Assembly (NCBI GenBank): GCA_937871715.1
Contig: CALMOE010000014.1
Span: forward strand, 1-51,592
Length of the DNA stretch: 51,592 nucleotides
Direction of reading: 5' to 3'
DNA from: an uncultured Geobacter sp.
GTDB taxonomy: Bacteria; Desulfobacterota; Desulfuromonadia; Geobacterales; DSM-12255
The notes beneath the pieces were generated by a model. It saw nothing but the letters and a program-made list of their open reading frames with translations, searched no databases and was not told the DNA's origin. This document shows, one piece after another, positions 1 to 51,592 of the stretch. Each line of letters opens with the position of its first letter. Position 1 is the stretch's first letter. Both the position numbers and the translations under genes were made by a program.

Positions 1-614
1 ACCTTCTCCTGCAGCCGCTTCTCAAGGGCAACAAGTGAGGTCCTGTGTATAACCAGTTCTCCGACAAGGTTGAGCAGTTCGTCCAGCTTTTCGAAGCTGA
101 CCTTGAGGGTCGAGCTTTTTTGGGTTATGTAGGAGAGCTCCTCCACTTTCGCCTTTGACAGCGCTTTGATCGCGGGCTCTTCCCGTCCGGCTTCAGCACC
201 CTCCATCTCCTGCGAGTAGGAGATCAACTCCAGGGACATCAGCTCGTCACTGAAATCCAGGGTAGTCTTCGGATCCGAGGCAATTCTGGCAAAGCCGCTC
301 CTAAGGGCGGTGACTGCAGAGTAGAAGAGCTCAAAGACACCGCTTGACAGGGGGATCGCGCTTTCCTGAACGCCTTTGAGGAAACTTTCGAGACGATGGA
401 TGTACTGCTGCACCGGGGTAAAACCCATCATCCCCGAATTCCCCTTGAGGGTGTGCAGATTCCCCAGGAGCAGGGTCAGGAGTGCATCATCCATTACCCC
501 CTCGTTCCATCTCTTCTCCAGCTCCATGACTGCTACCTCAACGGCATCCACATGGCCGTTGGCATCATCAAGGTACTCCTCTATCAGTAGCGAAACATCA
601 ATTACACCGTCCAA
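1..614 (-). CDS. cheA: CheA-type histidine kinase, partial (N-terminal ~204 residues only)
   Basis: This gene is cut by the left edge of the window. The visible part begins at a TTG codon preceded by GGAGG seven bases upstream. Residues ~1-110 form an Hpt (P1) phosphotransfer domain with the motif LHTLKGNSG, whose histidine is the expected phosphorylation site. After an acidic linker the sequence enters what looks like the dimerisation (P3) helix, with the motif KLDELLNLVGELV typical of CheA. No separate P2 domain is visible between them. The kinase core and CheW-like regulatory domain would lie off the window. A CheY-like gene sits 71 bases upstream in the same direction, which fits a second chemosensory-type operon distinct from the one at 13.8-29 kb. 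The CheA call rests on the Hpt-P3 arrangement. A hybrid kinase is less likely but not excluded. Confidence 0.85.
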   Translation of the reverse strand, partial: MDGVIDVSLLIEEYLDDANGHVDAVEVAVMELEKRWNEGVMDDALLTLLLGNLHTLKGNSGMMGFTPVQQYIHRLESFLKGVQESAIPLSSGVFELFYSAVTALRSGFARIASDPKTTLDFSDELMSLELISYSQEMEGAEAGREEPAIKALSKAKVEELSYITQKSSTLKVSFEKLDELLNLVGELVIHRTSLVALEKRLQEK

Positions 615-685
615 AGCAGCTACCTCCAGGTATCACTCCAAAACCAGCCACGAAGTAATCTATAAACTGAATAGACACCGTGACC

Positions 686-1057
686 TCAGTTGTTGAATAT
701 TTTATCAATCAGATCGTGCAGTCCCGAAGGGTGAAATGGCTTTTTCAGATATCCTCTGGCTCCGAGTTTAAGCCCCCTGATGGTATCCTCTTCCTTCCCT
801 TCCGTGCTGATTACGATCACCGGGATTCTGGAGACGATTCCCATGGCCGAAGCCTTTTCCAGAAATTGCAGGCCATTCATCACCGGCATGTTTATGTCTA
901 GAAGGATCAGGTCCACGTCCTTGTGCTGCGCCAAAATATCCAGCGCCTCCTGGCCGTTCATGGCATCAACGATGCTGCAGTTGTAGCGGCTCATCACCAG
1001 TCGATACATCTGGTGGATAAGTGACGAATCATCCACCACTAATAGCTTTTTCAACAT
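686..1057 (-). CDS. Single-domain response regulator (CheY-like)
   Basis: A 123-residue stand-alone receiver domain. The acidic pair lies at D9/D10 (VVDDSS), the phospho-acceptor at D54 (LLDINMP), the conserved S/T in the VISTEGK segment and the lysine in KKPF, so all phosphorelay residues are present. I chose the ATG at 1057, which has a GGGGGA tract just upstream. An in-frame TTG four codons earlier would run into that tract. The gene lies just upstream of the partial cheA and is probably its phosphorylation target or part of the same operon. There is no output domain, so it must act by protein-protein contact. Confidence 0.9.
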   Translation of the reverse strand: MLKKLLVVDDSSLIHQMYRLVMSRYNCSIVDAMNGQEALDILAQHKDVDLILLDINMPVMNGLQFLEKASAMGIVSRIPVIVISTEGKEEDTIRGLKLGARGYLKKPFHPSGLHDLIDKIFNN

Positions 1058-1164
1058 ATGTTCCCCCAATTCATGAAACTAGTGACTGTATGTACAAACC
1101 TGACGCTTACACGCAAAGCGAAATGACTCCGGACCATGGCCCATTACCTCGCAAGGCTTTATTC

Positions 1165-1557
1165 CTAACACTGCCTCACCGGGATACCTAGCTTGGCAAC
1201 AGCCTGTAAGAGGGTCGGGATCTCTATCGGCTTGGTGAAATAATGACTTGCTCCGCGTCTGTAGGCCTCGGCCTCAATCTCCGGGGTGCCGAATCCGGTC
1301 ATGATCATAACCTCGGTAGTGAAGCGCTCCTTGATGTAGCTGAGGAGTTCCAGCCCTTCGATGCTGTTGAGACCGGACATGCGGATATCGGCTATCACCA
1401 GGTCAAAATGGCTGCTGGCAAGGGCCTCCTCTGCCTGTTCAATTTCGTTGCAGGCAAGAACCTCGACCCCCTCGTACTTGAGCACGTAGGAGAGAGAAAG
1501 AAGTATTGACTGTTCATCATCCACCAGGAGTATCTTTTTCAACGGCTTGTCTGACAT
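1165..1557 (-). CDS. Single-domain response regulator behind a sigma-54 promoter
   Basis: A receiver of 130 residues: acidic residues D13/D14 (LLVDDEQS), phospho-acceptor D57 (VIADIRM), threonine in MIMTGFG and lysine in FTKPIE. The start is the ATG with an AGGAGG site five bases upstream; a longer reading frame to 1605 lacks a ribosome site. The MTGFG..E...A...GA.HYF.KP pattern is like receivers of NtrC-type regulators, but no AAA+ or DNA-binding domain follows, so this is either a free receiver or a reduced relative. A -24/-12 sigma-54 promoter lies 51-66 bases upstream of the start, and a sigma-54 activator/kinase pair is encoded just upstream on the same strand. It is therefore the likely target gene of that pair. 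Confidence 0.9.
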   Translation of the reverse strand: MSDKPLKKILLVDDEQSILLSLSYVLKYEGVEVLACNEIEQAEEALASSHFDLVIADIRMSGLNSIEGLELLSYIKERFTTEVMIMTGFGTPEIEAEAYRRGASHYFTKPIEIPTLLQAVAKLGIPVRQC

Positions 1558-1607
1558 CTTGCCTCCTATTAGCGGTAGCGCTGGAAATTTGCCGAACGAC
1601 ATCAATT

Positions 1608-1623
1608 AGCAGAAAACGTGCCA
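1608..1623 (-). promoter_or_regulatory. Sigma-54 (-24/-12) promoter of the 1165-1557 regulator gene
   Basis: On the minus strand the site reads TGGCACGTTTTCTGCT. The -24 half matches the TGGCACG consensus at every base, and the GG and GC dinucleotides are exactly twelve bases apart. Only the first base of the -12 half (C for T) departs from TTGC. Transcription would start near 1598, leaving a leader of about 40 bases that contains the AGGAGG site of the downstream gene. Confidence 0.82.
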
Positions 1624-1702
1624 GAAAACACTGAAAGCAACAAGCAAATTAGTCTTAAATTGCAAGCAGTTAACACAAACACCCGTCAAGGAAACCAGAA
1701 GA

Positions 1703-1708
1703 CGTACG
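1703..1708. promoter_or_regulatory. CGTACG palindrome, possible enhancer half-site
   Basis: A six-base palindrome about 105 bases upstream of the predicted sigma-54 start. The same CGTAC(G/A) core recurs three times at 1807-1840. The spacing is suitable for an NtrC-type activator binding site, but no site for this family member is known to me. Confidence 0.3.
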
Positions 1709-1805
1709 ACTTTCGGACAGCAATAAATGCTGCTTTCAGGAATTATTGGGATATGACAGGATAAGAGTGTGTAAATACAGGATAAGTAGCTTGTCAAGGA
1801 AGAGG

Positions 1806-1841
1806 GTGTACGAAAACCGTACGCGTCCTATTTTCGTACAC
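1806..1841. repeat. 11-bp perfect inverted repeat with three CGTAC cores (candidate UAS or terminator)
   Basis: GTGTACGAAAA at 1806-1816 is the exact inverse of TTTTCGTACAC at 1831-1841. A further CGTACG palindrome (1818-1823) lies in the 14-base spacer. The right arm touches the TAG stop of the sigma-54 activator gene. As RNA it could fold into a hairpin, but no U-run follows on either strand, so an intrinsic terminator is not well supported. Its place about 210-240 bases upstream of the sigma-54 promoter fits an upstream activator sequence. The rest of 1558-1840 holds no gene I can support. Confidence 0.5.
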
Positions 1842-3181
1842 TAGGATTTGAGGCGTTTCATCTTCAGGTGGAGGGTGGACCTGCTGATGCCAAGGAGCGA
1901 AGCAGTCCGGCTATGATTGTTGCCAGTGTACTGCAGAGCCAGCCTGATGTGTTCGTCCTCAACATCCTGCAGGGTGGGAAAGGATGATTGTCCGGCTGCA
2001 GGCACCATCAGCCTGGAGCGCCTGAATTCGGTTGGGAGGGAGGCGGAATTGATAATGTTACCCTCGGTGACGATGATCGCCCTTTCCACCACATTTCTCA
2101 GTTCCCGAACGTTCCCGGGCCAACCGTACTGCCTAAGGCTATCGGCACATTCTGCTGCAAAGGACATTGGACCGCGCCCCATCTCCGCAGCCAGCCTGAA
2201 GAGGAAATGATTCGCCAGGAGGAGAACGTCATCTCCCCTCTCCCTGAGCGGCGGTAGGGTTATGGGGAGAACATTTATGCGGAAGTAGAGATCCTCGCGG
2301 AAAAGCCCCTTTTTAACGAGATCACTGATGTTCCTGTTGGTGGCTCCGATGAAGCGGGCATTACTGCTGATATCCTCAACCCCACCCACCCTCCTGAAGG
2401 ACCTGGTATCCAGGACCTTGAGCAGCTTTGCCTGGACCGAGAGTGGCATCTCGGCAAGCTCGTCGAAGAAGATCGTGCCGTTGCCAGCCACTTCGAACAG
2501 CCCCCGCTTGCACCTGGAGGCATCGGTGAAGGCCCCCTTCTCATGGCCGAAAAGTTCCGATTCCAACAGGGATTCGGAGAGCGACGCACTGTTTATCTCC
2601 ACCATGGGCCCGATTACTCCGCTCTGCTCGTGAATTGCCCTGGCTACCAACTCCTTGCCGCTACCCGAATCGCCTGTTATGAGCACTGGAGTTGAGACAT
2701 TCCTGGAGAGTAGTGAGATCAGTCTCTGCACCTTGAGCATCGCAGGGGAATCCCCGATTAGACTGTTCCCACGGACCTCGCCCCCGGCAAGTTGGCGATA
2801 ATGATCACTCTCGTATTTCTGCCGCAGCCTCTCTTCCACCCCGTCGAGAATGATGCACAAATGCTTAATGTCGATGGGTTTGGGGAAGAAATACTCTGCG
2901 CCAAGCTTCATTGCACGGACAGCCTGATCGATCTCCACGTGACCGGTGATCATCATGACGCATGACCCTACTTCGGGGGAGACCAGCAGCGGGAGGAGCG
3001 AATCTCCGCACATGCCTGGAATGTACTGGTCGAGAAAGACGACTTCCGGGAGATGCCTTCTGGCCGCCAACAACCCGGCCTCGCCGGTTGCGGCCTCATA
3101 AACTTCATAACCGCGCCTTCTGAGGAGGTGCCCGAGGGAAATCCTCACCCCCGGTTCGTCGTCAATTATGAGCGCCCTCAC
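1841..3181 (-). CDS. NtrC-family sigma-54-dependent response regulator (GAFTDA variant)
   Basis: 446 residues in the order receiver (1-120), AAA+ sigma-54 interaction domain (~140-365) and Fis-type helix-turn-helix (~405-446). The receiver has D7/D8 and phospho-acceptor D51. The ATPase has Walker A GDSGSGKE (170-177) and Walker B FFDE (238-241). The sigma-54 contact loop reads GAFTDA (216-221) instead of GAFTGA. In the enhancer-binding protein NorR, the equivalent G-to-D change is known to relieve regulatory control, so this loop may alter the signalling requirement. The start is GTG and shares GTGA with the stop of the upstream kinase gene, so the pair is translationally coupled. The kinase is the obvious phosphodonor. 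The nearest candidate target is the sigma-54 promoter at 1608-1623. Confidence 0.95.
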   Translation of the reverse strand: MRALIIDDEPGVRISLGHLLRRRGYEVYEAATGEAGLLAARRHLPEVVFLDQYIPGMCGDSLLPLLVSPEVGSCVMMITGHVEIDQAVRAMKLGAEYFFPKPIDIKHLCIILDGVEERLRQKYESDHYRQLAGGEVRGNSLIGDSPAMLKVQRLISLLSRNVSTPVLITGDSGSGKELVARAIHEQSGVIGPMVEINSASLSESLLESELFGHEKGAFTDASRCKRGLFEVAGNGTIFFDELAEMPLSVQAKLLKVLDTRSFRRVGGVEDISSNARFIGATNRNISDLVKKGLFREDLYFRINVLPITLPPLRERGDDVLLLANHFLFRLAAEMGRGPMSFAAECADSLRQYGWPGNVRELRNVVERAIIVTEGNIINSASLPTEFRRSRLMVPAAGQSSFPTLQDVEDEHIRLALQYTGNNHSRTASLLGISRSTLHLKMKRLKS

Positions 3182-5649
3182 GCCCCCTCCGAAAACAGCG
3201 GAAGACGCACGACAAATGTGGCCCCACCTGCTTCGTTGTTTTGGGCGGAGAGCTCTCCATCATGGGCATCGATGATGTTGCGTGATATGGAGAGCCCAAG
3301 CCCGGTGCCGTTCTTCTTCGTAGTGTAGAAAACATCGAAAATGGAGTCCATGTCCGTCTCCGCTATGCCGCTGCCGTTGTCGGCAACACTGATCACCACG
3401 TACATGCCATCTACGGTTGTGGACAACAGAACCCTCCCCCCATTGCCACAGGCATCTACACCGTTTTGCAGCAGGTTAAGCAGTACCTGTTCCAGCTTCT
3501 CCGGATCGGCATGCACGAAAATCTCACCGATCATTTCGTCCGGAGCGATTTCCACACCCTTTTCACTGGCTCTGCCGCTCGCAAGCCTCATGGAATCGTT
3601 CACAACTTTGACCAGATTGACTCTCCTCTTGCTGAGGCGAACCTCCCTGGTGGTGGCAAGGAGTTCATCGACAAGATTGTTCAGTCTGCGGGCCTCATTG
3701 AGGAGTGAATCCATGAGCAGCTGCTGGTCGCTGCTTAGCTCCAGCTCCATGTTAAGGATCTGACCGGCTGAGGTCATGCCGAAGAGGGGGTTGCGCATCT
3801 CGTGTGCAACCCTGGCGACCACCTCCCCCATGGCTGACAGGCGCTGCTTCTGGCGGATCTCGTTGCGAATCCTGACTATCTCTGTCAAATCCTTGAAGGT
3901 AATGACCACCCCTTTGGGGATGTTTCTGGAATCGGTGAGATGAAAATAGTTGAAACCGATGATGAGCCGTTTGCCGCAAAATGAGACGATCATCTCATCA
4001 GTTTTCTTCTCATCCGCCTCCAGCAGATGCCCATGAAGTTCGGGGCAGATACTTCCAAAATTCCTGCCCAAAAGCTGATCCGGGTCACTCTGGCAAATAT
4101 CTGCAGCATAGGGGTTGATCATTGAGATGCACATATCCCGGCCAAGGACTATGATGCCGCTCTGCATACTGGTAATGACCGATTCGACGAATGCATTGCG
4201 GTCGGCCACCATGTTATAGGCCCTAGCCAGCTGCTCCTCATGAAGAAGCTGTGCGGAGATATCCCTGATGACGCAGACATGAAGCTCCCTGCCAGAACCA
4301 TCCTCGAAAACAATTGGCGAGGCAGAGAGTTCGCACGGGAAAACGATTCCATTCTTCTTCTTCATGGACAGCTTGCCGTTGTAACTCCCCCTGGCCGAAA
4401 AACCATCCACCATTTCGCCAGATATCCGTGCCTCGGTCTCCGGAGAAACATGCAGAAGAGGGAATTGGGCACCCAGCAGTTCGTCCATTGAGTAGGCGAA
4501 CATTCTGGCCGCGGCAGGGTTCAGATCCTTAATCTCCATGGTGGATGTATCAACAACAATCACCGCCTCAATCAGGCTGTTGATCGTCTTGTGCAGCAGG
4601 TCATTTGCCCCGAGCACCTCTGTCTCGGCACGCTTTCGATCGGATATATCCCTTGTGCTGCCGACCATTGACCTGATTCTATTGTCATCGCAGGAAAAGA
4701 GGGTGGCGTTCATTTCACCCCAGAATCTGGAGCCGTCCTTCTTAATGAACTCCATCTCAAGGATAAAATGTACCCCTTTCCCTGCTGCAACACCATCAGC
4801 CGGGACAAGGATTCCGATGGCATCCAACAGTTCTGCCCGGGATTTGTCAGTAAGCAGATATACAAACGGCTTCCCTATCAACTCTTTGGCATTGTAAGCG
4901 AACATAGCCGAGACTGAAGCGCTGACAAATGCATAACAGAGGTTTTCGTCCAGTTCCCAGACAACCTCGTTGAGATTATCCGCAAGAAATTGATAACGCC
5001 CTTCACTGGCGATCAGAGCCAGTTCCGTGCTTTTGATTTCACTTATGTCAACCATGAGCCCGCGAAGCCCCGTGACCTCACCGTCATTGACTACCAGCGT
5101 CACCAGATCGCGCAGCCAGACCACCCGGCCATCGGCGGCAAGCATCCGGTATTCGAAAACGTGATCACGCTGCTCCCTGATGGCTGAAAGGCAGTAGTCG
5201 ATCGCCCACTCCCGGTCATCGGGATGGAGGTGATCTGCCCAGAAGGTGGGGGATTCGATCCAACTTAGTTGCGGATAGCCGAGGATATCTTCTGACTTCT
5301 TGCTGACGAAAGTAACGGCAAAGGTCCGGGGATCAGCCTCCCAGACTATCCCCTCTATGGAATCAATTAGCTGGCGGTAGCGTGTCTTGCTAGAGCGGAG
5401 GGCGTTTTCGGTTTCTAACCGTTCCCTGATCTGACGATGAAGAGAAGAGGCAACCAGGTAGTAGAGTGCTGGGATGAGAAACAGGACAAGCAGGAGGGAG
5501 TCGATGAAAACAACTGAGACTGGCGGCATAATGTAACCGATCCTGCCAAGCAGCAGCATGACAAGAACTTCCGCAAGAGCGGTTACAAGCATCAGCGTGA
5601 GCAAGACACGCAGCGGACTGTCGCGCCACCTATTCAAAACCATCCTCAC
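3178..5649 (-). CDS. Membrane-anchored histidine kinase with four PAS domains
   Basis: About 823 residues. Two hydrophobic segments (~14-34 and ~46-66) with a very short loop between them anchor the protein, so it has almost no periplasmic sensor. Four PAS domains follow (~91-215, 217-345, 350-475, 480-590), the first two ending in PAC-like sections. The HisKA H-box is VAHEMRNPL with phospho-acceptor H616. The ATP-binding domain shows the N-box near 725, the G1 box (ADNGSGI) near 757 and GTGLGLSI near 781. Sensing is therefore probably cytoplasmic through the PAS domains; whether any binds haem, flavin or a metabolite cannot be read from sequence. I placed the start at GTG 5649, which has GGAG seven bases upstream; a TTG ten codons earlier lacks a site, and an ATG two codons later is also possible. 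It is coupled to the downstream sigma-54 activator by a four-base overlap. Confidence 0.93.
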   Translation of the reverse strand: MRMVLNRWRDSPLRVLLTLMLVTALAEVLVMLLLGRIGYIMPPVSVVFIDSLLLVLFLIPALYYLVASSLHRQIRERLETENALRSSKTRYRQLIDSIEGIVWEADPRTFAVTFVSKKSEDILGYPQLSWIESPTFWADHLHPDDREWAIDYCLSAIREQRDHVFEYRMLAADGRVVWLRDLVTLVVNDGEVTGLRGLMVDISEIKSTELALIASEGRYQFLADNLNEVVWELDENLCYAFVSASVSAMFAYNAKELIGKPFVYLLTDKSRAELLDAIGILVPADGVAAGKGVHFILEMEFIKKDGSRFWGEMNATLFSCDDNRIRSMVGSTRDISDRKRAETEVLGANDLLHKTINSLIEAVIVVDTSTMEIKDLNPAAARMFAYSMDELLGAQFPLLHVSPETEARISGEMVDGFSARGSYNGKLSMKKKNGIVFPCELSASPIVFEDGSGRELHVCVIRDISAQLLHEEQLARAYNMVADRNAFVESVITSMQSGIIVLGRDMCISMINPYAADICQSDPDQLLGRNFGSICPELHGHLLEADEKKTDEMIVSFCGKRLIIGFNYFHLTDSRNIPKGVVITFKDLTEIVRIRNEIRQKQRLSAMGEVVARVAHEMRNPLFGMTSAGQILNMELELSSDQQLLMDSLLNEARRLNNLVDELLATTREVRLSKRRVNLVKVVNDSMRLASGRASEKGVEIAPDEMIGEIFVHADPEKLEQVLLNLLQNGVDACGNGGRVLLSTTVDGMYVVISVADNGSGIAETDMDSIFDVFYTTKKNGTGLGLSISRNIIDAHDGELSAQNNEAGGATFVVRLPLFSEGA

Positions 5650-5766
5650 CGAACCACTCCAATTGCGCTGTAAATACAATCAAGCGAATCATATATACAA
5701 AAACCGCAACAAAATAAAGTGAATTCGCTAATAATAGCCCATGTATCAAAATCGGTTAAATTGATG

Positions 5767-6081
5767 TCACTTCTTGTGACACCCCTTGCAGGAGACAGGC
5801 CCCTTCTCGTACAGGTCGTGACATGGGATGCACAACTTGTGGGCAGCTGTCTCCCCCCAGTTTGGTATCTTGCCACTTTTCTTGTCGTGGCACTCCCAGC
5901 AGTTGTTATTGCTCAGCTTCTGGTGCTTATGGTGAGAAAAGGCGATTGTCTTCGTACCCATCTTGAACTGAATGGTTTTGGGACCTATGTCGGCTGGCGT
6001 TGCGGCAAAGGCGGACGTGCCCAGCAGCAATACCGAAAAGACAGACATAGCAGTATGACGGGAAACGACTCTATTTAGCAT
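5767..6081 (-). CDS. Small periplasmic triheme c-type cytochrome (c7-like)
   Basis: 104 residues with a signal peptide (~1-26, cleavage after AFA). Three haem attachment motifs follow: CWECH (61-65), CIPCH (84-88) and CKGCH (98-102). The AFSHHKH segment at 48-53 supplies extra histidines that could be axial ligands, as in cytochrome c7/PpcA-type proteins. Size and haem count match the periplasmic electron shuttles of Geobacter, although the spacing of the motifs places it in the broader c7-like family rather than clearly with PpcA itself. The start is the ATG with AGGAG seven bases upstream. The neighbouring PAS kinase is downstream and an aminopeptidase upstream, so no operon partner defines its role. 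Confidence 0.9.
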   Translation of the reverse strand: MLNRVVSRHTAMSVFSVLLLGTSAFAATPADIGPKTIQFKMGTKTIAFSHHKHQKLSNNNCWECHDKKSGKIPNWGETAAHKLCIPCHDLYEKGPVSCKGCHKK

Positions 6082-6199
6082 AACATTTCTCCTCTCTTGG
6101 CTAATCCGTTCATGCAGAGATCGTGACAAGAATCAACACAAACGAAAATATCTACATATCGAACCAACTGATATTGATGGGCCAGCAACATTGCCAGCA

Positions 6200-7270
6200 T
6201 CAAACCGGAACAAACATCTCCTTGTTCTTGATTCTTGCAAGGAGTGCCACAATCAGCTTTACGGCGTTGTCCAGGTCTGACAGAGACAGCACCTCTACCG
6301 GCGAGTGCATGTAACGCAGGGGTATCTTGACAAGTGCCGTGGCAACCCCCCCACGGGAGATCTGCATTACGTTGGCATCGGTGCCGGTAGCACGTGGTAT
6401 GCCGGTGAACTGCACCGGGATACCATCTTCTTCGGCGGCCTGAACGAGGAGATCAAAAAGCACTGGGTTCACATTAGCACCGCGGGGTATGATAGGCCCC
6501 TTGCCAACTGCCACGTCGCCATTATGCTTTCTCTCCACGTCTGGCTGGTCAGTGGCGAAGTCAACCTCAACGCATATGCCTATATCCGGGTTCACGTTGT
6601 AGCTGCTGGTCACCCCCCCCCTGAGACCTATCTCCTCCTGCACCGATGAGACACCGTAAAGGTCAACGCCGAGTGGCGCGCCTAGCTCTGCCACCTTGCG
6701 CAGCACCTCGGCGACTACAAAACTCCCCGCCTTGTCGTCGAAACCGCGCGCCGTAACCCTGTCCCCCTGCAGCCTCTGAAGTTCCGCAGCGAAGGTTACC
6801 GGATCGCCGACCCGCACCAGTTGCTCAGCCTCTTTTCTGTCTGCTACGCCGATATCGATGTACTGTGCATCCAGCTTAACCACTGCATCGCGATCCTTGG
6901 GTTCGAGGAGATGAATCGGCTTCCTGCCGATAACCCCTGGGACAGAACCACCCCTGCCATGGACATTAACCCTTAAACCGGGGGTGAGATGGGGGTCAAC
7001 CCCGCCGATTGCCCCGAACCATATAAAACCCTTGTCATCTATGTATTTTACCTGCAGACCTATCTCATCGGAGTGCCCCACGAGCATTACGCGGGGAGTG
7101 GTCTCACCTACCCCTTCGATCCTGCCGTAGACGCTCCCCATGACATCGGTCTCAACCTTGGCAAAAGGCTCTATATAGCCGCGAAACAGCCTTTGAGCCG
7201 GCTGTTCGTAGCCCGAGGGGCTCGGCGCAGCCACCAGAGCCGACAAGAAAGCAAATGACTCATCCCTCAC
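6200..7270 (-). CDS. M42-family metallo-aminopeptidase
   Basis: 356 residues, the usual length for M42 enzymes (glutamyl/deblocking aminopeptidase and FrvX-like proteins). These are cytosolic, form large tetrahedral particles and trim peptides with two metal ions. The expected metal and catalytic residues are visible: H66 (GHSDEIG), D178/D179 (FDDKAG), E212/E213 (QEEIG), D237 (VEVDFATD) and H322 (YMHSPVE). The start is GTG at 7270 with a good GGAGG site five bases upstream; reading further upstream is not supported. It lies downstream of the DUF151 and miaB genes in the same direction, with a gap of 94 bases. Substrate preference cannot be told from sequence. Confidence 0.92.
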   Translation of the reverse strand: MRDESFAFLSALVAAPSPSGYEQPAQRLFRGYIEPFAKVETDVMGSVYGRIEGVGETTPRVMLVGHSDEIGLQVKYIDDKGFIWFGAIGGVDPHLTPGLRVNVHGRGGSVPGVIGRKPIHLLEPKDRDAVVKLDAQYIDIGVADRKEAEQLVRVGDPVTFAAELQRLQGDRVTARGFDDKAGSFVVAEVLRKVAELGAPLGVDLYGVSSVQEEIGLRGGVTSSYNVNPDIGICVEVDFATDQPDVERKHNGDVAVGKGPIIPRGANVNPVLFDLLVQAAEEDGIPVQFTGIPRATGTDANVMQISRGGVATALVKIPLRYMHSPVEVLSLSDLDNAVKLIVALLARIKNKEMFVPV

Positions 7271-7364
7271 AAAAACCTCCTTTTTCCTTCTACCAGACAC
7301 CTATTGTAACAAGAGTTGAAGCTTTGACAATCTGCACAAGAGCAGCAGGTTGTGCATGGGAAGA

Positions 7365-7889
7365 TCACATCGGATACTTGCCCATATCCTCGGGTCTGAG
7401 CCTCTCAAGCAACGCAAGCATCTGTCCCTCGTCAGCCAGCCTGGTCTCGGCAGAGCCGCTTTTATCAACCATTTCGGAGGTGGCTATGGCCTCGTCGGAA
7501 ATTCCGATAGGCAACTTGTACCTTATTGCCGTCAACAAGGCAGTTACCAGGCCTACGCTCACCAACACATCATCTCCTCCGGAACTGAGGCAGACGCTTA
7601 CGTCATACCCCTGACCGGCAACACCATCGACTCGGATCTCCCTGATCCTTAGCCCCATGGTCTCAAGGAGTGAATCCAGGAGCTCATCCCCACCCGGCCT
7701 ACCGGAAAGCCTGGCAGAAACCAGATCCGCAGTAACGGTAAGGACATCACTCACATCCAGCCAGAGGGGTACTGTGCTCTCACCCTGTGCATCCTTGAAA
7801 AGCGCCAAAGGCTGCTGTGCGTCTACCGTGAAACCTACAAGATTGAGCTGCCGGTACTCTTTCCTGACATCAACATCCGCTTCTTTCAT
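7365..7889 (-). CDS. DUF151 / bifunctional nuclease-family protein
   Basis: 174 residues. The central part has the pattern of the DUF151 (BFN) family: a strand with VPLWLDVSD, a helix, then RPGGDELLDSLLETMG and a second strand set. The C-terminal ~40 residues resemble a short UVR/UvrB-like helical tail seen in some members. Members in plants and archaea have been described as having DNase/RNase activity, but the bacterial role is unsettled. The start ATG is five bases after the miaB stop, so the two are cotranscribed and probably coupled. There are no catalytic residues I can name with confidence. Confidence 0.75.
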   Translation of the reverse strand: MKEADVDVRKEYRQLNLVGFTVDAQQPLALFKDAQGESTVPLWLDVSDVLTVTADLVSARLSGRPGGDELLDSLLETMGLRIREIRVDGVAGQGYDVSVCLSSGGDDVLVSVGLVTALLTAIRYKLPIGISDEAIATSEMVDKSGSAETRLADEGQMLALLERLRPEDMGKYPM

Positions 7890-7894
7890 GACCG

Positions 7895-9211
7895 TTATCC
7901 CATCTCTCCAAGCATCGAGTTTGGAGCATCCTTGACCACTAGGACATCCGCAAAGGAGCCGATCATCTCCACCGGTCCAGTAAAGTTGACGATACGATTT
8001 CCAGAGGTCCGTCCGTAAATCTGCCCCTCGTGCCTGCCGACCCCTTCAACCAGAACCTGCAGCCTGCTGCCGACGAGCGCTCTGTGCAGATTACCGGTCA
8101 GCTTCCTCTGCAATGCTATGACTTCATCCAGCCTTGCCTGCTTTTCCGCCCTGGTGGTCTTATCTTCAAGTGAGGCAGCCTTTGTCTCCGGCCGAGGAGA
8201 AAAGATGAATGTATAGGTATCGGAGTACCCCACCTCCTCCATGAGGGAAAGGGTATCCCTGAAGTCGGCCTCTGTTTCACCGGGGAATCCGACTATGATG
8301 TCACTGGTAAAACAGATGTCAGGCCTGGCCGCTCTCAGGCTCTCTACCTTGCGCAGGTAATCACTCCTGGTGTACCCCCGGTTCATAATCTGCAGCACCC
8401 GGTCACTGCCGGCCTGCACCGGAAGATGGATATGTGAACAGATCTTCTCCTGATCGGCAAAGCAGTCAATCAGGGGTTTGGAAATGTCCTTTGGGTGGGA
8501 AGTCATGAAGCGAATCCGCTCGATGCCGGGAACAGCGGCAACCTGGCGGAGCAGCGCGGCAAAATTCGGACCGTCCCCCACCTTAAGCCCATAGGAGTTG
8601 ACATTCTGCCCCAACAGCGTCACTTCACGCACGCCTGAATCGGCTGCCATCCTGACCTCTTCAAGTATCTCGGCAGGCCTGCGGCTGATCTCCCTCCCCC
8701 TGACATAAGGGACGATGCAGTAGGAGCAGAAGTTGTCGCACCCCTGCATGATGGTCACGAAACGGCTTACCCCGCCCGTACCCCCGAGGACCGGGAAGAG
8801 ATCGAGTCTTGTCTCATTGTCGATGAAATCGGTTTCAGCAATACGCTTCCCATCCTCGGCAGCAAGCACCATCTGGGGGATGAGGTGAAGATTGTGGGTG
8901 CCGAAGACGAAACTCAGGTGGGGCACCTTTTTCAGGAGCCTCTCCCCCTCCTGCTGGGCAACGCATCCGCCGACACCGATGAGAAGCCGGGGATTTCTTT
9001 TCAACTCCCCCTTCATGGTATGAAGAATCCCGTAGATGCGCTCCTCGGCCTTTGCCCTTACGCTGCAGGTGTTGAGAATCACCATGTCTGCACCGTCTAT
9101 TGTATCGGTTGGTGAATAACCTACCTGGCGGAGCGCGGCGACTATCTTCTCCGAATCGCTTACGTTCATCTGGCAGCCGAAAGTCTGAATATGTACCTTT
9201 TTATCAACCAT
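7895..9211 (-). CDS. miaB: tRNA-2-methylthio-N6-dimethylallyladenosine synthase MiaB
   Basis: 438 residues, normal for the family. It is a radical SAM methylthiotransferase that converts i6A37 to ms2i6A37 in tRNAs reading UNN codons. The N-terminal domain carries the three cysteines of the auxiliary 4Fe-4S cluster (C13, C49, C82). The radical SAM cluster is C157, C161 and C164 in GCDNFCSYC. A TRAM domain ends the protein (~375-435). The order of domains and the PYVRG motif after the cluster separate it from RimO and MtaB. It is the first gene of a minus-strand unit with its own promoter (9248-9277), divergent from rpsT. Confidence 0.97.
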   Translation of the reverse strand: MVDKKVHIQTFGCQMNVSDSEKIVAALRQVGYSPTDTIDGADMVILNTCSVRAKAEERIYGILHTMKGELKRNPRLLIGVGGCVAQQEGERLLKKVPHLSFVFGTHNLHLIPQMVLAAEDGKRIAETDFIDNETRLDLFPVLGGTGGVSRFVTIMQGCDNFCSYCIVPYVRGREISRRPAEILEEVRMAADSGVREVTLLGQNVNSYGLKVGDGPNFAALLRQVAAVPGIERIRFMTSHPKDISKPLIDCFADQEKICSHIHLPVQAGSDRVLQIMNRGYTRSDYLRKVESLRAARPDICFTSDIIVGFPGETEADFRDTLSLMEEVGYSDTYTFIFSPRPETKAASLEDKTTRAEKQARLDEVIALQRKLTGNLHRALVGSRLQVLVEGVGRHEGQIYGRTSGNRIVNFTGPVEMIGSFADVLVVKDAPNSMLGEMG

Positions 9212-9247
9212 TTATTCACCCACCGATTCAAGGCAATTGAATTTCAA

Positions 9248-9277
9248 ATAGTACGCAATCTCCTTTTCATTAGTCAA
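9248..9277 (-). promoter_or_regulatory. Sigma-70-type promoter of miaB
   Basis: On the minus strand, -35 TTGACT (9272-9277) and -10 TACTAT (9248-9253) are separated by 18 bases. The predicted leader to the miaB ATG at 9211 is about 30 bases. The match is good but untested. Confidence 0.55.
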
Positions 9278-9319
9278 CCCATTTCGCCACAGACGGCATG
9301 GGGCAAAACCATTTTTTCA

Positions 9320-9349
9320 TTGACACGGCAAATGGAGCGGTGCTATATA
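9320..9349 (+). promoter_or_regulatory. Strong sigma-70-type promoter of rpsT
   Basis: A perfect -35 TTGACA at 9320-9325 is followed after 18 bases by TATATA at 9344-9349. Transcription would begin near 9357, about 48 bases before the TTG start of rpsT. It fires away from miaB. Confidence 0.75.
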
Positions 9350-9404
9350 AGACTCTTTCGAAACCAAAGATAAATAAGTCATCCACATAAATCGGAGGTG
9401 TAGT

Positions 9405-9668
9405 TTGGCTCATCATAAATCGGCTCTCAAGCGTATCAAGCAGAACAAGGTCAAGAATGCCAGGAACAGACATGTTCGCTCCACCATGAGGACCTTCGTG
9501 AAGAAGATTCGCGAGGCAGTGGAGAATAAGGATCTGGCAGCTGCGAAAGAGGCACTGGCGGCAGCCATTCCGGTAATCGACAAATCGGCCACCAAAGGGG
9601 TAATCCATAAGGCAACTGCTTCCAGGAACGTATCCCGTCTGACCAAACTGGTCAACACCCTCGGCTAG
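9405..9668 (+). CDS. rpsT: 30S ribosomal protein S20
   Basis: 87 residues, basic, starting [14 protein letters not shown] as typical for S20, which binds 16S rRNA in the body of the small subunit. The start is a TTG codon with GGAGG six bases upstream; no ATG fits. In E. coli rpsT also uses a UUG start, which is part of its autoregulation, so the rare start may be functionally conserved. The gene stands alone: it has a strong promoter on one side and an intrinsic terminator 21 bases after the stop on the other. Confidence 0.98.
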
Positions 9669-9688
9669 TCAACAGAGATAAGAACTGG

Positions 9689-9714
9689 AAAAGGGCCTTT
9701 AAGGCCCTTTTTTT
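9689..9714 (+). terminator. Intrinsic terminator of rpsT
   Basis: AAAAGGGCC (9689-9697) pairs with GGCCCTTTT (9703-9711) around a five-base loop and runs into seven T residues. The A-rich left arm makes it partly bidirectional, and it also lies just beyond the end of holA, which converges from the other side. Confidence 0.9.
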
Positions 9715-9737
9715 ATGCCTCCGCCAGGATCTCCTCG

Positions 9738-10727
9738 TTAGCGGGAACAGATCGAAAATACCACCATTTCCAGAACGGTCTGTTGCCTCCCACCGCTCTT
9801 CAAATCCAGATCGGCCTGATGCAGCCGCTCGAATATACCGAAGAACTCGACCGGGCTGAAATTCCTGGCCTGCTCCACCAGCCCTTTGAGAAAATATGGA
9901 TTTACCTTTGCTCTCCTGCCGATCTCCTCGTTAGCGACTCGTTTCTGCAGCAGGTCCCTGATTATGCAGAGCTGGCGAAAATGCCTGGCGAGGGCACCGA
10001 TCAGCATGTAGGGGGCATCCGCATCGCGCAATACCGTCTGCAGCTGACGCATCGCCTTGTCAAGATCCCGCCTCCCCAAAGCATCTGCCAGTTCGAAAGC
10101 ATTGTCTATCTTGGTATCTGATGCCATGGCGCGCACATCATCCATGGAAATCAGGCTCTGGTCGCCCGAGTAGGAGGCCAGCTTCTCCAGCTGGGCAACA
10201 AGCTCCCTGAGGTTATTGCCGCTGTAATAGACGAGCATCTCCGCGGCAGCAGGATCAATCCTCTTTCCCAGTCGCTCCGCCTCTTGCCTCACAAAAGCGG
10301 GCAACTGCTCATCCCTCATCCTTTTTATCTCTACAAGATAGTTCCCCTTTTTCAGCTCCTGGAAAAACTTCCTGCGTTGATCAGCCTTTACTGCCTGAAA
10401 CACGATGCAGCTCTCGCTCGCCGGATTCTGCAGGTAGGCAGCAAGCTGCTCGAATGCCTCAGCCGGCAACTCGTCCCCCCTTTTCACCAGGATGACCCTG
10501 CGCTGGGCAAACATCGGCAGGGTCATGGCAGAGTCGATTATCTGCTCAACCTTGACCTCCTTGCCATAGAAAACCGAAAAATTGAAGTCGCGGAAATCTG
10601 GCGAGACAATCCTCTCCAGCAGGCGCTGGACAGCACGCTCCACGAGGAACTCCTCATCCCCGTAAATAAAATAAAGGGGAGCGACCTCCCCTTTACCCAC
10701 CTTCTTCTCCAACTCCTCCGGACCCAT
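9738..10727 (-). CDS. holA: DNA polymerase III subunit delta
   Basis: 329 residues, typical length. The delta subunit is part of the clamp-loader complex; it opens the beta sliding clamp. The N-terminal AAA+-like domain contains the PLYFIYGDEEFLVERAV segment shared by HolA proteins but lacks a functional Walker A, as expected. The helical collar domain follows (~210-329). It lies 67 bases downstream of lptE and last in the leuS-lptE-holA run, and its end converges on the rpsT terminator. The start is ATG. Confidence 0.93.
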   Translation of the reverse strand: MGPEELEKKVGKGEVAPLYFIYGDEEFLVERAVQRLLERIVSPDFRDFNFSVFYGKEVKVEQIIDSAMTLPMFAQRRVILVKRGDELPAEAFEQLAAYLQNPASESCIVFQAVKADQRRKFFQELKKGNYLVEIKRMRDEQLPAFVRQEAERLGKRIDPAAAEMLVYYSGNNLRELVAQLEKLASYSGDQSLISMDDVRAMASDTKIDNAFELADALGRRDLDKAMRQLQTVLRDADAPYMLIGALARHFRQLCIIRDLLQKRVANEEIGRRAKVNPYFLKGLVEQARNFSPVEFFGIFERLHQADLDLKSGGRQQTVLEMVVFSICSR

Positions 10728-10794
10728 TAGCCAGCATCTCCGTGATTATTTTCGCCCGGCAAAACCGCCAGTTCCGCGATAATTGCACCTGTCA

Positions 10795-11295
10795 TCAAAA
10801 AAACCGTCTCATCTGCAGCACAAGGTGATGCGCCATCTCCCTGCACGCTTCCGACACCGCCCAGTCCCTGGCATTCCTCTGCAGGGCCATATCGCTGTTT
10901 GCCGGATACTCTTCCCTGACGATCTCCCTTGCTTTCCAGATCACCTTGCCGCTTTTCCCTTCAATGACACGGGCAAGAACCGTCAGCTGAATACGGTATA
11001 TCAGCACCTTGTCCTGGCCTGAAAATGACACGCTTTCCAGATTGAGGCTCTCCACATCACCATCCAGGAGCAGATCTGCCCCATCTTCTCCCAAGGTGAT
11101 TGGGAGAAAGGCGAGTTCTTTGGACAGCGCCTGGCGCAGCCTCCCTTCGACTTCAGGATAATGGCTGCTATTGGCAAAGGTGGCCACCTGAATGGAGCGC
11201 TCGTCAAATGGCGCCCCATCCTTGCGCAGCGGAGTGTAGCCACAACCGGCCAGGAAAAACAGTGCCACCAGCAATGGCAGAAACTTGCCGGACAC
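10795..11295 (-). CDS. lptE: LPS-assembly lipoprotein LptE
   Basis: 166 residues. A lipoprotein signal peptide ends in the lipobox LAGC (C18), so the mature protein is anchored to the outer membrane. The GYTPLR start of the mature chain and the ~150-residue alpha/beta body are typical of LptE, the plug partner of LptD in LPS insertion. It sits between leuS and holA, the arrangement found for lptE in many proteobacteria, which strengthens the call in the face of low sequence conservation. The start is GTG three bases after the leuS stop, with no strong ribosome site of its own, which suggests translational coupling. Confidence 0.85.
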   Translation of the reverse strand: MSGKFLPLLVALFFLAGCGYTPLRKDGAPFDERSIQVATFANSSHYPEVEGRLRQALSKELAFLPITLGEDGADLLLDGDVESLNLESVSFSGQDKVLIYRIQLTVLARVIEGKSGKVIWKAREIVREEYPANSDMALQRNARDWAVSEACREMAHHLVLQMRRFF

Positions 11296-11298
11296 CGA

Positions 11299-13767
11299 TC
11301 AGACCACCACGTTGAGAAGCTTGCCCGGGACGTAGATGATCTTCTTCGGGCTCTTCCCCTCAAGGTGCTGGATGACCCGTTCATCGACCATGGCAGCAGA
11401 CTTCACTTCCTCCTCCGTGGCGTCCGCCGCCACGGTAACACGGCCGCGCAGCTTTCCGTTAACCTGGACGACGATGAGAAGCTCCTCGTCTGCAGCGGCT
11501 TCCGGGTCGAAGGAGGGCCAGCCGGCCAGTTCGATGCCGCCGCTGTTGCCGATCCCCTCCCACAGCTCTTCGCAGAAATGGGGGACAAACGGGTAGAGCA
11601 GGAGCAGGGTGCTCTCCAGAGCCTCCTTCAGCAGGGGACCGTTTTCCGGGAGATTCTTTGCAGGAAATGCCTGGATGCCGTTCACCAGCTCCATGATGGC
11701 AGAAATCGCGGTATTGAAGTGGAAACGCTCGTCCAGGTCGGCACTCACCTTGCGAATGGTTTTATGCACCAGACGACGCAACGATCTGGACTCGTCGGAT
11801 AGTGCCGCAGGGTCCAGCGGTGAAGCGGATGCTATGAATGGAAGGGATTCATGCACCAGCTTCCACAGCCTGTTCAGGAAACGGAAACTACCGTCAACCC
11901 CCTGATCATTCCAGTCAAGATCCTTCTCCGGAGGAGCAGCGAAAAGGGAGAATAGCCGAGCAGTATCGGCCCCGTATTTTTCGATAAGGGCATTGGGATC
12001 AACCACATTCCCCTTGGACTTGCTCATCTTGGCACCGTCCTTGATTACCATCCCCTGGGTAAGGAGGTTGGTGAACGGTTCATCCACACTCACGTGGCCC
12101 AGGTCGCGCAGTACCTTGGTGAAGAAGCGGGCATAGAGAAGATGAAGGACGGCGTGTTCGATGCCGCCGATATATTGGTCAACGGACATCCAGTAGCGCA
12201 CCTTTTCACCGTCAAGCGGGCCGGCAGTGAAATCTGGCGAACAGTAGCGGAGGAAATACCAGGAAGACTCGACAAAGGTGTCCATTGTGTCGGTCTCACG
12301 GCGAGCCGGCTTGCCGCACTTTGGGCACTCCACATTGACAAAGGAGTCTATCCTGGCAAGGGGGCTCCCCCCCTCTCCGGTAAAGGCAACATCCAGAGGC
12401 AATTGGACAGGCAGCTCCTTTTCCGGAACAGGCACGGTGCCACAGCAGTCACAGTATATGATGGGTATCGGATTGCCCCAGTAGCGCTGCCTGGAAATTC
12501 CCCAGTCACGCAGGCGGAAATTGACGGTCTTCGTCCCCTTCCCTTCCGCTTCCAGCCAGTCAGCTATCTGCTCCTTCGCCTCGGCGCTGTTCATACCGTC
12601 AAACCTGCCGGAGTTGACCATGGTGCCGACCTCGGTATAGGCTGCAGTCATCTCTTCGGCGACCAGATTTTCCCCCGTCGGCATGATGACTACCTTGAGA
12701 GGGAGGTCGTACTTCTTGGCAAACTCGAAATCGCGCTGATCATGGGTCGGAACTGCCATGACCGCGCCAGTGCCGTAATCTGGGAGAACGAAATTGGCCA
12801 GGTAAATCGGCATTCTCGCCCCGGTTGCAGGGTTTATGCACCATGATCCGGTGAAGACCCCCTCCTTCTCCATATCTTCGGCAGTACGCTTGATCTTGTC
12901 CGTATTCTTGACTTTCTCCACAAAAGCGGCCACATCCGCGCTGCGCTCTTGGGTTGTCAGGGCCAGAGCCATGGGGTGCTCAGGGGCAAGGGACATGAAA
13001 GTCGCTCCGAAAAGGGTATCCTGCCTGGTGGTGAATACCCTGATGCACCCCTCCCCCTCCAGGGGGAAATCTATTTCACATCCGTAGCTCTTGCCGATCC
13101 AGTTTCTCTGCATGACAAGAACACGTTCAGGCCAGCCTGGCAGCTTGTTTGTATGGTCAAGCAACTCCTCGGCATAATCGGTTATCCTGAAGAACCACTG
13201 CTCAAGCTCCTTCTGGACCACATCGCTGTCGCAGCGCCAGCAACAGCCGTCCTCAACCTGCTCGTTGGCGAGCACGGTTTCACAGGACGGGCACCAGTTG
13301 ACGAATGAGCTTTTCTTGTAGGCAAGCCCCTTCTCGTACATTTCAAGGAAGATCTTCTGCTCCCAGCGATAATAGTCGACATCGCAGGTGGCAAGTTCCC
13401 GGTCCCAGTCGTAGGAGAGCCCCATGCGCTTCAACTGTCCACGCATGTAGTCGATGTTCTCCTTGGTCCACTTGGCAGGATGGGTCTTGTTCTGTATGGC
13501 GGCGTTTTCCGCAGGCATGCCGAAGGCGTCCCACCCCATGGGGTGCAGAACATTGAAACCGCGCATCCGCTTATGACGGCCGACGACATCACCGATGGAA
13601 TAGTTGCGCACATGTCCCATGTGAATACGTCCGGACGGATAGGGAAACATCTCCAGAAGATAATACTTCTGCTTGGCAGCATCCTCGCTGACCTTGAAAC
13701 TCTTCTCCGTATCCCACTTATTCTGCCATTTGCCCTCTACAGCAGCGGGCGAATACTTTTCAAGCAC
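11299..13767 (-). CDS. leuS: Leucyl-tRNA synthetase
   Basis: 822 residues, a normal bacterial length. The class I signature HIGH appears as HMGH (49-52) and KMSKS as KMSKSKG in the C-terminal half. Between them lie the zinc-binding segment (CPSCE...CCWRC) and the CP1 editing domain with the [10 protein letters not shown] region. The C-terminal anticodon-binding and leucine-specific domains are present, so the gene is intact. The start is GTG with GGAGGG seven bases upstream. The gap to the upstream cytochrome gene is only 31 bases with no terminator visible, so it may be partly read from the signalling cluster. Confidence 0.98.
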
Positions 13768-13798
13768 TTTATAACCCTCCGTGACCTATTAGATCAGT

Positions 13799-15940
13799 TT
13801 ATTCAAATCCCTGCTCTTTATGACATCTCTCGCAGCTGGCCGGATCCCTGGTGGAAAATGCCATCTGGAACCCATGACAGGCGCCGCATGACTTCCCAAC
13901 ATTCATATCGGCCATGGTAACCGGCTTTCTATTCACACTTGCGGGAACGATCTTGTAGTGACAGTCATTGCAGCGGTAACCCCGTCCAAGGTGGATCTTG
14001 TGACTGAAAATAACCGGTTGCAGGTCCTTCTTGTTGGGGAAGTCATAACGAATCGCCTTGAGCGCCGGATGGCACTTCTGGCAGTTGTCAGTAACCGTGA
14101 ACGCATCCTTGCCGTTGTGGCATTTGCCACATGATGACCCCTTCTCCATGTCGGTCATGGAGTGGCGACGGTTCCCCTCTCCGGGGACGAATATCTTGTC
14201 ATGACAGTCGGTGCAGCGGTATATCTCCAGGTGGAACTTATGGCTGAATAGAGCCCCCGAATCCCTGAATGCGACGTCTTTTACCGGATGGCACCTGTCG
14301 CAGGACCCCTTGACCGAAAAAGCACTCTTACCGTCGTGACAGGCACCGCAGGAGTTGCCGTTCTCCAACTGGGCCATATTGAATCGCTTGGCATTTTTGC
14401 CCAAGGGGATGATGCTGTAATGACACTCTTCGCACTTGAAGGCTCCAGTGTGGAACTTGTGGCTGAAGGTTACCGGACCGGTCTCCCTGACAGGGATTTT
14501 AATCTCCTTGGTCGATGTGTGGCACCTGACGCAATCACCCTTTACCGAAAAGGCGAAGATATTGTCATGGCATGCCCCGCATGAGCGGTCCTTCTCCATC
14601 TCCGCCATGGTGTAGCGCCTGTTCTCGCTGTTTGGTGTAAAGAATGCGTTGTGACAATCGCTGCAGCTGTACAACTCCAGATGACGTTTATGGGGAAACC
14701 GCGCATCCGCCGTGAAATAGATATCCCTTACAGGGTGGCATTTGCTGCACTCCTTGGCCACGGAAAATGCAGTTTTGCCATCATGACAGGCACCGCAGGA
14801 TGAACCTTTCTCCATTTGCGCCATGGAATATGATTTTCGCTGCGCTCCGGTGGTAAATATCTTGTTGTGGCAGTCATCGCACTTGTACATCCCCAGGTGA
14901 AATGTGTGGCTGAACTCCACCTTGCCAGCATTGACTATGTCGAAGAGTATATTCCTGGTCTTTGTATGGCACCTGTCGCAGCTGCCGGTGACGCTGAAGG
15001 CGATTTTTGAGTCGTGGCATGCACCGCAGGAGAGATCTTTCTCCATATCCCCCATGGAGTACCTGCGACTCTTGACACCGCCGACAAAAATGCCGCTGTG
15101 ACAATCGACGCATACATACATCTTCTTGGTCGAGTCGGTATGAATCTCATGGCTGAAGCGGGCGGCACCTGCCTTGAAATCGACGTCCGGCTTGGCGGTA
15201 TGACACTTGTTGCAATCACCCCGAACGGAGAAGGCATCCTTGCCGTTGTGGCACCCTCCGCAGGAGAGCCCGTTTGCCATGTCACTCATCAGGTAACGCT
15301 TGCTGTTGGGACCCGCGACAAAAAGTCTGCTGTGGCAGTTGCCGCACTGATATCCCATGCCAAGGTGGATGTTATGGCTGAACAGGGCATCGGCGTCGAA
15401 GCTGATATCCTTGACGGCATGACACTTGGTGCAACTGCCTGTTACGCTGAATGCCGTCTTGCCGTCATGGCATCCGCCGCAGGAAGCTCCACCCTCCATC
15501 TGCTTCATCGTCACATGTGGATTGGTGCCGTCGGCCTTGAATAGCCTGGTGTGACAATCGGTGCAGGTAAACAGGGAGAGGTGAAATTTGTGACTGAAAA
15601 GGACCGAGCCGAAATCCGGAATTTTGATGGCTAACTCTTTGGTCCTGTGACAGGTGGCGCACTCGGTCAGTCCGAACGCACGTATCTTGTTGTGGCACAG
15701 GCCGCACGACTTGCCGGTCTCCATATCGGCCATTGTTGCTGTAGGATTTTTCGCCCCTATCTTGAATACAGAATTGTGACAGAGAGTACAGTTGTTGCCG
15801 AGCTTTTTCAGATGCGGGTCGTGGGGGAACGGGACATTCCCCACGGTGGTCGTCTTGATGGTAACGTTCTTGAAATCTTTTGCAAAGAGTAATACAGGCA
15901 CAAATATCAGCAGAAAGGCCTGCAGCCAGAAGCGTTTCAC
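13799..15940 (-). CDS. 27-haem c-type cytochrome made of nine triheme c7-like modules
   Basis: 713 residues with an N-terminal signal peptide (~1-20, ending VLLFA). I count 27 CxxCH motifs and no CxxCH of odd spacing, arranged as nine modules of about 75-80 residues with three haems each. Most modules repeat the order FSHxxH, CxxCH, an M-rich stretch, SCGxCH, FSV, CxxCH; the FSHxxH histidines are probable axial ligands. It resembles the polymers of c7 domains known from Geobacter, in which modules are strung end to end to make long haem chains (a 27-haem example in G. sulfurreducens is GSU2210, from memory). The location is periplasmic or beyond. The start is GTG with GGAG six bases upstream. 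It is the last gene of the chemosensory cluster, 26 bases after a CheY-like gene. It has no membrane anchor beyond the signal peptide. Confidence 0.95.
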   Translation of the reverse strand: MKRFWLQAFLLIFVPVLLFAKDFKNVTIKTTTVGNVPFPHDPHLKKLGNNCTLCHNSVFKIGAKNPTATMADMETGKSCGLCHNKIRAFGLTECATCHRTKELAIKIPDFGSVLFSHKFHLSLFTCTDCHTRLFKADGTNPHVTMKQMEGGASCGGCHDGKTAFSVTGSCTKCHAVKDISFDADALFSHNIHLGMGYQCGNCHSRLFVAGPNSKRYLMSDMANGLSCGGCHNGKDAFSVRGDCNKCHTAKPDVDFKAGAARFSHEIHTDSTKKMYVCVDCHSGIFVGGVKSRRYSMGDMEKDLSCGACHDSKIAFSVTGSCDRCHTKTRNILFDIVNAGKVEFSHTFHLGMYKCDDCHNKIFTTGAQRKSYSMAQMEKGSSCGACHDGKTAFSVAKECSKCHPVRDIYFTADARFPHKRHLELYSCSDCHNAFFTPNSENRRYTMAEMEKDRSCGACHDNIFAFSVKGDCVRCHTSTKEIKIPVRETGPVTFSHKFHTGAFKCEECHYSIIPLGKNAKRFNMAQLENGNSCGACHDGKSAFSVKGSCDRCHPVKDVAFRDSGALFSHKFHLEIYRCTDCHDKIFVPGEGNRRHSMTDMEKGSSCGKCHNGKDAFTVTDNCQKCHPALKAIRYDFPNKKDLQPVIFSHKIHLGRGYRCNDCHYKIVPASVNRKPVTMADMNVGKSCGACHGFQMAFSTRDPASCERCHKEQGFE

Positions 15941-15966
15941 TAAAATCTCCTTGGACCTTAAACCTT

Positions 15967-16344
15967 TCAAGCAAGCTTTAACAGCTGTTTGGCAACATCC
16001 AGTATTTTGTTAGGCTGAATCGGTTTCGTTATATAATCGTTTGCGCCGAGTGCCAAGGCCCTTTGCCTATCCTCCTGGGCACCTTCGGTGGTAATGACCA
16101 CGATCGGCACCCCCTTATGATTCGGCTCATCTCGTACCAGACTTATGAGTTTCAATCCATCCATCACCGGCATGTTTATGTCGGTAAAGATCATGTCGAA
16201 CTTTTCCGCCGAAATCTTTTTCAGTCCATCAACTCCATCGCTGGCTTCGACTATTCTCACCCCTCTGATCCTTTTCAGGGCAAAGGAGATAAGCTGCCTC
16301 ATTGTGGGCGAATCTTCAACTATCAAAATATTATAATCAGCCAT
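15967..16344 (-). CDS. CheY-like response regulator preceding the 27-haem cytochrome
   Basis: A 125-residue single receiver. E10/D11 (IVEDSPT), D55 (FTDINMP), T in ITTEGAQ and K in ITKPIQ are all present, so it should be phosphorylatable. The motif set (SPTMRQ, TDINMPVMDGLKL) is close to that of chemotaxis CheY. It is one of three such free receivers in the cluster and lies between the GAF protein and the cytochrome gene, with gaps of 30 and 26 bases. Confidence 0.92.
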   Translation of the reverse strand: MADYNILIVEDSPTMRQLISFALKRIRGVRIVEASDGVDGLKKISAEKFDMIFTDINMPVMDGLKLISLVRDEPNHKGVPIVVITTEGAQEDRQRALALGANDYITKPIQPNKILDVAKQLLKLA

Positions 16345-16374
16345 AACCCCTCCGAGTTAAATACAATTGACGAC

Positions 16375-17199
16375 TTATTTGGTCAGCAGGTCAAGGAAAC
16401 CTTGAATGGTCGAAAGCCTTCTCTCGGAATCAGAGTAGAGTCTCGCGCCGAAAATTGCAGTCGCCGCATGGCCGGCAAGGAGCGTGAAGAGCTCGTAGTC
16501 AACCTGGGCAAACTGATCCTTCTGTAAGAGGAGCTTGTAGATTGAGAGCACGCCGATCACATGGTCCTTGATCTTAAGCGGCACACATACCATCGGATTC
16601 AGTATGTCGCGCTGGTAGCTCTCCAGATCATCGGTGAAATAACTCTCTCCACTCTGCAGTGTCTGCCCGATCAGTCCACTGCCAAGCTTGACCGGAGGCA
16701 CTTCGTCCCGGTCCAGCCCCTCACAGGCCACGGCCTGCAGATCACCACTCTTTTCATCCAGCAGCATCAGGGCGAACTCTTCGGCACCGATCAGATTGAT
16801 GACGATCTCCATGATTATCTGCAGAACCTCCTTGAAGTCCAGCGTGGAATGGAGTTGATAGCTGGCTATGTACAGGTTTGCCAGATTGTTGTTTTCTGCC
16901 TCTATCTCTACGTAGCGATTGGCAAAATCCTGGTTTTCATCCTCTATCTGCTGGATGCGGTCGAGAATAGCCTTCTTTTCCTGCTCCAGCTCGCTTATGC
17001 GCTGTATGAGCGCCTGACTCTGACTGTCCGGGCCACTGCCAGCAGTCGCGCTGTTAAGGGAGTTTTCAAGCTCCAGCACACGGTAGCGCAGGCGCTCATT
17101 CTCCCTGAGCAGATCCTGGGTAAACTCGGCCCCCTTCTTGAAAACCTGGAGGAACTCCTCAGCCTTCCCACGATAGCCGGATTCTTCCTCTATAGTCAT
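16375..17199 (-). CDS. Coiled-coil plus GAF domain protein of the chemosensory cluster
   Basis: 274 residues. A heptad-rich coiled coil (~30-115, many E/L/Q residues) precedes a GAF domain (~125-262) that contains the typical PLKIKDHVIGVLSIYK strand pair. There is no kinase or cyclase domain and no membrane segment, so it is a soluble sensor or adaptor that could bind a small ligand and pass a signal through the coil. In an operon with no methyl-accepting receptor it is a candidate for the sensory input. The start is ATG with AGGAGG eight bases upstream; the GTG two codons earlier is too close to the site. The cheB stop is 15 bases upstream. Confidence 0.82.
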   Translation of the reverse strand: MTIEEESGYRGKAEEFLQVFKKGAEFTQDLLRENERLRYRVLELENSLNSATAGSGPDSQSQALIQRISELEQEKKAILDRIQQIEDENQDFANRYVEIEAENNNLANLYIASYQLHSTLDFKEVLQIIMEIVINLIGAEEFALMLLDEKSGDLQAVACEGLDRDEVPPVKLGSGLIGQTLQSGESYFTDDLESYQRDILNPMVCVPLKIKDHVIGVLSIYKLLLQKDQFAQVDYELFTLLAGHAATAIFGARLYSDSERRLSTIQGFLDLLTK

Positions 17200-17214
17200 T
17201 TCCACAACCTCCTG

Positions 17215-18291
17215 TTAGGCTGTTGCGGTCAAAAAACCGCAACTTTCCATGATCGCGCCTGCCATCTTGCCTAGGGACACGACCCGATCCACTGCTCCAG
17301 TGGCAATCGCCTCTCTGGGCATACCGAAGACCACTGCTGAATCCTCGGCTTCGGCCAACACGCTTCCACCGCACTCCTTTATCCTCAGGACACCCTTGCT
17401 ACCGTCATTTCCCATGCCGGTAAGGACAACAGCCAGAGCCATTGTGCCATATACTGAGGCAACCGATGACAGCATCACATCGACAGAAGGGACGTATTTG
17501 TCCTCCTTGGTCGGGACCTTCAATCTTACAATTACCTGATCATCATGCCTTGCTGCAACCATATTCATCCCGCCGGGGGCGATCAGGACCGCATTGGGCC
17601 TGATGACTTCACCATCGATCGCCTCGCGCACATCAAAAGGAAACATGCGGTTGAGACGCTCTGCAAAGGCCCTTGTAAAACCAGACGGCATATGCTGTGA
17701 AATAAGCACCGCGAATGGCAATGTGCCGGGCAACTGGGAGAGGATCTTCTGCAGTGCCGGGGGGCCGCCCGTGGACGAGCCGATGGAAACCACCTCGAAC
17801 CTCTGTTTCCCCCCCTTTGGGAGCCTGGCAGGTCTGCGCACAGGAAGGTTCTCCTCCTGCACCACCATCTTCGTCCTGACCTTCACACCCTGAAGGTTAA
17901 GATTGAATACGTTGGAGACCTTCTGCTGCAGCTCCTCACGAATCTCAAGAAGCTGCTCCGAGACAACCTTGCCGGGCTTGGCAACAAAGTCTACGGCACC
18001 AAGCTCCATGGCCTTGAACACCCTTTCATCTTCGTTCTGGGCACTGACCACGATGACCGGCGTGGGACATGCATTCATGATGATTCGCAGCAGGGTAAAG
18101 CCATCCATACCCGGCATTTCCAGATCCAGGGTAACCAGATCTGGACGGAGATCTATGACCTTGCGCAACCCCTCCTCACCGTTTACGGCATAACCCACAA
18201 CCTCGACCCCGGCCAGCTCTTCAAGCAGCTTGATTATGGTTCTTCTGCTGTATGCAGAGTCATCTATGACCAGTACTCGTACGGTTCTCAC
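17215..18291 (-). CDS. cheB: Chemotaxis response regulator / protein-glutamate methylesterase CheB
   Basis: 358 residues with a receiver (D10/D11, phospho-acceptor D56, K105) joined to a methylesterase domain. The catalytic triad is visible as S173 (GSSTGG), H200 (SQHMP) and D296 (GMGNDG). CheB removes methyl groups from receptor glutamates and can deamidate glutamines, usually when phosphorylated by CheA. The start is GTG overlapping the cheR stop as GTGA, so the two opposing enzymes are made together. No receptor is encoded nearby to serve as substrate. Confidence 0.96.
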
Positions 18292-19163
18292 AATAACCCC
18301 GTTTCAAGCCTGCCAGGCTTTTCATAGACCATATCGTTTTTCAAGTGACGCAGCTTGAAGGCCGTTGTGATGTTCATCAGAGACTCCGAATGCCCGAGAA
18401 GCAGGAAACCTCCGGAATTTAGCGAGTTATAGAACTGCTCGACAACCTTTTTCTTTGCAGGCAGATCGAAGTATATGATCACATTCCGACAGAAGACTAT
18501 GTCCATTTTGCCGAGGAACAGAAACCTGCTCTGGTCATATAGGTTGAGACGACTGAATGTTACCAGTTCACGTACACTGTCTGCAATCCTGAACTGGCCA
18601 TCCTGTTCATGAAAATAACGACTCTTGTAAATCTCGTCCGTCACACGGAAGGCGGAACTGCCATATACCCCCTTGCGCGCCTGATGCAGGACCCTCTGGC
18701 TGATATCAGTGCCCACGATCTCTATCTTCCACCCCGAAAGCTCCGGCTTTTCCATAAGAAGCATGGCGATCGTATAAGGCTCCTCGCCGGTGGAACAACC
18801 AGCGCTCCAGATTCTTAGAGTCCTGTCCCCCCTTGCCCCCTTGATCGCCGTTAATTCCGGAATGATCTCCTCTGAAAATGCCCTTAACTGGAAAGACTCT
18901 CGGAAAAAATAAGTCTCATTGGTGGTAAGGACATCCATGATGTCCGAAAGCTCCATCTCCCTGTTCTGATCGTATTTCAGATAGTAATAATAATCATGAA
19001 AAGTAGCGAACTGCAGCTGCGTCAGCCTTGGTGTCAGGCGCCTTTCCAGGAGAAAACGGTTTTCATCGGCAAAATACAGACCGCTATAGTTATAGATGAG
19101 ATCCCGGACAAGCAGGAACTCATCGTCAGTCATTTTTATGTCGTTATCACAGAAAAAGAGCAT
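18288..19163 (-). CDS. cheR: Chemotaxis protein methyltransferase CheR
   Basis: 291 residues: an N-terminal helical domain (~10-75) and a SAM-dependent methyltransferase domain with the binding motif [16 protein letters not shown] and the later [10 protein letters not shown] segment. It methylates glutamates of chemoreceptors. No TPR or pentapeptide-tethering extension is present. The start ATG overlaps the stop of the HEAT-repeat gene by one base (TGATG). An internal ATG at residue 11 is an alternative start. Together with cheB it implies that a methylated receptor, encoded elsewhere, works with this cluster. Confidence 0.96.
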
Positions 19164-20986
19164 CAGATACTTTCCGTCACTCCATCCAGAAGTCCCCTGG
19201 CCACTCTTGCCACCTCATAGTCATTGTCCTGCTCCGCCTTTAACAGGTAGGGGAGTGCCTGCTGCGGAGAGATCTGGAAAGCCGCCTGCAGGGCGGTTAT
19301 GAGCAGCATACCGCTGGAGCTTTCCAGAATGGAGATGATCCCAGGGAGGGCAGAGTGTTGCTTGCGTCGGCCAAGGCTTTTAAGAACCGCCACCTGAACC
19401 CGGGGGGACGGGTCGCTCATGGCAAGAAGCAGCGAACCAGCCTCGTCGGCGAAACCTGGCCAACCAAGGGCAGTTGCCGCCGCTACCCTTACATCCAGAT
19501 CCTCATCAGCCAGGGCCATTGACAACCTTCCCGAACTGGCCGGCAGATGCAATTCCCCCAGGTAGGTTACCGCCTCCCGACGAACAATCGGGTCCTCATC
19601 CTTGCTCATAAGGACAAGATGCGACTCATCACGCAACGAGCCAAGCAGCTTGACTGATTGCAGACGGCAACCCGGCTCCTCGGATTCGGCAAGGCGTTTA
19701 GCCGCTGATGAAACGGAAGCGGGATCGGCATTGGCAAGACGCACCAGCGCGCCGGTCACTTTGCGCCTGACATCGGCGGACGGGTCGTTCAAAAGCCTCA
19801 ACAGAGCAGGGATGAGTTCGGTCATTTCCGCCTTGCCAACTGCTTCCACGGAAAGCGCCCGGACAAGCGGCACGCCATCGCTTAACCCAGCAGCGGCAAT
19901 CCTGACACAGGCTCTGAGCCTTAATTCTCCCGCAATGTGAGCGATAATGCAGCGGGTTTCGTCATCTGCTGAAGCAAATCGATTATGAAGCTGCTCCCCA
20001 CCTTCCTCACCGAGGCTGCCAAGCGCCGCCAGGATACTCTGCCTCATCTTTTCCTCACGATATTCCATGAGAAACAGATCTATGGCGCGCAAGTCCTTAA
20101 TTGCACCCAGGATAGCAATTACAGCCAACTTTACCCTGCTGTCCTGATTTCCATGCATCAAAAGCAGGTTCTCGACGGTCTCACTGCCAACAAGCAGGCG
20201 AAGACAAGGATCTATGCTCTCCTCTATCTCCTCCTGACTCGAACGGCGCCTGATCGAGTCCAGTGCAACAACCGCCGCCGCACGGACGGTTCTGTTTCTG
20301 TCGTGCAGGGCTTCAGCCAAAAGGTTTGCAGCCTCGTAGTTACCGACCATGCCGATGCACTCATAGAGAGCCTTCTTCATGAGGGGATTTTCTGCCAGGT
20401 GGGTGATCTTTCCCAATGGAACTGGAGCCCCTATCTTAACTAGCGCCTTAAGAATTGCGTATCTGAGCAGGAATTCGTCCCGGTCCAGTGCATTGAGCAG
20501 ATCTGGTACTGCCTGTTCATCACCAATTAGGCCGAGGCTTTCAGCCGCGGCTGCTGCCACATTAGAATCTTCATCATGCAAAACCAGGACGAGTTTGGCA
20601 ACCGACGATGGATCACCTATCCCACCCAGGATGTCCACAATGAACTTGCGTACGCCAGGATCATTATCCTGCAGGGCCTCAAACAGCTGGGGGAGCACGG
20701 AGGAACCGAATGTCTGCAACACCTCAACAACCGAATTCCTCAGGCCTGCATTGCCATGAACCGACAGGAGGGCTATCAGTTCCCGCGCCAGGTCTGCAGT
20801 TGCAGTATAAAGAAGAATAGTATCAACAGCCTCTTTCCTGACTCTCCAACTTTCATCCCCAAGGGAAGCAAAAAGAAGTTCGTGCACTTCGGCCAAAGGA
20901 AATCCGGCAAGGGCACGCACTGATATGCGTCTCTCCTCCTCGTCAGAAGAGCCAAGTCTGCCGCGCAGATCTTCTATCCTTTCCAC
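19163..20986 (-). CDS. HEAT-repeat protein of the chemosensory cluster
   Basis: 607 residues made almost entirely of HEAT/PBS-lyase-like helical repeats of about 31 residues, for example DPSSVAKLVLVLHDEDSNVA and similar units throughout. No signal peptide, membrane segment or catalytic motif was seen. Such solenoids act as scaffolds. Being coupled to cheR by a one-base overlap suggests that it binds CheR, CheB or the receptor array. The start is GTG with an AGAGGTGG site upstream. The role is inferred from position only. Confidence 0.85.
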   Translation of the reverse strand: MERIEDLRGRLGSSDEEERRISVRALAGFPLAEVHELLFASLGDESWRVRKEAVDTILLYTATADLARELIALLSVHGNAGLRNSVVEVLQTFGSSVLPQLFEALQDNDPGVRKFIVDILGGIGDPSSVAKLVLVLHDEDSNVAAAAAESLGLIGDEQAVPDLLNALDRDEFLLRYAILKALVKIGAPVPLGKITHLAENPLMKKALYECIGMVGNYEAANLLAEALHDRNRTVRAAAVVALDSIRRRSSQEEIEESIDPCLRLLVGSETVENLLLMHGNQDSRVKLAVIAILGAIKDLRAIDLFLMEYREEKMRQSILAALGSLGEEGGEQLHNRFASADDETRCIIAHIAGELRLRACVRIAAAGLSDGVPLVRALSVEAVGKAEMTELIPALLRLLNDPSADVRRKVTGALVRLANADPASVSSAAKRLAESEEPGCRLQSVKLLGSLRDESHLVLMSKDEDPIVRREAVTYLGELHLPASSGRLSMALADEDLDVRVAAATALGWPGFADEAGSLLLAMSDPSPRVQVAVLKSLGRRKQHSALPGIISILESSSGMLLITALQAAFQISPQQALPYLLKAEQDNDYEVARVARGLLDGVTESI

Positions 20987-20999
20987 AGACCACCTCTTT

Positions 21000-21914
21000 T
21001 CACTTTATTCCCAGTTCAATCTTCTTCTTTTCAACCAGTTCGGACAGCGCCTCCCCAAAATAGTCGTTGTCGTCCCTGGCAGCAGCTGGCAGCCTCTCTT
21101 CATAAATGGAGCGCCCGTCAAGAATCTCATCGCCGAGAGCCTCTTCTAGATTGCCGGACATCACACCTTGTTCAAACTGCTTCTCGCTGTATAGCGAGAT
21201 GTCCGACACTATGCTCCGGGCAAGATGGCGCGCAGCTTCGACATCGCTTTCCTTTAAATTTCCGGGCTCAGGCAGATGATGGCCCCTCAACTCCTTTCGT
21301 ACCAACTCCTGGCTGGCAGCCTCGGCAGAGGTCAATCTGTCCGGTGATGTAGCTATCAGTTTTTCAACCTTTGCCATATCGCCGTTATTCGCATCAACCG
21401 GCCTGGCATCGGCAGCCAAGCGATAGATCATACCAGCAAGGGAGTCTGGGATATGGTGCTGCTCGATGTAGTCGTCCGCACCGTACAGCGACTGGGGAGA
21501 GCGTTTGTACTTGGTCTTGTCGTATATTGCCGCAAGAAGAATGATTTTTATGTTGCGGGTACGCTGGTCGTTACGCAGAGACTCGCACACCTGAAAACCG
21601 TACAATGTGGGTAGTGCAACATTGAGCAGCACAACATCAGGAACCAGTTTCAGAGCGATATCCAGCGCCTCCTTGCCGTCATGACTGGAGATGACAGTGA
21701 ACGGCTCGGAAGCAAGCACCTTCTGCACAGCAGAGCAGAACTCCCTGTTCTCGTGGGCAACAAGCACTGTGAGACGGCCTGAGCGAGCCTCGTTGTCAGC
21801 GGCCAAACGAAATACAGAACTGCACTTGCTGCAGCGCAATCTAACCCCGGAACTGCCAACTTTCTGTTCATTAAGCCGAAATCTGGTCTTGCAGACCGGA
21901 CAACATATGAGCAT
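21000..21914 (-). CDS. Zinc-ribbon protein with a degenerate receiver domain
   Basis: 304 residues. Residues 5-31 form an MJ0042-type zinc finger (CPVC and CSKC pairs). A receiver-like domain follows (~47-165), but the phosphorylation site is changed: the position of the aspartate is N98 (LLNVALP) and the acidic pair reads HE (54-55). The conserved lysine is also missing. It therefore probably cannot be phosphorylated and may act as a docking or decoy domain. The C-terminal ~130 residues are charged and helical without a recognised domain. The start is the ATG opening MLICCPVC; a TTG 14 codons earlier lacks a ribosome site and would overlap cheW. Confidence 0.82.
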   Translation of the reverse strand: MLICCPVCKTRFRLNEQKVGSSGVRLRCSKCSSVFRLAADNEARSGRLTVLVAHENREFCSAVQKVLASEPFTVISSHDGKEALDIALKLVPDVVLLNVALPTLYGFQVCESLRNDQRTRNIKIILLAAIYDKTKYKRSPQSLYGADDYIEQHHIPDSLAGMIYRLAADARPVDANNGDMAKVEKLIATSPDRLTSAEAASQELVRKELRGHHLPEPGNLKESDVEAARHLARSIVSDISLYSEKQFEQGVMSGNLEEALGDEILDGRSIYEERLPAAARDDNDYFGEALSELVEKKKIELGIK

Positions 21915-21948
21915 GTTAATATTTTCTCCCAATTGGACTTCGTAACTA

Positions 21949-22413
21949 CTAGGCAATACTCCCCAGTTCCATGACCTCGCTACAGGTAAGCAACCTGTCT
22001 ATATCGAGCAGCATGACGAGAACATCAGCTGACAGACATACACCCAGAAGATATTTTGCGGAAACACCTTCCGCAACTGTTGGCGGAGGCTTGATCTCCT
22101 TTACCGGAACAGTGATCACCTCGGTAACATCATCCACGACAAGTCCAAGAGACTGTCCGGCCACTCGCGAAATAAGGAGCCGGGTTGCAGCGCTTGCCGG
22201 CCTGGGCGGCATATCGAATCTCTTACGCAGATCCACAACCGGAATGACGTTACCCCTTAGATTGATAACCCCTTCTATAAAGGAGGGGGCTTTCGGCAGT
22301 ATCGTCAGCTTTTGCGGCCGAATAATCTCGTTGATCCTCATGATGTCCACTGCGTAGAGATCATCCATAAGCCTGAAACAGGCAACCTGTATCTCAGTAA
22401 TTCCGCCGCTCAT
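21949..22413 (-). CDS. cheW: CheW-type scaffold protein
   Basis: 154 residues comprising a single CheW SH3-like domain; the motifs EGVINLRGNVIPVVDLRKRF and GLVVDDVTEV are diagnostic. CheW links CheA to receptors. It is the second of two CheW proteins in this cluster and lacks the acidic arm of the other. The start is ATG with AGAGG five bases upstream. The phosphorylatable regulator gene upstream ends 50 bases before. Confidence 0.95.
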   Translation of the reverse strand: MSGGITEIQVACFRLMDDLYAVDIMRINEIIRPQKLTILPKAPSFIEGVINLRGNVIPVVDLRKRFDMPPRPASAATRLLISRVAGQSLGLVVDDVTEVITVPVKEIKPPPTVAEGVSAKYLLGVCLSADVLVMLLDIDRLLTCSEVMELGSIA

Positions 22414-22463
22414 CCCTGCCTCTTTTCGTCATATGAATTGAGTACATTTTCCACATCTTGGAT

Positions 22464-22838
22464 TCATTTATGCTTGAGCAAGCTTTCTATCGTTTCAATA
22501 ATTTTTACCGACTTGAAAGGCTTGGTAATATAGGCGTCGGCTCCGACCTGAGCCCCCCTTGCCTGATCCATGCTCCCTTTCTTGGCGGTCAACATGACAA
22601 CGGGGATGCTGCTGGTAAGCGGATCCTCCTTGATGCGCCTGCAAACCTCGAAACCGTCAATACCCGGCATCATGATATCCAGCAGAACCAGATCCGGCCT
22701 GTCAGTGGCGATCGCCTTGAGTGCAGCCATGCCGTCGGTAACACCCCTGACATGGTACCCCCTCGATGTCAGGAGAATGCTCTCCAGCTTAAGCAGACTC
22801 TCCTCATCTTCAACAATAAGAATTCTATTATTTGCCAT
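22464..22838 (-). CDS. CheY-like response regulator between the two cheW genes
   Basis: 124 residues: E10/D11, phospho-acceptor D54 (LLDIMMP), T in MLTAKKG and K in ITKPFK. Sequence features (SRGYHVRGVTDG, GFEVCRRIKEDP) are closer to PleD/DivK-type receivers than to flagellar CheY, so it may feed a different output. It has no effector domain. Confidence 0.93.
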   Translation of the reverse strand: MANNRILIVEDEESLLKLESILLTSRGYHVRGVTDGMAALKAIATDRPDLVLLDIMMPGIDGFEVCRRIKEDPLTSSIPVVMLTAKKGSMDQARGAQVGADAYITKPFKSVKIIETIESLLKHK

Positions 22839-22892
22839 AACATTAGTTCTCCGTTAACTGCAAGAGGATGGTAAACCGCTCACCGGATGACA

Positions 22893-23792
22893 TCAATGTA
22901 TCTCTAGGTTCAGTATGCTTTCCAGGTTGAGGAGTATCAGCATCCTGCTGTCAAAATGACCGAGCCCCATGACAAATTCCCTGTCAATGCCATCGAGAAT
23001 AGCAGGAGGCCCCTCTATTGCATCCTGCTTAAGCCTCACCACCTGAATCACTTCGTCGACAAGCACACCACAAAATCCTGAAGGGGTCCTGAGCACCAGC
23101 ACCCTCTCCCTCCCTGTAGGTTGGCCGTACGGCAGGGAGAGACGAAGACGCATGTCCATTATGGGTATGATTACTCCTCGCAGCGAAATAACGCCGGAGA
23201 TGAATACTGGCATACGCGGAACTTCCGTAACCTCGCGCGGCTTGATGATCTCCTTGATATCCAGGATACTCAGGGCATACTCTTCGTCCGCCACCTTGAA
23301 ACAGAGATACTCTTCCACATCACCAGCAACGCTAACCGCCTCTTCGGCAGTTGCCTCGCTGTCATCAGCAGCAGAAGATATGCGGCCGGCGAGAATGGTT
23401 GCTACGGGGTCATAAGCCGGATATCTGACCGCAGTCCCACCCTGCACCCCGGACTCTCTTGGCGCAACAGTCACAATAGACTCAGAAAGCGGTTCGGAAT
23501 CCGCATTTGACATCTCATTGAAAAATTCATCAGGAGTCTCAGGCGGAATGGGCGAAGTTTCTTCAACAGCTTCAACCTGAAAGCTCTCCGACTCTTCCTC
23601 AACCCCCTCCAGATCGAAACTGCCAATCTCCTCCTGAAATCCCCCGGAGATCTCCCATTCAGGCAACGGACCAGCATCCATGATTTCAGGTGTGAGATAA
23701 TCGACACTTTCTGCAGGTACCTGCTCGTCTGGAGCATCTGATTGTTGCTTGCTTGCCTCGGCAGCTTTTTTTCTTATCTCTGCTAGGTTCAT
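22893..23792 (-). CDS. CheW-domain protein with a long acidic N-terminal arm
   Basis: 299 residues. The first ~150 are low in complexity and rich in E, S and P, with no predicted fold. Residues ~155-297 form a CheW domain with SGVISLRGVIIPIMDMR and GVLVDEVIQVV. The arm may space the CheW module from the array or recruit another cluster protein. The start is the ATG opening MNLAEIRKKA with GGAAG six bases upstream. An earlier ATG at 23834 would overlap the ATPase gene and lacks a site. It lies 13 bases after the ATPase stop. Confidence 0.88.
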   Translation of the reverse strand: MNLAEIRKKAAEASKQQSDAPDEQVPAESVDYLTPEIMDAGPLPEWEISGGFQEEIGSFDLEGVEEESESFQVEAVEETSPIPPETPDEFFNEMSNADSEPLSESIVTVAPRESGVQGGTAVRYPAYDPVATILAGRISSAADDSEATAEEAVSVAGDVEEYLCFKVADEEYALSILDIKEIIKPREVTEVPRMPVFISGVISLRGVIIPIMDMRLRLSLPYGQPTGRERVLVLRTPSGFCGVLVDEVIQVVRLKQDAIEGPPAILDGIDREFVMGLGHFDSRMLILLNLESILNLEIH

Positions 23793-23805
23793 AGTGATCT
23801 TCCGC

Positions 23806-24612
23806 TTAGAGTAACAGTTCGGATGCAATGGCATCTATTATTGTAGCATCTATCATTGCAGAGTCTCGGCCATACCCTTCAAGTATGGCATTTGTGGCAA
23901 TAAGATTAATCCTGCGAGGAACACCTCCTGACAGTTCATAGATGCGCTGTACCGCGTCAGGCGAGAATAGCCCCCCCAAACCTCCGGCAACCTCAAGGCG
24001 GTAATCCAGATAATCGAGAATATCATCCATTCCGAGGGGTGACAGATGGTAATGCATGGTAATTCGCTGTTTCAGTGGCTCGAAGACCGGACTGGAAAGC
24101 ATATTGCGCAGCTCTGGTTGCCCCATGAGAATGACGCTGAGCAGATTCCTGTCATCCAGCTGATAATTGGTCAGCAGCCTGATCTCATCGAAGATTTCAT
24201 TGTCAGGAATCAATTGTGCCTCGTCGATAATAACGACCGGGCAGATACCTTCATTATGGAACATGAACAGGGCATCGGCAATCTGGTTCAACAGACCCTC
24301 CTTGTCCTCAACCGGAGGTGTCGACAGAAGAGCCCGGGCAATGGTACGGAGGAACTCCAGGGTATTCAGGCGTGGGTTGACGATGAAACAGAATCGACAG
24401 CTGTCACCCATGCTGTCCATAAGAGCCCGCGAAATGGTCGTCTTGCCGCAACCGATTTCCCCCGTAAGCAGGGCAATCTCCCTCTCCTCGATGACGTATT
24501 GCATACGTGCAAGTGCTTCCCTGTGCCCCTTGCTGAGGTAAAGGAACCTTGGATCCGGAGTCTTGCTGAAGGGACGCTCCCTTAATCGGTAAAAATCCTT
24601 GTAGATAAGCAT
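23806..24612 (-). CDS. ExeA/GspA-like AAA+ ATPase of the chemosensory cluster
   Basis: 268 residues. Walker A is GEIGCGKT (51-58) and Walker B VVIIDE (126-131), followed by the MGQPELRNML and SGGVPRRIN sensor segments of the ExeA/GspA and TniB-like ATPase group. The PFSKTPDPRFLYLS opening is typical of ExeA proteins of type II secretion and pilus systems. Unlike ExeA it has no transmembrane helix or peptidoglycan-binding domain. It overlaps the cheA stop by one base (TGATG), so it is made in step with the kinase. Its function in a chemosensory operon is unknown. A role in placing or remodelling the array is an inference. Confidence 0.85.
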   Translation of the reverse strand: MLIYKDFYRLRERPFSKTPDPRFLYLSKGHREALARMQYVIEEREIALLTGEIGCGKTTISRALMDSMGDSCRFCFIVNPRLNTLEFLRTIARALLSTPPVEDKEGLLNQIADALFMFHNEGICPVVIIDEAQLIPDNEIFDEIRLLTNYQLDDRNLLSVILMGQPELRNMLSSPVFEPLKQRITMHYHLSPLGMDDILDYLDYRLEVAGGLGGLFSPDAVQRIYELSGGVPRRINLIATNAILEGYGRDSAMIDATIIDAIASELLL

Positions 24613-26687
24613 CAGGCCTGACCACCACCCTTGGTAGCTTCGTTAATGATGCCACCGACGTCAAGTACCAGTATGGTTCTCTGATCCCCCAGATCGGCTG
24701 CACCGGAAACCCCCCTGACCCCTTCGAATACCGGGCCAAGGGTCTTGATGACAATATCCTGCTGACCGAGAAGTTCGTCCACCACAATGCCGAGTCGCTT
24801 GTCAGCCACACCTACAACGACGACAAAGACATTTTCTCCGGCCGCTTCACCGTCGAGGTGAAAGAAACGGTTGAGCCGCAACAGCGGCAGTGTGCTCTCC
24901 CGCAGCTGAATCACCTCTTTCCTCTCAACGGTAAGGATGTCAGCCGGCTCAATCATTATGGATTCGAGTACCGATGTTATCGGCAGTGCATAGTAGCGGC
25001 CGGCAGTGGAGATGATCAGCGCTTTTATGATCGCCAGGGTTATGGGGAGGGTTATGGTCATCCTGCTCCCCTCACCATGGACACTCTCAACGTCGACCAT
25101 TCCGCTGACAGCTGCAATGTTGTTCTTCACCACATCCATGCCAACGCCGCGACCGGAAATCTCGCTTACGGTTTCGCTGGTGGAAAAACCGGGGAGGAAT
25201 ATGAGCTCCACTGCTTCGCGATCGCTCAGATTGTCATTGGGTGAGATCAGCCCTTTTTCTATTGCCTTGCGTTTAACCTTGGCCACATCGATACCGCGAC
25301 CGTCGTCTTCCACTTCGATAACGACATGGTTACCCTTCTGGTACGAAGAGAGCTTTATTGTGCCGCGCTCGTCCTTGCCTCTGCCGCGACGCTCTTCCGG
25401 CAACTCAATCCCGTGGTCAATCGCATTCCTTATTATGTGCATCAGAGGATCGGCAATATCCTCCATGATAAGCTTGTCCAGCTCGGTGTCGGCACCGAAC
25501 ACACGCAGATCGACCTTCTTGCCCTGTTCCTTTGAGATCTTTCGGACTATTCTCCCCATCTTCTCGTACAGTTGGCCAACGGGGATCATCCTTATCTCCA
25601 TGACCCCCTTCTGCAGTTCGTTAAGCTTCCTCTCAAGCCCCTTGGCTGCCTTAAGAAGCTCGGCCAGCATGGTGGAATATCCTGCCTTGCGCATCTTCTC
25701 GGCAATGTCAGATATGGTTGAGTGGGATAGCACCAACTCGCCTACTATGTTCATCAGGTCGTCGAGCTTGCCGATGTCAACCCTGACGGTGCGACTCATG
25801 CTCTTGGCAGTTATGCCTGCATCGGCGGGTGCAGCTGCATTTGGCTTCACAGCATCGCTCTCGGCTGCTTCCGGATATGCATCCTCCGCAACGACAGTAT
25901 TTCCGGTAGCGGAAGTGGGAATCACCACCTGTTGTCCGTTGACCTGCCTGACAACAACATTACCATCGGCAACAAGCGCGACTATCTCTGCCATAGGCTT
26001 GGCTGAGCCGAAAAGTATCTCGAAATCAATGGAAGACTCTATACTGGCACCAACACTCGGCAGCGTACTGATTACTTCTCCGTTTTTCTTCAGCTGATCC
26101 GTCAACTCCGCCAGATCCTGATCAAAAGTTGCCAGGCTGAAGGAAGCAAGCACAGTGAAGATGTTTCTGGATTTTTTTATATTTTCCAGCAAACGATGCT
26201 CTTCGTACTCGGTAAGGGCGTTGATCATCGACCGGGGAATTTCCAGAGATGACAGCAGGGAATCGCTCTCCACCCCCTCATTGCCCGAAACGCAGTCATT
26301 GATCCGCTGGAGCAGCGACTGGACAGATATCTTCTCGCTAACACCCTCGCCAAGATTGCGAATCATTATGCCCAGTGCTTCGAGAGAGTCGGTCAATACA
26401 ACGACAACCTGCGGTCCGATGGCAACCTTACCGAGACGCAGGGAGTCGAGCAGATTCTCCAGGTTATGGGAAAGATCCTGTATCCCGTTGAAACCGAACA
26501 TGCCTGCCAATCCCTTGAGGGAATGAGCTCCCCTGAACACCGAATTGAGAGAGTCAGGGTCGCACTCCCCCCCTTCAGAAGATTCGCTTAACACACCTAT
26601 ATCTGCACAGAGCTGGTCGAGAATCTCCTCGGCTTCAGCAAGAAAGTCCTTTACGGCCTTCCCTGAAACATCATTAACTCCGGACAT
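24612..26687 (-). CDS. cheA: CheA-type histidine kinase of the receptor-less chemosensory cluster
   Basis: 691 residues. Order: Hpt domain with H55 in AHSLKGLAG; a poorly conserved region (~155-240) that may be the regulator-docking P2 domain; a variable linker; the P3 dimerisation helix starting VRVDIGKLDDLMNIVGELV; the ATPase with HIIRNAIDHGIE and DDGRGID; and a C-terminal CheW-like P5 domain. All kinase motifs are intact. The start is the ATG opening MSGVNDVSG with GGAG six bases upstream; a TTG six codons earlier has no site. A free receiver gene lies 35 bases upstream and the coupled ATPase gene follows. Confidence 0.96.
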   Translation of the reverse strand: MSGVNDVSGKAVKDFLAEAEEILDQLCADIGVLSESSEGGECDPDSLNSVFRGAHSLKGLAGMFGFNGIQDLSHNLENLLDSLRLGKVAIGPQVVVVLTDSLEALGIMIRNLGEGVSEKISVQSLLQRINDCVSGNEGVESDSLLSSLEIPRSMINALTEYEEHRLLENIKKSRNIFTVLASFSLATFDQDLAELTDQLKKNGEVISTLPSVGASIESSIDFEILFGSAKPMAEIVALVADGNVVVRQVNGQQVVIPTSATGNTVVAEDAYPEAAESDAVKPNAAAPADAGITAKSMSRTVRVDIGKLDDLMNIVGELVLSHSTISDIAEKMRKAGYSTMLAELLKAAKGLERKLNELQKGVMEIRMIPVGQLYEKMGRIVRKISKEQGKKVDLRVFGADTELDKLIMEDIADPLMHIIRNAIDHGIELPEERRGRGKDERGTIKLSSYQKGNHVVIEVEDDGRGIDVAKVKRKAIEKGLISPNDNLSDREAVELIFLPGFSTSETVSEISGRGVGMDVVKNNIAAVSGMVDVESVHGEGSRMTITLPITLAIIKALIISTAGRYYALPITSVLESIMIEPADILTVERKEVIQLRESTLPLLRLNRFFHLDGEAAGENVFVVVVGVADKRLGIVVDELLGQQDIVIKTLGPVFEGVRGVSGAADLGDQRTILVLDVGGIINEATKGGGQA

Positions 26688-26722
26688 GGCATTCTCCATA
26701 AGCAACTGAGTACGAGATGGAT

Positions 26723-27100
26723 CTACTCTGCATCGGCACCGACATACTCCCTTATCAGCGCCTGTAGTCTCTCCGGGTCGATTGGTTTTACCAGGTACTC
26801 GTTTGCACCCAGAGCGAGCCCCTTTTCCACATCCTTTTCGCGCCCCTCGGTGGAGATTATGAAGAGTGGTGTATTGCGGTACTGTTCACTCTTGCGCACA
26901 TAGTTTATAAGCTCCAGGCCGTTGATATCCGGCATATTGATGTCAGTTATGATGAGATCAACCTTTTCCCTGGGGAGAAGGCGAAGAGCCTCAAAACCGC
27001 TGGCAGCCTCCACTACTTCGTAATCGCCAGATGCCTCGATGGTTGCCACAAGCAGCGAACGCATGGTAGCCGAGTCGTCAGTAACCAGAATCCTCCTCAT
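26723..27100 (-). CDS. CheY-like response regulator upstream of cheA
   Basis: 125 residues: D8/D9 (VTDDSAT), D53 (ITDINMP), ST in FIISTEGRE and K in LVKPID. It is close in pattern to the chemotaxis CheY proteins and, lying directly upstream of cheA, is the best candidate for the main phosphate acceptor. The start is the ATG with GGAGG four bases upstream; an extension to 27142 has no ribosome site. The 137 bases upstream (27101-27237) contain no gene or promoter I can support. Confidence 0.93.
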   Translation of the reverse strand: MRRILVTDDSATMRSLLVATIEASGDYEVVEAASGFEALRLLPREKVDLIITDINMPDINGLELINYVRKSEQYRNTPLFIISTEGREKDVEKGLALGANEYLVKPIDPERLQALIREYVGADAE

Positions 27101-27237
27101 ACCCCCTCCGAGAGACAACCCGAAAGTCCGTAAGAGCGGCAAAAATCTCCACGGAAAGTATCCTTAGCATCAGTCATCACTCTCCACTCCTCCAATCTGA
27201 CGGGTAAAATACACTGAACTGCAAAAAATTGATTCGA

Positions 27238-28917
27238 CTAGCCGGACGACAACGCATCGAGGCGCTGCTCAAGAAAAGCCTTCTCTGTGGCAATCCCTGC
27301 CTGGGAGAGAAAAATCTCAAGGGAATCCGTATCGCCTACAGGTTTCTGCTCCGGATAATTGTCACCATAAATGATGGCCACAACCTTACCGCGACTGATT
27401 AGAGGCCCGAGGAATATCTCGCAAGGGGCGCCACCTATCTGACCATAAAGATAATCACTCCACTTATTCTCTTTGGGCGCATACTTGCACGGCATGCGGC
27501 TATGCAAGACTCCGCTGAAAAGGGACTCTTCCTGCAATGGAATCTTTAGACTGCGAATGATTCTCTCTGCCGAGCGCTCCTGCAGCACAATGCCGAACTG
27601 ACCGATACCGACAATATCTGCCTCCTTCACCAGGAAGATGACCGCACGGTTTACGAACTCGGAGGCAAAGCGGAGCAGAAGGAGAATTATCCCGCCACCA
27701 AGAGAAGGGTCGTTCAACTCCTCCAGCATTCCTCTCAACATCGAGATGCCGGTGCTTGGCACAACGGTTGACGAAGGCTGCTCGCCGATATCACCCAATT
27801 CAAGACGAAGTTCGTCGCCTAGGTTTACATCTTCGCAGATACTGATGCTGGAAGCGCCGCTCGCCAATCTTCGCAGCTTATCTACCAGCGTCTGGCTGAA
27901 TTCCCGAGATGCCTGATGTTCGGCGATCTCTCCTCGCCTTGGCTTAATTATGAAATCTGCACCGATTTCGCGAATGCGTCTCTCGGCTTCACTGTTGCGG
28001 TAATCCGAGGTCACAAGAACAGGGAGGTCGGCGAAATTGGAGTGCAGCAGCTCCAATAGTTCAAGTCCGCCCAACACCCCTGAGCCGTCCATGCGCGGCA
28101 TTATGAGGTCAAGCAGAATGCTCGGCCTCTTTCCGTCACGGTAAAGGGTGTCGATAGTGATCAGGGCATCTTCGCTTCCGGCAAAAGGGAAAATCTCATA
28201 ACCGGAAGAGGACAAGAGATCGGCGAGGAACTTCCTGACGGCAGAGTCATCCTCCACCAGCACGAGTTCCCCTAAAGGATGGGAGGATGCCTGAGCGACG
28301 CCATCCTCGACCTGCTCTTCACCCGGGGTTATCAGATCAAAAGCCACATCGGGCGTCCCATCGCCCCCATGACATATTTCAGCATCAAGGCTATCGCCGC
28401 GATGACGCTTCTCGTCGATAATCCTCGACCCTTCCATGGCAAGGAACTGGGGATTGAGCCCCTGGGCAAGCATGAACTGGAGAGGATCTAACTTTGAATC
28501 ATCGATTGTTTCAACATCTTCCTGGACCTCGAACTCGAAGCGTCCATCTTCCCAGGAAAAAAATGAATAAACGACCTTCTCGATCTGTTCCCTGACAACA
28601 TCCTCGATCTTCTGGGCAGGGACATTGAACTTGTGAATGAGAATCGGCCCGAGCCGCTCCTTGTAGGCTGTCGCCTGCTGCTCATGCAGGGCCTTCTTGA
28701 GACAATCCTCGTCAACGACCTGCCTTTTCAACAGTTCCTCGCCGAGGAAGTAGCGCATGGTACTGGAATTGGCGCGGATCACCTGGCCGAAACGGAAGAC
28801 GATTATCCCCTCCCGCCCCCTGCTTTGCAGGGTAAGAATGCCAGATTTCCTGCTGAGACTGACGATCTGCAGAATTTCGCCAAGTCCCAGGTCTGCCAGA
28901 TTACCGACAAGACTCAA
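27238..28917 (-). CDS. DUF4388-receiver-GAF-like protein, first gene of the chemosensory cluster
   Basis: About 559 residues. The N-terminal ~170 residues are a DUF4388 (PatA-like) region, opening SLVGNLADLGLGEILQIVSL with the GILTLQ and EGIIVFRFGQVI strands. A receiver follows (~217-350; VEDD, LLDLIMP and KP present), then a C-terminal region with a GAF-like look (~370-555). There is no DNA-binding or catalytic output domain. DUF4388 proteins are frequent in Geobacter and myxobacterial signalling operons, usually as adaptors. The start is TTG with an AGGGGG site five bases upstream. A promoter with an extended -10 box is present at 28985-28993. Confidence 0.85.
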   Translation of the reverse strand: MSLVGNLADLGLGEILQIVSLSRKSGILTLQSRGREGIIVFRFGQVIRANSSTMRYFLGEELLKRQVVDEDCLKKALHEQQATAYKERLGPILIHKFNVPAQKIEDVVREQIEKVVYSFFSWEDGRFEFEVQEDVETIDDSKLDPLQFMLAQGLNPQFLAMEGSRIIDEKRHRGDSLDAEICHGGDGTPDVAFDLITPGEEQVEDGVAQASSHPLGELVLVEDDSAVRKFLADLLSSSGYEIFPFAGSEDALITIDTLYRDGKRPSILLDLIMPRMDGSGVLGGLELLELLHSNFADLPVLVTSDYRNSEAERRIREIGADFIIKPRRGEIAEHQASREFSQTLVDKLRRLASGASSISICEDVNLGDELRLELGDIGEQPSSTVVPSTGISMLRGMLEELNDPSLGGGIILLLLRFASEFVNRAVIFLVKEADIVGIGQFGIVLQERSAERIIRSLKIPLQEESLFSGVLHSRMPCKYAPKENKWSDYLYGQIGGAPCEIFLGPLISRGKVVAIIYGDNYPEQKPVGDTDSLEIFLSQAGIATEKAFLEQRLDALSSG

Positions 28918-28984
28918 CCAATCCCCCTAATCCCGCCACCGATAAATTGATTAATAATAGCCGAGAGCCGCGGCCAGGTAAAGA

Positions 28985-28993
28985 ATTATAACA
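28985..28993 (-). promoter_or_regulatory. Extended -10 promoter at the head of the chemosensory cluster
   Basis: The minus strand reads TGTTATAAT, a perfect TATAAT with the TGn extension. No good -35 box lies 16-18 bases upstream, which is usual for extended -10 promoters. Transcription would start near 28978, leaving a leader of ~60 bases before the TTG at 28917. It lies between der and the cluster, so the cluster is probably a separate transcription unit. Confidence 0.5.
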
Positions 28994-29034
28994 GCCTAAT
29001 TACACTGCATTGACACGTCCCTCCCTGGGAGGAA

Positions 29035-30357
29035 TCACTTTTTAGCATGTTCCCTGCCGCGGAACATGAGGTGTAGCGGTGTTCCGGCAAAGCCGAATGC
29101 CTCGCGGAACCTGTTGATCAGATACCTCTCGTAGGAGAAGTGCACCCCCTCCGGCTGGTTTGTGAAGATGACAAACCCCGGCGGTTTAACGCTGACCTGG
29201 GTTGCATAGTAGAACTTGACCCGCCTCCCCGTAGCCAGGGGTGCATGGTGAGACTCTATCGCCTCCTTGAAAACACGATTCAGATCTGCGGTAGAAACCC
29301 TTTTGGTGTACTGGGCCATCAGCTTGTCCACTTCAGCCATGATGCTCCCAGTTCTCTGCCCGCTCTTGGCCGAAACGAAGACAATCGGAGCAAATGCCAT
29401 GTACTTGAATTCGGTACGGATTCTATCGACGAACTTCCCCATGGAGGAATTATCCTTGGCAACCGCATCCCATTTGTTCACCACAAACAGGCAGGCCCTT
29501 CCCGCCTCGTAGGCATAGCCGGCAATTTTGGTATCCTGCTCGGTCACCCCCTCCTCGGCATTGATGACGATCAGCACCACGTCGGCCCTCTCGATGCTGC
29601 GCAGGGCATCAACCACGCTGTAGGTCTCGATCTTCAGTGAGACTTTCCCCTTACGCCTGATCCCTGCAGTGTCGATGAGTAGATAACGCTTCTTGTTGCA
29701 GGTGAACGGGGTATCTATGGAATCGCGGGTAGTTCCTGCCTGGGGATTTGCCACTGAACGCTCGAAGCCGAGCAGACGATTCACCAGTGAGGACTTGCCG
29801 ACATTGGGTCGACCGACCACCGCTACCTTTGTCAGCTCCTCGTCCTCTGCAACCGCAACAGTGCTGGGGAAAGCGGCGAACACGTCATCCAGCAGATCCC
29901 CGACACCGCGGTTATGGGCTGCAGACACCGGGTAAAACCTGTCTATCCCCAGATCGTAGAACTCCGTTGCCAAAGCCTCAACCTTTTCGCCATCAACCTT
30001 GTTGACCGCGTAAAAAACCGGTTTCCTTATCTTGCGCAACATGCCGGCAACTTCGCGGTCTGCCGCGGTCAGGCCGGCGCGGCCATCCATGAGGAAAATG
30101 ATGACATCTGCCTCCTCCATGGCCAACTGGGATTGACTGCGCATCTGCTGCAGGAGCAGCTCCTGGCTTATTGGTTCGAATCCGCCGGTGTCTATCAGGG
30201 TGAACGGCACATCGAAGCGGTCCACATTGGCGTAATTCCGGTCCCGGGTAACTCCGGGCATGTCATCCACAATGGCCTTCCTCTCACCGATAATACGGTT
30301 GAAAAGGGTGGATTTCCCCACATTTGGGCGGCCAACTATTGCCACGATCGGTCTCAT
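29035..30357 (-). CDS. der: Ribosome-assembly GTPase Der (EngA)
   Basis: 440 residues with two consecutive GTPase domains, the hallmark of Der. Each has the P-loop GRPNVGKS (9-16 and ~181-188), a DxxG switch (DTGGF and DTAGI) and NKVD/NKWD specificity motifs. A C-terminal KH-like domain ends in a lysine-rich tail. Der acts in maturation of the 50S subunit. The start ATG overlaps the era stop by one base, so the two GTPase genes are coupled. Confidence 0.98.
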
Positions 30358-31250
30358 CAGTATCCAAACTCCTTCAGTTTCTGCGGGTTGTCGCTCCAGT
30401 CCCTCGACACCTTGACGAACAGCTCTAGATAGACCCTTCCCGCCAGAAAACGCTCGATTTCATGCCTTGCCGCCGTGCCGATACGCCTCAGCATCTCCCC
30501 GCGACGGCCTATAATTATACCCTTCTGAGACTCCCTCTCTACTATGATCGCTGCACCTATGGCAATGACGCCGCTCTCAGGCCGCTCCTTGAAGCTCTCC
30601 ACCTGCACGGCCACAGAGTAGGGGATTTCATCCCTGGTGAGATGAAAAACCTTCTCCCTGATCATCTCGGCTACAACGAAGCGCTCCGGCAGATCGGTAA
30701 GGATATCATCCGGGAAGTAGGCAGGGCCAACAGGAAGAAGTCGACAGACCAGTTCCGTCAGGCGCTCCACTCCGTCACCACTACTGGCCGATACGGGAAC
30801 GATCTCCCTGAAATCATGCATCCTGCTGTAACTCTCCATCAAGGCAAAGAGAGACCCTTTTTCCACCAAATCGACCTTGTTGATCACCAGGATCACCGGC
30901 ACCTTAACCCCGGAGAGGATCTCGGCCATGGTCTCCGACTCCGCTGTCGGCTTAGTGGTAGCCTCCACCAGGAAGAGAACCACATCCACCCCCTGGATAG
31001 CCTCCATAGCCGCATCCACCAGAGAACGGTTGAGCCGGGATCCCGCTCTGTGAACACCCGGGGTGTCGATGAAGACGATCTGCCCCCCCGGAACGTTGTG
31101 TATACCCTGGATACGGTTGCGTGTTGTCTGGGGCTTGTCGGAAGTGATAACCAGCTTCTCCCCGAGTATGGCATTGAGAAGGGTCGACTTCCCCACGTTC
31201 GGCCTGCCGACAATGGCCGCGAATCCTGAATGAAACTGCTGTTCTGTCAA
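30357..31250 (-). CDS. era: GTPase Era
   Basis: 297 residues. The GTPase domain has GRPNVGKST (15-23), DTPGV and NKVD. The C-terminal KH domain carries [14 protein letters not shown], which binds the 3' end of 16S rRNA during 30S maturation. The start is TTG with GGAG five bases upstream, overlapping the stop of the upstream radical SAM gene by four bases (TTGA). The order rnc, radical SAM, era, der is compact, and rnc-era linkage is common in bacteria. Confidence 0.98.
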
Positions 31251-32329
31251 GGTTGCTCCTTATTGACGTTCATTGAACCATCGTATCTTAATCGTTTGAG
31301 TATGTTGTCCCTAACCGTCATGCTCCCGCAGCTGACGACGATTTCGTCCAAGCCCAGGGATGCTTCACCTCTGACACGGCGGAATCGGACCCGGATTCTA
31401 TCCTCTATGCGCCTCAGGTTGAACCGTTTCTGGCCAACCAGGTCTGAGACCCTGGCAGGCGAGACGCTAACCTCCAGCTCATCGCCGGCAGAAAAATCGG
31501 CACAGACAAGAGTTAGCAGATCATGCCACCTCTCCCCCTCGGACAACTGACGGAACGCCGGGTGATAAGGACCGGCAACCACCTCACCGCCAGCTGCAAA
31601 CTCTTCACTGTGGTGCAACCCAACACGGATCACCCTTACCCCGGCAACTGCCGCATCATGCAGCATCACCTTGCAGATGGAAACTGCCCCGTCTATGGTG
31701 AGGGGGGTGTAGCGACCAGCCGCATAAAGAGTTGCCAGCTCTGTCCCCTTAAGGACGATCGCCGGATAGATGCGCAGCAGGTCAGGACCGAGTGGCAAGA
31801 GTCGGCGCAGCGAGCTGATGGCCCCAGCAGAGGTATCGCCGGGGAGTCCCGGCATCAGCTGGGCCCCGACTTTCATACCGGCGCATTTAAGAAGGGAAAA
31901 AGCCTCCTCGCAGTGAGCCGCCAGATGCCCCCTGCCGGCCATTCGCAGGACTGCATCATCCATGGACTGTACCCCAAGCTCTACAAGCTCGACACCACGG
32001 TCACGCAGGAAGCTTACCCTCTCCATGTCCAGAGCATCGGGGCGGGTGGATACCCTTAACGACGACACTTCCCCTTTGCGGAGCATGGGCTGCAGGGGGG
32101 CAAGAAGCCTTTCCTGGAGATTAATGGGGAGGGAGGTAAAAGTCCCGCCATAAAAAGCCACCTCTACCGATCGGGAAGCGGAAAAAGCGCGCCACCGGCC
32201 AACGGTCTCGACTATTTCGCCCTCCGTCAAAGGAGCGCTCTTGCCGCTTATGGCCCGCTGGTCACAGAATACGCATTGGTGGGGACACCCTTGGTGCGGG
32301 ATGAAAAAGGGGACTATCACCCTTTTCAA
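31247..32329 (-). CDS. Radical SAM protein (Elp3/YhcC-like)
   Basis: 360 residues. The cluster motif is C15-x3-C19-x2-C22, followed by a TIM-barrel pattern with [10 protein letters not shown] and the [10 protein letters not shown] and MPGLPGD segments found in Elp3-related and HemN-like enzymes. The start is TTG, overlapping the rnc stop by TTGA, with GGAG eight bases upstream. It lacks the acetyltransferase domain of true Elp3. Its position between rnc and era suggests an RNA-related task, perhaps tRNA modification, but the substrate is unknown. Confidence 0.85.
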
Positions 32330-33024
32330 CCGAGCTTCTCCAGAGCCTGGCCGGCAGCCGCCTGCTGCGCCGCTTTCTTGGATTTGCCGACACCTTCCCC
32401 AGCAAGCTCCCCCCCCAGATAAACCGCCACCCTGTAGCTCCGCTCGTGGTCTGGCCCGGAAGCGTCCAGCAGCTCGTATCGTGGCACAAGGGATAAACGG
32501 GACTGGGTAATCTCCTGCAGCTCGGTCTTAAAATCCCTGCTCTGCCCATCCGGGGCGTTGGCGGCAATCAGCTGAGCGAACTGTCGGCTGACAACATCCC
32601 GTGCCGCCTCAATTCCCCCGTCCAGATAAACTGCTGCTATCAGCGCTTCATAGGCATCTGCGAGGATTGATCTCTTGGTTCTCCCGCCCCCCGTCTCCTC
32701 ACCCTTGCCAAGAAGGAGGAAGTCACCCAGGTCTATGGAGATTGCCAGCCTGGCAAGGCTCTCCTCGTCGACCAGGGAAGATCGCTTGCGGCTGAGCTCC
32801 CCCTCCTTCCAGGAAGGGTGTGCCAGGTAGAGGTCATAGCCCACCATGAAACCCAGTATTGAATCTCCGAGGAACTCCAGTCGCTGGTTGTCAGGGAGAT
32901 GCCAGCCAACTTCGTTGGCGCGGGAGCGGTGAGTCAGCGCCTGCCGCAGCAGGTCACGATCACGAAAGCTATAACCAAGCGTCATTTCAAGACGATCATA
33001 TGCGGAATTCGGATTAATTAGCAC
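32326..33024 (-). CDS. rnc: Ribonuclease III
   Basis: 232 residues. The catalytic signature NQRLEFLGDS lies at 46-55, with the metal-binding E/D residues of the second motif in DAYEALIAAVY. A double-stranded RNA-binding domain follows (~158-228). It processes rRNA and double-stranded transcripts. The start is uncertain: GTG at 33024 gives an N-terminus that aligns with other RNase III proteins, but the promoter predicted at 33033-33061 would start transcription within a few bases of it, leaving no leader. ATG at 32985 would remove part of the first helix. Confidence 0.95.
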   Translation of the reverse strand: MLINPNSAYDRLEMTLGYSFRDRDLLRQALTHRSRANEVGWHLPDNQRLEFLGDSILGFMVGYDLYLAHPSWKEGELSRKRSSLVDEESLARLAISIDLGDFLLLGKGEETGGGRTKRSILADAYEALIAAVYLDGGIEAARDVVSRQFAQLIAANAPDGQSRDFKTELQEITQSRLSLVPRYELLDASGPDHERSYRVAVYLGGELAGEGVGKSKKAAQQAAAGQALEKLG

Positions 33025-33032
33025 AGCGAATC

Positions 33033-33061
33033 ACTATACCCAAGCCACCGTTGATAATCAA
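33033..33061 (-). promoter_or_regulatory. Sigma-70-type promoter of the rnc operon
   Basis: On the minus strand, TTGATT (33056-33061) and TATAGT (33033-33038) are 17 bases apart. The -10 box ends only eight bases before the GTG of rnc, so the transcript would be leaderless or nearly so. Confidence 0.6.
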
Positions 33062-33091
33062 TAGCAATGGAGTCATTTCAAGCGTTTTGGC

Positions 33092-33120
33092 TTGATTAAT
33101 TCCTCCCCCTCCCATATACT
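33092..33120 (+). promoter_or_regulatory. Sigma-70-type promoter of the tmk operon
   Basis: TTGATT (33092-33097) and TATACT (33115-33120) are separated by 17 bases, with a start expected near 33127, about 20 bases before the tmk ATG. It is divergent from the rnc promoter about 30 bases away. Confidence 0.65.
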
Positions 33121-33146
33121 TCCACATTTAAATCGGGGTGTATTTC

Positions 33147-33803
33147 ATGGCATATTTCATCACTTTTGAAGGGGTCGAGGGTTGCGGCAAGACGACCCAG
33201 ATCAAGCTGCTCGCAGAAGCACTCAGAGTGGCCGGGCACAGGGTGACCCTAACCAGGGAGCCGGGCGGATGCCCGATAGCCGACAAGATCCGCGCCATCC
33301 TGCTCGACGCCGCAAACAGTGCCTTGACCCCGTCCGCCGAGCTGCTCCTCTACGCCGCTGCCCGCTCCCAGCACATCAGGGAGGTGATAGCCCCAGCGCT
33401 TGACAGGGGGGACATCGTCCTCTGCGACAGGTTCATAGACGCAACCATCGCCTATCAGGGGTATGGTCGCGGCCTTGAGAGGGGTCTCATCCTGCAACTG
33501 AACGACCTCGCAACATCAGGTTGTCGCCCTGACCTGACGATTCTCATCGACTGCCCGGTGGAAACCGGGCTGAAGCGTGCCATGGCGCGAATCGAGGCAT
33601 GCCAGCCTGTTGACGGAAACAGCCGGGAGGAGCGGTTCGAAATGGAATCGATACAGTTTCACCAGAGGGTGCGCGATGGATACCTCTCCCTGGCAGCCGA
33701 TGAGCCGGAGAGGTTTTGCCTGGTTAACGGCAACGGCAGCGTGCAGGAGATCTTCGCCGAGGTCAGCGAAGCGGTTGCCGCAAGACTTTCCCGGGGGGAG
33801 TGA
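33147..33803 (+). CDS. tmk: Thymidylate kinase
   Basis: 218 residues. P-loop in EGVEGCGKTTQ, the DRF motif (CDRFIDATIAYQG) and a lid region with R residues (NSREERFE) are those of dTMP kinase, which makes dTDP for DNA synthesis. I placed the start at the ATG with GGGG eight bases upstream; an in-frame GTG three codons earlier lies in that site. It heads a plus-strand operon, and the holB ATG overlaps its stop by one base. Confidence 0.96.
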   Translation: MAYFITFEGVEGCGKTTQIKLLAEALRVAGHRVTLTREPGGCPIADKIRAILLDAANSALTPSAELLLYAAARSQHIREVIAPALDRGDIVLCDRFIDATIAYQGYGRGLERGLILQLNDLATSGCRPDLTILIDCPVETGLKRAMARIEACQPVDGNSREERFEMESIQFHQRVRDGYLSLAADEPERFCLVNGNGSVQEIFAEVSEAVAARLSRGE

Positions 33804-34762
33804 TGTCCTTTGGGGAGATAATCGGCAACAACAGGAACATTGCCATCCTGCAGCGGGTCGTCTCCTCAGGGAGAATCGCCCACGCCTACCTCTTCATCGG
33901 TCCGGAAGGGGTCGGCAAGAAGAAGAGTGCCGAAGCCTTCATAGCCGCCCTCTTCTGTGGCAACAACGATGCATGCGGCAACTGCAGCTCTTGCCGAAAA
34001 CTGGCAGCCGGTAGCCACCCAGACCTGCATCTCCTCGTCCCTGACGGGCAGTTCATCAAAATCGACCAAGTGAGAGAGCTGCAGCGGGAGCTTGCCTATC
34101 GTCCATACGAGGCACCACGCAAGGCGTGCATAATAGACGGTGCGGACAAGCTCAACCAGTCATCGGGAAACGCCCTGCTCAAAACGCTGGAAGAGCCTCC
34201 AGGCAATGCCCTGATGATCCTATTGGCAACCACGGCGGACAGCGTACTCCCCACCATCCGCTCCCGCTGCCAGCAACTCCTCTTCAGCGGCATCCCCACA
34301 GAGGAGATAGAGGAGTTCCTCATGGGTCGGGGAACACCGGCAGAAACCGCCCAGGTGGCAGCCTCCCTGGCTGACGGCAGCATCACCAAGGGTCTCGCAC
34401 TCTGCAACGTGGATATCATGGCGCAGCGAAGTGCCATTATCTCAGCAGCCTGCGGTCTCAGGCGGCAGGAGATTGCCAACCTGTTTACCCTGGGGGAGAT
34501 GTTCGACAAAGACAGGGAAAAAGCGGACCAGGCCATGGAACTGCTCGCCAGCTTCTGGCGCGATCTGCTCCTTTTGCGCAGCGGCTCTGGCCAGATGGTA
34601 AACAGGGACCTTCTCACCATGCTGCAGGAGGAAGCGGCAAGGCGGAGCGAAAGAACCATCCTGGAGAACATCGAACAACTTGGGCGGACAAGGGGCGCCA
34701 TCAAGCGCAATGCCAATGTCCGCCTGGCCCTTGACGTGCTCAGCATGAAGCTGGCCACCTGA
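33803..34762 (+). CDS. holB: DNA polymerase III subunit delta-prime
   Basis: 319 residues. The AAA+ domain has a degenerate P-loop (GPEGVGKKKSAEAF) and a four-cysteine zinc module around CGNNDACGNCSSC, then LLKTLEEPP and the SRC motif (IRSRCQQ) that supplies an arginine finger. These are features of delta-prime/tau relatives in the clamp loader. The N-terminal DnaX-like portion and a helical collar complete it. The tmk-holB pair is a common bacterial arrangement. Confidence 0.93.
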   Translation: MSFGEIIGNNRNIAILQRVVSSGRIAHAYLFIGPEGVGKKKSAEAFIAALFCGNNDACGNCSSCRKLAAGSHPDLHLLVPDGQFIKIDQVRELQRELAYRPYEAPRKACIIDGADKLNQSSGNALLKTLEEPPGNALMILLATTADSVLPTIRSRCQQLLFSGIPTEEIEEFLMGRGTPAETAQVAASLADGSITKGLALCNVDIMAQRSAIISAACGLRRQEIANLFTLGEMFDKDREKADQAMELLASFWRDLLLLRSGSGQMVNRDLLTMLQEEAARRSERTILENIEQLGRTRGAIKRNANVRLALDVLSMKLAT

Positions 34763-34795
34763 AGCAAACAACAGCAGCACCCACATGGAGGAACA

Positions 34796-35935
34796 TTGAT
34801 CAACATAGTCAAAATACAGTTCCACACCGCGGAAAAACTCTACGACTTCAACGCCGGAGGGCTCGACCTCTCACCCGGCGACAGGGTCATCGTGGAGACC
34901 GACCGGGGAAGGAGCATGGCCCTGGTGGCCACAAGGCCATCATCAGTCCCGGATGAGCTGGCCCCCGAATCTCTCAAGTCGATCCTGCGCAAGGCAAGCC
35001 AGGCTGATCTGGAGGCAGCTGAGCGCAACAGGTCAAGGGAAAAGGAGACCTTCGATTTCTGCGAGGCGAAGATTGCCGAGCGCAACCTGGAGATGAAGCT
35101 TGTCAAGGTGGAGTATGTCTATGATGGCAGCAAGGCGATCTTCTACTTCACAGCAGACGGCCGCATAGACTTCCGTGACCTGGTGAAGGATCTGGCGCAC
35201 CAGTTCCATACCCGCATTGAGATGCGCCAGATCGGTGTCAGGGACGAGGCCAAACTGGTGGGCGGAATCGGCATCTGCGGACGGGAACTCTGCTGCTCTT
35301 CGTTCCTGAGAGACTTCGCCCCGGTATCGGTAAAGATGGCCAAGGAACAGAATCTGGCCCTCAACCCCACCAAGATATCCGGCCAGTGCGGCAGGCTACT
35401 CTGCTGCCTGGGGTACGAATTCGAGACCTACTGCGAACTGCGCAAAGGGCTCCCCAAGTGCGGCAAGCAGGTCAAATGCTGCAAGGCGGAAGGGGAGGTA
35501 ATCAAGGTAAACACCCTTGGGCGCCACTTCACCGTACGAACTACCGATTCAAGGGAAGTAATCCTCACCCCTGAAGACCTGCTTGCGGAGAGCAGGGTTG
35601 AGGGTACAGAACTGGAAGTTGCCGAAAAATCAACCACACCGGTGGATGAGCAGCGGCCGCGACAACAGCAGAGACAAAGACAGGCGCAGAGGCAGGGGCA
35701 GAAGCAGCGGCCGACTAAGGACTCCCAGCAGCAGGCCAAATCAGGGGATCAGCAGTCAAGGGGACAGCAGCCGGTTGCCAGACAGGGGCAGCAGAAACCT
35801 CCCCAACAGCAGACAGTTGAAGAGCCCCAACGGGATGAGCAGGAAAAGAAGCCCGGAGGAGGACGCCGCCGCAGCCGCAACCGCAACCGCCAGGGGGGCA
35901 AGGGAAAACAGGAAAAAGCAAAGGAGACGCCATGA
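34796..35935 (+). CDS. PSP1/YaaT (RicT)-like protein with a long basic Q-rich tail
   Basis: 379 residues. The first ~275 match the PSP1 C-terminal domain family: GRELCCSSFLRDF, the SGQCGRLLCCLGYE motif and further cysteines. In Bacillus the homologue RicT (YaaT) joins RicA and RicF in a complex affecting RNA processing and binds Fe-S clusters. Residues 278-379 form a tail of Q, R, K and G with no fold, probably disordered and possibly RNA-binding. The start is TTG with GGAGG four bases upstream. The stop overlaps the metG ATG as ATGA. The tmk-holB-yaaT-metG order occurs in other bacteria, which supports the identification. Confidence 0.88.
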   Translation: MINIVKIQFHTAEKLYDFNAGGLDLSPGDRVIVETDRGRSMALVATRPSSVPDELAPESLKSILRKASQADLEAAERNRSREKETFDFCEAKIAERNLEMKLVKVEYVYDGSKAIFYFTADGRIDFRDLVKDLAHQFHTRIEMRQIGVRDEAKLVGGIGICGRELCCSSFLRDFAPVSVKMAKEQNLALNPTKISGQCGRLLCCLGYEFETYCELRKGLPKCGKQVKCCKAEGEVIKVNTLGRHFTVRTTDSREVILTPEDLLAESRVEGTELEVAEKSTTPVDEQRPRQQQRQRQAQRQGQKQRPTKDSQQQAKSGDQQSRGQQPVARQGQQKPPQQQTVEEPQRDEQEKKPGGGRRRSRNRNRQGGKGKQEKAKETP

Positions 35936-37461
35936 GCCGCACATTCTACATCACTACTCCGATCTACTACGTCAACGATGTCCCCCACATCGGTCACGCC
36001 TACACCACCCTTGCCGCGGATGTTCTTGCCCGCTACCGCCGCCTCATGGGGGACAAGGTGTTCTTCCTCACCGGCACCGATGAACATGGCCAGAAGGTTG
36101 AAAAGGCCGCCAACTCAGCTGGCGAGACACCGCTGGAACTGGCGGACCGGGTGATGAAGCGCTTCGATTCCCTCTGGGCCAAACTGGGCATAGAGTACAG
36201 CGATTTCATCCGCACCACCCAGGAGCGCCACAAAGCCGGGGTCAGCCACATCTTCAGCCAACTGATGAACAAGGGAGACATCTACCTGGGTGAATATGAG
36301 GACTGGTACTGTACCCCTTGCGAAACCTTCTGGACGGAAACCCAGCTTATAGACGGCAAATGCCCTGACTGCAACCGCCCAGTGGAGAAGCTCAAGGAGG
36401 AGTCATACTTCTTCCGCATGAGCGCCTACCAGGAGCAACTCCTCGCCCACATCGAGGCCAACCCCGACTTCATTCAGCCGAAAAGCAAACGCAACGAAAT
36501 CCTCGCCTTCGTCAAGGAGGGGCTGCGCGACCTCTCCGTCTCACGCACCACCTTCAACTGGGGAATACCTGTCCCTGGAAACGACCGGCATGTCATCTAT
36601 GTCTGGTTCGACGCACTTTCCAACTACATTACCGCCCTGGGCTACCCTGACCAGAGCGGCAACTTCAAGGATTTCTGGCCTGTGGACGTACACCTGATCG
36701 GCAAGGACATACTACGCTTCCATGCCGTCTACTGGCCAACATTTCTCATGGCCGCCGGCCTGCCACTGCCAAAGAAGGTCTTTGCCCACGGCTGGTGGAC
36801 CGTTGAGGGACAGAAGATGAGCAAGAGCCTGCAAAACGTGGTTGAACCTAACATGCTCATCGACAAGTACGGCGTAGATGCTGTCCGCTACTTCCTCCTC
36901 AGGGAGGTTCCGTTCGGCCTTGATGGGGACTTCTCCCACGCCGCCCTGGTCAACCGGATAAACTCCGACCTGGCCAACGACCTGGGGAACCTGCTAAACC
37001 GCACTACCGCCATGATCAACAAATATTTTGCCGGGGTGATGCCACCCTGCGGCGAACTTGATGACACCGACAGCGCCTATCGGGCGAAGAGCGTGGCAAT
37101 GCTCGAAGGTGTAGCCGGACAGATGGGGGAACTGGCCTTCAGCAAGGCGCTGCAATGTATCTGGGAGGTCATCTCTGCCGGCAACAAGTACATCGATGAA
37201 ACAGCCCCCTGGACCCTGGCCAAGGATCCCGGGAAGAGGGAGCGCCTGGCTACGGTTATGTACTGCCTTGCCGAATCCCAGCGTCTCGTCTACTCCCTCC
37301 TCGCCCCATTCATGCCAGCCACTTCCGCCAAGGGGCTGGACTACCTGGGAGTAACTTCCGCACCGGACCAGGCAACCCTGGCCTGGGGCGGCTTGGCTGC
37401 AGGCACCAATATCACCAAGGCGGAAGCGCTCTTTCCGCGCATCGAGGAAAGGAGCGAATAG
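35932..37461 (+). CDS. metG: Methionyl-tRNA synthetase
   Basis: 509 residues. HIGH at 19-22, KMSKS near residue 300, and a zinc knuckle CTPCE...CPDC in the connective domain are present. The protein ends after the anticodon-binding helical bundle; the C-terminal tRNA-binding/dimerisation domain found in many bacterial MetG proteins (~650-680 residues) is absent, so this is the short, probably monomeric form. The ATG overlaps the preceding stop by four bases. It is the last gene of the operon, ahead of a strong terminator. Confidence 0.97.
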   Translation: MSRTFYITTPIYYVNDVPHIGHAYTTLAADVLARYRRLMGDKVFFLTGTDEHGQKVEKAANSAGETPLELADRVMKRFDSLWAKLGIEYSDFIRTTQERHKAGVSHIFSQLMNKGDIYLGEYEDWYCTPCETFWTETQLIDGKCPDCNRPVEKLKEESYFFRMSAYQEQLLAHIEANPDFIQPKSKRNEILAFVKEGLRDLSVSRTTFNWGIPVPGNDRHVIYVWFDALSNYITALGYPDQSGNFKDFWPVDVHLIGKDILRFHAVYWPTFLMAAGLPLPKKVFAHGWWTVEGQKMSKSLQNVVEPNMLIDKYGVDAVRYFLLREVPFGLDGDFSHAALVNRINSDLANDLGNLLNRTTAMINKYFAGVMPPCGELDDTDSAYRAKSVAMLEGVAGQMGELAFSKALQCIWEVISAGNKYIDETAPWTLAKDPGKRERLATVMYCLAESQRLVYSLLAPFMPATSAKGLDYLGVTSAPDQATLAWGGLAAGTNITKAEALFPRIEERSE

Positions 37462-37497
37462 CTCGCCCAGCATCAACGACTGCCGTCAAAATATAAT

Positions 37498-37525
37498 GGC
37501 CCCCGAAAATTCCGGGGGCCGTTTT
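37498..37525 (+). terminator. Intrinsic terminator between metG and pfkA
   Basis: GGCCCCCG (37498-37505) pairs with CGGGGGCC (37513-37520) around seven bases, followed by GTTTT. The AT-rich sequence on the other side means it may also stop transcription arriving from pfkA. Confidence 0.85.
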
Positions 37526-37563
37526 CAATTGCACTGTCAGCGAAAATGGCGCGGCAGCTGAGC

Positions 37564-38535
37564 CTATTTTGCCAGCACCCTGGCAAGCTCCAGCATTTTA
37601 AGGTCAAGGGGCTTCCTGCATGCCACGACCTCTGCCAGAGGGGTGGTTGCCACCTCCCCCTTGACCATGCCGACCAGCACCCCATTCACCCCCTCTGCCA
37701 ACCGCTCAATTGCCGCGGCACCAAACAGAGTCCCCAGAAGACGATCATAGGCGCCGGGAGCCCCACCCCGCTGGATATGTCCAAGCTTCGTAACCCTCAG
37801 GTCGAAGCCGAGCCGTTCGTGGTTCTGCTGGAAGAACTCCACCATTCTTTCAGCATTGTTGCCCGCTCCCTCGGCAACCACCACGATCGCGTGGGCCTTG
37901 CCGCTGGCATAGGCACCGCGCAGGTCTTCCGCCACAGTTTCCGGATCCACCTCCTGCTCGGGGATGACTATGGAGTCCGCCCCGCCTGCCAGACCCGCCA
38001 TCAGGGCGAGGTAACCGCATTTGCGACCCATCACCTCCACCAGAAACGCCCTCTGATGGGAAGCCGCAGTGACCTTTAACCGGTCTATGGACTCCAGTGC
38101 GACATCTATGGCGGTGGTGACGCCAATGGTCACATCCGTGCCGCTAAGGTCGTTATCGATGGTGGAGGCAACGCCGACAACCGGGAACCCCATCAGCGAC
38201 AGGGCATGGGCTCCGGTCTGGGAGCCGTTGCCGCCGATAACCACCAAAGCTCCTATACCCCGGCGGCCCAGTTGTTTCAGGGCGGCTCTCCTCCCCTCCT
38301 CGGTTTCGAACTCCCTGCAGCGGGCACTGCCAAGCATGGTGCCGCCGCGCTGGATGATCCCCCCAACGTCCCTGGCCCCTAGAAGGGCTATGCTTCCGGA
38401 AATCAGGCCGGCATAACCATTACGCACACCATACATCTCCCAGCCGCGGGCAATACCACTTCTAACTATCGAACGAATGGCGGCATTCATACCCGGAGCA
38501 TCGCCGCCGCTGGTAAGTAGTGCAACTCTCCTCAT
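37564..38535 (-). CDS. pfkA: 6-phosphofructokinase, GGNGS variant
   Basis: 323 residues. The N-terminal SGGDAPGMNAAIR, the catalytic TIDND motif (D127), the substrate-binding SSHQR-like stretch (ASHQRAFLVEVMGR) and LGHIQRGG are typical of ATP-dependent PFK. Residue 103, normally the aspartate of GGDGS that helps to bind Mg-ATP, is N here (GGNGSQ). Glycine 104 is kept, as in ATP users rather than pyrophosphate users. The start is the ATG with GGAGG five bases upstream. A promoter precedes it at 38563-38590. Confidence 0.94.
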   Translation of the reverse strand: MRRVALLTSGGDAPGMNAAIRSIVRSGIARGWEMYGVRNGYAGLISGSIALLGARDVGGIIQRGGTMLGSARCREFETEEGRRAALKQLGRRGIGALVVIGGNGSQTGAHALSLMGFPVVGVASTIDNDLSGTDVTIGVTTAIDVALESIDRLKVTAASHQRAFLVEVMGRKCGYLALMAGLAGGADSIVIPEQEVDPETVAEDLRGAYASGKAHAIVVVAEGAGNNAERMVEFFQQNHERLGFDLRVTKLGHIQRGGAPGAYDRLLGTLFGAAAIERLAEGVNGVLVGMVKGEVATTPLAEVVACRKPLDLKMLELARVLAK

Positions 38536-38562
38536 CACCACCTCCACACTCTTTTTGTACGA

Positions 38563-38590
38563 ATTTTAGCCCATTAACGGCACACTTCAA
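38563..38590 (-). promoter_or_regulatory. Sigma-70-type promoter of pfkA
   Basis: Minus strand: TTGAAG (38585-38590) and TAAAAT (38563-38568), spaced by 16 bases. A start near 38556 would leave about 20 bases of leader. Confidence 0.5.
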
Positions 38591-38690
38591 TTCGTTCGCC
38601 CATGAAAAACCTTGAGATGGAGAACGCTCTCCTGTTATTTTGAGATGAGATATCTGCTGACCAAAGAGAATGAATGCAGGAGGGATAAAA

Positions 38691-39137
38691 ATGGAACGCG
38701 TCGGGCATGCGGTCATAGTCGGTTGCCTGATCCGTAACGACTCTGGGAGAATGCTTCTCATACGCCACTACAGGCGAGGATGGGAAATCCCCCAGGGGCA
38801 CGTGGAGGCCGGAGAAGATGTCATTCAGGCCCTGCAGCGGGAGGTGAAGGAAGAGACCGGACTCTTAGTAAATGTGGGACCGCTTGCCTCGGTCTGGTCG
38901 AAGCTGTCGTCTCCGCCGGCCATCATCCTAAACTTTCTCGCCACATCTTATGGAGGGGTGCCGACCCCCAGCGAGGAGAGTCCGGAGGTAGGCTGGTTCA
39001 GCGAAGAAGAAGCCATGGAGAGGATGGAACACCCTGCCAACAGGGATCGCCTCCACTCACTCCTGCAGTACGAGGGGGACACTCTTTTCCACGCCTACTC
39101 AACTTCCCCTTACAGAGTTGTCCGCTCCGCCCAATGA
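38691..39137 (+). CDS. NUDIX hydrolase
   Basis: 148 residues. A complete 23-residue Nudix box spans 36-58 (G at 36, REVKEETG at 50-57). These enzymes split nucleoside diphosphates linked to another group. The GHVEAGED...REVKEETG form and short flanks give no specific substrate. The start ATG has GGAGG eight bases upstream; an ATG seven codons earlier lies ahead of the site. It is a single gene divergent from pfkA. Confidence 0.9.
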   Translation: MERVGHAVIVGCLIRNDSGRMLLIRHYRRGWEIPQGHVEAGEDVIQALQREVKEETGLLVNVGPLASVWSKLSSPPAIILNFLATSYGGVPTPSEESPEVGWFSEEEAMERMEHPANRDRLHSLLQYEGDTLFHAYSTSPYRVVRSAQ

Positions 39138-39148
39138 ATCGGCATCAC

Positions 39149-39736
39149 TCACCCTCGCAATTCGCCCGGGGAGAAGAGGAAGATGAACCTGAAGAGGCAG
39201 TATTTGTAAAACTCTGAAAAGAGCAGGCGGACACTGCCACCATGGCTCCACCACCCATCCTTAGAAGGATTTACCGTCACCGGATATGGGTATATAGCCA
39301 CATCTTTGGGGAAAACCTGGCGGAAAAGGAGCAGGGATCGCTTCATATGGTAGCGGGAGGTTAGCAGGATAATGGAACGGACATTGTACTGCAGCAGCAT
39401 CTGCCTTGCCATGATGGCGTTTTCCAGGGTGTTGCGGGAAACTTTCTCAAGGAAGACCCCTTCCCCCCCCCTCTCTCCCGATTTCTCGGTGAACAGATCC
39501 GACTTGCGTACCGACGGGTCGACACCAATGAGAAAGAGCCTTTCCCCCTTCCCCTCGCGGTATAGACGGACCCCCTCCTCTATCCGTCCCTTTCCACCTG
39601 CCAGGACCACGACGGCATCCGTACGCACATCCCTCTGGCGAACGGAAAAAGTCTTATAGACGAAGTCCACGAAGAGCACGGCAACAACCAGCAGCAACAG
39701 AATAAGGAAAGAAAATAGCCCCTTGATGAATGCCAA
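39149..39736 (-). CDS. DUF218 (YdcF/SanA/ElyC-like) membrane protein
   Basis: About 195 residues from a TTG that has a GTGGGG site six bases upstream. One N-terminal hydrophobic segment (~8-28, LFSFLILLLLVVAVLFV) anchors the DUF218 domain in the periplasm. Family motifs are AVVVLAGGKGRI, SRNTLENA and TSRYHMKRSLLLF. Members affect envelope integrity (SanA, ElyC). The reading frame continues upstream to 39946 but would overlap rpmB, so the shorter start is preferred; a GTG at 39748 is also possible. The gene converges with the NUDIX gene. Confidence 0.85.
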   Translation of the reverse strand: MAFIKGLFSFLILLLLVVAVLFVDFVYKTFSVRQRDVRTDAVVVLAGGKGRIEEGVRLYREGKGERLFLIGVDPSVRKSDLFTEKSGERGGEGVFLEKVSRNTLENAIMARQMLLQYNVRSIILLTSRYHMKRSLLLFRQVFPKDVAIYPYPVTVNPSKDGWWSHGGSVRLLFSEFYKYCLFRFIFLFSPGELRG

Positions 39737-39836
39737 AGAAAACCCCACTAGTTTGAATAAGCTATCAGGCGAAAGTCTGCCATTAATAGCAGCAACACTG
39801 CGGGTGGACAAGCAGTAAAAAATCGACAAATTCTGC

Positions 39837-39865
39837 TTGCTCTTTACCACTCTTTCTGCTATTAA
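39837..39865 (+). promoter_or_regulatory. Possible promoter of rpmB
   Basis: TTGCTC (39837-39842) and TATTAA (39860-39865) lie 17 bases apart and would start about 25 bases before the rpmB ATG. The -35 box is weak. Confidence 0.35.
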
Positions 39866-39896
39866 ATGATGCTTCAGTCTCTCAGGAGGTAACACC

Positions 39897-40088
39897 ATGT
39901 CTAAAGTATGCGAAATCTGTGGCAAGGGACCGAGCTTCGGGAACAACGTAAGTCACGCCAACAACAAAACCCGTCGCACTTGGCACCCCAACCTGCAGAA
40001 AGTTAAAGCTATCCGCCAGGGTACTGTCAAAAGCATCAAGGTCTGCACCCGTTGCATCCGCTCCGGCCATGTAACCAAGGCCCTCTGA
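39897..40088 (+). CDS. rpmB: 50S ribosomal protein L28
   Basis: 63 residues, beginning [16 protein letters not shown]. Two CxxC pairs (C5/C8 and CTRC near 51-54) show the zinc-binding form of L28. The start is ATG with AGGAGG eight bases upstream. It is a single-gene unit with a strong terminator 35 bases after the stop. Confidence 0.98.
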
Positions 40089-40122
40089 GGCGCTCTGCAG
40101 AGAACCTCGAAGATAGTTTGAA

Positions 40123-40164
40123 CAAAAGCCGCATCCATTAAGATTGGATGCGGCTTTTGTTTTG
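40123..40164 (+). terminator. Strong intrinsic terminator of rpmB, probably bidirectional
   Basis: A perfect 15-base-pair stem (40123-40137 with 40145-40159) and a seven-base loop are followed by TTTTG. The A-rich left side would give a U-run on the opposite strand too, so it can also end the ridA transcript, which converges here. Confidence 0.92.
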
Positions 40165-40189
40165 CTTAAAGAGTCATACCGTCAGTTGC

Positions 40190-40579
40190 TCATGGCTTGC
40201 CAGCAAAAGCGATCACCTCTATCTCGATGTTCACCCCTTTGGGAAGAGCACTGACTTGGACAGTGGACCTGGCAGGAGGAGCCTCTGGAAAATGACGGCC
40301 ATAAATTTCGTTGACCGTGGCGAAATCGGCCAGGTCGGTGAGAAATATAGTCGTCTTCACCACCGAAGCGAAACCACACCCCGCAGACTCCAGCAGCGCC
40401 CCGATATTACGCATCACCTGCTCAGTCTGTGGCCCTATCCGGCCACCTACCACCTCACCACTTGCCGGATCTATGGGAATCTGCCCGGAGCAGAAGATGA
40501 ACTCTCCCGCCCTTACTCCCTGGGAATAGGGGCCGATAGCTGCCGGTGCCCTGTCAGTATGAATTACCTCCCTCTCCAT
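40190..40579 (-). CDS. ridA: RidA-family enamine/imine deaminase
   Basis: 129 residues, the usual length. RidA proteins hydrolyse reactive 2-aminoacrylate and related enamines. The key arginine is R104 (PPARSTVQV), and the N-terminal AIGPYSQGV and FCSGQIPID motifs are typical. The start ATG has a GGGGGG tract five bases upstream. It lies 42 bases downstream of rsh in the same direction. Confidence 0.93.
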   Translation of the reverse strand: MEREVIHTDRAPAAIGPYSQGVRAGEFIFCSGQIPIDPASGEVVGGRIGPQTEQVMRNIGALLESAGCGFASVVKTTIFLTDLADFATVNEIYGRHFPEAPPARSTVQVSALPKGVNIEIEVIAFAGKP

Positions 40580-40621
40580 AACTACCCCCCTTAGCAAATT
40601 GACACTTCAAAATGGCACTGC

Positions 40622-42772
40622 TTAGCTGCGCAATCTCTCAACCTGGGTAACTCCCGGCTGTTTAAGTATGGAGTTCATGACCTTGCGCAGGTGCTCCAGG
40701 TCGGTCACCTCCACCTCGAAGACATTGACCCCCATGCGGTCCACCGTGCTCTGGATGTGCGCACTGGTGATATTCGCCTCGCAGTTGGTAATCGCCTGGC
40801 TGATATTGGCCAAAACACCCTTCTGGTCATGACAGGCAACCCTGATCTTCACCGGCAGCACCGACTTCTTGTCCTTGCTCCAGGCAACCTCTATGCGCCT
40901 TTCCGGATCGCTACCCTGGGCAATTGCGCAATCACTGGAGTGAACCGTAACCCCTCTCCCCCTGGTGATGAAGCCAACGATCTCGTCCCCCGGAAGAGGG
41001 TTACAGCACTTGCCGAACCTGACCATTACATCGTCTACCCCGCCTATCTGGATGGCGCTGGATGGCTTGCCGGTGAGGCGACTGAAGATCCTTTCCACCC
41101 TGGACTCGGCCTTCTCTTTCGGAACCTCCAGTTTTTCATGGGGAACCAGCTTACCGACCACCTGCAGACAGGAGAGCTTACCATAGCCTATGGCAGCCAT
41201 GAGGTCATCTTCGCCATTTAGACCGAAATCGGCTGCCACCCGCTTGATGTCACCGCCTTTCTGCAGCTTGGCGAAGTTCAGGGAGTAGCGGCGGAACTCC
41301 TTCTCGCAGATCTCCTTGCCGAGGGAGATGCTTCGCTTGCGCTCCTCGGTCTTGATCCATGCCTTGATCCGGTTCCGCGCCCTGGAACTCTTGACGATCT
41401 TCAGCCAGTCCTTGCTGGGGGTATGATGGGGGGAAGTTATGACCTCGACGATTTCGCCGTTTTTAAGCTCATGCTTAAGGGGGACAAGTTTGCCGTCCAC
41501 CTTGGCGCCGACACAGCGATGACCTATGTCGCTGTGGATGCTGTAGGCAAAATCGATGGGTGTTGACCCCTTGGGAAAAGACTTCACGTCCCCCTTGGGG
41601 GTGAAGACATAAACCTCCTCGGGGAAAAGCTCGACCTTGACACTGTCCATGAACTCCTTGGAATCCTGCAACTCCTGCTGCCACTCCAAAAGCTGCCTGA
41701 GCCAGGCGAAGCGCTTGACTTCACGCTCGTCGTACCCCTTGCCATCCTTATATTTCCAGTGGGCAGCAATGCCAGCTTCGGCAACCCGATGCATCTCCTC
41801 GGTGCGGATCTGCACCTCCATCCGTTCTCCGGTAGGGCCGATTACCGTGGTATGCAATGACTGGTACATGTTCCCCTTGGGCATGGCGATATAATCCTTG
41901 AACCGCCCTGGGATAGGCTTCCAGTTTGAGTGAACCAGGCCGAGAATCTCGTAGCAACTGCGGATATCCTCCACCAGAACACGTATTGCTGTCAGGTCAT
42001 ATATCTGGTCGATATCCACATTCCGCTTCACCATCTTGCGGTAAATGGAGTATAGATGCTTGCTCCTCCCAGAAACCTCCCCCCTGATGCCATGCTCAGC
42101 AAGCTTTTCGCTGATGACACTCTTCACCTGCTCGATATATGCCTCTCGCTCCTTCTTCTTCATGCTGACCTTGGAGGCAAGATCGTAATAGACCTGGGGA
42201 TCAAGGTAGCGGAAGGAGAGATCCTCAAGCTCGCTCTTAACCCACTGAATACCCAGGCGGTGCGCTATTGGGGCGTATATGTCCAGTGTCTCCCTGGCAA
42301 TGGCCCGCTGCTTGACTTCGGGCTGATACTGAAGGGTGCGCATATTGTGCAGACGATCGGCAAGCTTGATGAGGATGACGCGGATGTCATCGGACATGGC
42401 AAGGAGCATCTTGCGGAAGTTTTCCGCCTGACTCTCCTCCTTGGTCTTGAAGTGGATCTTGCCGATCTTGGTGACACCGTTGACCAGGTTCGCCACCTCT
42501 TCGCCGAACATTTCTGTCAACTCCTCAATGGTTGCCAGGGTGTCCTCGACGGTATCATGGAGCAAACCTGTAACCACAGAGGGGACGTCCAGCTTAAGGT
42601 CGGCAAGGATCGCCGACACCTCCATGGGATGAACCAGATATGGCTCCCCGGAGAGCCTGGTCTGCCCCTGGTGAACCTTGGCACAGTAGACGTAGGCCTT
42701 GCGGACGATATCAAGGTCGGCTGTGGGGTTATAGGCAGAGACCTTGCTTAGTATGTCATTGAGTCTGATCAT
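40622..42772 (-). CDS. spoT: Bifunctional (p)ppGpp synthetase/hydrolase (Rsh, RelA/SpoT family)
   Basis: 716 residues. The HD hydrolase domain has HDTVEDT (H72, D73) with a further conserved HxxxED-type region; the synthetase domain (~230-340) has the RVKSxxS-like and EVQIRT motifs. TGS (~385-445), zinc-finger/helical and C-terminal ACT (~640-716) domains follow. With both catalytic sites apparently intact it should make and degrade (p)ppGpp. It lies in the gmk-rpoZ-rsh order found in many proteobacteria, but an intrinsic terminator-like hairpin sits between rpoZ and this gene. Confidence 0.95.
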   Translation of the reverse strand: MIRLNDILSKVSAYNPTADLDIVRKAYVYCAKVHQGQTRLSGEPYLVHPMEVSAILADLKLDVPSVVTGLLHDTVEDTLATIEELTEMFGEEVANLVNGVTKIGKIHFKTKEESQAENFRKMLLAMSDDIRVILIKLADRLHNMRTLQYQPEVKQRAIARETLDIYAPIAHRLGIQWVKSELEDLSFRYLDPQVYYDLASKVSMKKKEREAYIEQVKSVISEKLAEHGIRGEVSGRSKHLYSIYRKMVKRNVDIDQIYDLTAIRVLVEDIRSCYEILGLVHSNWKPIPGRFKDYIAMPKGNMYQSLHTTVIGPTGERMEVQIRTEEMHRVAEAGIAAHWKYKDGKGYDEREVKRFAWLRQLLEWQQELQDSKEFMDSVKVELFPEEVYVFTPKGDVKSFPKGSTPIDFAYSIHSDIGHRCVGAKVDGKLVPLKHELKNGEIVEVITSPHHTPSKDWLKIVKSSRARNRIKAWIKTEERKRSISLGKEICEKEFRRYSLNFAKLQKGGDIKRVAADFGLNGEDDLMAAIGYGKLSCLQVVGKLVPHEKLEVPKEKAESRVERIFSRLTGKPSSAIQIGGVDDVMVRFGKCCNPLPGDEIVGFITRGRGVTVHSSDCAIAQGSDPERRIEVAWSKDKKSVLPVKIRVACHDQKGVLANISQAITNCEANITSAHIQSTVDRMGVNVFEVEVTDLEHLRKVMNSILKQPGVTQVERLRS

Positions 42773-42796
42773 AAAATCCGCGATTTATCCGCACGT

Positions 42797-42826
42797 AAAA
42801 GAAAGGCGACGATTAAAACCGTCGCC
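42797..42826 (-). terminator. Terminator-like hairpin between rpoZ and the rsh gene
   Basis: Minus strand: GGCGACG pairs with CGTCGCC (42805-42811 with 42820-42826), extended by a G-T pair, then TTTCTTTT. It looks like an ordinary intrinsic terminator but lies in the 91-base gap inside an otherwise continuous operon, so it may attenuate rather than end transcription. Confidence 0.75.
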
Positions 42827-42863
42827 CATTGGGTTACACCGATTAATGTTGACTGCGATGAGA

Positions 42864-43076
42864 CTATTTACCGCCACGACGTCCGGAAAACTCGTACTTG
42901 ACCTTGCCAGCAGCGATCTCGCGCAGGGACAGGACCACATTCTTGTTCTCGGCCTTGTTGTCGATAAGCGGCTTTGCCCCCTTGTAATGCTGCTTTACAC
43001 GCTTTGAAGCGAGCATCACCAGAAGGAAACGGTTATCAACATGATCCAGACAATCTTCTACTGTTACCCTTGCCAT
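42864..43076 (-). CDS. rpoZ: RNA polymerase omega subunit
   Basis: 70 residues, starting [20 protein letters not shown], a conserved RpoZ opening; the C-terminus is a short basic tail. Omega helps assemble RNA polymerase and is part of a ppGpp site. The start ATG has a GGGAG site upstream. The gmk stop is 31 bases away. Confidence 0.96.
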
Positions 43077-43107
43077 AGCTTACTCCCTGTTGGGATGGTC
43101 GACGTTG

Positions 43108-43725
43108 TCAGCCACCCTGTATGTTGAATTCTTTGCTTACTGAATCTATCATCAGCGCCAACCGCTGGTGCTCGGCGATGATTATCGCCCTCAACTCTTC
43201 CACCGCCCTGGGGAACTGATCGTTGACGATAATGTAATCGTAACTGCCGGCCTGCCCTATCTCCTTAACGGCATTGGCCATCCTCGTTTCGATGACCTCG
43301 CTGGTGTCGGAGTCGCGCCCCTCAAGACGACGGCGCAGCTCTGAGTAACTGGGGGGGAGAATGAAGATGCTGACCCCCTCTACCCCCTTCGCCCTCAACT
43401 GCCGAGCCCCCTGGCAGTCGATGTCCAGAATCAGGTCTACCCCCTCTTCCCTTGCCTCGGCCAGGGTGCTCAAGGCGGTGCCGTAACAGTTGCCGTGCAC
43501 CTCGGCCCATTCGGCAAATTCACCATCCCTGACCATCCGCTGAAACTCGCCTTTGGCTACGAAATAGTAGTCCCTGCCGTGTATTTCGCCGTTCCTTGGG
43601 GGACGGGTAGTGAAGCTGACAGAATGCCGCAGCACCGGAAAAATGTCAAGGACTTCCCTGCAGAGGCTGGTCTTGCCGGCACCGGAGGGGGCTGAGACGA
43701 TGAAAAGCAATCCCTTGCGACGCAT
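43108..43725 (-). CDS. gmk: Guanylate kinase
   Basis: 205 residues. P-loop SAPSGAGKTS (11-20), the SFTTRPPRNGE nucleotide-binding motif and the lid segment RLEGRDSDTSE are those of GMP kinase, which makes GDP. The start ATG follows a GGGGGG tract. It lies eight bases after the yicC stop and before rpoZ, the usual order. Confidence 0.97.
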   Translation of the reverse strand: MRRKGLLFIVSAPSGAGKTSLCREVLDIFPVLRHSVSFTTRPPRNGEIHGRDYYFVAKGEFQRMVRDGEFAEWAEVHGNCYGTALSTLAEAREEGVDLILDIDCQGARQLRAKGVEGVSIFILPPSYSELRRRLEGRDSDTSEVIETRMANAVKEIGQAGSYDYIIVNDQFPRAVEELRAIIIAEHQRLALMIDSVSKEFNIQGG

Positions 43726-43733
43726 GATCCCCC

Positions 43734-44612
43734 CTACTCTATGTTCTGTACCTGTTCGCGCACCTTCTCCAGCTCGGACTTGAGCTCGACGACAGTGGCT
43801 GCGATCTCTGCGTCGTTGGCCTTTGAACCGATGGTGTTCACCTCACGGTTCATCTCCTGAAGGAGAAAATCCAGTTTCCGCCCCACCGGCTCGTCAAGTG
43901 CCATTGTGGAGTCAAACTGCTTGAAATGGCTGCGCAGGCGGACTAGCTCCTCTGTTATCTCCATCCGGTCGGCCAGAATGGCCACCTCCTGGGCGAGGCG
44001 AACCTCGTCGACCTGCAGATCCCCGAGCAGGCGGGCAATCCTCTCCCTTAGCCTCTCGCCATTGGCGGCTACAGCGGCAGGTGCCCTGGAGGCGACACGC
44101 TCCACGAGACCGCTTACCAGGGATATTCTGGATGAGATCTCCTTTGCCAGCTGCTCCCCCTCCTTGATGCGCATCTCCCCGAAGCGGTCCAGTGCCGCCG
44201 AAAGGACAGTCCCGAGTTCAGCAGCCTGGCTCTCCAGGGTGGCAGCTTCCTCCTGGGTACCAAGAACATCCTTCTGGGAAAGGACCAAGCTTAAGGGGAC
44301 CGGGTCATTTGAGCCTATCGCCTGGCGCACCTGTGAAAAAGCCTCGTGATAGGCGATTGCCAGGGGGATATTGGCGACGGGTTGCACCGAACCACCAGCG
44401 GCAGGTTCGAACTGGATGAAGATGTCTATCTTTCCCCGCTTGAACCGCTCCGATACACGGCGGCGGATATCCCCTTCGAGAGACAGGAACTGGCGGGGGA
44501 GCTTGACTGTCACCTCGCCGTAGCGGTGGTTCACCGAACGGACCTCCACCGTATATTTACCATCAGCGGCAACAGTCTCGGCCTTGCCGTAGCCGGTCAT
44601 GCTTCTGGTCAT
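43734..44612 (-). CDS. yicC: YicC/YloC-family endoribonuclease
   Basis: 292 residues. The opening MTRSMTGYGKAE, the RSVNHRY segment and the C-terminal region with GRKLDFLLQEMNREVNTIGSKA are diagnostic for YicC. Members have been reported as RNases that act on small RNAs. The ATG overlaps the galE stop (ATGA), tying the nucleotide/RNA genes to the sugar block upstream. No membrane or signal sequence is present. Confidence 0.95.
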   Translation of the reverse strand: MTRSMTGYGKAETVAADGKYTVEVRSVNHRYGEVTVKLPRQFLSLEGDIRRRVSERFKRGKIDIFIQFEPAAGGSVQPVANIPLAIAYHEAFSQVRQAIGSNDPVPLSLVLSQKDVLGTQEEAATLESQAAELGTVLSAALDRFGEMRIKEGEQLAKEISSRISLVSGLVERVASRAPAAVAANGERLRERIARLLGDLQVDEVRLAQEVAILADRMEITEELVRLRSHFKQFDSTMALDEPVGRKLDFLLQEMNREVNTIGSKANDAEIAATVVELKSELEKVREQVQNIE

Positions 44613-45634
44613 CTTGCTCCTCCATTTTCAATGCTTGGCATAACGGCAGAGTTGATGCCGTGCAGCTTTTGCTCCCAGTTCCATGCATCCCTGACGATAG
44701 TCTCAAGGTCGTCGTGCGCGGGGCTCCAGTCGAGAACGGATCTGATCCGCTCCGCCCGTGCAACCAGCATGGCCGGATCTCCGGGCCTGCGTTCCGCCTC
44801 AATGACGGGGAAATCAACTCCGCTGACACGCTTTACCATGGCAACAACCTCACGCACCGAAGCACCTCGGCCGTAGCCGACGTTGAGGAGAAGGGAGTCT
44901 CCACCTCCGCGCAGATGGGCAAGGGCTGCCAGGTGGGCCGAGGCCAGATCCTCCACATGGATATAATCACGCACCCCTGTGCCGTCCACGGTCTGATAGT
45001 CGGTGCCGTAGATGCAGGCCTCTCTCCTCACCCCCAGGGCGGCCTGGCAGCTGACCTTGATCAGATGGGTAGCCTCAGGGGTGCGCTGCCCCATCCGCCC
45101 CATGGGGTCGGCGCCGGCAACGTTGAAGTAGCGCAGCACCGCATAGCGGAGGGGGTGGGCAGCGGCAGTATCCCTGAGCATCCATTCGCTCATCAGCTTG
45201 GAGGTGCCGTAGGGGTTGATTGGCAGATTAGGACTCTCCTCAGAGGCAATCCCCCCCTCAGGCAGGCCGTAGGTCGCCGCGGTGCTGGAAAAGATGAAGC
45301 GCTCAACGCCGTGCCTTACGCAGGCCTGGAGGAGATTGAGTGTATTGCGGGTATTATTGGCGTAGAACTTCAGGGGGTTCGTCACCGACTCTGGAGCCAC
45401 TATGGATGCGGCGAAATGGAGCACCGTGCGAAAACCGTGCTCAGAGAAGAGTGCCTCGATGGCATCAACATCCGCCAAGTCACCCTTTACAAGCTTTTCT
45501 CCATGCACCAGGGCATCGGCGAAACCGGTGGAGAGGTTGTCGAAGACAACCACCCGGTTTCCAGCCTCGCTGAGCTGGCGCACCACATGACTACCTATGT
45601 AGCCACAGCCCCCTGTTACCAGTATCGTTTCCAT
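44609..45634 (-). CDS. galE: UDP-glucose 4-epimerase
   Basis: 341 residues of the extended SDR fold. NAD-binding GGCGYIG (8-14), the catalytic Y-x3-K in NPYGTSK, and the STAATYG serine/threonine segment are present; the sequence is GalE-like throughout (GTDYQTVDGTGVRDYIHVEDL, RRPGDP). It interconverts UDP-glucose and UDP-galactose for surface polysaccharides. The ATG has GAGG five bases upstream. The gap to the upstream epimerase gene is seven bases. Confidence 0.94.
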   Translation of the reverse strand: METILVTGGCGYIGSHVVRQLSEAGNRVVVFDNLSTGFADALVHGEKLVKGDLADVDAIEALFSEHGFRTVLHFAASIVAPESVTNPLKFYANNTRNTLNLLQACVRHGVERFIFSSTAATYGLPEGGIASEESPNLPINPYGTSKLMSEWMLRDTAAAHPLRYAVLRYFNVAGADPMGRMGQRTPEATHLIKVSCQAALGVRREACIYGTDYQTVDGTGVRDYIHVEDLASAHLAALAHLRGGGDSLLLNVGYGRGASVREVVAMVKRVSGVDFPVIEAERRPGDPAMLVARAERIRSVLDWSPAHDDLETIVRDAWNWEQKLHGINSAVMPSIENGGAR

Positions 45635-45641
45635 AATAACC

Positions 45642-46652
45642 TCAGACTTTGTAGTAATCCCTGTACCAGGAGACGAAACTGGCTATCCCCTCTTCGATGC
45701 CGGTTGCCGGCCTGAAACCCACGTCTCGACAGAGGTCATCGATATCGGCGTAGGTGGCCGGAACGTCGCCGGACTGGATCGGCAGATAGTTCTTCTCCGC
45801 TTTCCTCCCCAGGCAATCTTCCAGGACCTCTATGAAGCGGCTGAGCTCCACAGGGGAGTTGTTGCCGATGTTGTAGATGGCGTATGGGGCAAAGCTCGTC
45901 CCTGGATCCGGCTCCATGCCGCTCCAATCCTTTGCCGGAGCAGGAACCCTCGCCATGACACGTATTATCCCCTCGACGATGTCGTCGATGTAGGTGAAGT
46001 CCCGCTGCATCTTGCCGTAGTTGAAGACATCGATGGGCCTCCCCTCCAGGATCGCCCTGGTAAAGAGGAACAGGGCCATGTCCGGCCTCCCCCACGGGCC
46101 GTAAACCGTGAAAAAGCGCAGGCCGGTGGTTGGCAGGTTGAACAGTCCGGAGTATGTATGGGCCATTAGCTCGTTGGCCTTCTTGCTGGCGGCATAGAGG
46201 GAGAGGGGGTGATCCACGTTCTGGTGGATGGAGAACGGCATCTTAGTGTTGGCGCCGTAGACCGAGCTGGAGGAGGCATATACCAGGTGCTTTACCTGGT
46301 TGTGCCTGCAACCCTCGAGAATATTGGTGAAACCGACGATGTTGCTGTCGATGTATGCCCTGGGGTTCTCCAGGGAGTAGCGAACCCCAGCCTGGGCTGC
46401 CAGGTTGACCACCACATCGAAGCTCTCCCTGGAGAAAAGCTCGGCAATCGCCTCCGTGTCCTCAAGCCCGAGGCGATGGAAAGAGAAGTTATCCTCCCCC
46501 TGGAGGAGTTTTAACCGGTCCAGTTTCAGCTGCACGTCGTAGTAGCTGTTGACATTGTCAAGGCCGACAACCTGGTCCCCCTCACGCAGGAGCCTGCGAC
46601 AGAGATGAAAACCGATGAAACCGGCTGCACCGGTAACCAGAACCTTTCTCAT
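45642..46652 (-). CDS. NAD-dependent UDP-sugar epimerase (probably UDP-glucuronate 4-epimerase)
   Basis: 336 residues. GAAGFIG (8-14) binds NAD and YAASKK supplies the catalytic Y-x3-K. The [15 protein letters not shown] segment, the ...[19 protein letters not shown] motif and the short [11 protein letters not shown] stretch match the CapI/LspL group of UDP-glucuronate 4-epimerases, which make UDP-galacturonate for capsule or LPS. Specificity inside this SDR group is only inferred. It precedes galE in one operon. Confidence 0.88.
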
Positions 46653-46699
46653 GCTAAAAATCCTTTCCGGAAAGAGGTGGCAAAAGTCGAAAGCATCGG

Positions 46700-48166
46700 C
46701 TAGGCGTAACTCTGCAGAATCTTATCGATGATGTTGCTGGTAGACCTGCCGTCCACGAAAGAGACCAGCTCCACCCTGCCGCCGTAGGACTCCACCAGGT
46801 CACGCCCGACTACCCCGTCAAGGGTATAGTCTCCACCCTTGACCAATACGTCCGGCTTGAGAGCCGTAATCAGCCCCAATGGGGTATCCTCCTCGAAGAT
46901 TACAACGTACTCAATGCAGTCAAGGGCAGCCAGGATATGGGCCCTCTCCTCCTCGGCTATAAGGGGGCGCTTCTCCCCTTTCAGCCTGCGGATGGAGTCG
47001 TCGCTGTTGAGTCCCAAAACCAGCAGATCGCCGAAGGCACGGGCCTTCTGCAGATACTTCACATGCCCGACATGGAGGAGATCGAAGCAGCCGTTGGTGA
47101 AGACGATCTTCCTGCCACGCCCCTTCTCCGCGGCAACGATACCGGCCAGCACGTCCAGATTCTTGATCTTCGAGTCGCTGTCCCTGTGATCATGGCAGAC
47201 CTCGGTGACGATCTCCTGCGGGGTTACCGTTGAGGTGCCCAGCTTGCCAACCACGATGCCTGCAGCGACATTGGAGAGCCTGGCTGCATCCTCGATGGGA
47301 AGCCCTGTTGCCAGGCCGAGACTCAAGACCGCCAGCACCGTGTCGCCTGCCCCAGTGACATCGAAAACCTCACGGGCAACCGTCGGGATGTGCAGGGTCT
47401 CACCCGAGGCATGGAAAAGGGACATGCCGGCTTCGCTGCGGGTGATCAGGATGGAGTTCAGCTGCAGATCGGCAAGCAGCCTGGATGCTGCCGCATTCAG
47501 GCTGCTCTCGTCGCATATCGCAATCCTCGAGGCCTGCTCCGCCTCCCTGCGGTTTGGGGTGATGACCGTCGCCCCGCGGTACTTGGAGTAGTCGTTCCCC
47601 TTTGGGTCAACCACAACCGGAATGCCTAACCGGCAGCCCGCCTCGATTATCCCCTTGAGCACGGGTTGGGTGAGAACCCCTTTCAGATAATCCGACACGA
47701 CTAGAACCTGGAAATCTCCCCCATCCCTCTGCAGGTACTCCAGGATCATCTCCTCGTATCCGGGATCAATATCCTCATTTGACTCCCGATCGATCCTGAC
47801 TATCTGCTGGTGGGCTGCCAGAACCCGCGTCTTCTTGCCGGTGCGGCGAGAAGGGTCCTCGAATACCGCGGTCGTATCAACCCCCATGCCGCTGAAAGCG
47901 TGACAGAGGCTGGTGCCGTTGTCATCGGCGCCGATGACGCTGCAGACCGACACCTTACAGCCGAGTGCCACAAGGTTGTTGACCACGTTACCGGCACCGC
48001 CTAGGCGAATATCCTCTCTCACCACATCGACCACCTGCACAGGTGCTTCCGGGGAGATTCTCTCCGCCCTCCCCCAGAGGTACTCGTCGAGCATCAGGTC
48101 ACCGATGACCAGGGCTCGCACCTCCCTGGCACGAAGGAAGAATGATTCGATGTTCTTGCGATCCAT
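46700..48166 (-). CDS. hldE: Bifunctional heptose 7-phosphate kinase / heptose 1-phosphate adenylyltransferase
   Basis: 488 residues in two parts. The N-terminal ribokinase-like kinase (1-~320) has [12 protein letters not shown] and the catalytic GAGDT. The C-terminal nucleotidyltransferase (~350-488) has [15 protein letters not shown]. The fused form makes ADP-heptose for the LPS inner core, consistent with the heptosyltransferase two genes upstream. The start ATG has AGG six bases upstream. No domain is damaged. Confidence 0.97.
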
Positions 48167-48213
48167 AATATACCTGTTAGTAATAAGGCTGTCGATTAAG
48201 GAAGCGAAATGCT

Positions 48214-49173
48214 CTAGGCGGACTTTTTGCCGAGTCTGTCCATTATCCCCGCGGCCAGCAGGGGTATCAAGATCTCGTGGTGACCGGTGACCGTGTACCC
48301 CCTGCTCCTGCCGGAGGTGGGCCTCCTTACAACGTTCTGCAGAGGGCGGTAGTGCTGCTGCATGTCAAAGTTGGCGGTGGTGAAATGGTCCACATGGTGG
48401 CCAAGGTTCTGGGCGATGGAGAGCGCCTTGAGGAATACCTCGGGCATGATTACCGCGCTGCCGACATTCAGGTAGACCCCCCCATCACCAAGTTCGCTGA
48501 CTACAGTGGTAAAAAGCCTGAAGTCGGTGAAGGTTGCCGCCCCGATGACGGCTCCGTCGGCCTCTGGGTGCTGGTGGATGATATCCGTGCCGATGGCCAC
48601 ATGGACCGTAACCGGAACGTCGCGCTCGACACAGGCGGCGAGCAGGCTGTTCTCCCTGAACGGGTTTTTGTTGTCGATTATGTATCTACCCAGGGACTCT
48701 CCGTATCCCATGCCCGACGCTACGCCGGACTTCAGCGCCCGGTTGATGTCGCGCCCCGTCTCCTCGGCCATGCCGAAGGTACCGCAGTGCAGCACGGCCC
48801 CCACATCCTCGCTGGTCTCGCCGATCAGGGAGAGCTCATAGTCATGAATGGAGGCGGATCCGTTCATGGCAACGGCCGTGATGACATCGGCCTCTATGAG
48901 GCTGCGCAACACCGGCTGCAGGCCGCACTTGATCACATGCCCGCCTATGGCCACGACAACGGGTTTCCCCCCTTCCCTGGCTGCCACCACCGAATCGATT
49001 ACACCCAGCAGGGCTTTGGCACCTAGCTGACGCGGCATGGCATCCAGAAGTGACGAAACGGACATGCCGGAGCTGACCGCACCTGCCCGGTCCCGCTCCA
49101 TGACCATCTTGTTTTTCCGCTCCCGCAAGGGGTATGTCTTGACTTCGTGCAGATCAATGGGGAGACGTTTCAT
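48214..49173 (-). CDS. Conserved protein of unknown function, possibly with a deoxyhypusine-synthase-like fold
   Basis: 319 residues, no signal peptide and no membrane segment. I do not recognise it securely. The run VVVAIGGHVIKCGLQPVL, then NGSASIHDYELSLIGETSEDVG, later HQHPEADGAVIGAATFTDFRL and GGVYLNVGSAVIMPE, has the alternating strand/glycine-loop look of a Rossmann-type NAD-binding protein, and its order resembles deoxyhypusine synthase-like proteins. No catalytic residue can be named. It lies 47 bases before hldE and 60 bases after the deacetylase in the LPS block, so a sugar-nucleotide or envelope role is possible. The start ATG has no clear ribosome site; an ATG at residue 23 is an alternative. 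Confidence 0.65.
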   Translation of the reverse strand: MKRLPIDLHEVKTYPLRERKNKMVMERDRAGAVSSGMSVSSLLDAMPRQLGAKALLGVIDSVVAAREGGKPVVVAIGGHVIKCGLQPVLRSLIEADVITAVAMNGSASIHDYELSLIGETSEDVGAVLHCGTFGMAEETGRDINRALKSGVASGMGYGESLGRYIIDNKNPFRENSLLAACVERDVPVTVHVAIGTDIIHQHPEADGAVIGAATFTDFRLFTTVVSELGDGGVYLNVGSAVIMPEVFLKALSIAQNLGHHVDHFTTANFDMQQHYRPLQNVVRRPTSGRSRGYTVTGHHEILIPLLAAGIMDRLGKKSA

Positions 49174-49233
49174 GGCAAAAACCTGTACATGGATTGGACG
49201 GCTTTCAATTCGTACACCGAATGGTTGGAATTT

Positions 49234-49995
49234 TCAATTGAAAAGAGCCGTGGCAAGACGCATCCTGAGCCACTCAAGGGAGTCAGCCACCTCTATCCTG
49301 TTGATGCGCATCAAGTCGGAAGCGGGCGGACATAAACCATCTATGGTCGTAAAAAGTGCCTGGTAACCAGCCCTCCTGGCAATCTCCATGCACTGTTCAT
49401 TGAAGCTGCCGTAGGGCCAGCAGAGACAATCAGATTCGCGGCCAAGCTCGCGTTGCAGAGTTTTTTTCGACTCTGCTAATTCGAAAAGCAACTCCTCCTC
49501 GCTCAAATCAACTGATCGCCGATGACTCAGAGTATGGGAGTGGAAACTCATCAGACCGCCGGCAGCCATGGCCCGGATGGTCTGCCAGTCCAGCACGACC
49601 CTCTCCGCCTCCCCTGCGCGGATAAAACCCTTGGCGGTTTCGTGGCAAGGCACCTCTGCCGGGAAACGGCAACCAGCCAGGGAGGCAGCGTCAGCCCTGG
49701 CGGTAATGACAAACATCGTCGCCTTGATACCCAGCCTCTGCATTACCGGATAGGCATGGAGGTAGTTGTCCAGCCAGCCGTCGTCAAAAGTGATTGCCAC
49801 AGACTTCCCCTCTGCGGGGGAGGTCCCGGCAACATGCCCCAACAGCTCCCCTGCGGAGAGGAAGCCGTACCCCTCATCAGAGAGCCACTGCATCTGGGAA
49901 GCGAACACCTCCGGGGTTACGGTCACCGTGTCACCGGGATGGGGAGCGATGTGGTGGTAGAGCAGGACTGGAACCGGGTTCATGGCCTTGGTCAC
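49234..49995 (-). CDS. Polysaccharide deacetylase-family protein
   Basis: 253 residues of the NodB-homology fold. The metal-binding motif TFDDG lies at 69-73, with H154/H158 in FHSHTLSH and the CWPYG motif further on. No signal peptide is visible, so it is probably cytoplasmic and may deacetylate a lipid-linked or nucleotide-linked sugar precursor. The start is GTG overlapping the stop of the heptosyltransferase gene as GTGA. Confidence 0.88.
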   Translation of the reverse strand: MTKAMNPVPVLLYHHIAPHPGDTVTVTPEVFASQMQWLSDEGYGFLSAGELLGHVAGTSPAEGKSVAITFDDGWLDNYLHAYPVMQRLGIKATMFVITARADAASLAGCRFPAEVPCHETAKGFIRAGEAERVVLDWQTIRAMAAGGLMSFHSHTLSHRRSVDLSEEELLFELAESKKTLQRELGRESDCLCWPYGSFNEQCMEIARRAGYQALFTTIDGLCPPASDLMRINRIEVADSLEWLRMRLATALFN

Positions 49996-51038
49996 TGCGG
50001 CTGGTTGAGAAGAATTGCCATGGCCGCGTCAGCCAGGTCACCCGCCTTTATGCTCTCGCGACATTGAGCATCCTTGGCACAGCTTGATAGCTGACATCGG
50101 CTGCAGGCAAGAGGAGACTGGATGGAGCGGTGCATCTCCCCCCTGGGGGCGCGGGTTCTGGCATCGGTCGACCTGTAGAAGGAGACCGTGGGGGTCATCG
50201 TGGCTGCAGCCAGGTGCAACGGCACGGAGTCTCCGGCTACTACCAGGTCGGATTTTCTGAGGATTGCGGCGAGACCGCTCAGGCTCATCGGTGGGAGGAA
50301 GCGTGTCTGCCTCCCTATCCCCTGGGCCACACGCTCCGCCAAACCAGACCCGTCATTTCCTGAGAGGAGGATGGTTGCGGCGGCGAATGTCGAGAGGAGT
50401 TCTCTCCCCAGCTCGATCCACCCCGTCTCGTGCCAGAGCCTGGTGGCAGATCCGGTACCCAGGTGGAAGACGAAGACCAGCCCGTCGGAGAGGGTCGCCA
50501 TGAAGAGCTTGGCGGCAATCTCGTCATCGGGCTGGACAGGGATTTCGGCGCAGGGTTCAAGGTCAGCATGATCACGGCCGAAGGGGATGCTCGCCATGCG
50601 CAGCGCCCTGTCGGTCAGGTGCTGGTCCTGCCTGCGCAGGGGAACCCGGTTGCAGTTGAAGCGAAGGTTGAACTGATCCGCCACAAAGGTTGCATCCAGG
50701 CCGTAGCGACGCCTGCATTTAGAGAGGTGTGAAACTACGCCGCTCAGCAGGGTCCCCTCCAGGTCGAAAACCAGGTCATAGGCTCGCTCCCTGACGATCT
50801 CCTTGAGGGACATGGCCTCGCGCCAGCTTTTCAAAACAAAGGGATGACTGCGCCACCTGCCGTAGCTGCTGCCAAGGGTTCGGCTGACAAGGGGGTGATC
50901 GCTTAGAATCTCCAGGCAGGAATAGTCCGCAAGCCAGTCCACCTCGATACCCCTGAACACCTTGTGCAGGTAATCGAGAACCGGCAGGGAGAGGATGATC
51001 TCTTCCAAAGGCTCTGTTTTGATGATCAGGACGCGCAT
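49992..51038 (-). CDS. Glycosyltransferase family 9 (heptosyltransferase-like)
   Basis: 348 residues from the ATG opening MRVLIIKTEPLEEIILSLP, the normal N-terminus of family 9 enzymes. The C-terminal half holds the VVAGDSVPLHLAAA motif that binds the ADP-heptose donor, and a cysteine cluster (CSRCQLSSC) near the end. It probably adds heptose to the LPS core. No strong ribosome site precedes the ATG, and the frame is open for 26 further codons into the upstream gene, so the start is provisional. Confidence 0.87.
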   Translation of the reverse strand: MRVLIIKTEPLEEIILSLPVLDYLHKVFRGIEVDWLADYSCLEILSDHPLVSRTLGSSYGRWRSHPFVLKSWREAMSLKEIVRERAYDLVFDLEGTLLSGVVSHLSKCRRRYGLDATFVADQFNLRFNCNRVPLRRQDQHLTDRALRMASIPFGRDHADLEPCAEIPVQPDDEIAAKLFMATLSDGLVFVFHLGTGSATRLWHETGWIELGRELLSTFAAATILLSGNDGSGLAERVAQGIGRQTRFLPPMSLSGLAAILRKSDLVVAGDSVPLHLAAATMTPTVSFYRSTDARTRAPRGEMHRSIQSPLACSRCQLSSCAKDAQCRESIKAGDLADAAMAILLNQPQ

Positions 51039-51073
51039 GACAGAAACAGTATGGTCTAAACTGGGTATTAAAG

Positions 51074-51592
51074 CTACTTCAGAGAGCGACTGAAATTGAG
51101 AAGTTTCATCCTGCATTTGCCGGCAAAATCCTGCAGAGCCACCAAAGGACGCCTGCGGCGGAGCAGGCGACGCGACAAAACCCTTGCTCCGTTTTCTGCT
51201 ACAGCGCCTTCTTCCGTTCTCTCCCCAATCAGCCGGGATAACACGGCAAACAGGTTGTACTCCTCCATGACCAGTCGCCGTGCCTCCAGGATGTGGGGGA
51301 GCCTCCTCTCGTACTCTCCGGCATCAATGGCACGGCGAATAATCTCGCAAGAACCGGCAACATCGTTGATATCGATCCTTATAAAACTCTCAGGGGGAAA
51401 ATACTCTTCAGCATTCGGGCAGCCGTAATAAAACGGCAGAGTAACCCCGAGGAAGGAGTCGGCGAGCTTTTCAGTCCAGTGATGGTCGCCGTAAAAGTTC
51501 TCGATTGCTATATGGTAGCGATAGCTGTCGAGCGCCTCTGCCTTGTCGTCGATCCATCTTACCCCATGTCCGAAAATCTCCAACTCAGGCAG
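51074..51592 (-). CDS. Partial GT10 (fucosyltransferase-like) glycosyltransferase
   Basis: The gene runs off the right edge; 172 C-terminal residues are visible. The segment HIAIENFYGDHHWTEKLADS with the later PFYYGCPNAEEYFPPESFI is the acceptor/donor-binding motif of family 10 alpha-1,3/4-fucosyltransferases. The last 45 residues are basic, rich in R and K, and may hold the enzyme at the membrane. The start lies outside the window. It continues the LPS or capsule block. Confidence 0.82.
   Translation of the reverse strand: MPELEIFGHGVRWIDDKAEALDSYRYHIAIENFYGDHHWTEKLADSFLGVTLPFYYGCPNAEEYFPPESFIRIDINDVAGSCEIIRRAIDAGEYERRLPHILEARRLVMEEYNLFAVLSRLIGERTEEGAVAENGARVLSRRLLRRRRPLVALQDFAGKCRMKLLNFSRSLK

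Follow-up and report, generated by a model that had tools for sequence, protein, structure and literature searches.

The monomeric periplasmic nanowires of Geobacter sulfurreducens comprise GSU2210, which contains 27 hemes, and GSU0592 and GSU1996, which contain 12 hemes each (PMC10138318). In the modules of these proteins one heme has His/Met coordination, while the hemes of PpcA-type cytochromes are all bis-His ligated (PMC10138318). The hemes of GSU1996 lie with edge distances of 3–5 Å (PMC10138318) and the four-module molecule has a length of 12 nm (Pokkuluri 2011, as cited in PMC12094021). A role as a capacitor has been proposed for GSU1996 (PMC10138318), and its deletion lowers the reduction of ferrihydrite (PMC12094021). 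In the open literature searched, 27-heme members are named only in lists and we found no experiment on one.

Here we describe a 27-heme cytochrome encoded in a 51,592-nucleotide stretch of DNA from an uncultured Geobacter sp., called the window below. The protein is a GSU2210-type cytochrome, a kind already known in Geobacter, and is not unusual in kind. GSU2210 likewise has 27 hemes and is a periplasmic nanowire of the GSU1996 class (PMC10138318), and its locus tag is near those of GSU2220–2222 (CheW, ATPase and CheA), which fits the gene order of the locus studied here. The putative orthology with GSU2210 is based on heme count, class and gene order; those orthologues within the same order that can be aligned are 52–86% identical. 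The studied cytochrome and GSU1996 have the triheme module, the distal histidine pair and a methionine motif in common, but GSU1996 contains four modules rather than nine. The triheme c7 cytochromes PpcA–E show the same three-heme fold (Z about 5 for the PpcA type) and the same FxHxxH distal pair as the studied modules, but are single-domain proteins. OmcS, OmcE and OmcZ resemble the studied cytochrome in being heme chains for electron transport, but they are extracellular polymers of separate subunits, unlike this single chain. The same genome also encodes a four-module, 12-heme relative on contig C239.

Gene, signal peptide and location

The open reading frame lies on the minus strand, from a GTG at position 15940 to a stop codon ending at 13799, and encodes a product of 713 amino acids. 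The initial annotation had given these coordinates correctly but without the strand; translated in the plus direction, the interval is interrupted by stop codons. A ribosome-binding site, AAGGAG, can be read 6 nt before the GTG (15947..15952, minus strand). We rejected a longer, TTG-started frame reaching to 15970, which has no ribosome-binding site of the AAGGAG kind and overlaps the stop codon of cheY. A consensus scan for a promoter belonging to the cytochrome gene itself gave no more sites than were obtained from shuffled sequences.

Residues 1–20 (MKRFWLQAFLLIFVPVLLFA; 15881..15940, minus strand) are hydrophobic, begin with K2 and R3 and have the character of a Sec-type signal peptide without a lipobox; the AlphaFold model has a hydrophobic helix at residues 3–22. 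All 54 cysteines of the protein lie inside heme motifs, leaving none for a lipobox, and because this is combined with a Sec signal peptide we place the cytochrome in the periplasm. The protein had been annotated as “periplasmic or secreted,” of which the first term is favored by these features while the second found no support.

Family membership and heme motifs

The NCBIfam profile TIGR04257 (nanowire_3heme) matches the protein over nine stretches with a score of 720 bits (cut-off 40), and in a six-frame profile search each of the nine modules lies above the cut-off. The Pfam domain Cytochrome_C7 (PF14522) is also found nine times, in agreement with the earlier description of a chain of c7-like triheme domains. 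The best solved relative by sequence is the dodecaheme GSU1996 (3OV0, E = 1e-74), and all of the strong solved matches are pieces of this protein (PDB 3OV0, 3OUE, 3OUQ and 1RWJ). None of OmcS, OmcE or OmcZ was among the sequence or fold matches.

These matches bear on whether the protein could instead be secreted or reside on the outer surface, as a subunit of an extracellular filament like OmcS, OmcE and OmcZ. Many multiheme cytochromes of Geobacter are extracellular, and the initial annotation had left room for secretion. The strong solved matches are however confined to GSU1996, which is monomeric and periplasmic (PMC10138318), and the signal peptide has no lipobox, making an extracellular role very improbable.

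The translated product contains exactly 27 CxxCH motifs, while the variants CxxxCH and CxxxxCH are absent from all 713 residues. Six-frame translation of the rest of the window (approximately 49 kb) yields only a handful of CxxCH motifs, of which a single short triheme open reading frame accounts for three, so the occurrence of 27 in a single frame is not due to chance. The small frame (5767–6129, minus strand) encodes 120 amino acids with a signal-like start, an FSHHKH segment and three CxxCH motifs, and is a triheme cytochrome of the c7/c3 type.

In the 27-heme protein (13799..15940, minus strand) the motifs are arranged as nine FxHxxH segments with three CxxCH after each. Seven of the segments are FSHxxH and the other two, in modules 1 and 6, are FPHxxH; the numbers of modules and motifs, and the presence of FSHxxH in most modules, had all been correctly read before. 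On the basis of motifs and conservation among orthologues, module 1 comprises residues 38–98 (15647..15829), with FPHDPH, three CxxCH motifs and Met70. It is followed by module 2 at residues 115–174 (15419..15598; FSHKFH, Met145), module 3 at residues 187–247 (15200..15382; FSHNIH, Met218), module 4 at residues 262–325 (14966..15157; FSHEIH, Met296) and module 5 at residues 343–402 (14735..14914; FSHTFH, Met373). Module 6 comprises residues 415–474 (14519..14698; FPHKRH, Met445), module 7 residues 492–551 (14288..14467; FSHKFH, Met522), module 8 residues 565–624 (14069..14248; FSHKFH, Met595) and module 9 residues 645–707 (13820..14008; FSHKIH, Met676), all on the minus strand.

Heme ligands

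Besides the 27 histidines of the CxxCH motifs the protein contains 20 others, 18 of which form the nine FxHxxH pairs while two lie outside invariant columns. One heme per module cannot be bis-His ligated, because each module supplies only two distal histidines. In GSU1996 one heme per domain is His/Met ligated, with Met209 and Met287 the axial ligands in domains C and D (PMC10138318). When counted along the sequence of the solved chain, these two residues correspond to the first methionine of an xM..M motif. Across 30 orthologues the 27 proximal histidines, the 18 distal histidines and the first methionine of all nine modules (residues 70, 145, 218, 296, 373, 445, 522, 595 and 676) are invariant. 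The second methionine of the motif is not invariant, and is a leucine in module 7 of the studied cytochrome. From homology we predict His/Met coordination of one heme in each module, giving a predicted complement of 18 bis-His and 9 His/Met hemes. From its composition the mature apoprotein would have a mass of about 76.6 kDa, which 27 hemes of 616 Da would raise to about 93 kDa. We take the first methionine to be the ligand of the third heme of each module, as in the established c7 topology. The FSHxxH segment had been put forward as the ligand segment, which is right for the two distal histidines of a module but misses the predicted methionine ligand of the third heme.

Predicted structure

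An AlphaFold model of the whole chain, made with the 30 orthologues, has a pLDDT of 68 and a pTM of 0.35, and a separate model of modules 5–8 is no better (the pTM of the models ranges from 0.35 to 0.39). A single module superposes on 1RWJ with a Z of 10.3 and 2.6 Å over 75 residues, and modules 5–6 superpose on 3OUQ with a Z of 10.9 and 3.4 Å over 146 residues, so that GSU1996 is the best match in fold as well as in sequence. Four modules fit 3OV0 with an rmsd of 10–11 Å (10.2 Å for the whole-chain model), in models that are of moderate confidence and contain no hemes. The modeling therefore fixes single modules and pairs of modules only, and not the overall shape. The protein had been envisaged as a long, wire-like molecule. 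An extended chain of hemes is likely from the homology to GSU1996, a crystallized heme wire of 12 nm, but the low pTM and the poor fit to 3OV0 do not support a straight wire. If extended in the same way as the four modules of GSU1996, nine modules would measure about 27 nm.

Module number, linkers and age

All 35 intact orthologues contain nine modules and 27 CxxCH motifs. Of 315 comparisons of a module with those of another genome, 311 gave its positional counterpart as the nearest match, so the order of the nine modules is older than the split of the families f1, f3 and f4. Within the protein the modules are 37–60% identical, modules 2–8 being 45–60% identical (mean 53%), while the DNA of modules 2–8 is about 59% identical, and Tandem Repeats Finder reported no array at the DNA level in the gene. 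Modules 2–8 had been called close copies, a description that does not hold at these identities, whereas the remark that the first and last modules differ was borne out, modules 1 and 9 having the lowest identities. Judged by sequence, the module duplications are old and not recent, and recent duplication or concerted evolution of the modules is ruled out by the same-position neighbors together with the lack of DNA tandem repeats.

The linkers between successive modules are near-invariant in length at each position, with 16, 12, 14(15), 17(18), 12, 17, 13(11–12) and 18–20 residues. Linkers in the four-module, 12-heme class are 16–21 residues long, and nearly all of them exceed in length those at joints 2–3, 3–4, 5–6 and 7–8 of the 27-heme protein. 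Because the connecting segments are shorter at four of its eight joints, the 27-heme protein is not simply a longer GSU1996, and the heme path across these joints may differ from that in GSU1996.

It could be argued that the array has been expanding freely and in recent times, so that the number nine is an accident of this genome. The homology of the modules is obvious, and the wider family includes members with 3, 4, 5 or 6 modules within the order and with 7 or 12 outside it. The constant module number, the positional matching of modules, the position-specific linker lengths and the absence of a DNA tandem repeat all speak against this explanation, which is refuted for the orthologues sampled and which we regard as exceedingly improbable.

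Other members of the wider family were seen in the course of these comparisons. Frames of 965–972 amino acids with 36 CxxCH motifs and twelve TIGR04257 modules (912 bits) occur at L136:9732-12626 (plus strand) and at L137, L138 and L139, in genomes G158, G157, G156 and G151, all from a single genus that shares the class but not the order. These frames, which are longer than the 27-heme form, are not located beside che genes or leuS, and their modules are on average 65% and up to 82% identical, more alike than those of the 27-heme protein. A 584-amino acid open frame with 21 CxxCH motifs and seven triheme modules of 75% mean identity is found at L140:7737-9488 (minus strand) in genome G141. Relatives with five or six modules (15 or 18 hemes) occur at loci L084, L085, L087, L089–L092, L094 and L099, in genomes G117, G116, G122, G067, G065, G066, G123 and G115. 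At least in L084 and L089 pairs of modules are 80–93% identical, so these five- and six-module arrays have grown recently, unlike the 27-heme one.

Gene neighborhood

The cytochrome gene lies between a chemosensory cluster and a set of housekeeping genes, all on the minus strand. Profile matches and comparison of loci place a CheY-like single receiver 26 nt upstream (15967..16344) and the rest of the cluster at 16375..26705, which encodes, from the cytochrome outward, a GAF protein, CheB, CheR, a HEAT-repeat protein, a Zn-ribbon receiver, CheW, a CheW-like protein, an AAA ATPase and CheA. By the same methods leuS was placed 31 nt downstream of the cytochrome (11299..13767), followed by lptE (10795–11295) and holA (9738–10727). 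The HEAT-repeat protein (607 amino acids; 19163–20986, minus strand) is only 34–67% identical between genomes, and its che neighbors are better conserved.

By locus tags, the cluster is that of GSU2220 (EsnB), GSU2221 (ATPase) and GSU2222 (EsnC) in G. sulfurreducens, and it presumably corresponds to beta-group cluster 5 of Tran 2008. That cluster has CheA, ATPase, CheW-like, CheW, CheR and CheB in order, as here, but is a signaling cluster and not a cytochrome. Mutants in GSU2220–2222 fail on electrodes, whereas on Fe(III) oxide they do not (PMC5585712). The main text of PMC5585712 contains no mention of GSU2210, and that of Tran 2008 no occurrence of the word cytochrome.

All 18 long orthologous loci show the order che–cytochrome–leuS; six of them duplicate genomes that are also represented under other numbers or by short contigs, which makes the independent number somewhat lower. 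Among 36 short loci leuS is downstream in all; upstream, 32 have che genes and the remaining four run into the edge of the contig. Wherever the contig extends far enough, the cytochrome gene comes after CheB or CheY, in the same orientation. In all 36 genomes that have both genes on one contig, the cytochrome is 5.5–8.6 kb from the AAA ATPase gene, and within the same genus and family the gap to CheY is 25 nt.

This arrangement could mean that the cytochrome belongs functionally to the upstream Esn-type system, acting as a periplasmic redox reporter or as a co-regulated electron-transfer component for growth on electrodes. The constant same-strand position behind CheB or CheY, the narrow range of distances to the ATPase gene, the short gaps and the match of the cluster to genes needed on electrodes are all in its favor. 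However, leuS, lptE and holA, which are not connected with sensing, are equally constant neighbors, the receptor EsnA lacks a periplasmic domain (PMC5585712), and we found no phenotype for GSU2210 in the literature searched. About 85 genomes carry the che ATPase without a 27-heme gene, and in 20 of 20 genomes chosen for lacking the cytochrome the che–leuS–lptE–holA block is complete and no other gene occupies the position of the cytochrome. Since the block persists in this way, the linkage reflects vertical inheritance and is not proof of a common function, and the case for a functional tie to the che cluster from synteny is weakened. We therefore regard membership of the Esn-type system as unlikely and the linkage to sensing as suggestive only. 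A more specific form, in which the cytochrome would be a dedicated redox component of an electrode-sensing operon, is decidedly unlikely; here its charge state would report the back-pressure of periplasmic electrons, or the pathway would tune the amount of cytochrome, and the extrapolated length of a chain with fixed modules and linkers would suit a span of the periplasm.

The segment CheA–AAA–CheW–HEAT–CheR–CheB–leuS–lptE–holA (9738–26705 in the window; compared at loci L116–L135) is conserved throughout the order, including genomes that lack the genes for the cytochrome, the GAF protein and CheY. Such a long-lived linkage between a che cluster and the housekeeping genes leuS, lptE and holA is unusual.

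Distribution and inheritance

The 27-heme gene is present in about 43 of 141 genomes of the order, so the architecture is not unique to this genome, and it is dispensable since about two thirds of the order lack it. By hand count the che ATPase is present in about 126 of the 141, of which about 41 have the cytochrome. On a tree of leuS there are 6 changes between presence and absence of the cytochrome, of which at least 4 fall on strongly supported branches, and the cytochrome and leuS trees have 7 of 14 splits in common, against 0.26 in shuffles. Repeated horizontal gain is not favored, given this agreement and a chromosomal site that is identical everywhere. The best reading is that of an old gene at one site, which has been vertically inherited and lost several times.

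Proposed function

The cytochrome is probably a periplasmic nanowire of the GSU2210 type, which would store electrons and pass them on for extracellular respiration. This proposal builds on observed features, namely the 27 heme sites, nine modules, signal peptide, conserved ligands, homology, set of orthologues and gene order. After export and attachment of heme the polypeptide would consist of nine c7-type triheme modules in a row, in each of which two bis-His hemes and one His/Met heme would be packed edge to edge as in GSU1996. Small periplasmic donors such as small cytochromes would charge the chain, which could hold up to 27 electrons, and the electrons would pass along it to be discharged to conduits in the outer membrane. 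The heme packing, the role as capacitor or relay and the connection to extracellular electron transfer are probably as described, by homology to GSU1996, a protein with only four modules and with longer linkers (16–21 residues, against 12–15 at the four short joints).

We found no description, in open-access text, of the fixed pattern of nine modules and linkers or of the constant site at the end of an Esn-type cluster. The position of the 27-heme gene at this end suggests a possible tie to electrode sensing. A 2026 study describes the multiheme cytochromes of Geobacter as diverging fast and as being acquired horizontally and lost at high rates (PMC12977616). In contrast to the trend described there, the 27-heme cytochrome has, wherever it is present, a single site on the chromosome, nine modules and linkers of fixed length. 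It is therefore well suited for asking whether selection acts on the length and geometry of a single-chain heme wire.
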